This document shows, in pieces, positions 1-64,000 of a stretch of DNA of 64,000 bases. Within the stretch, counting starts at the first letter, position 1, and each line of letters starts with the position of its first letter. This stretch comes from Paramecium sonneborni (lineage: Eukaryota > Ciliophora > Oligohymenophorea > Peniculida > Parameciidae), in the NCBI GenBank assembly GCA_905182985.1, contig CAJJDN010000167.1:172561-236560 (forward strand), in the 5' to 3' direction. The notes beneath the pieces were generated by a model. That model was not told the origin of the DNA and did no database searches. It worked only from the letters and a program-made list of their open reading frames with translations. Made by a program: the position numbers and the translations under genes.

Positions 1-3000
1 AGATTCTAAACAATTACATTAACTTAAGTATTAAGAAATGAAAATAAGTTAGAGTTTATTAAATTACAATTTTATAATGTAAGTGTATCAATAGTAACAT
101 TAATTAACACTTTTTATGATTCTAAATGTAAAAAATTACAGTTTAAAAATTGTACATCCTAAAAAAGTAAATTGTTAAAATAAATATTTCCATAATTAGA
201 AGTATGAAAAGTTGAAAATATACTATTTATAAAACCATTTCTAATAAGGAGATTAGTAAAATTAAAACTTACTTAAGATTGTTCATTTTCAAACATTAAA
301 GATGTATTTTTAGAAAAGATTAGTTCAAAATTTAAAAATTCTACCTCATCAAAATTCTTAAACAAATTGTTTTCTGAAACTTAAAAAACATATTTACTAG
401 GTTAGGTAATTCTTAAATTAATTTTAATTAAAGAAAATATTGATGATTTTAAAAAAGTTGAAAGAAATAGAACATAATCTTATTTTTAATCAAATGGATA
501 ATCTTCATACAATGATACAAATTAATAATCTTCTTATAAATCCAATTAAATAATAAGTAAAGATAGTCCAATTTCATTACAATATTAAATGTTGATCTTA
601 TTATCTATATTTTCAATAGGATTAGTATTGAAAAAGTCAAGAAGAAATAATAGAGCATTATTACATTTTTGATTGTAACACAATCTAGCAATTTGTGAAT
701 ACTAATCAAGAACAATATTAGGATTTTAAATTGGTTTTAGACATTTTTTTGAATACTTTGAAGTGCTATCTTTATAATTCTAAAAATATATATTTTTATT
801 ACTTTTAATTCATTATCTGAACGATTTTAACAAACTTCGCAAAATTAAGGACATTATAAACAAGAACCTGATTCTTATGATCTAATAAAAGTCTTATATT
901 AGTTTAATGGACATTTTAAACATTAAAAACTGCTTTCAATGTTAGAATATGAACAGGATTAACATTCTGAACTACAATATTTATTACATCTGAAATTAGA
1001 GTTTAGTTTATAACCATCTTAACATTCAATTATTTAATTTGAAGTTCTATAATTTCCCTAGGCTCTTAAATAAAAATATTAATTTGGCAGGAATTAAATC
1101 ATAAAACTTTGTAGTCTTTGCATAAATCCATCATAATACAGAAAATCACCTTATATTACAATTTTAGCATTTTCTATATTGTTTGGTTTACATTATCCTG
1201 ATATAATTTAAGTAGTATATCCAATTTAACAAATTATACATTTTATTATAGATTCAGGAGTCATTATACATTGTAAACAATTAGATAAATATTTTTGACA
1301 ATTAGAAATTTCTGGAGAAACATTAAAATCTTCATTAGAAGATAAAGTACATACTTCTTAATTATCTTAATTAATAAATGATCTTGCACAATTTTTAATC
1401 TATGGCTATTAATATATACATTTTCCAGTAATAAAATTAAATATGAAATTATTTTTACATAATGCACATCCAACTTTAAAGTTTTCATTAATTAGAAAAG
1501 TTTCAAAATCTAAATATAAGGTAGATTTTGATAAATCGTTACTTAAATATTCAAAACAATAAATACAATTTTCAATTTAACATAATTAACATTATTTCAT
1601 TGAATTTTTATATAAAGGTTATATACATCTAAGATCTTCTTTTTCTTTAGATAAAAGATCACCTACTGTGCATTTTCCATTTTTTACTTAAATATTAGAT
1701 TAACATTTTGTACACATGAAACCATTTATTGAGATAATACAAATTTTACATAAATATATTCCACAATCATAGCATATCTAATTATCAAAGTTAATTGCTG
1801 TTTCTAAATCAAATTTATTTTATAAACAAAATTCTTTAAATTAAATTGAAGTAATAAAATAATCTCTTATAATATTTTCTGGATTAGAAATAGAATCTTA
1901 TTCACATTCTTCACAAAACTTCAAATCTATTCCATCAAATAGATATTTAGATTCTATCATATCTTATATTTTCTAATGTATGTTGCCATTAGAATCTAAA
2001 TATATATTATTTATGCAAATAGGATTTTAACCCCAATCTTTAGGATTTTAAAGACATTCTAAGCAGGTTAAATAATTGTCTCTTTTAATTGAAGGACTAA
2101 TAATTATATACTTAAATTATAATACCATTAAATACAATCTTCACCTAATTCAAAATATCCATATTAACATTAATTTTAATCTTTTTATATATATTCTTCT
2201 ACCTATTCAAAATTGTAATCTTCATATGATTTACAATTTTCATCTTCTACAAGATCATAAGGACAGATACATGACTTTTAATCAGGTAAATATATTCTTC
2301 TAGATTCTACCGAACAAGATAAACAATCATTATCATTAGGTCCATCACATTCTAAACAATTAGAATGACAATTTGATTGATAATATTCAGATTCACAATT
2401 CAAAAATATTAGATTTTAAACTTTTATATTTAAATAATTTTCAGGCGATTATTAATTATTACCATAAGTTAATTTATATTGAACCCTATGAAATTAGATT
2501 ACATCAAATTATACACTATATTCATAAATATTATGTCCTTCCCAAAATTTAATATTTATTGTAATTTTATTCTATTATTACTTAACTGAGAATTTATGCC
2601 ATAAATACAAGTTATTTGTAATATCTAATGACTTTTTAATAATAAATGGGTTATTTTAAAGATCTAAACCTAAAAATGGTATTGTATAACTATAAGTTGT
2701 AATTATAATTTAATTATTTGATGGTGAGATCTTATAATAAAAAATAAAAGGACTGTAATTGGGATTAGATAATCTAGAATTTTCAAAATTTGGACCTAAT
2801 TTAAAAAATTCATAAATAAATTCATTTGATACATTAACAATTTTTAATATTTTAAGCCAACCTGATAATGTAAAAGAATCCCAGTTAATGTTCTCTGAAG
2901 AATAAAAGTATTAATCAAGCCAACTTAATTCTTAATCACTAATCTGAATTTCAGTATTAATTTAACATAAATAATCATATGTAAATATTTCTTTTGCTAA

Positions 3001-3669
3001 AACCTCCAAATCAGTTCCTGGGGTTGTAGCTGTAATTTCAAAAAAATCAATATATATAGTTCCAGGAAAATATGAAAACAATCTGCCTTATTCTAAAGTA
3101 TTAATTTTAGACTTATTTACAACAAATCCACCTCCAACAGTTAATATTATGTCTTAATTTTGATATATGTATGAAATAGATATAATCTTTGAGAACAATA
3201 CTTATTTCTCTGAAAATATTATTATTTCGCATCTATTTAAACTTGGCCATTAAGCTATTCCAAAATAATACCATTAATCTTCTAATTGAAATATATCAAT
3301 TGGAACTTCAAATTTAAACTATTCGCCAAAATCATTTGAGAATTCAATAAATTTGTTAATTGACATCTTTTCTTAATCTATACAAACATAGTAAATTAAA
3401 ATAAGAGATTTTGTAGTTTATTCAACAGCATGATGAAATTAGTAACAATTACTGTCAAAAATTCCTATTAATCCTACCTAGGAAATAATACTAAGAGGAT
3501 TATATTTGGACCAAATCCCATATTAAAAACAAATTTGATAGGGATAATTGAAATTCTATTGTTTCAGATGATATCTATAGATTTAATATAGAGGATCCAT
3601 TGATTCAATGTAAGAATTACTTACATGAAGTAATAGACTAGCAAAGTAAATTATTATTTATAGATTCAT
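1..3669 (-). CDS. Cysteine-rich (furin/GFR-like) secreted or membrane protein, 3' end outside window
   Basis: About 1,200 codons are visible; the C-terminus lies beyond base 1. The chosen start at 3669 gives an N-terminal hydrophobic signal peptide (MNLQIIIYFASLLLHV). Upstream in-frame ATGs exist (3711), so the start is not certain. Residues about 200-400 look like a concanavalin/LamG-type beta domain (SGWLKI segment). Residues about 420-975 are a cysteine-rich region with many CxxC pairs (CHSNCLECDG, CLSC, YCSSECQSCS), typical of growth-factor-receptor/furin-like repeats that are abundant in ciliates. Two introns are clear: 29 nt near 2070-2098 and 23 nt near 778-800; both restore the frame exactly. 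Family knowledge suggests a surface or secretory-pathway protein; ligand and role are unknown. It is divergent from the coiled-coil gene at 3924. Confidence 0.8.
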
Positions 3670-3923
3670 GTTTTAGATAATAATATCAATAAAATTGAAT
3701 TTAGATTTCATGCTTTTAAATGAAAATAATTCATAACAATTCAAAATATTAATATTATAAATTAAATTAAAGCAAATAAAATAGTTAGCGAAAGTGATTT
3801 AAAAAATATAATATATCAGTAATACAATATTCATATAAAATATAAATTGTGTAAATATATTTATTGAATGAAGTTTTAAAAAATAATGATTAAAAAAAAG
3901 TAATAAAAATTATAAATAATCAA

Positions 3924-4984
3924 ATGAATTAAGGTTCAGAATAATAATAAGAAACTGGAAAGGATTAAGAGATCAATTAACTTAAGATTGAATTATAAGA
4001 ATGTAAAGAAAGAGAAAAAAGATTTAGAGATCTTGCATAACATTTAACTTAATTAGAGGGAAGGTATTAATAATAATTTGATTATAGATATAATGATTTA
4101 AAGGATTAGAAATGTTTAAGTGAATAATAGTTAAAAACATAGATTGAATAATATTAAAAAATGGTGAAGTTATAATAGAAGGAGATAGAAAATTTGAAAA
4201 CTTAAGTTTAAGAATTGGAGGATGAACTTAATGAGAATGAAGAATAAGAAAAGTAGACAAAATAGATAGTTGGTGATGAAAGTGTTGTTATAAACAAATT
4301 GAATAGTGAGAAAACATTATTAGGAGAAGAAGTGAAAGGATTAAAAGAAACAATAAAATAGTATTAAATAATATGATTGAGTTTAGAATTAAATAAGAGT
4401 ATGACAATATATCAAAAGATTATTTTTCATTGAGCAAGTAAACTGATACAACAAAAGGTTAATTTGCATAAGTATTTAATATATTTAATATATTTAAGAT
4501 TAAGGAAGAATTGATTTAAAAAAATAAAGAATTAAAACATACAAGAAAATAATATTAAGAAGCTTTGAATTATATCAGTTAATAATAACCTAATGGATAA
4601 TTCCATAATCATTCAGCAATTAATGAATTATCATAGACAAATTAATAATTAATTACTTAAAATTAATAATTAAATAGAACAATATCAAAATTAAAAGGAG
4701 ATTTAGATGATGTAAAGAAAGCTCATTAAGAAGCATTAATTGAAGCTGATATGTTAAGTAGAAATTTAGAATAATAATAATTGTTGTGTGAATCTACAAA
4801 AAATCAAAGAGAAGATGTAACAATTAATAAATATTATTATTAGATTTCATAAGAATTAGAGAGAGTTATTAGAATTGAAGAGTAATAATTTTAATAAAGA
4901 ATTACATTGTTAAGATCTCTAAAAGATGAACTTACAGATACAAAATAGAGAAGTTTATTAAATTTGAGAAGATATAATTATTGA
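3924..4984 (+). CDS. Coiled-coil protein, about 344 aa, Gln/Glu/Lys rich
   Basis: The frame opens at ATG 3924 and closes at TGA 4984, with one 26-nt intron (GTATTAAATA...GTTTAG, near 4362-4387). A second GT...AG stretch of 27 nt near 4469-4495 is in frame and could be either intron or exon. The protein is almost entirely charged and helical (KELQECKEREKRFRDL, then long runs of E, K and Q), which predicts a long coiled coil. I see no signal peptide, membrane segment or enzymatic motif. It heads a run of plus-strand coiled-coil genes up to 8580, so a cytoskeletal or basal-body role is plausible, but that is inference only. Confidence 0.75.
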
Positions 4985-5120
4985 TATTAATTTTTATAAA
5001 ATAATGTAAAAATCAAAACAATAATTTTATTAAATCATCATCAATCGATTGATTAGATAGATATAAAGTTAAATATATAAAATTGTGATTTTGATTATTT
5101 AAATAAACTAAAAAGAAATT

Positions 5121-6130
5121 ATGAGTTTATTTATATATTCAGAATAAAAAGATTTAATTTTAGAACCTTTTATCAATTATTCATATTATTAAAAACCATT
5201 TGATAATTGCTACCATTATTGAAGAGTGTTATTTATTCAAAGTATTCTAAAGAAGAATATTAATAATAAATTGAATATTATAAAAGATACTTGTATATGA
5301 TTGAGAAAGCTAAGAGAATCAAAGAACTGATATTTTATCACAAAAAGAAAACCAGATGGTGCTTTTGAGAAATATTTTAGATTTGTTTTATGATTGTTTA
5401 AATTAAGTAGATTCTTAAATAAATTCATTAAAATTATATTTTCAAATTGCAAAACAAAGAAGATAATTACAGTCAAGATTTTAGTATAGATTAAATTATC
5501 AGAGATAATCATAATTGTACATATATTTATTAATATGATAATTAATATTTTATAATGTAAACATAGCCTAAATAAGGATCTATTTATCATTGTTTATCTC
5601 CATAGAATATTAAGAGAGCAGTGAATAAGATTCAATGTCGAGAACAATAGAGTAATCCTTGTGTAAGATTAAACAATTAAGACAATCGACTTAAATAATT
5701 CTAAAATCTTCTAAATTCATATATGTAGAGTAAATCACCATCAATTACAAAAACTATTTAAAGTCGAAAGAGTTTAAATGAACCTAGTATCAATAATATT
5801 GCAAGAATATCTGTTACTCCTTAAAAGAATGAGATTTCAATTACACGCAAATAAAATACAGAACATAAAGAATTCTTACTATGTTAATCTATTTCAAGTC
5901 AAACATCTGATTATGGTCCTTCCAATCAATTCAAAGTTTAATTATAGTAAATATAACAAAAAGTGCGTGAACGGTTTAAACGATATGAAGAAGAAAAGAA
6001 ACTATTTCATGAAGAGAAGAAACTGTTTCTTGAAGAAAAGAAACAATTAATCTCAAGAATTCAATAATTAGAATAGTAAGTTTAAGAATTTACCAAAAAA
6101 AAAGAAGCATTAGATCAATCATTTGGTTGA
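5121..6130 (+). CDS. Coiled-coil protein gene with two apparent compensating frameshifts
   Basis: The first segment, from ATG 5121 (MSLFIYSEQKDLILEPF), hits TGA at 5220. The coding-looking reading resumes one frame away (KSVIYSKYSKEEYQQQ...). Near 5345, in an A-rich run, it returns to the first frame (KPDGAFEKYFRF). A 23-nt intron (GTTTTATGAT...AATTAAG) then leads into a long open exon ending at TGA 6128-6130. No GT...AG intron explains either shift, but together they cancel and the total minus the intron is divisible by three. The C-terminus is a coiled coil (RERFKRYEEEKKLFHEEKK). The two shifts may be indel errors or real decay. Most of the gene (5282 onward) recurs exactly at 6434-7282. 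Confidence 0.55.
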
Positions 6131-6432
6131 TATGCTACTAACAATTTTGTTTATATATAAATATATATATAATTTAACAGTTATGAATACATAAACTATA
6201 TCAACAAGATAACCATTATCTTAAATTGATTTTAATAAGGATTTGGACAATTGTGGTACAACTCCTAAACACAAATAATTCAAAACTGCTATTACTCTTA
6301 ATAGTGATTATAAAAATAATCAAAATTACAATGTTCAATTTAAGGTCAAATAGTAAAATCAAACTCAAGATTAGACTAATATTAATAATGCTAGTAGACT
6401 TAATGAAAACAATACTATTTTTATGTCACCTG
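5282..6432 (+). repeat. Direct duplication copy 1 (1,151 bp), probable contig-overlap artefact
   Basis: This block appears identical, as far as I compared it, to 6434-7584 (constant offset 1,152). The copies are separated by exactly one N at 6433. Copy 1 breaks off inside the gene that begins at 6183; only copy 2 continues into unique sequence. That is the pattern expected when two contigs with an unmerged overlap are scaffolded with a one-base gap. Confidence 0.9.
6183..6432 (+). pseudogene. Truncated copy of the 5' end of the 7335-8580 gene
   Basis: The ATG at 6183 corresponds exactly to the ATG at 7335. The copy runs to the N at 6433 and then jumps into unrelated frame. It exists only because of the 1,151-bp duplication and is probably not a real second gene. 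Confidence 0.85.
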
Positions 6433-6433
6433 N
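6433..6433. other. Single-base assembly gap (N)
   Basis: One ambiguous base sits exactly between two identical 1,151-bp blocks. Confidence 0.99.
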
Positions 6434-7282
6434 AAAAGATACTTGTATATGATTGAGAAAGCTAAGAGAATCAAAGAACTGATATTTTATCACAAAAAGA
6501 AAACCAGATGGTGCTTTTGAGAAATATTTTAGATTTGTTTTATGATTGTTTAAATTAAGTAGATTCTTAAATAAATTCATTAAAATTATATTTTCAAATT
6601 GCAAAACAAAGAAGATAATTACAGTCAAGATTTTAGTATAGATTAAATTATCAGAGATAATCATAATTGTACATATATTTATTAATATGATAATTAATAT
6701 TTTATAATGTAAACATAGCCTAAATAAGGATCTATTTATCATTGTTTATCTCCATAGAATATTAAGAGAGCAGTGAATAAGATTCAATGTCGAGAACAAT
6801 AGAGTAATCCTTGTGTAAGATTAAACAATTAAGACAATCGACTTAAATAATTCTAAAATCTTCTAAATTCATATATGTAGAGTAAATCACCATCAATTAC
6901 AAAAACTATTTAAAGTCGAAAGAGTTTAAATGAACCTAGTATCAATAATATTGCAAGAATATCTGTTACTCCTTAAAAGAATGAGATTTCAATTACACGC
7001 AAATAAAATACAGAACATAAAGAATTCTTACTATGTTAATCTATTTCAAGTCAAACATCTGATTATGGTCCTTCCAATCAATTCAAAGTTTAATTATAGT
7101 AAATATAACAAAAAGTGCGTGAACGGTTTAAACGATATGAAGAAGAAAAGAAACTATTTCATGAAGAGAAGAAACTGTTTCTTGAAGAAAAGAAACAATT
7201 AATCTCAAGAATTCAATAATTAGAATAGTAAGTTTAAGAATTTACCAAAAAAAAAGAAGCATTAGATCAATCATTTGGTTGA
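6434..7282 (+). pseudogene. 5'-truncated second copy of the 5121-6130 coiled-coil gene
   Basis: Sequence matches 5282-6130 and ends at the same TGA (7280-7282). It lacks the first about 160 bp of the gene, including its ATG at 5121. It carries the same apparent frame shift near the A-run (about 6497) as copy 1, as expected if both copies are the same genomic locus. Confidence 0.8.
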
Positions 7283-7584
7283 TATGCTACTAACAATTTT
7301 GTTTATATATAAATATATATATAATTTAACAGTTATGAATACATAAACTATATCAACAAGATAACCATTATCTTAAATTGATTTTAATAAGGATTTGGAC
7401 AATTGTGGTACAACTCCTAAACACAAATAATTCAAAACTGCTATTACTCTTAATAGTGATTATAAAAATAATCAAAATTACAATGTTCAATTTAAGGTCA
7501 AATAGTAAAATCAAACTCAAGATTAGACTAATATTAATAATGCTAGTAGACTTAATGAAAACAATACTATTTTTATGTCACCTG
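6434..7584 (+). repeat. Direct duplication copy 2 (1,151 bp)
   Basis: This block matches 5282-6432. Downstream of 7584 the sequence is unique and keeps the 7335 gene open, so this copy carries the natural junction on the right, while copy 1 carries the natural junction on the left. Confidence 0.9.
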
Positions 7585-8580
7585 CTCCATTACGTAGAAA
7601 TACTTAATTTCAAATATAATAACAATAATAGCAATAAATAACTTCACCTTTATAAAAGAATTATAGTTAGAAGCACTTTCAACCTAATTCTCCAATCACT
7701 AAACCAAACATTTAATTTCGAGGAGTCTCTCAATAACCATTAAATTAAAATGTTTCTCATACTACAACTTTAAAATTAGAATCCGATGTATAAATTCTAA
7801 AGAATTAGAATCATGCATTATAATAATAAATATTTTAATTAGAATCTAATATATAAAGAGGGAATAGCACTTAATTTATTAAAGAATTAGATAACAAAAT
7901 CTTAATGCTTTCAAAATTAAATGAAAAATTAAATTAAGATAATCAATAACTATTAAAAATAAGTAATATTGAATAACTTAGAATGGAGAGAGATCAATAA
8001 TCTAAAAAGTTATAGGAATTAGAGATTCAATATGATAAATTATTATAACAATTTGAATAATTTGATTGTGAGAAATTGAAAGAATTAGAAGAAACAAATT
8101 AAGAAAATAAATTAGAAAGTTTAGTGATGGATCTAGAAGAAAAGATAACTGGATTGATAATAGAGAATGAAAAATTAAATTAACAGATTTAAGAAGATGC
8201 AAAGATAGACTAAAATTTAGAATAATTATAGTTAGAAATATAATAATAGTAGATTGCTTATTAGAAATTAAAACATGAAGAAGTTCAATATCGATTCAAA
8301 TACGATACAACAAATTACAATAAGAAAGTAAGTAGGAGAGATAAAGGAAGTGATAATAAAGAAAAAGTGTTGGAGAATGTATTTATATATAAATAATAAA
8401 ATAATAGATTAAGGTCTTAGAAGAGGAGAATTTAAAATTAAAAGGATTAATTAGAGAAGTGGATTATGACGAAGAGATTAAAGATTTGGAGGATAGGGTA
8501 TATTATTAATTAATTAATATTAGATTCGTGTGATAGCATAAGATAATCGAAAATTAGAAATGTAATTGTTACAATAATGA
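7335..8580 (+). CDS. Coiled-coil protein, 396 aa
   Basis: ATG 7335 to TGA 8578-8580, with a 29-nt intron (near 8370-8398) and a 26-nt intron (near 8498-8523); spliced length is a multiple of three. The first about 170 residues are Asn/Ser/Thr/Gln-rich and probably disordered (MNTQTISTRQPLSQIDFNK). The rest is a long charged helix with heptad-like Leu/Ile spacing (ELDNKILMLSKLNEKL; LEIQYDKLLQQFEQFD), predicting a coiled coil. No catalytic motif is seen. It follows two other coiled-coil genes in the same orientation; a structural or cytoskeletal role is inference. Confidence 0.8.
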
Positions 8581-8652
8581 TATATATAATGTATCGACTT
8601 ATTTCAAAAATTAATTGAGAGACTCTTGATTTTATATGAATTATTTAATAAA

Positions 8653-10268
8653 ATGAAGAGTTGTGATTTATGTTAAATGGGTTCAAGAAGAAAGATGAAA
8701 GTCTACTTATAGGAGAAATACTTTGAAGCATTTAATTTCTACTTTGCAAAACCAATAAATGAAATTATAGCTTAGATACCTCACGCCCCGCATGTAATAT
8801 ATTATAAGGATTATGTAATGTTAGATGAACGGATGGAATATATGAAAAGGTATATGGTGTTGGTAATGTTATATTACAAGATTCTACAGCTAAGACGAAG
8901 TTAAGCCACGTATAGACATACTTACAGAGTTCTACATTTAGAATTATAAGCATATGCATCCAAATTTGAGTGCTACAGATGCTCATAAAATTATGAATAA
9001 GAGAAACAATCGATATGATAAATTGTTTTATTAGAAAGATTATGAATAGACTCAATAACAAGTTATTAGTCGACAGGTGTTAAATTCAAAATTGACAGAT
9101 AATATTAGTTTCGAAACTCAAGAACATGATATATATGAAGAAGGAACCCAAGAACCAATTAAACAAGGTTTTGATTTAAAGGGATTATAAATCATCAGAA
9201 ATCTTTAACAATTGAATCAATCTGAACAATCTGATATTAGTCTAAAAGATTGCATTATATAAGTGAATCAAATATATTCAAAACATAAGAAATAATCAAC
9301 ATATTCTAAAAGTATTAAACGAAAATAAGCAGAAAGCAATAAGAAAGGTATAATGAGATCTTTTATAATTATAGGAAATAATTCTAAAAGTGAATCTAAA
9401 ATATCTTCCAATATAAAATAATAAATAAAAGAAGAACCTTTAGAATTAGGAAATGCTATTGAATAATTCAATGACATTGATGCTAAACCTAAACTAACAA
9501 GAATGTAGAGTGATTCATAAACGATATAGAGAATGCTAAAAGAGTATCAAAAAATGAAATAATTGAGAAATGCAGTTTCATCCGATTTGCTTCCCATGAG
9601 TACTTCTGTTTAAGGATTTTAAGGTTAATAAAAAAGTATTAGATAAGATCATAATAATAATAATGGAAGTATGCATAGTAGTACCTCAACTAAACAAGAA
9701 GCTCTAAAAAAAGTTTATTAACCTTTGCCCAAAAAAATTACATATAATTAAATTGATAAAATAGCCAAAGGAGGTTGTTTAACTGATAGAACTTTCAAAA
9801 AACCTCCTCCAATCTCTGAAGATCTTATGCTTAAGATTCATGATTAAATCAAAGGATTAAATACTGTTGAAAGTAAATAAAAAGTTGAATTTAAATATAT
9901 GATACCATCATAGTATAATTCATAATAAAATCAAAAATTATTAAGTACCAAAGCTAAATCATCCAATTCTAAAAAAATTATTAGTGAATTAGGTACTAAA
10001 TCATAACATATTAATAAATAAACCACATAAAAAACAGATGAAATTGTTAAAAAATATATTCAATTTGCTTAATAAACGATGAAGAAAAAATTTGATTTTA
10101 AATTAAATTTACAAGGAATGAATGAAGATCCTTAAGAAGAAGAAGTTTGTAATATATTTATGATTAAACTTTTAAGCCAGCAAACGTAATAATTTCTTTA
10201 CAGAAAGACATAGCCAAGTCTAAGATAGAGAACAATTTAATTCTCATAGAAAAATCTTATAAAAATGA
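8653..10268 (+). CDS. Unrecognised protein, 518 aa, conserved-looking N-terminus and low-complexity tail
   Basis: ATG 8653 to TGA 10266-10268 with two introns: 31 nt (8850-8880) and 28 nt (near 10149-10176). Residues 1-135 look globular and well constrained (FAKPINEIIAQIPHAPHVIY; KHMHPNLSATDAHKIMNKR). The remainder is rich in Lys, Ser, Asn and Gln with short Pro patches and is probably disordered. There is no signal peptide or membrane segment. I do not recognise the family. Its neighbours are coiled-coil genes upstream and a GyrI-like gene 132 bp downstream. Confidence 0.75.
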
Positions 10269-10400
10269 GAATTATTTATTAACATATTTAAATTATAAAA
10301 TTAAATTAAGTCATTTTTATATCAGAATTTAATCTCCTTACGTATTTTATAAAATTGAAATCATAAATAATTTAATTTACGAGCACAATTAATTTTAATA

Positions 10401-10916
10401 ATGAATCCAATTCCTTAAAAAGAACTAGTTCATATACCTAAATTTACAGTAATAGGTCTAAGAAGAAGAATTCACTTAGCAAAAGAATAAGATTAATAAA
10501 ATAACACATTTAGTTAGACTTATAAAGAATTCTTTTCAAAAAAACTAAATGAATAAATTTAAAATAGAGCCTATCCAGGAAGAACATATTGTCTTTACTA
10601 TGATTTCAAAGATTTTGAGGATAGATCTTAATTGAACTATTATATTTTAGTAGGTGAAGTAGTAACAGAAGTAGGAGTTGTTCCAGAGGGTATGGAAGTA
10701 TATGATGTGGAAGAGTCAGATTATGCAAAATTCTAAGGAGGACCTGGACCAATACCTGATATTATAAAATAAACTTGGAGTTCATTACATAAAATTAAAC
10801 CAGAAGAATGGGGAGGTAAAAGAACCTATAAGACTGAATTTGAAGTTTATAGAGAAGGATAAGAGGATATTCAAAATATGACATTTTAATTATATATTGG
10901 TTTGGTGATTGAATGA
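10401..10916 (+). CDS. GyrI-like / AraC effector-binding domain protein, 171 aa
   Basis: Intronless, ATG 10401 to TGA 10914-10916. The whole protein resembles a stand-alone GyrI-like (AraC-type effector-binding) domain. It has an N-terminal strand (IPKFTVIGLRRRI), the central acidic strand set (YYILVGEVVTEVGVVPEGME), an aromatic/Gly turn (YAKFQGGPGPIPDII), a Trp-containing helix (KQTWSSLHKI) and the closing RTYKTEFEVYREG strand. In bacteria such domains bind small effectors; in animals the fold occurs in TEX264 and related to SOUL/HEBP proteins. There is no DNA-binding domain here, so regulation of transcription is not implied. Ligand unknown. Confidence 0.75.
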
Positions 10917-10948
10917 TTAATATTGAATAATCAATTATATATATTATT

Positions 10949-18000
<7,052 letters not shown>

Positions 18001-18035
18001 ATTATATAATTAGATATATTTAATATTTCATTTTT

Positions 18036-19294
18036 ATGAAAAACGTGAACAAATTTGTAATATTGTCATTTCTTCTAGTGATAAACTATGCATTGGAAGA
18101 TATGGATATGAAACAATAAATTGATTAACTTGATCAAAACAGATTTGGTCACACCCTTCTTGATACAATTTATTTACAATTGCAAACTTAAGAACCAATT
18201 GAAAGATTGATGGGAACTTTACAATAAATTGAAGATAGATACTATTAAGATTAAAAGGAGGAGGATGTTTCACATAGGGAATATTAAGACTCTTGTACTG
18301 TGGTATTAATTATAAGTATTCATAAAGGATTTATAAAATTTGGATTAAAATATCAAAATAAGCGATAATGAAAGGATTAAATTGGAAGCAAGATTAGAAG
18401 GTGAACTTTATCCAAAAAGAGAAATCTTATAAAAATTGATAGCTTAAAAATCAGCTGAGCTCAAAGAATTCAAAGGAGAGCTAAATGAATTAGATGAATA
18501 AAGAGAAGAAGAACATGAAGAGCATTAACATAAAATTCATGAACATGAAGATGTTATTGGAATATTGATGTAGGCTAGAACTCTTTTTTCAGAGAATCTT
18601 TAAACACATGACAATTCTTTTATTGAATTAAATAATAATGGAATTGAATTACTTTAGAAGCATTTTGGAGCATCTATTAAAAGAGCAAGTATTTATTATT
18701 ATAAAAACATTAGGTAAATTTACTTATAGAACCTCATGGGGTAAAATGTTTAAAGCTTTGGCTACCATAACTTCAAGAGTTCATTAATTATAAGATTCAG
18801 CTTAAGTAGAGAATGTTATCTTACTAATTGATTAATTGTTAGATCAAGTTCATGATTCTATGGATCTTGAGAAGTTCTCAGAAGAAAAAAGGATTTAAGC
18901 TTATGGAAAGACTAGAAATTTACTTGTTATTTCAATAAATACAACTGAAAGTACTTTAGCAAATGCGATATCTGATTTAGCATTGTAATTTATTATAATA
19001 TACATCTTTTAGAGTAAACGAAGTGATTGACTAGACTTTAGCCACTCTTGATAATGTAAATTAAAGATTAGAAATGCTTCAATAATCTAGAGATGATAGA
19101 TTCACTATTTGTGAATAAGAAGCTTAAGATTATTAAGATTCTAGATCATAAAGGTATATGATTAAATTCTTACTTTTAGAGAATCTGATAGAGATGTTGT
19201 TTCTTAGACAATTGGATTACTAAATAAATCATTAAGAACTTTAAAGGAGCAATTAGCATTAAGAATTTCAGCAGGAGAATAATTTGAATATTGA
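18036..19294 (+). CDS. Trichocyst matrix protein, 384 aa
   Basis: ATG 18036 to TGA 19292-19294, with four introns (25, 25, 28, 26 nt). A signal peptide is evident (MKNVNKFVILSFLLVINYAL). The body is acidic, helical and Gln/Glu-rich with the hallmarks of Paramecium trichocyst matrix proteins: HREYQDSCTVVDLQNLDQNI near residue 90, the EEEHEEHQHKIHEHEDVIGI stretch, RTSWGKMFKALATITSRV and the repeated SLRTLKEQLALRISAGE near the C-terminus. These proteins are cleaved from proforms and crystallise inside secretory trichocysts. The match is by recognisable family features, not to a named paralogue. Confidence 0.85.
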
Positions 19295-19466
19295 TTTATG
19301 TTTAAATTAATATTATCACTCTATCTCATAGTCTGATAATTCAGTCATTTATTCTCATCTATTTATCACTAAAGAAATATATAGCAAGACTTTTTATACT
19401 ATGAAACTTAAAACAAATATTTAGCAAAATAAATCAATTATTATTCCAAAAGATATACAACTTTTT

Positions 19467-19856
19467 TCAATCTAACACAAATGCTAACCAATCTTAATCT
19501 GTTAATTTGTTTTAAATATTAGATCTATTTATTGATTTTATTCTAATTTATTTTCTTTGCATTGATGATCCTCTTGTACTTAAACATTAATCTACAGAAA
19601 ATTCTTTTCTTTTTTAAAAAGATGATTCAGGTCTCTCAGTAATTATTGCTTTTTTATTCACATGACATATTTTATCAAGAATTTCCTTAGCGTGTTTTTA
19701 AGTTGGAGTCACATAATGGTATTCAAACAATGATTTCTTTGTATAAAAATTTTTGTGTTTTAAAAATCTAGGTTTGAAGGAGTAACTTGATTCATCACTT
19801 AAAAATAGGTTTGATCCTTCAATATTAATTTTTTATCCAATTGATTAATGTCTCAT
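19467..19856 (-). CDS. Unrecognised basic protein, 129 aa
   Basis: Intronless frame from ATG 19856 to TGA 19469-19467. The protein is basic and Ser/Lys/Arg-rich (MRHQSIGQKINIEGSNLFLS; ERPESSFQKRKEFSVDQCLS). It has no membrane segment or recognised domain and ends in DWLAFVLD. Coding quality is good (many GAA, AAA, TCA codons, no TGA). It is convergent with the trichocyst gene. Confidence 0.6.
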
Positions 19857-20369
19857 AAAATATAAATAAAATATTTTCGTCATTAAATAGTATACAATAG
19901 ATAATAAACTATCACATTTATGTTTTTAATGTAATTAGGATTAATAAATAAGTGAAATAGATTGATAATTACTAACATAATTATTTTAAACAGATATCAA
20001 TTAAAATATAAATATGAGATAGAAATATATAGTTGATAGTAATTTATTAAAATTAGATCACCTTTTTTTAAAATAATTGAAATAATTTTTATTTAATTTA
20101 ATCAAATAAATATTTTAAATTGACAAATTAGTTTTTATATGATAATTTGTATGAATAGATATAGATTACATAATTGAGTAGTTAAATAATACGAAAGGTG
20201 AGCAATTTAATTGAGTATTTATTATTTCTTATTTATGATGTATATATTAATATTGAGTAATAAGAAGTATGAGCTATTATTAATTTTGAAATTAATGAAA
20301 TATTTGAAAACAATATTTAGGTTAGATTTATTTATTAAAAGTAATTGATAATAATATATATAAAACAAA
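19857..20369. other. Intergenic, divergent promoters
   Basis: 513 bp of A+T-rich DNA between divergent gene starts. All frames are soon closed by TGA or have no coding character. No RNA gene or repeat is visible. Confidence 0.6.
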
Positions 20370-21412
20370 ATGAGTTCTATTTCCATTTAAAAACACGTGA
20401 ATTATGGAGAAGTAATTTTGATAGTAGGAGATTGTCATTTAGTGTAATGGAATGTGTAAAATGGAATTTAAATGGAATGGAATCCAGGTGATGTATGGAG
20501 AGCTTAAGTGGAGAGTTGTTGTTTACCTATGAATTACAGATACGTAATAGTGAAATAAAACAATCGGCAGATTGTAGAATGGGAAGATGGAATAAACAGA
20601 GTTTTTAATAATAAGAAGGATGTAGAAGATATATGGAGCCACATAAAAATAAGAATGAAAGTTAACTCATTTGTAGATTCAAAGATGTTTGTAAATTTAT
20701 ATTCAGAAAAGGGAAGATCTAAAATTAGACTAGATAAATTCGTTACTGAGGAAAACAAATTTGAGTAAAAATTAGAAGTAGATATCCCAAGTAAATCCAT
20801 TAATTCGTATGCATATAAATATTAACAAAATAAAAGGTGGGAACGAAATGGAGTTAGAATATTCTCTAAACATCCCATTATTAATAATGTTATTGAAATC
20901 ATAGATTCTGATATCAATTTTGATCTCAATTACAATCAAATATTGGAAAATATCTATGTTGGTTCATTCATTTATTGTGAGTAAGATATAGAAATAACTA
21001 TTTTAGTGAAATTCATATTCTATAAAAATTAGGAGTGGATGCTATAATTAATCTATAAACTGTTGAAGATCTTATAAAGAAGGATTTACCTGAAGATTAT
21101 TTTGATCAAATCAGAATGTTTTGTGAATCTTATTAGATTACGTATTTGCATTGTCCAATAATAGATTGCAATAAGCGATCTTTCTTAAAGAAGGGTAAGT
21201 AGGCTTATACGATCTTGTAAAATCTAATTGATCAAGGTAAATGTGTCTATGTACATTGTACTGATGGCATCTAAAGGAGTATTTAAACAATCATACTCTA
21301 TTTAGTATTGGATTTAAATTATTCTCTAGAAGATGCTATTGGACTTGTTAAAGCTATCAGAAAAAGATCTAAACCTATTAGAGAAGTATTATAGCAACTC
21401 TTAGAATAATGA
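20370..21412 (+). CDS. Laforin-like glucan phosphatase: CBM20 + dual-specificity phosphatase, 338 aa
   Basis: ATG 20370 to TGA 21410-21412 with one 26-nt intron (20981-21006). Residues about 8-110 resemble a CBM20 starch-binding domain (VILIVGDCHLVQWN; GDVWRAQVE; MNYRYVIVKQN; VEWEDGINRVF). Residues about 190-335 are a dual-specificity phosphatase with entry strand ENIYVGSF and the catalytic P-loop HCTDGIQRS around Cys288 (CX5R intact), followed by SLEDAIGLVKAIRKRSKPI. Laforin-type enzymes remove phosphate from glycogen or starch-like glucans. The same domain order and motif support the call; the substrate in this organism is inferred. The general acid Asp is probably in the CPIIDCNKR segment. 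Confidence 0.88.
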
Positions 21413-21481
21413 ATGTTTTTGTTATCCAATATTTGTAATTTATTTAATTATTCATGAATGTTTTTATATTTATGTATTATA

Positions 21482-21924
21482 TCATTTGCCATCGTATTAG
21501 GTAAGGTTATGTTTGAAATGCTCTAATTATTCTTCTGCATGATGTCTGTCCAATATTTATTAATTCAAATTCTTTTCATCTGTTTCAAGTCCTTTTCCAA
21601 ATCCCTATGTAATTAATTCAGATATATTACCAACACATATCTGGGTGGTTATTTAAAATGACCAAACTATAATTATATATGAATTATACTGTTTCATGTA
21701 AAACTCCTGGGTCTTAATAGGCACAATAAAATCCTATTGTACAAGTTAGATACAACATGATTCTTCCAAATCTGTAATCTACGGGAGACACCCAACCAAG
21801 ATGAGTTTAATTATGACCTTATTAAGCTTAAAATATCCATTTACAAAATACCAGTCAAATTTTAATACTTGTTTTTATTGAAGAGCAATTTGAAATTCCT
21901 ATTAAAAATGCTAGCTTTTTGCAT
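21482..21924 (-). CDS. Small single-pass membrane protein, 120 aa, possibly mitochondrial
   Basis: ATG 21924 to TGA 21484-21482, with three introns (25, 23, 32 nt). The basic N-terminus (MQKASIFNRNFKLLFNKNK) could be a mitochondrial presequence. It is followed by HLGWVSPVDYRFGR and a hydrophobic helix (IMLYLTCTIGFYCAYQDPG), then a charged tail (ILDRHHAEEQLEHFKHNLTQ). I do not recognise the family; size and layout resemble accessory subunits of respiratory complexes, which is inference. It is convergent with the laforin-like gene, about 69 bp between stops. Confidence 0.7.
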
Positions 21925-21987
21925 TAAATTATAGATAAATTATATATTAACTACCGAAAGATAAAATATAATTAAAAAAAAGCACAT

Positions 21988-23326
21988 TCATTTATTTTCT
22001 AATTGAAAAGAGTCATCATCCATCTATGGTTCATCTTCATCTAATTGTTTATTAATTTAAGGTAGTTAAGTAAGTTTGTGTTAGGTTGAAGGAGCACCTA
22101 CATTAATTTATAGCATACTTTTTTAAATATGATCAGATTAGATGAAATTAATGAGTAGTTTACCAATTTATAAACTACATGCAGCACAATCAATAGAATT
22201 TTTTTTGTCTAAGGAGACGAGAGTTCCAAATTTACTTTTATTATCTTGGATAACGAAATTGCTGTCAGTCATTTTAATAGTGGCATGATGTCTAGAAACA
22301 GTAATATCTTATGCTTTAATATCACATTGAAATCCTCTTCCCTTTAAATATTAGAAATAGATTTACAATTTTAATATTGTCAGTAAGAAGACTATGAATT
22401 AAATAGATTTCATTGCATAAGTTCTTTTCTTTATTGATGTTCTAATAATATGGATAGAATGTACTTCAACGAGAATGTATTGTAAATCAGGTCTTTCAAG
22501 TGTAAAAAGATCAAAATATTGATCTTCATACTGAACTCGAATAGGGAGAGTTTCTTTACAGATAGAACATTCATGTTATTTGATCCTAATATAGAGAATG
22601 AAATAACCATTTAAGAATCAAGCCAAATTGAGTTTCTTCTTTAATAATGTTGGAATCAACCCAGTAACGTAAACAGTCTAAATGAACAGCCTATCCATTT
22701 CCAGCACAACGACAAATATTGGTAAGAAAGAGTTGTTCTTTACATTGCCTTCCTTCCATGAAACAAAACTTACATTAATATGTCAAATTATTGTTACTGA
22801 GGAAGGAGTGCTAAAATTAGATTTTCATAGTTGTGTACTTTGACGGAGCATGGAGCTTAAATGATATGCATATCCTTGTTACATTCTTCAATGACCTTGT
22901 ACTCACTTTAAATTAATAAAAATTATACACTCTTCCCAAACGAATGATGGAGTTAACTACAAGAGGATATTCAGATCCATTAGATGATTTAATATCTTTG
23001 ACAACGATAAAGATTGGCTATATTGCTGACAATAGGATTTCATATTGATCTTCTAAAAATGATTATATATTGTATTGATATACTTGACTTATTAACTTTC
23101 AAAAGTGCATTCTTGTTTGGCAACATCTCAGTGCTCTCTTTATACACTTGATCTGTAAAATGCATTCATTATTACTCTCCTCATATATCGTTGTTGAACC
23201 ACCTCGAAATTTCCATACTGGGAAAGTGTCTGTCTATTCATGATCAATAAGACCAATTCCTTATTTCTAATCCTGTTTGATTTACACTTCTAAGTTGCTT
23301 TTATAGGCTGGCATAATTATAATCAT
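21988..23326 (-). CDS. FHA domain + RING-variant (RINGv/MARCH-like) zinc finger protein, 403 aa
   Basis: Five introns (23, 31, 23, 28, 22 nt) give a 404-codon frame from ATG 23326 (an in-frame ATG at 23314 is an alternative). A first FHA-like beta region lies near residues 80-150 (YPLVVNSIIRLGRVEYKVIE). The RING-variant finger follows: CKFC...C...CRCAGNGQAVHLDCLRYW...CSIC, giving C4HC3-type ligands. A classic FHA core ends the protein: GRGFQCDIKAQDITVSRHHA followed by FVIQDNKSKFGTLV, so the Gly-Arg, Ser-Arg-His and Asn-x-Gly landmarks are present. FHA domains bind phosphothreonine; RINGv proteins are usually E3 ubiquitin ligases. A cytosolic phospho-dependent E3 is the natural inference. No membrane helices follow the finger, unlike MARCH proteins. 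Confidence 0.85.
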
Positions 23327-23430
23327 CTTTCTAATTAATTAAAATCGTTAATGAGCAAGGTGTTCTCTCCAGATTAACGCAATCTAGGAGGTCGGCGAAT
23401 CATTTTGTAATAGATGCTCTAGCATCTACA

Positions 23431-23869
23431 TCATGTAGAGACTGTTAAAAGCACTCTCTCATAAACCAATTCAAGTACTAAATTACTTAAACGTACCCCA
23501 TCTCCTGTTTTCAAATTCCTTGATCAATACAAAGAAGTCTTCAATACATTTGATAAGGTATAAAAAATACAATAAAAACGACCATCCGTTGAGAAATTTA
23601 AAAATAATTACTTCCTTAAAAAAGTCTAAACAACCAATACCGAACATCAAAAGAATTTTGAAAAATGTAAAAAGAGAATCCAAGAAATGAACAATAAGAA
23701 TAAGACCACAATAAATCCAGCACTCTTCTTTAGAAGAGTCGATAAGAGTCTTATCAATAAGACTTGTCCAATAAGTAATCAACTTCAATTTAATAAGTGC
23801 AGCCACGGCCACAAAAAAAAGAAATACAATAAGATATTGATTGGGAAAGCATTGCTAAAAAAATACCAT
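23431..23869 (-). CDS. Polytopic membrane protein, 139 aa
   Basis: Frame from ATG 23869, with a 19-nt intron (GTACGTTTAAGTAATTTAG) near the 3' end, to TGA 23433-23431. If the intron is not spliced the frame ends at 23471 instead. There are about four hydrophobic helices (YLIVFLFFVAVAALI; WIYCGLILIVHFLDSLF; ILLMFGIGCLDFF; WSFLLYFLYLI) and a charged tail. Unrecognised family. It is divergent from the p28 gene, sharing a 257-bp gap. Confidence 0.7.
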
Positions 23870-24126
23870 AATTAGCTGACCCCCTTTTTAAAAATAAAAT
23901 AACTGACTTGATTGTTTCTAACAGGATCTATAGTGACGATGACTATGCATTCCTTGTATGCCTTATTTCTAGTGTAAATAATGCTGAATAATCCAAAATC
24001 ATATTAATCATGAGCTAAATATTGAATGAGTTGGGATTGTTGTGATTTTAACTATTATAATTACTTTTTTTTTGTTATGTTTTTTTAACAATATATATTA
24101 TTTTTGTTATATATAATTATTTTAAA

Positions 24127-24908
24127 ATGTCACAAACAGAAGAAATCTTAAAAAAATACCCTAAATATATGCCAACCCTTGTTAGATATGAGGAGCCAAT
24201 TGAAATTAATGAAGATGAAATGCAACTTGAGATGTAAGAACAAGTCCTAAATTAAAAAAAAAAATAATAACTGTAGCCTCTGGATCAAAAATGGTCAATT
24301 GATGAAATTTTGAATAAATTCTTCCCTCCCAGAAGATTTGAACACGAATCACATTTCTTTAAATAGGTTGTTAGTGTCAATGATGTAAAGAGAGATGAAC
24401 TCAATTAATTAGAAGAAGATTTAAATGAAAGATTAATTGTGAGATAGGCTCGGTACAATTAAATTATAATTATAATAGTAAGAGTGGTATATGTCCTGTA
24501 AGAGAAGATTTACATAGTTAATTATTTGAAGAAATTATAAGATAGAGTGCTATCAATTGTCCAGAAAGAGGACTTTTATTAATGAGAGTCTATGATAATT
24601 TGAAATTAACATTCGCAGCATATCAAACTCTATATGCTGGTTCTGTTGTGTTTGGAAATAGAAAAGCAGCAGAATCTGAAATTGGTAAAAGCGAATAGGA
24701 TTCTAAAATTGCTGATTATGATAAAAAGAAAATTTATTTGGAAAATTAAAAGATCTTATTGGAGAATGAACTAGACGCTATTTAAAGAAGTTTTAAAGAA
24801 ATAAGAGAATTAGAAAAAAGTAGAATGGATTCCGAAATGCAATTTTTAAAATAACAAACTAAACATTTAGAGCATTTTCTTAAATAAGTGCAATCGAATT
24901 AATAATGA
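24127..24908 (+). CDS. Axonemal dynein light intermediate chain p28 (DNALI1 type), 251 aa
   Basis: ATG 24127 to TGA 24906-24908, one 26-nt intron (24453-24478). The conserved p28 core is obvious: KSGICPVREDLHSQLFEEII, then RQSAINCPERGLLLMRVYD, NLKLTFAAYQTLY and GSVVFGNRKAAESE, followed by a coiled coil to the end. Length matches the family (about 250 residues). p28 chains, with actin or centrin, are light chains of monomeric inner-arm dyneins in cilia. Paramecium is covered in motile cilia, so the role is expected. Confidence 0.95.
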
Positions 24909-24944
24909 TTTATTAAGAATATTAATATGGATACAATTTATATG

Positions 24945-25289
24945 TCATTAATTTATATAAGTTTGAAGAATTCGCTTCACTTGATGAAATGAAATTGTCT
25001 TACTCGATTATTATAACATTTTAAATTATTGAGTTTAAGCTAGCTATCTAGCCTAAACCTTTTTTTTTGTTCCGGTTATTCTATCTTATATTACAGGGTA
25101 GGACTCATAAATTAATTCAACTTTATCTTTAGCATTATGGGACAATTCTATTTTTGATAATACAGTCATCTGTTCAGTTTGAAATCTCTTTTTGAGATTT
25201 GCATTTCTTGTTGATTTACATTATTTGCGATGTGTTTCAAAAGGCATGTTCTCTTATTGTAAACTTCTTAGACGGAATTGTGCTCCCAT
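24945..25289 (-). CDS. Unrecognised basic protein, 114 aa
   Basis: Open frame without introns from ATG 25289 to TGA 24947-24945. It is Lys/Gln/Arg-rich (MGAQFRLRSLQQENMPFETH; KRFQTEQMTVLSKIELSHNA) and predicted helical, with a low-complexity tail after a 9-A run. No known domain. Its 3' end lies 36 bp from the p28 stop (convergent), and its start is only 43 bp from the divergent gene at 25333. Coding character is reasonable but the protein is short, so it stays tentative. Confidence 0.5.
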
Positions 25290-25332
25290 CTGATAAGTCC
25301 TCCTAAATTATAATTGTTAATTCATTTTTATT

Positions 25333-28300
25333 ATGTTATTATTGATCTTGTTATTTTAGGTGTGGTAATCACAGTAATAAGATTCGGAGATAATAGAATT
25401 GTAGATAGAGAAATAATATGAATTTTATGGGTAATTTTGTTAAATAAAAGGATGTTAGTAAAGTACCAGGATAGTCGACATCTGTTCTTTATCCAGTTCA
25501 CTTTTATAAATTCCTTGTTGAGAATGTGATACCAAATGAGGATATATTTGTAGTTTTGAGAGCTCTACACGATTAAAGCTCATATCCTTCACTTTACATA
25601 AGTAAGGTAAATGAATAGTAAGTATGAATGATTAATTAGTCCGACAATATATGATGAGTTATGTGGTAATAAAGGGATGGATGTTTGTGTAATAGAGGAA
25701 CAAGACTTGATTCCAAATACAACTTATTATTTGGGAGTATATTGTTTATAGGATTGTGATTATGAATTAACAATTCATTACGAAGAGGAGGAAGTCTTGG
25801 AATTAGGAGAAGCAATAATAGTGAAGTTTGAGAATGAGACAGAGAGTATTCTAAAGATTGGGATGCCTAGTTCTATGGATTCCATCGATAGAATCTTAAT
25901 AAGAGCTCATTACATATAGGATAAGAATACAGTGTTGAATGAATCCTTTTATTTTTATATCAATGAAGGTAATGAGACACCCTCACCAATATAAAATTAA
26001 TATGAGGCCGAAGAGATTTGGATGATAGGGAAAGGAGTGGTGATATACAAAAATAGTACTAATCTTCGAGGGAATTTAACAGTGTTATTGATAGGCGTTC
26101 CAAACACTAGATTATATTTCCTATCAACGTTTTATGAACGTATCAGAGAGATAGGATTGTTTGAAAGAACAGATGATTTAGTAATAGAGAGAAAGACTAA
26201 TTATTACAAACTAAGCATATAAGATGAATATATGCAATTTATGAATGAAAATTCATTATCTTTTGATATTCATCCCTTTGAAGGTAATCCTGATATTTAT
26301 ATATCTACTTGTAAGAAAGAAGAGTGTTCATTAGATTATAAGTTATATCCATGGTAATCCCAATTAGATTTAGGTTATGAATCAATTACCATCTCTCCCA
26401 AAAATAGAATGAATAATGGCAATGGAAGTGAATTTATAATTGCAATCAATGGAGTAGATGGATTTTCTAGTTATTCTTTTGTTGCCTATTTAAGTAATTA
26501 CTATAGTAGAGTCTTATCTATTTATGCATTTGAATCTGGATTTCTGGTAAAGAATGAATTAGCAGAATATATCGTTGGTATATTTGATTAAAATAATTAA
26601 ACATTCACCATCACTTCAAATTATCCAACAGGACATGGAATGATTATATTGAAAAAATGTGTTAAAAACAAAACAGAATTAAGTGAAGTCAAAAATTCCT
26701 TTTCATACATTGTAAGTGCAGGACCTGATAATTTCTATAATTGTTCAATCACTAAAAATTAAATAGATTCAATATAAATGGGTCAAGTCTTAAAATCAGG
26801 AAATTCAGAATTACATTCAGCTGAAAATACATTACAATTCTATTACAACAAAAGTGAATGTGAGAGTAACGTAACAATGCTTAAATATGAAAACATATAA
26901 ACCAATTGTCAGTATGTAATTGGAATATACAGTAATGTTGAATATATGAACTATCAAATATTTATTAAAGGATAAGAATAACATATTGAATTAAGAGAAT
27001 CAACACCTCATCGCAGTCATCTTATGGAATATGACACTGATTTATATTCATTTACAATTGATGAAGATGAAATCATTGAAGTAGTCTTCTAAATTACAGC
27101 AATCACTGGAGAATATGATGCATATGCTTCTAGAATCTATCAGAAACCCAATTCCTCTTATTTTGATAAGTAAGCCAATATGGAATTAGATGTATTATAA
27201 TACAAATCAGACTCTTTAAATTAGAACTTAAGCGGCACTTATTATATTCGAGTGGTAGCTAAGGCATTACTAAGATATTTAATTACTCCTATCGTGTACA
27301 GAAAGTCTCATGATGAAATTAATTACATTCATCTTACTGAAAGTATTTCTTAAACTCATTTACAAACTAAAATAGATTAAGTTACTTACTTTAATTTTGA
27401 ATACAGATAAAATGGCCCTCTTTTCATTCACTTAAATGGTATATATGGCTTTTTCATCTGTTATGTTATTGGTACTAATAAAGTCATAGGTGATCAATAT
27501 CCCAATGAAACTTAATATCATCATACACTTCGTAGTTCGTAACATACCCTTATTATAGAAGACCCCAAAAAGTATTATTATGTATAAGTCAACTCTTTAT
27601 CTCTTGGTCTTAATGAATCTTATGAAATACAATTCACCACTTCAAATTCACTTATGGAATTATTCTATGGAGATCCCCTCATTACTTAATTAGATAATTA
27701 ACATCAATCCTTTTACTATTATCAATCACCATATAATTTAGAGAAGCTATTTGTTATCAGAACTTACATCACTGAAATCAATGCGAATAATAACCTTAAA
27801 GTTTTCATTAGTCTTAAAAACAAATTCCCTAATCATGAAAATTGTGATTATGAAATTTCTGATACAATTAACTATTTGACTCTACTCAACATTACTGAAA
27901 ATAGTATTGTGTATATTGGAGTCTATAGTATTGGTTACAATGAATTCTCATTATTGATTAGAGGTGTCTCTGGTATCATTTAATTAACAGAAAATACTGT
28001 TTAATAAATTCCCATTCCTTCCTTTGAATAATATCAATCATCGAATATGTATTTCCTTGTTCCTAAAGATCTCAAAAATACAATTCAAATATAAGCATTC
28101 ACCGAATTCACTGAGATATAATTGTTCTGTTCAATCAAGGATTATTCCACTCTAACTAAAGAACTAAAAAACAATAATCACAATATATTTCCTAACTCTT
28201 CTTCTTATGACATAGAAGAAGAAATTAGTGCTAGTGACTCCAATAAGTTATTAATCATTAAATAAGAAGATCTACAAAATTGTTAATACTATAAATAGGG

Positions 28301-30642
28301 CTGTATATTGTTGATTACTGTGAAAGTAGATTCACAATCCTTATATTCCTATATCTTTGGTAATACTTATAACAATATATCGACAGCAGATGGGTAGGAT
28401 GGTTATTTCAATATAATGATATCTACGTAATATACAATTATTAGGAATGGAGAAATGCTTATTGGATATTCTGGAGAGAATCTTATGTCTTACTATTATT
28501 TTTATGTTGATGACCCTGTACAATTCATTCAAATAGCAACTAGACCAATAGATGATTGTGATCCAGATCTCTTTGTGAATAAACTAATAAATGATACCAT
28601 ATCATATCCAACTGTAGATTCAAATACTTACAAATCAATGTAATATAAATCAGACATTCTAATCATAAGAGAATAAGACAATGTTGGATCATATATAATT
28701 GGAGTATCTGGATTTCGAAAAGAATGCACATACGAATTACTCTTAAATTTTGCAGATATAGAGTTATACTACATATCTAATGGCCAATTTATCACTCATC
28801 ACATAAATTAGACTGTTTATTATTTCTATTAACACACCAGAAAGGAATCATTTCGTATCATCATTTAAGGAATTAATAATGTTGATGTAGCTATTAATAC
28901 ATATTCCTAATATGGTGATAGTGAAGATGGACTGTTTGATTAATTACCTTATTATGGAACAGATGACATTCAAATATTGCAGGAACATAATGATAATCTT
29001 TTTGGAGGAATCATATAGATTAATCAATTGAACAAACATTTTTGTTACTATTGCACCTACATTATAGCTTTGAAACCATTATAGAATTCTGAGATTCAAC
29101 TATTAATAGCATATAATTCTATAGCATTACAAATTGAGTATGGAAGAATATATTATGATTAATGTGTTGAGAATTGTAAATATTATGTTGAACCAGGAGA
29201 TCTAAATATTTTTGTTTATTCCTAAATTCTTGAATTACACTTCTATGATGAAGAAACCTTGGTATTCAGTATGAATCTAACTTATTCCTAACACATCATT
29301 CAAATCAATTCATCATATACACTCAACATAGTGAATCCAAATGTAAATACAGTAGTCTCCTATTGGTTGAATTTATAGACTGAATAGAATTACGTGACTT
29401 TGCATTTGGGTAAATCATATAAAGGTAATAATACAGAATAATCAAATATCGCACAATTCACATTCACTCCAATCTCAGTTGATTAATGGTATACTGTTAT
29501 TGTGAATTCTAAATCCATTGTTAAAGTTGAATTGTTTTACATGACTAAGAATGTCTCTGAATTTATTCTAATCAATCCAGTATAAGAATGGAGTATTAGT
29601 AAAACATAATTAGAATTGAAATACTAATTACTCAATATCAATTATTACTATAAGATAGTTTTAGAATGTCAGGACTCCTATGTCATAACTTTAAATTTGG
29701 ATGGCTTGAAATATATCGACTCCAATTATCACTACATTGAATAAATCCAATCATCATAAATTTATAATCTGTATGGTGTTAAAGGATAAGAATTAATGAT
29801 TGAAAAAATTGATTGTTTAGGTTAAACTCATACCAATATTACTTCATATCAATTTAATAACTCAATCGATATCTATTTCAATGTCACTCCCATTCAATTT
29901 GCAAGCTATACTAAAGATGGTTTATCTCTAAGAAAGAACATTTATAGTCTAGTACCACATTTATAATATTCTCATGATGTATGGTATTTTAATAAAACAA
30001 TCAACTATCAAGTCTAATACAATGAAGATCAAACACTTACAATTTCTGTAGATACCATGAAAAGAAACAAGACCGGTATCTTAGATCTGAAAATGCTTAT
30101 GTAATTATTCAATTCAATTTTAGTTATCAATTACATTATTCAAATCAAGAAACCTTTATGTAAGCCTTTGGTTGTCAAATGGACATTGAATCTCTAAAGT
30201 ACTACACCAATAGTCAATTATACCATAGCAAATCATTATAAACTATAAAAGAGAATGATGACACAGTGTCCTTTAAAGGTATAATAATAAATATCACTCA
30301 TTTTTAGTACCTCTACCTTAGGATTAGAAAATACTATATGGTTTAATTGTATTTTAAGCATTCTATCAAGGATATGATACTCCTTACACTTATTTTTATA
30401 ACATCAGTTTAATTTATAATCATAGTTAATAAGATGTAAAGATAAATTAAAAGTCCACAGACACAGAATCGACTTTGGATGAACGTTACGTCATTATTGC
30501 GATAGTCATAGTGACACTTTTTGTTCTATTGGCGTTATTTATGGGAATTAGAAAAATAATTTAGAAGAGGAAAGTTGCAAAATTAGAAAAACCTAAAAAT
30601 CCAGTAGTAGATGAAGAATGGGAGTAAGTTAAAGCAGTATGA
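25333..30642 (+). CDS. Large type I membrane protein with repeated beta domains, 1,737 aa
   Basis: ATG 25333 to TGA 30640-30642. Four introns (22, 22, 23, 29 nt) cluster at the two ends; about 4.4 kb in between is one exon. The N-terminus is short and hydrophobic (MLLLILLF). Near the end a single transmembrane helix (YVIIAIVIVTLFVLLALFMG) is followed by a basic tail (RKIIQKRKVAKLEKPK). The ectodomain repeats a beta-sandwich-like phrase about every 110-150 residues: TTYYLGVYCL, CQYVIGIYSN, NSIVYIGVYSIG, GSYIIGVSGF, each followed by a YxL/I-rich strand. This resembles bacterial pre-peptidase C-terminal (PPC) domains in spacing. The protein is Asn/Tyr/Ile-rich. Function unknown; probably a surface or vacuolar receptor-like protein. 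Confidence 0.8.
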
Positions 30643-30894
30643 TTTAATTAGTTATTTAGCGAAAGATTAATATTATAAAATATGTTTTAATTATTTATTT
30701 TATTATTCAAGTTTAAAATAATTATATGATTGTATAAAGTAAATACATAGTCTTATTAAATATATAGAGTAGCTGTAATATCTGGTAATAGCTTATATCT
30801 ATTTGATAGTGATTTAGAGTTATTAATTATTATTTTTATTTTTCAAGATTAATTGATGTAAGTATTGGAATTTCACATTTATGAAACATAATGG

Positions 30895-33000
30895 ATGTTA
30901 CATAAAGGTAAATATAAATGCTTTATAAACATCTCTGAGAAACATCTTACCCATCATTATTAGTAGAGTGAACTCCCAGGAATCCAACTTTAAATGTAAT
31001 TAATACGTCGATTGCTATATTGTCGATTGAAAGTTATGCGTAAACATTTTCTAAAGTTCAATACAAAATAGGGTCGGATACTAACTCAATTAGATCATTG
31101 TATGCAACTTTGTCATACAATGTAGAATTACTTAGCTAAATGTTAAGATGTACTAACTGAGCGTGAGAATCCTTCTAACCGCAAAAATAAATTCAAGTTA
31201 TTAGGAGATATGTATTCACCAAGAGGCAATTCTAAACTTAAATAATTTTTAGTAGAATTTGAACATGAGCCTTGGGATAAAAAGTCGCTTGTTTGGTTAA
31301 GATATTAAGAACAAGAACTTTTCATTTCCATTTAATAAATATTAATGTTCCACTATTTGTACTTTAAAATGACCAATATTAAAGAAGCCATTCGCTTCTT
31401 ACATAAACTAATTTAACTTAAATTTGTAAAAACTCAAAAATCAGTTACAATATATCATGAAGCACTAACTCTCCTACATTCAGCTTATTTTGAAAATTCT
31501 TATGTATTTTAAAATTAATTCTTTGATCCCATATCAGAAATGCTAATTAATTCTATCCGTGAGTATTATCGTCCTAATTCGAATTAGAACAAATGCAAAA
31601 GATAGATGAAACATTATGCTTAACTTCTTATAATCAATTTAGATTTATAAAGTAAATCATTAGAATACAAGGATAAATATGATGAATCAGCATTAATGAT
31701 CTCCATGGCCAATTATTTATGCCAACACATATTGATTTTTGTAGGTAAACAAGATGAATTAATCAATTACATTAAATATGAATACGAATACAAACATGAA
31801 AAATATGAATAGATCATTCTTGAATAATAAGATTTAAATTAATTTGTCTCATTTTTATATGGAATCCAAAAAAAATAAATATTCTAACCAAAACAACAAT
31901 TTCCTCATTAAACTAAATATGATATCAATAATAAGAATGTTTACATATATCATCACTCTAAAGCCAAAAGTGATTTTAAAGTATAGAAATTGAAGGATAT
32001 TTCAAAAGAAGCTACAAGAGATGGTAGTTTATTTATACCTAATTCTCCTTCTTGTAGTAGGGATAATACATAGAGATTAATCACTAAATCACATAAACAT
32101 AAAAGAAAGAGACATCAAGAAAATTAAAGTTATTTGAGTAAATTAATATATTTAAGAAGTCTATCTGATTATAAATTGGATCAAATGAATGTAGAGACTG
32201 ATCTCTAAAAACATTTAAAAGGTTTGGAAGAAACTTTATAAAAACTTGAACATCCAAATTAATTTTAATCAATAGATTAGGTATTTAATTAAAAAATTGA
32301 ATCGATAACTTTTGAAAAGTGTTTAACATTAGAACAGGTTAAAGAAACAGCTAAAAAAATAATAGCTGCAGAATGGGAAGTTCATAAAGAAATGCCAGTG
32401 ACAAAGAGTTTGATGAAATCAATCTCAGTTTCTGACATTCAATTAGAAAAACTATAAGAATAATATAGCAAATTATAAGAATACATTGAGTTATAGAAAA
32501 TAGATTATCATAATACTTAGAAAGATTAAGCTTAATTGATTATGAAAGAGAATTAAGATTTGAAGAAATTATAATTGAATCAATAAAAATATTAGATGAA
32601 ATTAAGACATTAAAAAGTATAATAGTAATTTCAAATACCTAAGAAATTATTAAATTTATAAACTGATGAAGCAGGATTATCTCCTAAATTTATAAAGCGT
32701 AATACTTAAATTTTAAATTCTTATAAAACAACCATCTTTGAAAGAATGGATCCAAAGTAAAGACAAAACAAAGAATATTAAACTGCTTAAAAATAATTAA
32801 TGGATTTGATGGTATCCAATCTCGAATAGAGGGATGAATTAAATTCAAAGAAACTTAACTAATTTATAAGTGTTTTACCTAAATCAGTAACAAGATTACC
32901 ATCACCAAAGAATTTAGATACTTATTCATAAAGATCAGATCATAAAAAATCATTCGCCTTTTCTAATAATTCAACTAGAATTGAAATAACTAAATTTTGA
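30895..33000 (+). CDS. Unrecognised helical protein, 701 aa, C-terminal coiled coil
   Basis: A single exon of 702 codons without TGA, from ATG 30895 to TGA 32998-33000. The first about 300 residues are helical and Cys/His/Leu containing (KEAIRFLHKLIQLKFVKTQK; DESALMISMANYLCQH), consistent with an alpha-solenoid. Residues about 300-420 are polar and low complexity. Residues about 490-600 form a coiled coil (LEKLQEQYSKLQEYIELQ). There is no signal peptide. I do not recognise the family. It is convergent with the UBC9-like gene, 48 bp between stops. Confidence 0.75.
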
Positions 33001-33048
33001 TAACAAATAAGATGATTTTATGCATATATTAATTTATTTAAATCTCCC

Positions 33049-33586
33049 TCATATTACTTTATATTAAGCTTAACTCAATCTTCTGGCTTAATCTCTCATT
33101 TTTTCATCATAACCTTTTCCTCCCTCTTAAATCAATATTGAAGCATTAGCTGGATCATGAAATGTTGGACTGTAATATATTATAAACTAAATACTGATGA
33201 ATGACCTAATTAATGCCTGAAAATATTTCTAACAGAGTTGTGCCTGATGTAAATGTTTCTTTATTTGAAAGATACATACACAATTTTCCCATTGGATAGA
33301 CATTAACATGTTAAAAACCATTTCTGAATGTGATGTTAGGGGCTTCAGCTGGAAATCCTGGAGATCCATTAGTTCCATTTAAATCAACATCAACAACAAT
33401 ATGAGCACCTATTTATAAATTCATTTTATTACCCTCATGAGGAGTACCTTTCAATCCTATATATTAAACTATGTATTAGGTGCTAGAAACCTTTTTATAA
33501 GAGCAATTAGGAGGAAGCTAATCTGAATTCTCTTCTAAGTTTTATTCTTCGTATTGTAATCTCTTTTACTAAAATTATGTTGACAT
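33049..33586 (-). CDS. UBC9-like SUMO-conjugating E2 enzyme, 170 aa
   Basis: ATG 33586 to TGA 33051-33049 with one 25-nt intron; 171 codons. The E2 fold is recognisable: IGLKGTPHEGNKMNLQIG, SPGFPAEAPNITFRNGFQ, then HVNVYPMGKLCMYL containing the likely catalytic Cys103, EIFSGINQVIHHPTFHDPAN and a helical tail KMRDQARRLSQAQ. The closest pattern is UBC9 (xHPNVYPSGTVCLSIL; GIQxLLxxPNxxDPAQ), so SUMO conjugation is the best inference. Differences: His-Val instead of His-Pro before Asn-Val-Tyr-Pro, and the Trp-Arg-Pro stretch after the active site is not conserved. Confidence 0.82.
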
Positions 33587-33697
33587 GATATTTTATAATA
33601 TAAATATTTATATTTCCATGAATTTCTATTAACTTTTAAACACTTATTCTCATCTACTTTGATATTCTATGATTCCGAAGATAGATATCAAAAATAA

Positions 33698-35156
33698 TCA
33701 ATAACTAGAATATAGAATTATTTGTTAGAGTAAGTAATTTTATACTACTATTCTTTTTGTTTAAATTCTTATCTTCATTTAATTTTCTATACATTATTAA
33801 TTAGTAGTTAAAATACACCCTTTAAGTAACCACATGATGTTTCTACAGGATCTAATTGACATTAAATTAATTGACTCTTAAAATATACCCTCCTGTCCCA
33901 TAGTTTCCTATAATTTTTTTTAATACCCTAAATATTTCATATAAGTTCCTGTCAAGTTTTCAATAGTTGTCAAAATTTCCATACATTCAAGATATAGATG
34001 CTTTATACAAAAAAGATTATCATCAATTTTATGATAAAATACATAATATAAATCTCAATCTTTAATAAAGCATTCTTAAAAATTATTGTAGTGATATTTA
34101 TCTTGTTCATATAATTCTTTTTTTGATAAGTAAAATGATATTGTTATCCAAAAGAGACTAATGGTTGCCATAAATTATCGATACGCTCATTTAATATATT
34201 ATTCTTTAAAATCTTAAAGATATCTTAAGATAAACTCATCCAAAATTCTTAATCACTATCTTTATCTAAGAGATCCCAAATGAAACTACTGCAATTACAT
34301 TCAAAAATAATTCCTTTAATTTTTCATAAATATATTTCTTAATATAGACTTCTTTATTTACTTTCATTTTATCGTAATAATAAATGTTTACAACGTAAAC
34401 TCTTCTTAAACTTTCAAAGTTTTCTTAATTACATTAACCTATGTTTAAGGATCACCTATTATTCCATAGAAAATGTTGAATTAGAATCCTTAATAATCTA
34501 AAGCGTAAAAATTGATAAGATTCTTATTGTTTTGAATCTAAGAGACTCATCATAATATTAATTCAGATTCTCTCAAAATGTAAAGGTATTATTCATCATA
34601 AGAAATAGATATATTGGTTCTTTCAGCATAGTTGTAAACTGCTGAGAAATATGTAATTTATAAGAAGATTAAATTTTTAAATAATAAAAAAATGAAATTG
34701 AGTTCAAAATAAACTAACTCTATTGTAATAAAGGATTTTAAATGAATTATCATAAATTTTTGAATAAGTAAATGACTTAAATTATACTCTAAAGGACAAA
34801 CAACAATATGTTCATCAGGAATTTATTGAATCATTCCAAAAAGCAAAACTGATAGAAACATTTTCCTATCTTACAAGGATCATTAAATTTGTATAAATAT
34901 TTATTAAATGATATTTGACAACATTTACAATAAGCAAATGGCAATATAAATTCATCATCAATAGAATAAAATATGAAATGAGTCAAATTAATTAGATATG
35001 TAAACTAATTATAATGTAATGCATAGTTTTTGAGTAATCTTTGGCTTCTCTTTTAGAATTATGTATTAAATACAATTAGAGAGAGTAGATTAGGGAATAA
35101 AGAGAGAAGAGTGTTATATTAAGAGCACTTATAATAATTATTAACAATAATAGCAT
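33698..35156 (-). pseudogene. Broken gene: signal-peptide protein with several unexplained frame changes and an in-frame TGA
   Basis: Coding-like segments run along the minus strand from an ATG at 35156 with a hydrophobic leader (MLLLLIIIISALNITLF) to about 33698. Some junctions splice well, for example a 26-nt intron that joins FNDP to FLLFGMIQQIPDEH. Others do not. The frame changes near 35000 and near 34560 have no GT...AG pair; a 7-A run at about 34115-34122 shifts the frame; and in-frame TGA codons interrupt the reading, for example in FIKD(TGA)DLYYVFYHKIDD near 34050. Either a decaying gene or a region of homopolymer errors. No known family recognised; segments are Cys/Ile/Asn-rich (DDEFILPFAYCKCCQISFNK). 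Confidence 0.5.
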
Positions 35157-35184
35157 TGTGTTTTATTTTATTTATGTGCTTAAA

Positions 35185-35572
35185 TCAAATTGCAAAGAAG
35201 CTTCTTGCCACATACTCTACAGCATCATTGACAGTTCTAAAACATTCTACATCTGCATCTGGAAATTCAATTTCAAATTCTCTTTCCACTTCTACCATTA
35301 CCTATCGTATATATTATATGTCTAATTACTTCTACGTATGCCATATCTGACAAACCTATATCAGTCCATGTAGATTAAAGTGTTATTGCAGAGGGATTCT
35401 TTACATCATCATGTAAACTTATCACTTTTATCATTCGACGAGCAACAGCTTCTGGATTCACATAATACCCTGATTTCTCATTTCTTAATAAAATGGGTTG
35501 TTCGTTTGATACAAAGTATTTTGGTACTTAGCTGAATTATTTGCTAAACATTTGCACAAGTCGTCTGTTCAT
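35185..35572 (-). CDS. Acyl carrier protein-like protein lacking the phosphopantetheine serine, 119 aa
   Basis: ATG 35572 to TGA 35187-35185, one 28-nt intron; 120 codons. The C-terminal half aligns without gaps to mitochondrial ACP (NDUFAB1 type): DIGLSDMAYVEVMVEVEREF followed by EIEFPDADVE and a final helix FRTVNDAVEYVARSF. The family motif GLDSLD reads GLSDMA here, so the prosthetic-group Ser is Asp. The basic N-terminus (MNRRLVQMFSKQF) suits a mitochondrial presequence. A non-acylated structural ACP, for example in respiratory complex I or LYR-protein assemblies, is the inference. Its start codon lies 16 bp from the divergent gene at 35589. Confidence 0.82.
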
Positions 35573-35588
35573 ATCTTAAATAATTAAA
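35573..35588. promoter_or_regulatory. 16-bp spacer between two divergent start codons
   Basis: Only 16 A/T-only bases apart from one C separate the ATG of the ACP-like gene (minus) from the ATG of the coiled-coil gene (plus). Any promoter must overlap coding sequence, or one annotated start is wrong. Confidence 0.55.
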
Positions 35589-36366
35589 ATGTCTTAAAAT
35601 ATATTAAAAGACATACTTCAGCTGGTATGAGTAAAATACCACTTTTATAAGTTAGAAGGACCCTCTTCAGATTCTTTCAAAGACCTAGATTCCCAACTCT
35701 TGTTTATCAAAGAAGCCATCCTCCAAAATTAACTTAATTAAGATTATCAAGAACTTGAGAAACAAGTTTAGAAGTATGAGAGTGAAATCAGAAAACATAT
35801 CAGAGTATACTTATTATTTTCATCATTAGACTGAATAACAAATCAAACTTTATTGTGAATAACTCCAACAGCAATTAGAGCAATTTCAATAAAGTAATAA
35901 TAACAAAAACTTGATTAATGTATGAGTTCTATTCATTTACTAGCAATTGAAGAAAGAAATTAAAATATTGCAAGAATAGAATAAACAATTAATTGAAGAA
36001 AATACATTACTTAAGAAGAAAATACAAGAAAATAATGAAATTTAACATCCAACCATTTCAAGCAAACAACCTTTTAAATTAGTCGATTTTATTCGCAAAC
36101 AAAAATTTCCAAATGATAAAGACACTTATCTCAGCAATACTATTGATACTTCCTCAATGTATAAAAAAGATTAAAACAGACTAAATTCTAAAAATATCTA
36201 ACAACAAACCACTGAATAGAACTATGATCATAGCAAGTAATTCATTAATAATTTTAATATTATTTGTAATAAATAAAAAATTACATGTAATATTCATAGA
36301 TAGAAAAAGAGTATTAGTGAACATAAGCAAATTAAAAATAAGTTAGATTTATCCTCTATTAATTGA
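35589..36366 (+). CDS. Coiled-coil protein, 233 aa
   Basis: ATG 35589 to TGA 36364-36366, three introns (27, 25, 24 nt). Residues about 30-130 form a coiled coil (EAILQNQLNQDYQELEKQVQ; KKEIKILQEQNKQLIEEN), followed by a polar tail with Lys/Asn/Ser. The alternative start at ATG 35633 lies inside the first intron of this model. No known domain. It is divergent from the ACP-like gene. Confidence 0.7.
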
Positions 36367-36689
36367 ATTTCATTACTTAATTTTTGTTTGTATAATTTTC
36401 TAATTAATAACTAATAAATATTTTTCTTCATATTAATCATTTTTGTATTTTTAAAAAAAAAAAGAAATTATATTTTTTTCATTATTTAATATATTGTAAT
36501 TGACATACATTGATTCACTATTATTTTTGATAAATTATGAATGAGTCTCTTTTTATTAACAAAATCTTTAATGAGATATTTTAATGTTTTAGATTATAAC
36601 CAACTATGAATCATATTTTAAATTAAAAGCAGATTTGATTTTAAAATATTTTTATAAATATAAATAAAAGCAAAAGATTCTACTTAAAT
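36367..36689. other. Intergenic
   Basis: About 320 bp, A+T rich with A and T homopolymers. No coding frame, repeat or RNA is apparent. Confidence 0.6.
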
Positions 36690-37418
36690 ATGGTTAAATC
36701 ACAAGAATGTTCTTCCTAGCTTAAACAGACAAAGAAATATCAAAAAATTGATTGTGAATAGCGAAAAATTGTCTTAGAGTTGCTATTAAAAGAAAAATTA
36801 TCACTTTAAGAGGTATCACCATAAAGTTTAAATTACCTTTCTATATACCATTATATTTTGTTTATATGACAATTTCTTTCTAGGTAGCCAATAGACTTCA
36901 TTTAAAGTATTGTACAGTCAGGACAATTCAAAAAGCATTTGAGTAGGATGGTCGTATAGGAAAAAAGGAAACAAGAAAAAAGAAGCTTAGAGTGTAGAGC
37001 ATACTAAAAGTATCAGTCTTGAATCCTTTGACTTTATAAGTACAACCATTGTGTGTTCAATCGGATACTACTTAAGTAATATATTATTTGAAAAGTCTAG
37101 ATTTATGTTGATAAGCAGCCATCCATTATTGATCAATTAAATTTAGCTAACGAACAAAAATAACTCATATCATCCTAATATCAGAAGTTCACCCAGGCTT
37201 TAACTTCTGAATTTAAAAAAGCCAATTTAGTCTAACAATCAGTACTCTAAAACTTGTTGCTTTCATCTTAAATGATGCTCAAGTAGATTCTAGATCCAAA
37301 GCCTTAAATTCAAGTTAAGCAAGAATTCGATTCAGTATCCACAAGTCCCTACCCTTTTTAACCAATTTAATCATACCCTTAATTTTATCCTTTGCCCAAC
37401 TCTTTTCTTAGAACTTGA
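36690..37418 (+). CDS. Helix-turn-helix DNA-binding protein, 210 aa
   Basis: ATG 36690 to TGA 37416-37418. Residues about 15-70 form a homeodomain-like/transposase-type HTH: CEQRKIVLELLLKEKLSLQE continuing VANRLHLKYCTVRTIQKAFE, then a basic patch (GRIGKKETRKKKLR). The second part is Gln/Pro-rich with coiled-coil character (YQKFTQALTSEFKKANLVQQ; SYPQFYPLPNSF). The frame needs a 25-nt intron (GTAATATATT...GTCTAG) and, between Glu and Val inside the HTH, a stretch of 71 nt (GTATCACCAT...TTCTAG), far longer than other introns here. A sequence-specific regulator or a domesticated Tc1-like HTH are both possible. Confidence 0.65.
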
Positions 37419-37687
37419 TGATATATATATGTATATTTCTGATCTCAATCTCCAATTAGAAAATTCTGAATTTTCTAAATTTCTTAGAATTCTCTATTTT
37501 TATCTGTTGATACAGCAAAAGACAATATGTACAAAGTATATAATGTTTATAATTTTTTAATACATCAAATTCACAAAGGTTGTGAGTTAAATCAAAAATG
37601 AATATTATAATCACAAAATAATATTTGATTATAGGAATATTATATTAATTAAATATAAATATTATCAAAATAAAACAAAGGCTTTTA

Positions 37688-37742
37688 TTGTTCAGATTTC
37701 TTAATTCCAATTATTCTGGACTTCTTAAGACAATCGTCATAC
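37688..37742 (-). promoter_or_regulatory. SECIS element (form II) in the 3' UTR of the selenoprotein gene
   Basis: On the minus strand, 55 nt after the final stop, the sequence starts ATGA (37740-37737). The arm GATT..CTTAA then pairs with TTAAG.AATC, and the 3' quartet strand TGAA begins at 37694. Between the arms lies an unpaired AA (after CTTAAG) followed by a mini-stem TCCA/TGGA closing a short loop. Quartet, about 13-nt helix, unpaired AA and apical mini-helix are the defining parts of a form II eukaryotic SECIS. It recruits SBP2/EFSec to recode the upstream TGA. Folded by eye only. Confidence 0.8.
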
Positions 37743-37794
37743 ATGTAGCAAATGTTAGCTACTATAAAATCCTTTGTTTTTTACAAAGTATAGC

Positions 37795-38112
37795 TCAACC
37801 TCAGCTTTTACATTCAGCTCCTCCTCCCAATCCTCTAACAATCTTAGGCTTAGTTCCTTTCTGTCCAGTATCATCATCATCATCATCTTTTTGTTTTCTC
37901 TTAAAAGGCATCTCTAAATTTAATCAATATCGAAAATTACTTTCTTCTATTATGTAATTTAATTCATCCTTTGTATATTTATTGGATTCCTTCTTCATAC
38001 CAATTAGAGTACTTAAAAAGAGAATTATAGCAAAAAATAGAGTTCGAATGATGCTCCAAGTAGAATCGATGGCTTTCACCACCGTGCTTCTATTAGAAGC
38101 TAATTAAACCAT
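37795..38112 (-). CDS. SelenoK/SelenoS-like selenoprotein, 96 aa, TGA read as selenocysteine
   Basis: ATG 38112, one 27-nt intron (37914-37940), Sec codon TGA at 37803-37801, then Gly and a true TGA stop at 37797-37795. Architecture matches SelenoK/SelenoS: a short lumenal N-terminus, one transmembrane helix (TLFFAIILFLSTLI), a charged cytosolic stretch with an Asp6 run, a Gly-rich tail (KIVRGLGGGAECKS) and Sec-Gly at the very end. SelenoK ends Sec-Gly-Arg and SelenoS ends Sec-Gly. These proteins act at the ER membrane, in ER-associated degradation or protein palmitoylation. A SECIS lies 55 nt downstream. Reading TGA as an ordinary stop would lose only two residues, so the SECIS is the decisive evidence. 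It lies 38 bp downstream of the cyclin gene, same strand. Confidence 0.82.
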
Positions 38113-38150
38113 TTAAATTAATATTAATATCAAAGTAATATATATAATAG

Positions 38151-39311
38151 TCAAGGCTAGGTTTTTAAAATATCTGACAGTTGAAATTTACTAAATTTCT
38201 TTAAGTTTTCCAGATTCGGATACTATTTATCAAATCCTTTTGCTACATTCAATAGTTTATTGGCTGCCTCCATGGCATCTGAGTTTTCAATTTTCAAAGT
38301 TGAAACTATTAATGGTATTACTACTTCTGATGAAAGTGATTAATCAATCTATTCAACAATTTTTGTGCTTACTATTAAAGCAGCACATGCAATTTGTACA
38401 TATGTGTGATTATTAACAAATTCATAATCATAAAGAGCCTATTATAATATAACATATTAATTACCAATTTTGCAAGATATAATGTTATTTAATATAACTA
38501 TTGATTCATATTTAAAATAGAAAGTACAATTGTAATAACATCTAAAACTGTAATACCAACTAAACTAAAATCTAAAGTTGTTAATATGTTGGTTTCTTTT
38601 TCTTTTATTTCATCCTTTGTTAATTTCTTATGTGCAATTTTCTCATGCACAACTTATAATTTCACAGGATAAATTTCTTCAAATTTACATGCCATAAACA
38701 TAGTAGTTACTCCAACTAAATGCAAATCTTGAGGGATATGCTTTTATTATGTTTTAGATAGATAGGAATCCATTAATTTAACGGCTAAAAAGAAGGTTTA
38801 ATCCTTGCATTTATAAGATGTAAGAACTTCAACCATCCAATCAACCATTTTTGCTCTTAGATTTGCACTTACTGTATGATTTGACAAACAATTTTTTGGT
38901 GTTTGACTCTATATTTTTTGAATTAATATATTCTTACATTTAAATCCAAATAATAATCTAAAATAGGTTCAGAATAATTGTTGATCAATTTACACAATTC
39001 ATTAGATTGTGTTTCAACTTATTTTGGTTTCACAGGAGACAACTTTTAAGGAGAAGGAGCAGTTTAAGTTTTCAGTTTAGGTTCTGGCTTACAGAATACT
39101 AATGGACGCGATGAAATAGATGTATAATTGTTTTTAAGCTCTATACTCTTATATTCATTCTCTTAATAATATTTTCTAATCCATTACTTCTATTTCCACC
39201 TATCAATGATAGTGAGACCAATTAAGTTAAAGACTTATTTTAATGTCTAGGGTTATTAGACACTTCTGCTTAATTTTCTTTTTCGAAAATCTTTTTGGAC
39301 ATGTCTTTCAT
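38151..39311 (-). CDS. Cyclin (A/B-like), 359 aa
   Basis: ATG 39311 to TGA 38153-38151 with introns of 26, 29 and 26 nt; 360 codons. The N-terminal about 120 residues are polar with Pro/Lys runs (TAPSPQKLSPVKPKQVETQ). The cyclin box is clear: LRAKMVDWMVEVL, TFFLAVKLMDSYLSKTQ, LVGVTTMFMACKFEEIYPV and KKLTKDEIKEKETNIL, with the Lys and Glu that contact CDKs. A second cyclin fold follows (TYVQIACAALIVSTKIVEQI; AANKLLNVAKGF). I see no clear RxxLxxxxN destruction box. It would activate a cyclin-dependent kinase in cell-cycle control; class is uncertain. Confidence 0.9.
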
Positions 39312-39462
39312 TATCTTAACAGTTAAATTTTATTAATAAAGTAAAAATTATTTATTTATTATTTTCTTTCTCTTTAAACAACCCCCTTCTAAAATTCTCA
39401 ATAAAAAAAGAAAGAGAATTTATAACATTTTTATCAAAAAACCCCCATTAAGGTTATAAAAA

Positions 39463-39926
39463 TCATACTGTTAATTTTCTGTACCTTTGAGCACCACATT
39501 CAGCACAGTGAATTTTATAATATTAATTAATCTTTTCACATTATTAGCACTACCATTCAAACTCAAATAAATCATATTTTTGTTCTTCTAATTTAATTGT
39601 TTTTTACATGTTTCTTTTGTAATCTATTTCAAAATAGGTTCCATAGATGGTAATTTATCAAATGAAAACTTATTATTTCCATTATCTTTTTTTTCTGCAG
39701 ATGATTTATTTGATCTATCAGATATTGGTGGAATATCACCATTGCTTTCTGTCAAAAATAAAGCAGATTTGAATCCCTTATATTAATTATCTTTATAATT
39801 CTTTAATGTATGACATCTATTACAAGTATCTCTAAATGCAAAATTCATATTATTGCAGCTATTACAGATCCAATCTCCCTATCGTTATCTATGATTTATT
39901 TTATTTTTTCCTTTCTACTAAGCCAT
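39463..39926 (-). CDS. Protein with two RanBP2-type zinc fingers, 147 aa
   Basis: ATG 39926 to TGA 39465-39463, one 20-nt intron; 148 codons. The N-terminal finger GDWICNSCNNMNFAFRDTCN-RC fits W-x-C-x2-C-x3-N-x6-C-x2-C. A second finger at the C-terminus reads FEWQCQQCEKINQYYKIHCA followed by ECG. Between them lies a polar linker. RanBP2 fingers bind single-stranded RNA or ubiquitin; the Asn-Phe pair of the first finger suits RNA binding as in ZRANB2, which is inference. The first lysine-rich residues (MAQQKGKNK) are basic. Decayed remains of this gene occur at 42583-42660. Confidence 0.85.
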
Positions 39927-39957
39927 TTTATTTATTATAATTATTAATAATAAAAAA

Positions 39958-41472
39958 TCAATCTTCTTCAGAAAATTTAACTACAACATATGATGAGGAA
40001 CTAGAGGCATTCAAGTGTAAATATTTAAAAATATACAAAGGTATTAATCCAAACATAAAAAAATAAAATAACAAAAATCCTATGCTTTCCATCTAAAAAT
40101 AATTAATTTTCTAATATACCAAAAAGAAGGAAGCTCCCCATTCATACATTCGACTATTCAAAGCAATTGCTTCAACATTTAATGCAAAAGCCCATCCTGG
40201 AATTGTAAATAAATTAGCTACAACTATTCTCAATATTCTTCTTCTTTTATCCCCTTTATACCATTCTAGTGTATTTATGTGTCTAAAACAATATGAAACT
40301 CCAAACAATGCACCAATTAATGCAAATATTACACTAGTTTTTTAAAATGTAAAATGTGGTCCCATTAATAATTATGCTGGAATTTTCATTGCATTTATTT
40401 CAGTCATATAGAGACAATTCATAAAATTATTTGCCCATTCAATATTAACCAATTCATTCTCATTTGATATTAACATTGCTGCAATAGTCTCTGTTATCAA
40501 CAAGAAAAAGGATATATAAAAAACATATCGCTTTGAATCCTAAATTTATTTATTTAGTTTTTACTATATTCATTATTGTAGAGTGCTTTATTATATTGTT
40601 AATCTAATTCTCGAAAGTTACATAGAATGCATAAAATACAAAGCAATAAATCAAACCCAAAATCATATTTATCAAATATTATAAAGCCATTAAAAATAAC
40701 AATATAGAATACAGAAAAACAAATAACGATATGATTACTTGAACAATTTTTATTTTTCTGTCGATCTTCTCATCATAAGTCTTAAAAGATCTTGTATGAT
40801 TCTTTGTCTTATAACAGTAAACTGTATAAAATAATGTGAATGCCAATTAGCAAACAAAAGAAGATGGATTTCCATAACTCGGTATACAAAGTGAAGTCAC
40901 TAACTTATTATTATAAATCATTATACTTTCTCATCTACCCAAAAGGGTCTAGGATCTGAATATATCAATTATAAAAATGCTACAATAAAAACACTCAAAT
41001 AAGATGTATATAATATTTTTACAGCAATTAATGCATCAAATCCAACATATAAAGTAATAAAGTAATTTGTAAATATCATTATTGATATTCCATTCCTATG
41101 AACACTTCCTGCCATATCAAATAAGAAGTTATCATTAAAATAATCCATTTCATCAAACTCAGTCAATTTCGATTTTCTTAGATTGAAAAAACTTTGAAAG
41201 TCACTTAAAAGTTCATTTTCTACCCCAACTATTATTGAATATAAAATTCTTTCTAAAATTATAAACAGAATAATTATAAATAGAACAGTAAATTATCTAA
41301 TTAGTCTCTTTTTATTTCTATCAAGATGATCTTCATTAATCTTCTTTTGTTTGATTTTATCTTCAATACTTAAATTAGTAAACGTTCTGACTTCTTCTTA
41401 TTCATTTTAAACTCCCTAATCTTCTTTTAATTCTGACTCCTTATTTTCACTCTATATATTGAGTGGGTTCAT
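39958..41472 (-). CDS. PAP2-like polytopic membrane protein, 479 aa
   Basis: ATG 41472 to TGA 39960-39958 with introns of 23, 25 and 27 nt; 480 codons. After a charged cytosolic N-terminus (about 65 residues) there are roughly 8-10 hydrophobic helices. Phosphatidic acid phosphatase-like motifs are visible: SDPRPFW (motif 1, RP), CIPSYGNPSSFVCQLAF (motif 2) and an Arg-His pair in CFRHINTLEWYKG (possible motif 3). The catalytic His of motif 2 (PSGH) is Asn here, and the Lys of KX6RP is not conserved, so lipid phosphatase activity is doubtful. Decayed remains of this gene occur at 42675-42745. Confidence 0.75.
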
Positions 41473-42582
41473 ATTCATAAAATTATATAATTAAATTTAA
41501 TATAATTTTTAGCATAAGGAAATTTTATATTATTCCCTATGTTCTTAGATGGGAAAAAATATGTCTTAAATGTTGTCATATATTATATTTTGAAAACCAT
41601 ATCAAAATATTTTAAAAACCTTTATTATTTTTTTACACTTTTGTTAAAATAAGCTTAATCAATAGCATAAAATTGATATAATAAGTATTTAATTAATTGG
41701 ATAGACCTATTAATTAAATTTAGTAACTCTCATTATTATACTTTTCGAGTTTGTAATAATTTTAAACTTTTTCCTTGAAGCTTTTAGAGTTATTTATTAA
41801 TAGTGTAAGTACTAAGCTAATATTTTTAAATATTCGAAATGATTAGGAATTTAATAAAAAAGGAATATTATGAACTAAAATATTAGATAATTATTCTCGC
41901 AACAATTAATTTAAAAATGAGAAATAATATATCAATTAAATTAAAAAAATTTATTGACTATATAAAATAATTAAAAAAAAATTTTTTTGTTGTAAATTTC
42001 TTTAAAAAAATTTGAATTGGTAAACTAGCTTAATTATTTAAATTTAAAAATTTTTATGTGAATTTTAATATCAACAAAAAACTCATCCTTTGATTATATT
42101 AAATAATAATGATGTTTTGTATTCTATATTAACTATTATTTGTTTTCTAGTAAGATATTGATTCATAATAATTGAGGTTTAAATTTAAATTCTTTTATTT
42201 ATATTTGAGGTCAATTTTGGCATATTTTGGTTTGAGTATTAAAGCTTTGCTTTATATTTTAAAAACTCTTACTCTTCGATTGAAATCTCTGGTTTAATGT
42301 ATTTCTAAGGTTGAATGATTAAAAAAAAAACTTTTGCCTATTATATTTTTTTTAATGATTTCTCATAATTTTTTTATTATATATATTACAAAATCTTAAT
42401 GCTTACTCGGATGAATGAAAAAACAATGGAAAAGCTACTTCTAAGAAATTGAATTATTATTATATGATAATTATTTTATTGATGTCAATTATTTTAATAA
42501 ATTAAATTAGATCATCGTTTTATTTATCTATATTGCTTATTATGTAAAAATTAAAATTTAATATTTCTTACCAAATATAGTA
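41473..42582. other. Gene-poor A+T-rich DNA
   Basis: About 1.1 kb with long A/T homopolymers. All frames are broken by TGA at short intervals. The region probably holds further unrecognisable remains of the duplicated block described next. Confidence 0.55.
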
Positions 42583-42745
42583 GCATCATAAACTCACATC
42601 TTTGTTCTTCTAATTTAATTGTATTTTACATGTTTCCATATATGGTAATTTATACAACATAAAATATCATATTTTTTAAATAAATTCGCTACAACTATTC
42701 TCAATATTCTTCTTCTCTTTTATACAATTCAAGTGAATTTATTGC
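42583..42745 (-). pseudogene. Relics of the zinc-finger and PAP2-like genes, same order and orientation
   Basis: 42600-42655 matches 39580-39660 (the intron region and flanking codons of the RanBP2 finger gene) with small deletions. 42675-42745 matches about 40205-40275 (the PAP2-like exon coding for RRRILRIVVANLF) with indels. The two pieces keep the original order and strand but are compressed from about 0.6 kb to under 0.1 kb apart. This is a decayed tandem duplication of the two-gene block. Confidence 0.75.
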
Positions 42746-43734
42746 AGTATATTTCTTTTCTCTACAAAAAAGAATTTAATCAAATTTCAGTTTAAACAAT
42801 AATAAAATTCATATGAGTAGAATCAAACTTGTTTTTGAATATTGTAAGTTTAACTTAGAATTGAAAATTGATTATTGACTATTTTTTTTTTCATATTTTT
42901 TATTTAATCAAGTTAGTAAATAAGGAATCAAATTTTCTTTACTCAAGACTATTTCAGATAAGGTTGTACAATTTTCTATTTGTACAAAAGAAGTATATCT
43001 TAATTATGGAAATTTTGTTGTCAATTGAGAAATATTAAGAAATATTTATTTTCACTAGAGGCTCATTAAAATAAATAATTAATTCAATCATTCGATTCCC
43101 TATACATTTTATTCGCTAGTAGCAAAGATATATGGTAAAATTATTGCGACATAAATGCTTCCCACATATCTATTAGAATAGAATTCTTTCACTACAAAAA
43201 GAGCCAATTACAGAACATAAGTTTATTATCAGACAATAAGGTGCGAACAAAATAAATAATTAATTTAGTTATAATAGATGAAACCAGATTTAGAAGATTT
43301 AGACCATTGATAATGATAAATATTTATTTACATTCGTTTTTATAGAGGAGATGACATCAATGATCTCCTTTATTTATATTTAGGTAAAGAATGAATAAAG
43401 TTATTTCTTCTCTATGATAAATATAATATTTAGATTTGTAAATAGATTAATGATTCTTATAGAAAAATATAATTATCTTTTTTCTTTTTTTTTAGTAAAA
43501 AATGATTAATTAGAAATAATAAAAAGTATTCACTTTACATTTTTTCAAACCTGAGTTTGGTTCGGAAAAAGAATATTTTTTAACTAAATTAGAAAGAAAT
43601 TCTTCAAATTTTAATTAAAAAAAAAATTATTGGCCTGAAAGATTATAAGGTTATAGGCTTATCTGTTTTTATTTCTGCTTCTCAATAAGCACTAATAAAT
43701 AAATAAATTGTATATATATCAGGTAACTTCCGCT
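42746..43734. other. Gene-poor A+T-rich DNA
   Basis: About 1 kb. No sustained open frame. It contains the imperfect palindrome CAAACCTGAGTTTG near 43547. No tRNA-like or repeat structure recognised. Confidence 0.5.
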
Positions 43735-43870
43735 TCTAACGGCAAAGTTCTTGCTTATTCTTCTGCTTAAGGGTTATCCCAGGTTAGCGAATCATCTAGA
43801 CTTTTTTGGGGAGCCACTTTGCTTGGCAAATGGTAAGTGGCCCCTTTCTCTTCGTTTCTTGGTTTCCATA
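43735..43870. other. GC-rich island with a strong hairpin, possible structured RNA or foreign fragment
   Basis: Base composition jumps to roughly half G+C for about 130 bp between very A+T-rich flanks. A perfect 7-bp stem GCCACTT (43813-43819) / AAGTGGC (43835-43841) is extended by GGG...CCC outside a one-base bulge. On the opposite strand the loop can form TTTGC/GCAAA. Several frames are open here, but high G+C alone makes TGA rare, so coding cannot be judged. No tRNA, snRNA or SRP signature recognised. Confidence 0.5.
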
Positions 43871-43962
43871 GAAGATATGTACCTTTAATATGATAATAAA
43901 ATGTTTATCACTAATTTTTTTTTAATACTATCATTATTCTTTTATAAATAAAAAAACCAAAG

Positions 43963-44250
43963 ATGGCTAAATTTACCAATTTCTTAGAACTTTGGATAAT
44001 AGCCTTTTCACCAAGCCATGAAATATTAGAACAAAATTAGCAATTAAATGAAAACAAAATTTCTTCGCTTAAAGAGCTTGCTTAAAAAAAAGACAGACAA
44101 AATGAAGAAAAAGTCAAAGAAAAGAGTTGAGAAAAAGCCAAGCAAGTTTAGGAAAGACTTTACATGTACATAGAGCATCCAGCCTTAGCAGGAATTAGAA
44201 AAGATGATTAGAAATTGCCAACAAAGTGGCAAATACCAAAAGAAGTTTGA
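43963..44250 (+). pseudogene. Reading frame interrupted by two in-frame TGA codons
   Basis: From ATG 43963 the frame reads MAKFTNFLELWIIAFSPSHE and then Lys/Glu/Gln-rich helix. It meets TGA at 44128 and 44248 yet keeps protein-like character across both (EKAKQVQERLYMYIEHPALA; RKDDQKLPTKWQIPKEV). Each TGA sits where a single A-to-T change from AGA (Arg) would restore the helix. No intron removes them. Probably a recent pseudogene; family unknown. Confidence 0.45.
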
Positions 44251-46317
44251 GAAGAGCTGGATGAATAATATCATTTAAATAAAATATAACAAGAGATTCA
44301 TTTTTTAAATTATGATTTATATTATATTTTAATTAAAATAGCTTAACCCTGTATTATTAACAAAAACATAGCCTTTGATTTTCACAGCCTATTTTTCATG
44401 TCAAATTTCTATTTTATCCAAGAGAATAAGGTAAAATCTTTATTTATCTCTAAAGTTAAGTAAAATGTTTGAAATAAGCTTAAAAATTATCAAACAACTT
44501 TAAAATAAACTTGTAACTTTAAGCTTAATGTTTCTTAATTCAAGAAGATTAAATTTAAGAGATCTTAAGAATAATAAAATTATTAGAATATTAAAATTTT
44601 GGATGAACAATTAAGTAGTTAATTTCACATAATTTTTACATGGGGCTACGAGAATTAAAATCATTTGAAAAACTTTGCTGGGGCTTCTTTTCCATTACCC
44701 GAATTGAATTAAAAGGGATCAAATTCTCAAAAATTAAAGATACCAGAATAAATTAAAATAACTTATTTTCTAAAATCCTAAATCTACAAGAAAAGTTAAG
44801 CACTTTGAAAATAGATTTTGCATCTTAATATTAGAAGGTTTATTAAACATAAAAACATCAGCACAATTTTTCATATATTCACAATAATTAATTTCACAAT
44901 CTAAAATAATATATTTATTTTTATTATAAATCAATTAACTATTTAGAGGTATAAAAAATTACTCTTATAAACAGAATCAGGTAAAAATTAGCTCGTCTGA
45001 TCGTAAAATTTAGAAAAGAAAAAAATTAAGGAACTAAGAAACCATAGAAATTTGAATTTTAAAAAATTTTAATTATCAATTCAATATCCACTTATTAATA
45101 ATAATTCTATTTTATTAAATTACAATTAGTTTTCTTTTTTATAAAATATTTTTCAATAAAAAATTCTAATAGTTAGAAATATGTCTGAATTCAAACTATT
45201 TTTTCTATCATATAAGCTTCAATTAAATGTCATAAGGAAATTTTTTTATATTCATTTATATAATTTTAAATTAAAAAAGAATTAAGCTTATTGCCTATTC
45301 ATTCTTACAAAGTTATAATTCTTTTTATTCTTGTTAGGAAAAGATTTAAGGTATTCTCTATGTAAATTATCCCCTTTTTAATAACTTTTAGAGCTATTTC
45401 TTTAATTATTTAAAAATATATCTGTTATATTTTTAAAACATTATTTCACATAATTTTTTGAAAAAAAAATTTTAAAAGAAATTAAAAAAAATTGCTGAGC
45501 TCATAAAAATTGAATTTTATAATAAACAATTTCAATCGGAAGAAAAATAACTCTTCTTACCTTTTAACTCAAAGCATTCCTGTCAATCATAATCAAAAAA
45601 TATATAAAATTAAAGTTGACACTCAAAAAAAATTTTTAGAATTTTCGAAAGATATGGTTTTCTTAAGAATTTTACCATTACTAAAACTTTTCTGATTAAA
45701 ACGATGGAAAAATAATAGTTACAATAAATTTAATTAATTAATAATTATTTTAGTACATTTTTATAAATCAATTGAAGAAACATGATGCTACTTCTTTTTT
45801 TTTATTTTTAGTTTATACTATTATCGCTCTTTTTCTGAAATAAATTATCATTAGTTTTTCATATAAAAAAAGTAATTGTGTCTTATTAAAGAATGGACTG
45901 ATATTATAAATTATAAAATTTTTTGTATCTCCATACTAGCTCTTATTTTCATAAAATTTGGCTCATCTACAAGAGGAGCGGTTCACTTTTATAAATTTAT
46001 TGGAAGTATTACATTTAGATAATATATCTAAATTTCCTCCCGAAGAATAGCATTTATCATTCATTTATCTCCAAAATCTCACTTAATTTTTAAATAATAA
46101 ACCCTTGTCAAAAGCTTATTCAGTGACATAAATTCTTTTTTCTCGAAATTTATCTATCACCATAAGATAAAAATATTAATAATGTTATTTTATTTAAAAA
46201 TAAATGATGCTATATAATTTTAGGAAAATTAAATACCTATTATTTATAAGAAAAAAATTTATTTTTGTTGCCCTATTTAAACTAATGCTATTTTTAAAGA
46301 TTCTTTTAATACTTTTA
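44251..46317. other. Long A+T-rich intergenic region upstream of the surface antigen gene
   Basis: About 2 kb. The only long opening is 44640-45188 (183 codons from an ATG, MGLRELKSFEKLCWGFFSIT). Its later half is compositionally random, so I do not call it a gene. The antigen promoter should lie in the last few hundred bases; no specific element recognised. Confidence 0.5.
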
Positions 46318-49300
46318 ATGAAGAATTTAATTTTCATTTGTTTAATAGCTATAGTGCTTGCACAATAAGTACAACATACAAATAGATGCAATGATTGTGC
46401 ATAATTGAAATCTTAGAATGACTGTGAATAAGAAGTTACAGTAACAGGAGCTTGTGAATGGGTAGCTGCAGCCGGTACAACAGCAGCAAAATGTTAGAAA
46501 AAAACAACAGTTGATCCAGTTGCTTCATTCAAACCTTATTGTGAACTTGTTGATAAACCAGAAACAAATTGTGCTAAAACCTTAGGATGTGCTTACATCG
46601 ACTCAAAATGCACACATTTTGCAGGATGTTAGGCATATGTTTAATCAACAACAGCAAATTGTTAAGCTATTTCTTATTTTTGTGTAAGTGATGGTACTGC
46701 ATGTATTGAAGCTAAAGAATGTAAAGATTACACTCAAGTATAATGTGAATCTACTCCAAGTATTTCAGGAATTCTTAAATGTAAATGGGATACAAATTCT
46801 GGAGCATGTAGAGATTTTTCTTGTTCAGAAGCTGATTCTAGCTTAAATACAGATACAAAATGTTCTGATTGGTTAGCTGGATGTGTGACAAAAGGTTAAG
46901 GTTGTGTTAATGCTCCAAGACCTGCTTGTGCTACATATACTGGAGATGATGCTGCTTGTTAATCATATATAGGTTCTGACGGAAATTGTGAATTATCTGC
47001 AGGTACAACAAATTGTAAGGCTAAAGAATGTGCAAATGCTTCAACTTCATTGTCTTCTGATGATGATTGTAAAGCTTATTAAACAGGATGTATAACAACA
47101 GGAAAAGGATGCGTTTTGGCTACAGTGAAACCTTTATGTTCAACCTACTCAGGAGATAACACAACTTGTGTTGGTTATATTGGTTCAGATGGAGTTTGTG
47201 AGGGTGATGCTGGTGGCTCTAAATGTAGGGCTAGAAAATGTGAAAATGGTGCATTTAATACTGATGAACTTTGTAAGCAGTATCAAACAAGTTGTAGAAC
47301 AAATGGCAAAACTTGTGTATCTACCTTAACAGCATGTAACACTTACAAAGGAACTGCCACATCTTGTGCTGCATATATTGGTACTGATGGATATTGTAAG
47401 GGAACTAGTACAACTACAGAAGCTTCTTGTTTACCAAAAGTTTGTGATGAAGCACCTGATACAACAACTACAGATGATGCATGTAGTAAATATTAACTTG
47501 GATGTGTTACTACAGGTAAAGGTTGTGTAACAAAGCCTAACTTAAAATCTTGTACAACTTACGATGGAGATACTACCAGTTGTTAATCTAGAGTTGGATT
47601 AGAAGGAAAATGTACTTGGAAGAGTGGAACTAAATGCGTTGCTAGAGATTGTACATCTGCTGCAGCTAATGTTAATACTAATACTCTTTGTGCTAATTAT
47701 TTCACAAATTGTGTTACAACTGGATCTGGATGTGTTTCTTAAACTAGTTGTGATTTAACTGTTAAGTAATAAAGTTGCGAAGGAACCAATAATTGTTCTT
47801 GGTAACCAATTTGTACTAGCAATAAAGCTTGTTCTGAGTATAAGAAAAAAGCTATTTGTTTAGCAAACTAAGCTAGAGTTTAAAAATTAGACAAATATGA
47901 TGACTAAGGAAATCCAGTTTACATTTATGTACCAACAAAGTGTGGTTGGTTGAATGGTGCTTGTAAGAATTTGGATTGTTCAGATCTAACTGGAGCATTT
48001 TATAACAACGATGCTAATTGTACTAGTGAATTACCATAGTGTATAAGTAATAGAGTTGATGCATGCATAACTAAATATGATTGTAGTAAACTTTTTGGAA
48101 CACAATCAACCTGTTTAAGTTATCCAGCTTATTGTACTAATACTGGTTCAGCTACTGATACTACTGCTTGTGTAAGCAGAAAATGCTCAGATAATACAGA
48201 TGCTACTGATAATGCAACCTGTAATACATTCTTACCAGGATGTATTAGTAATGGAAAAGGCTGTGTGGATTACACCACTCCATGCACTTCAATGTAAGGA
48301 ACTTAAGCAACATGTGATAAATTATTTGCTTACAAAAGTACAATTGGGGATTCAAAAGATAAATTTGAAACAAATTAATGTTATAACTCATCAAGTGCAA
48401 CTGCAACAGATTATTGCAAAGTGAAAACTTGTGCTCTTGCTGAAAACTAGACTGATAGCACATGTGGATCATTTTTAGATGGTTGTGTTTATAATGGAAA
48501 TGGAGGATGTGTTGATCCAAAAATAGCAAGTTGTTCAAGTTATACTGGAGTTGCAGCATTTTGTGATAATGCAATTGTTGGAAATAATAATGCTAAATAT
48601 TGTTTTGGAACATCAATATCAGGAACATGCAAGACAAGAGCTTGCACAGATAATACAACTGCAACAAAAGATGATGAATGTGAAACATTTATGACTGGAT
48701 GTATTGCAAAATCAGAAGGAGGTTGTATTGATAAATCAAGAGCTTGTAGTTCACAAAATGGTACTCTAACAACTTGCCCAACATTTTCAGGAGGATTAGT
48801 TGGTGTGAAGGTACCATGTACAAAATATGATGCATGCTAAGATAGATTATGTGCAGACAAAACAAATCCATCATAAGCATCTGATTGTACTGATTATAAA
48901 ACAACTTGTAGATTTTTAAAGAGTGGAGCTGCATGTATTGATGCTGGCGCATGTAATTCATATAATACACCAGATACTGCTACAACTGAATAATAAAAAT
49001 TCGATTATTGTACAAGCATAAAAAGTAGTAGTGGATTATTATGTGGTTGGAGTTCTGGAACAAAATGTGCAGATAGAACATGCGATTAATTCTTGAGTTC
49101 ATTTACTGGTAGTTTGACATGTGTTACATATTTGTAAAAAAATGTTTCAACTTTATCTGACAACACCTGTAAATTAGCTGGAAGCTATTGTTATTTACCG
49201 GATAAAGCTGACTGTACTTATGCTTTCCCTACAGGAGTCAACACAGATGCCCTCAAATTAACTTAATGTTAAAAATATGTCAATACTTCAGGAGTATTTT

Positions 49301-52300
49301 GTTCATTTAAAACAAGTGATGCTACTTGTACTCTCTAAGACACTTGTGAAAAGGTAGTTTCCTAAACATCGGCTTAGGTTTGTAATGACATCTTGGGCTA
49401 CACAAAAGGAATTTGTTAAAAAGTTACGAATACTGGATGTCTATCTACTATAACAACATGTTCAAATTATAATTTAGATTCCACATTATCCGATGCCAAT
49501 AAAAAAATCGCTTGTGAAGCTCTAAAAGTAGTTGATGCTACCACTTTTGGTGATGGCGCCAGAGTATATAAGGGCTGTACATGGACTTCAGGTAATGTAT
49601 GTGCAGCAATGACTTGCGCTAGTGTAGCATCAGCTGTAAGCTAAAAAGATTGCGATAGTAAAGTTACCGGATGTTATTATTATGCCGGAAAATGTAATGC
49701 TTCGGTTGCGTCTTGTCCAACATCTTTTCCTTCAAATTTAGGTTTAGATACTGATACCAAGAAGGCAAAATATTGCAAATCTATTTATGAAACAAGTAAT
49801 GGATATTGTGAAATAAAGCCGGATGGTACAGGTTGTCAAACTGGAGCTAATGCTGATTGTATTCTAACTTTTAGTTCTGTATGGACAGCTACAAACTTTG
49901 ATGGCGTTACTGCAGCTTCTTCTGCCTTTTGTCCTACTTAATCCACTAAAGATAAAGCTAAATACTGTATTTTGGATTCAAGTGATATTACAAAATGTAA
50001 AGTAGGAACATGCGAAGATATCCCATCACCAGCAAATTAAGGAGATTGTGATTTACATTTACTTGGTTGCGTGTTCTCAGCTGCCAAATGTAGAACACCT
50101 AAAGTTGGAACTATTGCCGCAGCAGGAGATTGTGCTGATTCAACCAAAGCTCCATTTAACTCTGACCTTGCAGGAATAAGTGATGCAAGCTCAAAAACAG
50201 CATTGTGTTAAATTTTTTCGAAGGATGGATCAACAATTTATTGTACCTATGATTAATACAATGGATCTCCTCCAGCAGCATGTGTAGGCGCAGATACTTG
50301 TAATTCTTATACTACTTTACCATCTGGCGACGCAGCTATATCGGCATATTGTTTGAGCAAAATTAATGCTAGTGGTAAGAAATGTGCTTTTACAAACGGT
50401 GATAATAAATGCAGAGATTTTGATTGTTATGATATCTAAAGTCCAACATCTTAAGTTGATTGCGATATAAATGGAGTTGGATTGAAATGTTTTTATTTTA
50501 GAGGTACTTGCGTTAATGATGATGCTACATGTGCAGTTGTTCCATCTGTTGGAGCTACAACAGCTGATAAAAAATCATACTGTGAAAAAATAAGTATTAC
50601 TGAAACTTGCACATACATTGCTGGAAGTTTTTGTGTAAAAGTTGCTGCAAAATGTGATGCTTTCGATGTGACAGCATCAACTGACAAAGCAGCCACTTGT
50701 GGATCACTAAAGGATGGATCAGCTAAATAGTGCACATATATTTAAGGTAATAATTGTGTCACATTGGATACATGCGATAAATATGACGGAAGTTCTGATG
50801 TTAAACTAGGACCTGCAGATGGATCAGAGGATACACAATGTAAAGCAGTTAAATCTTCAGGAGGATACCCATGCATGAAGGATACAACTAAAAAATGTAA
50901 AGCATAAGTTTGCACCGACAATGATGCTAGTGCAACAGATTGTTCAAATAACGCATCTAGTTGTCTCTATTATTAAAGTAAATGCATAGCCAAAGATACA
51001 TGTGCTAATTATACAGCTTAAGGAAGCGATAACACTGCCAAATAAGCATGGTGCGAAGGAGTTTAAAATTCTTCAGGAGATTTATGCGCTTGGGACTCAG
51101 CAAATAGCAAATGCAAAGATAGAGCATGTTCTGATAAATAATTTTATTCAGATTTTGATTGTCAAAGTTACTTATCCTCTTGCAAGACTAATGGAACTAT
51201 ATGTGTTCTTAAGACAACTAATTGTAATGTGGTTAATGGTTCAAATGATTTTTGCAATTCATTAACAGATTCAACTGGAAAAGATAAATGTAAGCCAATA
51301 GCTACTCCTTCTTCATCTTCTTCTGCATGCTCAAATAGATCATGCTATGATAATGTTGTTGCAACATCAGATTCTGATTGTGAAAGTTACTTAAGCGGTT
51401 GTGTGACAAGAGGAGTTGGATGCATTCCAAATACAGAACCATGCACATCATATAGAGGAACCAAATAATAATGTGAAGCATTCAAAAAATATACAGGTGT
51501 AGATGCTAATAAGAATCCAATATATGAATATTGTTCTGGTGATGTTTCCAATACTACAACTAGTAAATGTAAAGTAAGAACTTGTGGAGATAACACAACT
51601 GCCACTTCAGATACAGAATGTGCTGCATATTTATAAGGTTGTGTAACAAAGGGTACAGGATGTATTGAAGCCTCTTCATTATGTACAGGATACAAAGGAG
51701 ATTAAGCAGGTTGCTCTAAATTTAAAGGAAATACAGGAACTGATTATTGTTGGAATACTGGAACCGCATTAGCCACTGCCAATTGTGCAAAGAAGAAATG
51801 TAGTGATATTTCTGGTAAAAATAACAAAGAATGTTCTGATGGTATGCCACCATTTAAAACTACAGATAATCCTTTCTGTGTTTTTGATGGAACTGGTTGT
51901 ATTGATTATGGAAAGTCTTGTACCACATTTTAAGGAACTGAGGAAACATGTCCAACATATTTAACTTCAGATGGTCCATGCAAAGCAACTACAGTTGGTA
52001 CCATCAAAGGAGCTTGCGCTAAGAGAGTATGCACAGAAGCACCAAATACATTGACAACTGATGCAGATTGCAAGAAATATCATCCAAGTTGCTATACCAC
52101 TGGTTATGGATGTACAGGTGTTAAATCATGCAACAACTTGACAAATTAAGCTTCATGTAAATTAAGAGAAGATTGTACATGGAGTAACTAATGTACAAAT
52201 TAAATTACAACATGTGCAACTTATAGTAATACAAGTTATTCATAATGTACTAATTCTAAAGTTAATGGTAAATTTTGTGCTTGGACAGAATCCACATCAA

Positions 52301-53943
52301 CTTGCCGTACTTAAACATGTGAAGATTAACCAGCATCTATAACTACTCATAAATAATGTTAAGAATTTGCTGATACTTGTACTACCAACGGAGCTGGTTG
52401 CATCACAATTACATTATGTTCATCATATAAGACTCAATCTATATGTTTAGCTGCATCAACATCTAAAGATGGAGTTGGTAGATGTGGTTGGGATACTCTG
52501 ACCAATAAGTGTAGAAGTAGAGTTTGTTCTGATAAAAATGGTTTAACTGATGATGAATGTAATACTTTCTTAGAAGGATGTAAGACAAATGGAACAGGTT
52601 GTGTTACTGGAACTTCATGTACAGAATTTTTAAATAAATAATTCTGCTTAAAATCTAATAGAGGACCATGTCTTTGGGTGAATGGATCATGTTTTGATTA
52701 TGACAGATGTGAAGATGCAATTAAAAAGACACATCTTGAATGCCAAGCCTTCTCACCATTATGTACAACGAATGGGGATACATGTATTCCAATTACTTCT
52801 TGTGCCGCTACTACTTTGAAAGCTTCTTGTGTTGTAGGAACTGATGGTGCTTGTGGATGGTTACCAACTGGAAAATGTTAGAAATTCGGATAATGTACAG
52901 ATGCTGTTGCTGCTACTAATGATGAATGTCTCTCTTATGGAAGTGCTTGTATAACTGATGGAACTACATGCATAGCTAGATCAACTTGTTCAGTTTACAA
53001 GACATAAACCGCTTGCAACAATTTAGGAACAGATGGTATTTGTTATTGGAATGCTACAACAAGCGTTTGTAAATTGAAAGAATGTGGTGATGAGTAAAAG
53101 GGTACAAATGATCAATGCAAACTTATCTCTGTAACAGGAACAACTTGTACAACTGATGGAACTAAATGTATCCCAGTATCTACTTGTTCAACTTATGTTG
53201 AAGCTGGATGTTATAATGGTACTGATGGAGAATGTATATTTGCATTACCAATTGGAGCTGCTGCTACAGCAACAAAGGCTTGTAGATAAAAGTAATGTGA
53301 AGATATCACAGGTGGAACTTCAAATGCTAATTGTATGGGAGTTATTTCTGGTAAATCTTGCGTATCTAATGGAACAAGTTGTATTCCCAAGGCTGCTTGT
53401 TCAACATATAAGAATATTACTGCCTGCAATGGAGGTGGATTTGAAAATAATAAATCTATTGTTTGTGCTTTCACTCCTACTGGAACAGATAAAGTAAATG
53501 GAACATGCAAGGCATTTACAGCATGTGCTGATGCTACCAAAGATAAACTTGCTTGCACAACTAATCCATCATGCAAATGGACTGAAAATTCAACAGGTAC
53601 ATCATGTGTTAATCATGCATGCGATACTTATGCTTCAGGAACTGACTGTCAGCCACTCCCAAGCTTTGATGGAGCTTCATCTACAGTTTGTGTACTCTAA
53701 AGTGGAAAATGCGCTGCAGCTAATCCAGGAACTATGACAGATCCTAAGATTTGTTACACTAAATCAGCCTATACTTACAGTTGGAACACTGCCACCAGTA
53801 AATGTGAAAGTTGCACAGGAGCTGTAATTGTCACTCCAAACAACTCAAATGGAACCAATACTTCAACTGATCCAGGAACAACTACTGACAGTGCTTACAT
53901 TTTGTCAGCTATTTCATTTGGTTTATTGGGATTATTCGCTTGA
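46318..53943 (+). CDS. Surface (immobilization) antigen, GPI-anchored, 2,541 aa
   Basis: A single intronless frame of 2,542 codons from ATG 46318 to TGA 53941-53943. It has a cleavable signal peptide (MKNLIFICLIAIVLAQ) and a hydrophobic GPI-attachment tail (YILSAISFGLLGLFA) preceded by a Thr/Asn/Ser-rich stretch. In between, cysteines recur in a strict periodic pattern of Paramecium surface antigen repeats of about 70-80 residues (for example DDDCKAYQTGCITTGKGCV; CSTYSGDNTTCVGYIGSDG). Such antigens coat cell and cilia and are expressed one at a time. Codon use shifts to more Gly, Ala, Thr and Cys than neighbours, as usual for this family. A partial decayed paralogue lies at 61797-63515. Confidence 0.95.
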
Positions 53944-54798
53944 ATTTGATTTACAAATTATATATAGGGAAAATTTTAATATTAAACATTAATTTTCTAA
54001 TTTTTAACCTTTATAACCTTATATTTAATATATTATTTGAGAAAAAAATTAGTTGAGAATTGCTTGTTTTCTATCTTTAAATTATTTTTATCTGTCATAA
54101 ACACTTATTCGATTCATTTATTAAACATCCAAGAGGTGATACAGAATTATACTGCCAAATATGGGGGTAATGATAGAGAATTAATTCGACATTCGTAAAG
54201 ACTTTTATATTATTTCTTTATTTCGTATTTTTTGAAATATTATGAAGTTTTTTAATAGCTGTTGAGTATTCAGATTCTTATTTAATTTGGCAAATTCATT
54301 TATGAATTTTGTTTATAGATTTGTTTATGGCATCAATTTTTTTAACCAAATAATGACTAAATAAAAATATGAAGAAGTTGAGAAAAAGATGAACAATCAT
54401 AAGATTTTAATAACATAGATATTGAAAATTGAATCGTATTCTTATTCTAATCTTTGAAAAAAATTAAAATATTTGTGCAATACCTCATTTTGATGGATTC
54501 TAATATTTGTCGATCAGAAAGAGATTTAATTGCTCAGAATATGATTACCATTTATTTAAAAAATAGAAGTTAATGCACTTAAACTTTTAATTTAAATAAA
54601 TTTCAAGGTAATTTTTGAGCATAATTCACTAAGTTACTTTTTGATTTCTTTGTGTGAAAATTTCTGAAATCTAAAAATCTTAAAATTATTCTAAAAAGAA
54701 TTTGATGATTAAAAATTTTCATTCATATTTTGAAAAATTCTAAAGTTAAATTATGGAAAACAAATTTTTAAAAAAAAAAAATTTATTAAAATTTGAGG
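53944..54798. other. Non-coding A+T-rich DNA downstream of the antigen gene
   Basis: No sustained coding frame; 3' flank of the antigen gene. No repeat or RNA recognised. Confidence 0.6.
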
Positions 54799-55974
54799 TT
54801 ACTCTGTCTATTGTAACGTATAGTTTTCTTTTAAAATAATTATTGCTCATTAAATTTAAATAATAAGTTTAATTTAGAATTAAATTGAAGCAAAGTATCA
54901 AATTATGAAGAAGTTGTTTGAATATCAATTCGGCCATCATTTTTCTTATATTTTTTAGAGTTAAGTAATAAATTATAATGTAATTATAAATATATATAAA
55001 TATCATCAAAAATGTAGTATCCTAGTTACTTGATTATTTTTATTGATTTCGGGTTTTTTACACTTTTTTCTTAAATCATTTATTGAATTTTTAGTGAGTC
55101 TTAAAAATTGAAAAATTATGACAAATGTTAGAATAGCCACTTAAATAAATGCTAACAAAACTTTACTCTACATTGAAAAAATATAGGCAAAATCTTTTGT
55201 ATAAATTATGGAACTCAAAATAAAAAGTAATATTGCTGCATCTTGTAAAATCAATTAAATAAAATCTGATTTTTCCCTTATGTTTTTTAAACTTGATATT
55301 AAAACTAATGATATTAACACGTTGGCAACTAACAATAGGATTTAAATAATTTCACTTTGATATAGAAAGATTAATATAAATAAAAATATAATCTATCTAA
55401 ATAAATTCCATACTTCACATCTTTCTTCGATAATTTGATTCTTTTTTTTGATATTAGGAATTTTTTAAGGTTAAGTTTAATGAATTATTAAGAAGCCATA
55501 AGAAGCAATTATAAAACCAGATATTAAATATGAAATTAAACTTCTCATAGAAAATTCTTCAATAGATTTTAAATAGAGGAAACATTTATAAAATGTATCC
55601 CATCCATTAATAATCATTAATTTAATTAAATTTTATTTTGAAATAAAAATTGATAATCGTCTTAGTTTTTTTAATCCTCTATAAAATTTTTTAACAACAA
55701 AAAAATAAATTTATCATTGAATTTAGATGACAAATAAGCCAGGAAAAAAAAATACAGTTTTTAGAATTTAGATGAATAAACTATTTTTTAAACCAGCTTT
55801 TATGATTGAATAAACAGTACAAGAATTAAAAATTAAATAATCTATGGAGTTAAATTGGAGAGCAAATCTGAATTTTATTAATAGTATTAGAACTTTCCAA
55901 ATTAGGGATAAATTTAATTCGAAGGAATTAATATAAAAAGATTTTTTCTTTAATTTTATTTCTTAAAAACATTT
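54799..55974 (+). repeat. Direct duplication copy 1 (1,176 bp), probable contig-overlap artefact
   Basis: Appears identical to 55976-57151 (constant offset 1,177), with a single N between. The block is non-coding. The layout matches the 5282-7584 duplication. Confidence 0.9.
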
Positions 55975-55975
55975 N
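55975..55975. other. Single-base assembly gap (N)
   Basis: One ambiguous base lies exactly between two identical blocks. Confidence 0.99.
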
Positions 55976-57151
55976 TTACTCTGTCTATTGTAACGTATAG
56001 TTTTCTTTTAAAATAATTATTGCTCATTAAATTTAAATAATAAGTTTAATTTAGAATTAAATTGAAGCAAAGTATCAAATTATGAAGAAGTTGTTTGAAT
56101 ATCAATTCGGCCATCATTTTTCTTATATTTTTTAGAGTTAAGTAATAAATTATAATGTAATTATAAATATATATAAATATCATCAAAAATGTAGTATCCT
56201 AGTTACTTGATTATTTTTATTGATTTCGGGTTTTTTACACTTTTTTCTTAAATCATTTATTGAATTTTTAGTGAGTCTTAAAAATTGAAAAATTATGACA
56301 AATGTTAGAATAGCCACTTAAATAAATGCTAACAAAACTTTACTCTACATTGAAAAAATATAGGCAAAATCTTTTGTATAAATTATGGAACTCAAAATAA
56401 AAAGTAATATTGCTGCATCTTGTAAAATCAATTAAATAAAATCTGATTTTTCCCTTATGTTTTTTAAACTTGATATTAAAACTAATGATATTAACACGTT
56501 GGCAACTAACAATAGGATTTAAATAATTTCACTTTGATATAGAAAGATTAATATAAATAAAAATATAATCTATCTAAATAAATTCCATACTTCACATCTT
56601 TCTTCGATAATTTGATTCTTTTTTTTGATATTAGGAATTTTTTAAGGTTAAGTTTAATGAATTATTAAGAAGCCATAAGAAGCAATTATAAAACCAGATA
56701 TTAAATATGAAATTAAACTTCTCATAGAAAATTCTTCAATAGATTTTAAATAGAGGAAACATTTATAAAATGTATCCCATCCATTAATAATCATTAATTT
56801 AATTAAATTTTATTTTGAAATAAAAATTGATAATCGTCTTAGTTTTTTTAATCCTCTATAAAATTTTTTAACAACAAAAAAATAAATTTATCATTGAATT
56901 TAGATGACAAATAAGCCAGGAAAAAAAAATACAGTTTTTAGAATTTAGATGAATAAACTATTTTTTAAACCAGCTTTTATGATTGAATAAACAGTACAAG
57001 AATTAAAAATTAAATAATCTATGGAGTTAAATTGGAGAGCAAATCTGAATTTTATTAATAGTATTAGAACTTTCCAAATTAGGGATAAATTTAATTCGAA
57101 GGAATTAATATAAAAAGATTTTTTCTTTAATTTTATTTCTTAAAAACATTT
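55976..57151 (+). repeat. Direct duplication copy 2 (1,176 bp)
   Basis: Matches 54799-55974. Unique sequence resumes at 57152, about 100 bp before the 3' end of the next gene. Confidence 0.9.
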
Positions 57152-57251
57152 AATATTCCATATTGTAAAATGATAATATTTATCAATTTTTCTTTTAAAT
57201 TGATATTTTTTTTAAATGAGTATGACATTTAAATATATTATAATAGTAAGA

Positions 57252-59724
57252 TCAATATTTTAAGTGATATATCTTAAAATAGAAATGAAAATATAAGCAA
57301 TAATTATTAAAAATAATAAATTTAATAAATTAATAATCTTTAATGATGATAGAAAGCTTATCTGATTAGGTGTAACTCATGTTTGTTATATTTTAGCTTG
57401 TTTATAAATCTTTTTGATTAAGATATTAGGGAATTTATAATATTAATTTATATTCTTATAATGCTTAGGGTTAATCATCATCACTAAGAACAACAATGTT
57501 ATTAGTAAAGTTGATAATTAAGGTGGGTTAAAAATTAATTTTTTATTAAATTTCTATTTGTATCAAATAGTATACATTTGTTAATTAATTTTCAATTGGT
57601 TCTATTTTTTCAAGTATTTCATATTTATATTAAATTTAGTTATCCATAATTGATAAATTCATAGATTAGGTTAAATTTTATCCATTTTAAATTTTAATTT
57701 CACGAGAAAATTAAAATAGAACAAACTATTTATTATTTGTAATGTTTAAGAAACTAGGAATAAATTGATGAGGATTATAATTTTAACAATAGCTTTTTTT
57801 TTATTTATCTTCTTGACATATCCAATTAGGTTCAATATCACAAAAGAAGCAACCATCAAATTAATCTGTATTTCCATCATCACATTTTCCATCTTCTTTT
57901 TCTAATAGAGCATTGCCACATACAGATTTATATTTTTGACATTAACCTTTAATACAGGTCAAACAATTTTATTCACAAGCATATTGACATTTAAAGCATC
58001 CATCATAATCAATGTCATTTCCGTCATCACAATCCTCTTCAGCTGTAACTATAGAATCTCCACATTTAGATTTACATATTCCATCAATATTATAAAATCC
58101 TAATCCTAATTTCTCTTTGCAATTAACTTAACATATACCCTTTTCACATACATCACAATCATTAGCACAAACTTTTTTACATTCATGACATTCATCATTA
58201 CTTATATTATTACCATCATCACACTCTTCTAAATCTTTCAATACTATTTTATCTCCACATATTGGATTGCAAATACCATTTAATAGATTAAAGCCTTCCA
58301 AACATTTAACACAATCAAAATAAATACATTTCTCACAAAATTATTCACATTCAAATATACAATTATAACAACCATCTCCTTTTTCTTTATTTCCATCATC
58401 ACAAATCTCTTAACTAAATGGAATTAATAATCCATCTCCACAAACTGTTACACATTTTTCATTCTATTTATCATATTCAAATCCTACATTACATTCCTTA
58501 CAAATTCCGTTTTCACATATTTAACAATCTTAAACACATTCAAATTTGCATTAAAGACATCCATCATAATTATTCAAATTACCGTCATCGCATTCTTCAT
58601 TTCTTTCAATTACTCCATTACCACAAATAGGAAAACACACATTTTCTATTGTATTAAGATCCCATCCTTCCAAACCATCTAAACAATAATTATTAAATTA
58701 ATCTAAACAACCAGGTAAAATTGGAAAAAGAATCTCATTACCTTAATATTTTAATAAATATTATATCTAAACTTATTATTCCATTTTTCTATCACTAGAA
58801 TAAATTTTGAAATTAAATTCAACTATACCATATATCTATATTAGATCAATTTACATAGTTCCATTACTGTACACTTCTAAAATAAGTTCTTAATTGATAT
58901 AGAATTTATCTCTAATAGATACTTAATTTTAATTACAGTAATTTAATAATATTATTTTCATTTGTTTAAACAAAATCTATCATAAAGGTTTATTCACAAT
59001 TATAGCATTCAAAATATTAGGTGAATTCATCTATATTATCAGTCATTTCAATAAGATTTGTGAAAATACTATTAGGAAACAAATAGATTAAATTATGCCA
59101 ATTTAAACAATCAAATTTCATAGGGCCAGAACAAAAAGAACATTCTAAATAACATTGTAAAAAATTTAAATCCATTTTTTAAATTCCCCAAGAAAACTAA
59201 CTTAATTTCAAATATTTACTTTCTATTCTTTATTATACTTGAACTTGGCTGATAAATTTAATATATTTTTATTGTGTTCTATGACAAATTATATTTATTT
59301 GATTTATTCATTATTATTTAAGACTCCACAATGATTTACTTATTCAATTATTTATGATGATATTGCCTTAGTATAATCATCTAAATCTAATTAAACTTCT
59401 AAATCTGTGATTGATGGTGAATCAATTCTATTGATAATAATAATTTAATTACATCCATATCCAGAAATCTATTCTTATTTAATAATGTGGATCCAAATTA
59501 TCAAATCTTCTATTAATTATGGTATGCTCATTGAATGAATTGATTCCTCCTACAATAGCTTAACTACCACAATTATTTATGTAAGGACATTATGCATTAT
59601 AAATTCGCCAGCCTTATATTATATCTAGATAAATACCAGCTAGAGAATCTTCAATGTTTGCAGTATAGCTATAGTTTGCTGCTCTAAAAACATGAATATA
59701 AATTATTATTATTGACATCATCAT
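57252..59724 (-). CDS. Myxococcus-type cysteine-rich repeat (DUF4215) protein, 800 aa
   Basis: ATG 59724 (three consecutive ATGs; then hydrophobic SIIIIYIHVF, a signal peptide) to TGA 57254-57252. Introns of 25, 20 and 25 nt give 801 codons. Residues 20-250 match the ciliate N-terminal module: CPYINNCGSQAIVGGINSFN, NLDPHYQIRIDFWIW, FSWGIQKMDLNFLQCYLECS. Residues about 350-620 carry four to five repeats of the type CGNGVIERNEECDDGNLNNY-DGC with CxxC partners. The last about 170 residues are Asn/Gln/Ile-rich with no transmembrane helix. Relatives usually continue into a multi-pass membrane region, so this one looks short. Probably secreted or surface associated. Confidence 0.85.
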
Positions 59725-61796
59725 ATGATAAATTAATCTTAAAGAAAATTTTTACAAAAGTTCATCAAATATTTATTTTTTAAAACTAATAGAAATACTT
59801 ATCTCGTCATTTATTTTATAAACTTTAGAATTTATAAATTCAAATTTAGATTCTTTAAAGATAAAAAATAATAATAAGCAATATCATTTATTTCACACTT
59901 TATCTAGAAAGTATTAAGTACTAAAGGATTGAATAAAATAATAATTTTTATGAACAGGTATTAAAAGTAAATCCCAAAAAAAATTACAAGAATTATAATT
60001 TTCTTTCAAGTAAACTTAGCAATTAAAATTTTGATGAAATACATTATTTTTGGTTCATTAATCAAATCTAGGGAATACTTTTTTTTATGTAAATACATAT
60101 TATTATATTCTTTAATATTAATAATTTAAGATTAGTTATCGAACCGATAATTATGATCAGATTATAAAAGGCTTAATTGATGAATAGATGATTGATGAAA
60201 ATCATTTTTATAATTTTCTTGATTTTTCGAATAAAGAGACTAATTATAATAAAATTTATATTGAATAAAATCAATTCAATTTTAAAAATTTTATTCAAGC
60301 AAGACTTTCATGAGATAGAAAGAAAAATAGATATTTTTATATTTTTTTTCATCTTTAAGGATTCATTCTTAATAAAAACGATAGAACGGTAAAATTAAAA
60401 CGAATTAAGTTGTTTTAATATATTGGGTAGCTAAGCGTGAATAATTAGGATTTTAGGCTCAAAATATTTTTTAAGATGTTTGCAGAAAAATAATGAATTC
60501 AGATTTATGTTCTAAAGAAACTATAGTTTTAAATGCGATCGAAGGATACATTTGTTGCTGTTTGAAGATATATGAATATTTATTTATATATAAATCAAGA
60601 TCAAGTCTACATGATTAATATGCTGAAAATTTATAAACTAAAATTTAGTTTAAATTATAAATCCATTCGGTTTTCATATTTTTAATTTTAAAAATAAATT
60701 GTAATAAATCACTGTGGCTATTAATTGCTAATATTATTTTTGGTTCAGATGTCCTTGTGTTTGTAGTGATTTATGTGATCATGCAAATTTTAAAATTTTA
60801 TTCCCTAAATACTTCAGCATTAACTTTAACAGGTTTATATTTGAATATATTTAAATGGATTTTTTGGAAGAATATGATAATTAAAATTTATTTTAGTTTA
60901 AAATAATTACCTTTAGGAATAAAATTTAAGATGGTTAGGAAAAATAGAATCATATATCGAATATTTTGATCATAAAATATTTTAAAAAATCATCCTTATT
61001 CTATTCTTAATTTACCTTGGGATTCAATTTTACTATTTATTGTCTAATATTCAGCATTGTTATTATTTTGACTAAATTAATAAAATCTATTACTTCTATT
61101 AACTGCAATTATTAATGATTTTCTTTACATCTTCATCATTAAAGATATTGTATTAAGATTTAATTTATACAATTTGTTTGGCTTTTAACAATAAATGTTT
61201 TTTTAATATTTAAAATTTTTTAATTACTCTCGCTCTTTACTATTATCTATTTAAAAGCTATAAATGTAGGAATCTATATTTTAATGTCCATGGAGCTTTA
61301 GTTCTTATAAAGTCTCTTATAGAATCAAGTTGTACTTCAAGGTTTTTTACATATTAACTTATAATTTCTAATAATAGTTTCAATAAAAAATGAATATTAA
61401 GATAAGCAAGAATAATTAAAAAAGGTATTTGAATTTCGATTACATCACTTATTTATTCTATATATATTCCAAGTCCAAAAATTATAGATAATTAACAAAT
61501 TTATGCAGAATAGGNTATAATAATGATATTTAGAGATTATAACACAAGAGATATCTTGCTTATTATTTTCTTCATTTTTTTCCTACAGAATCAAATTAAT
61601 CAAAATTCAACCCAACTTCTGATTATATAAATAATAAAATAATATACTAAAAATAGTTTGGAATCAAACCTAAGTTTGATTGAAAGCCTAAATAGACTTT
61701 CTAAATTATTATTGAAAATTTCTTTTATAATAACATTTAATTTAATAAATATAGTGTAAGTAAATATACATATTCAATATTTTCATTAACACTAAA
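59725..61796. other. Gene-poor A+T-rich DNA with one assembly N
   Basis: About 2 kb; frames are broken by TGA and show no family similarity. A single N lies at 61515, without a flanking duplication that I can see. A palindromic CAAACCTAAGTTTG occurs near 61665, resembling the one near 43547. Confidence 0.55.
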
Positions 61797-63515
61797 TAAC
61801 TAAATATGATTGTAGTAAACTTTTTGGAACACAATCAAGTCATCCAGCTTATTGTACTAATGCTGCTTCAGGTACATCTGCTTGTGTTAGCAGAAAGTGC
61901 TCAGATAATACAGATGCAACTGATAACACAACCTGCAATGGATTCTTACCTGGATGTATAACAAATGGATAAGGTTGTGTTGTTTACAATACACCATCTA
62001 TATCTATGAAAGGAACTTAAGCAATATGTGATAAATTATAGGCTGAACAGTTTCAAGCTTTTGAAAAAATTAATGTTATAACTCATCAAGTGATACTGCA
62101 ACAGATTATTTCAAAGTTAAAACTTGTGCTCTTGCTGAAAACTAGACTGATAGCACATGTGGATCATTTTTAGAAGGTTGTGTTTAAAATGGTAATGGAG
62201 GGTGTTCTGATCCAAAAACAGCAACTTGTTCTAGTTATACTGGAGTTGTAGCATTTTGCGAAAATGCAGTTGTTGGAAGTAATGGTGCAAAATATTATTT
62301 TAGAGCATCATCATCAGAATTATGCAAGACAAGAACTTGCACAGATAATACAACGGCAACAAAAGATGATGAATGTGAACATTTATAAGTGTCTGTATTG
62401 CAAAATCAGAAGGAGGTTGTATGGATAAATCAAGAACTACTCTAACAACTTGCCCACACATTTTCAGGTGGATTAGTTGGTGTGAAAGTACCATAAACAA
62501 AATATGATGCATGCTAAGATACATTAATAATACACCAGATACTGCTACAACTATTGTACAAGTACAAACAATAGCAATGGATTATTATGTGGATGGAATT
62601 TTGGAACAAAATGTGTAGATAGAACATGCGATAAACTATTGAGCACAAATACGAACACAGATATAACTTGTGCTAATTATTTATAAAAAAATATTTTAAC
62701 ATTATCAAATGATATTTATAAATTAGCTGGAAACTTTTGCTGTTTACCAAATAAACCTAGCTGTGATTATGCTTTCCTACAGGAGTCAACACTGATACAC
62801 TCAAATTAGCTTAATGTTAGAAATACGTTAATGGTAAAGGAGAATTTTGTTCATTTAAAGTTGTTGATGGTACTTGCACTCTCTAAAGCACTTTTGAAAA
62901 GATAGTTGTCTAAATAAAAGCATGTTCAAATTATTCCACACTATCTGATGCCAATAAAAAACCGCTTGTGAAGCTCTAAAAATTGTTGATGAAGATACTA
63001 AATTTGGTGATGGTGCCAGAGTATCTAAGGTCTGTACATAGACTTCATGTAATGTATGTGCAGCAATGACTTGTGCTAGTGTTGCATCAGCTGTTAGCTA
63101 AAAAGATTGCGATTAAGGTTGCTGGATGTTATTATTATGCAGAAATGTAATAAATCTTTTTTTACATGTCCAGCATCTTTCTCAGCAAATTTAGATTTGA
63201 ACGCTGATACAAAGAATGCAAAGTATTGTAAATCTGTTAATGAAACAAGCAAAGGTTATAGTGAAATAAATCCAGTTGGTACAGCTTGTCAAACCATAGC
63301 TAGCTAATGCTGGTTGTGCATTAGAAATAGGTTTTGGAAAATAATGGACAGCTGCAAACTTTGATGGAGTTGGTTTGACCACTGATACATTTTGCGTAAC
63401 TTAATCAACTCTTGATAAGTTGAAGTTTTGTATTAAAAAGGATGCAACTGCCTGTTAACCAGGAACATGTGAAGATATCCCATCACCAGCAAATAAATAG
63501 ATTATGATTTGCATT
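61797..63515 (+). pseudogene. Decayed partial copy of a surface antigen gene
   Basis: Clearly homologous to 48069-50045 of the intact antigen gene. It begins at the same words (ACTAAATATGATTGTAGTAA) and ends near the same GAAGATATCCCATCACC. Small in-frame losses occur at the start; then there are frameshifts (near 62380, 62770, 62960), deletions of over 100 bp (near 62520 relative to 48850-49000) and loss of cysteine codons. There is no signal peptide or GPI tail. It therefore cannot code for a surface antigen, but could serve as a sequence donor or be a remnant of an array. Confidence 0.92.
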
Positions 63516-63775
63516 TAAAGTAATTTTATTTTATAAATTAAAATATTAAGATAATAATGAATTATAATATAGCGCTACAGATATATATACGAATTTGAAA
63601 TACACTTTTAGATTAAAATTTCAATTTTAAAATGCGATGAAAAATTGGAATTTCAATTCTATTAAATTTATAATTCTATTAAGTAAGTTCTTTGTTCAAC
63701 CACATTAATGGAAAAAATTAAAATAAAATTATTGTACAAATTTAAATGTCTGCTCATATCTTGCTATAATAAAAA

Positions 63776-64000
63776 ATGGATCACGATAAATACTTTTTTG
63801 CAACTTTACTACATTCTAGTATCATAAAAACTCAGTTTGGCTATTTGGGCTTCATGATTACTGAAGGTTTATGGATTAAACTAAGTGTGTATTATTGTTT
63901 TGAAATTCCGAAAAAAATTACTATTACAGAAGCAGAAACATTTTATTTTCTGGATTTAGAGAAATGTTAAGCTAAAAAAGAGGAAATTATAGAGTCTGTA
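63776..64000 (+). CDS. Unrecognised protein, 5' end only (75 aa visible)
   Basis: ATG 63776 opens a frame that is still open at the window edge (MDHDKYFFATLLHSSIIKTQ ... KKITITEAETFYFLDLEKC-QAKKEEII). It contains mixed polar and aromatic residues, no signal peptide and no known motif in the visible part. The chosen ATG is the first in frame. It follows the antigen pseudogene by about 260 bp of A+T-rich DNA. Confidence 0.6.

Follow-up and report, generated by a model that had tools for sequence, protein, structure and literature searches.

Does a gene that ends Lys-Ser-UGA-Gly-UGA, in a ciliate whose only stop codon is UGA, stop at the first of these UGAs, or does it read that codon as selenocysteine (Sec) and stop at the second? 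The gene lies at 38112-37795 on the minus strand of a 64,000-nt stretch of Paramecium sonneborni DNA (the window, to which all positions refer). An earlier note, made from the sequence alone, had described 96 codons, one 27-nt intron, one transmembrane helix and this order of terminal codons, and the same structure was re-derived by script, the spliced gene being translated with table 6:

37941..38112, minus strand: exon 1, 172 nt, codons 1-57 and the first base of codon 58, with the transmembrane helix; matched by annotated protein P0001
37914..37940, minus strand: intron, 27 nt, GTA...TAG; absent from P0001, aligned in duplicate gene L010
37795..37913, minus strand: exon 2, 119 nt, with the acidic run, Gly-rich tail GGGAECKS, Sec codon, Gly codon and stop
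37801..37803, minus strand: UGA codon 95, presumed Sec, forming C-K-S-U; seen in the DNA of two copies, compatible with fragments P0009 and P0010
37798..37800, minus strand: GGU Gly codon between the two UGAs; identical in the duplicate, Gly in P0009 and P0010
37795..37797, minus strand: terminating UGA; seen in the DNA of both copies

Codons 95 and 97 are the only in-frame TGAs. The product, MVQLASNRST...RGLGGGAECKS-UGA-G-UGA, has its best hydrophobic window at residues 21-39, and the best window starting past residue 45 scores below zero. The layout is of the SelenoK type, with a single N-terminal membrane helix, a Gly-rich tail and a presumed Sec at position 95 of 96. We consider it highly likely that the gene encodes a SECIS-dependent selenoprotein, with Sec at the first UGA, followed by Gly and a stop at the second UGA.

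Existing annotation places the end at the first UGA. A profile search returned ten proteins: six annotated Paramecium members, from P. sonneborni (two), P. tetraurelia, P. primaurelia, P. pentaurelia and P. octaurelia, and four fragments. All six annotated members stop at CKS, with C-K-S invariant, and P. sonneborni P0001 is identical to residues 1-94 of the window gene; in the other annotated members the next codon would be UGA, judging from the annotated end. That six of six end at the first UGA position favors an account that we consider improbable, in which the gene ends there, with a tandem UGA as back-up stop and the downstream hairpin either coincidental or used for mRNA 3'-end formation. 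Ciliates that use the UAR = Gln code have an excess of tandem stop codons (PMC6879139), so UGA-N-UGA on its own says little. Yet because the annotated members end at CKS in all five species, it is probably the annotation that truncates the protein, and the window protein has probably been cut at its Sec codon.

The fragments extend further. P0006 covers the N-terminal part only, and P0005 is the window's own sequence; P0009 and P0010 read ...GGGADCKS-W-G-W-A.... Since W stands for both of the known UGAs in P0005, W in P0009 and P0010 is taken as UGA, TGG also being possible; on this view the two fragments seem to continue through the same UGA-Gly-UGA. Among the annotated members, P. octaurelia P0008 has 53% identity overall, still ends ECKS and is possibly a fast-evolving duplicate.

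Downstream of the second UGA lies a hairpin to which the earlier note had assigned the parts of a form II SECIS. All of these parts, the ATGA and TGAA strands included, are present by fold and spacing, the one correction being the distance from stop to ATGA, which is 54 nt and not 55:

37764..37780, minus strand: outer (lower) stem, 5' arm AAAACAAAGGATTTTAT; from the fold, in both copies; P0010 compatible in a shifted frame
37745..37762, minus strand: side hairpin GTAGC...GCTAC inside the lower junction; from the fold, in both copies
37737..37740, minus strand: SECIS quartet, 5' strand ATGA; from script and spacing rule
37725..37735, minus strand: upper stem, 5' arm GATT-G-TCTTAA; from fold and spacing rule
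37721..37724, minus strand: unpaired GAAG holding the AA; from fold and spacing rule
37706..37720, minus strand: mini-stem TCCAG-AATAA-TTGGA, the form II feature; from the fold
37695..37704, minus strand: upper stem, 3' arm TTAAGA-AATC; from fold and spacing rule
37691..37694, minus strand: SECIS quartet, 3' strand TGAA; from script and spacing rule
37672..37688, minus strand: outer stem, 3' arm ATAAAAGCCTTTGTTTT; from script and fold, in both copies

The upper stem folds as 10 bp with one bulged G. In the minimum free-energy fold the TCCAG/TTGGA mini-stem has 5 bp, a 5-nt loop and a 4+1-nt bulge, within the type II ranges used for Asgard eSECIS-like elements (PMC11227280). The outer stem and the side hairpin, both absent from the earlier note, form a three-way junction with the form II stem. 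The presumed Sec codon is 63 nt from the ATGA, within the 51-111 nt given in PMC4967479 for the minimal distance that has been proposed, and the outer stem starts just 23 nt past the first base of that codon. The 3' arm of the outer stem shares bases with an AATAAA hexamer, a point in favor of a back-up stop with a role for the structure in 3'-end formation.

Part of the element can be followed in fragment P0010, whose residues were matched wherever codons allow, in an alignment with gaps permitted. Read one base out of the window frame, P0010 is compatible with the 5' arm of the outer stem and with the first (5') half of the side hairpin; read in the window frame again, it is compatible with the 3' half of the side hairpin, the ATGA and the 5' arm of the upper stem. 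Likeness that persists across a frame shift is expected of an RNA element and not of a coding stretch.

How readily would such a hairpin arise by chance? None of 200 shuffles folds with as low an energy, whether 138 nt (z -3.05) or 115 nt (z -4.39; duplicate, z -4.21) are taken. The published SECIS spacing is NTGA, 10-13 nt, AA, 15-39 nt, GA (PMC2375036), and the hairpin fits it with d1=13, d2=28 and a 10-bp stem. When the first and last motifs of this rule are restricted to ATGA and TGA, and a minimum of 8 stem pairs is imposed as a threshold of our own choosing, 3 of 2000 dinucleotide shuffles reach the stem score of the real hairpin, which speaks against coincidence behind a back-up stop, and 126 give some weaker match. 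Across the tails scored, 26 to 126 per 2000 shuffles hold some hairpin of published spacing with at least 8 pairs, so the presence of a hairpin alone is modest evidence. When both strands of the window are scanned, the score is attained at two places, the candidate SECIS and a hairpin at 42315-42359 on the plus strand; the latter, with an equal or better score, is built of A and T runs and is probably a chance match.

A looser descriptor, used earlier, was less favorable, the score of the real hairpin being reached by 8 of 1000 shuffles, by 6 of 847 overlapping 300-nt tiles of the window (three distinct places) and, for the duplicate, by 9 of 1000 shuffles. It found five of the six candidates then in hand, missing the thioredoxin reductase gene L065 even with a smaller loop allowed; the published-spacing rule found six of six and subsequently the SelT/W-like gene described below. 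Both descriptors were written with the sequences already in view, and the stem threshold in each is author-chosen. Rfam SECIS_1 gave no match at the window hairpin, genome-wide, at the four thioredoxin reductase loci or at L010; as it is silent at these reductase controls too, its silence is not counted against the window hairpin. A second hairpin just 3' of the window Sec codon was rejected (6 bp, 26 of 200 shuffles as good, lost in the duplicate).

Further evidence comes from a second copy of the gene. A genome search with the window protein gave four matches: the window gene, a duplicate (L010) on contig C177 with 88% identity, and two places on C47 (E 0.69), taken as noise. The duplicate keeps the Gly and the downstream stop, as UGA-GGU-UGA. 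It also keeps the element, 101 of 108 positions being identical without gaps. This is about as well as the exons are kept (158/172 in exon 1; 110/119, with 3 gap columns, in exon 2), which speaks against a mere back-up stop. Identity is 20/27 in the intron, 160/188 (13 gap columns) upstream, 12/15 in the first 15 bases of the 3' UTR, 135/171 (17 gap columns) in the next 171 bases beyond the element, and 135/160 in a further stretch (49 gap columns, partly past the end of the fetched duplicate). Divergence is lower in the element than in the 171 bases that follow it (Fisher p 0.001) or in the intron (p 0.008).

Where the two copies differ within the element, the pairing is spared. All 34 consensus pairs are unchanged and all six differences (columns 5-109) fall in unpaired columns (hypergeometric p 0.0014), for a consensus derived from the same two sequences on which it was scored; with the fold of one copy alone, one of seven differences falls in a pair (p 0.005). 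Between the two copies none of the 34 pairs varies, hence no compensatory changes occur in the stems, because the copies are too similar.

The P. sonneborni genome also holds core components of a Sec pathway. One tRNA-Sec match scores 64.4 bits against a 47-bit cut-off, with anticodon UCA by ARAGORN; the other 11 matches fall short of 47 bits, and seven of these, when scanned, proved to be tRNA-Ser or tRNA-Leu. SepSecS is matched at 365.5 bits and domain III of eukaryotic EFSec at 89.6 bits (cut-off 27). Two exons give a partial SPS match (103.2 and 86.9 bits, below the curated cut-off of 125), and PSTK is matched weakly and in part (29.4 bits against 382.35). Of the machinery that the earlier note had named, tRNA-Sec, EFSec and SepSecS were thus found; SBP2 was not recognised among 31 of 34 L7Ae-domain matches (29 plus two on C11), in an exon-by-exon search that can miss SBP2. 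The L7Ae matches look like eL30, eL8, SNU13/NHP2 and eS12 proteins, by our own assignment. The SPS gene, L018 (G000:C169:6122-6965), carries GCGCKVP, with Cys at what we take to be the catalytic position.

Other selenoprotein candidates were found in the same genome. Among 22 TGR-family matches, of which 11 had their C-terminal regions inspected, four thioredoxin reductase genes end GC-UGA-(Gly or Ala)-UGA and are likely selenoprotein genes:

L065, contig C107: GC-UGA-GGU-UGA within the match
L069 and L070, contigs C13 and C10: GC-UGA-GGU-UGA past a presumed intron
L076, contig C150: GC-UGA-GCU-UGA

These genes share with the window gene a Sec codon, one further codon, a UGA stop and an ATGA-AA-TGA SECIS candidate. 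They differ in encoding large enzymes, and three of the four have a strong hairpin 3' of the Sec codon where the window copy has a weak one. When 300 nt were scanned, an ATGA-AA-TGA hairpin of published spacing was present in seven of seven cases, namely the four reductase genes, both window copies and a gene on C86. The real score is reached by 0, 0, 0 and 30 of 2000 shuffles for the reductases, the 30 belonging to a weak hairpin at L076, and by 3 of 2000 for the window gene and its duplicate alike. UGA-GGU-UGA followed by a SECIS-like hairpin in three reductase genes with Gly-Cys-UGA ends again argues against a mere back-up stop in the window gene. In L065, L069 and L070 the strong hairpin, of the CCCCUAGCC...GGCUAGGGG type, has z -4.9, -4.9 and -4.3 and begins about 9-12 nt after the Sec UGA starts, with none seen in L010 or L076; it resembles a Sec redefinition element.

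The C86 gene, L088 (G000:C86:149850-150720), is a SelT/W-like ORF of the Rdx family with UGA in CTS-UGA-SYK (CxxU). About 130 codons follow that UGA, so a tandem stop is no explanation there. Its SECIS candidate lies at a distance of 29 nt, counted from the first base of its stop codon. Another match, equal in size and score, follows at 150745 and is perhaps an assembly duplicate. None of 11 GPx-domain matches in the genome has an in-frame UGA inside the match.

The main support for the Sec reading thus comes from the duplicate, the machinery and these same-genome controls. Together with the two fragments, they give good support to the earlier note's assignment of Sec to 37803-37801 and stop to 37797-37795. 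Conservation of UGA-Gly-UGA and a downstream structure in both copies would also fit programmed readthrough, with a near-cognate tRNA decoding UGA and the hairpin acting as a generic stimulator. Such readthrough would add two residues only, and it would leave aside both the specific SECIS parts of the hairpin and the presence of tRNA-Sec, EFSec and SepSecS; it is very improbable, more so than a back-up stop.

The use of UGA as both Sec codon and sole stop, which the earlier note had presented as if unexpected, is already on record: Tetrahymena thermophila has the same genetic code, with six putative selenoproteins and SECIS elements in the 3' UTR (PMC2612030). The six are two GPx, three TrxR and SPS2, a SelenoK-like protein not being among them (PMC2612030). 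The two ciliates differ in SPS, a selenoprotein (SPS2) in Tetrahymena and a protein with Cys at the presumed catalytic site in P. sonneborni, and the two GPx selenoproteins of Tetrahymena contrast with the 11 P. sonneborni matches. A Sec tRNA has also been noted for Ichthyophthirius, Oxytricha and an uncultured ciliate, and a triple meaning of UGA for Condylostoma and Parduczia (PMC4967479). Four of five P. tetraurelia GPx are Cys forms, and other ciliates are suggested to have as few selenoproteins as Tetrahymena, or fewer (PMC7409322). Within the literature that could be covered, with subscription journals mostly outside it, no published ciliate SelenoK-like protein or Paramecium selenoprotein was found.

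Is the window protein, then, a SelenoK or a SelenoS, as its architecture had suggested? SelenoK ends in GGUGR. The Paramecium protein shares with it a length near 94-96 residues, an N-terminal transmembrane helix, a Gly-rich tail and a C-terminal Sec followed by Gly, but its tail is acidic and lysine-rich and ends CKSUG. Pfam SelK_SelG (PF10961) scores it at 14.7 bits, under the cut-off of 23.3, and matches one of four family members at all at E up to 10. In hhalign, the Paramecium family against 11 vertebrate SelenoK sequences (picked from 120 listed for a SelenoK query) gave a probability of 2.2% and E 0.022, with a weak local resemblance, SN...W...F..TL. A genome search with Pfam SelK_SelG gave no match, nor did any positive control match; a PDB sequence search gave chance-level matches only, NCBIfam on three members gave nothing relevant, and SelenoS was absent from the families listed by Pfam scans of members. 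SelK has been described as present in nearly all Sec-using eukaryotes (PMC2375036).

The likeness to SelenoS is one of architecture, namely a single-span membrane protein with a penultimate Sec and a preceding Cys able to form a selenenylsulfide, although the Paramecium protein is half as long and the Cys-to-Sec distance is 3 residues, against 14 in human SelenoS (Cys174-Sec188), where the selenenylsulfide was deduced from a disulfide in a Cys mutant (PMC3628699). Given the Pfam and hhalign scores and the CxxU end, what is supported is a resemblance in architecture, short of membership in SelenoK or SelenoS. The protein looks, and probably works, like either of them, as a single span with a reactive tail. 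More tentatively, these may be tail-type membrane selenoproteins of the Paramecium lineage, independent of or far diverged from SelenoK, with a C-terminal Cys-X-X-Sec redox motif and a three-way-junction SECIS.

For the Sec reading, the course of events would be as follows. A ribosome arrives at UGA 37803-37801, where the form II SECIS in the 3' UTR (quartet 37740-37737 / 37694-37691) would recruit EFSec with tRNA-Sec(UCA), and Sec would be inserted; Gly would be added next, and the second UGA, six bases on, would terminate. Sec insertion itself is what we infer, and so is the way in which the decoding of two neighboring UGAs differs. The resulting protein of 96 residues would span the membrane once, by prediction, and carry a charged tail that ends Cys-Lys-Ser-Sec-Gly. 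Conservation of the CKSU tail points to a membrane selenoprotein with redox activity, in which the CxxU pair would most likely form the redox center by way of a selenenylsulfide, much as has been proposed for SelenoS and its C-terminal Sec.

On the more tentative reading of a separate Paramecium family, termination at the first UGA would yield a second, Sec-less product missing only Sec-Gly, and selenium supply could thereby switch the redox motif on or off. With UGA as Sec already known in ciliates, the useful features here are the CxxU tail, the three-way-junction SECIS and the placing of Sec and stop six bases apart. The last of these, in a code where UGA is the sole stop, offers a clean test of competition between eRF1 and the Sec machinery. 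The window gene pair, the four thioredoxin reductases and the SelT/W-like gene further indicate a largely unannotated Paramecium selenoproteome, in all of which UGA sits where standard gene prediction would stop.

Two other TGR-family matches, L067 (C51) and L068 (C41), hold one TGA each inside the match, which may lie in an intron or be a Sec codon.
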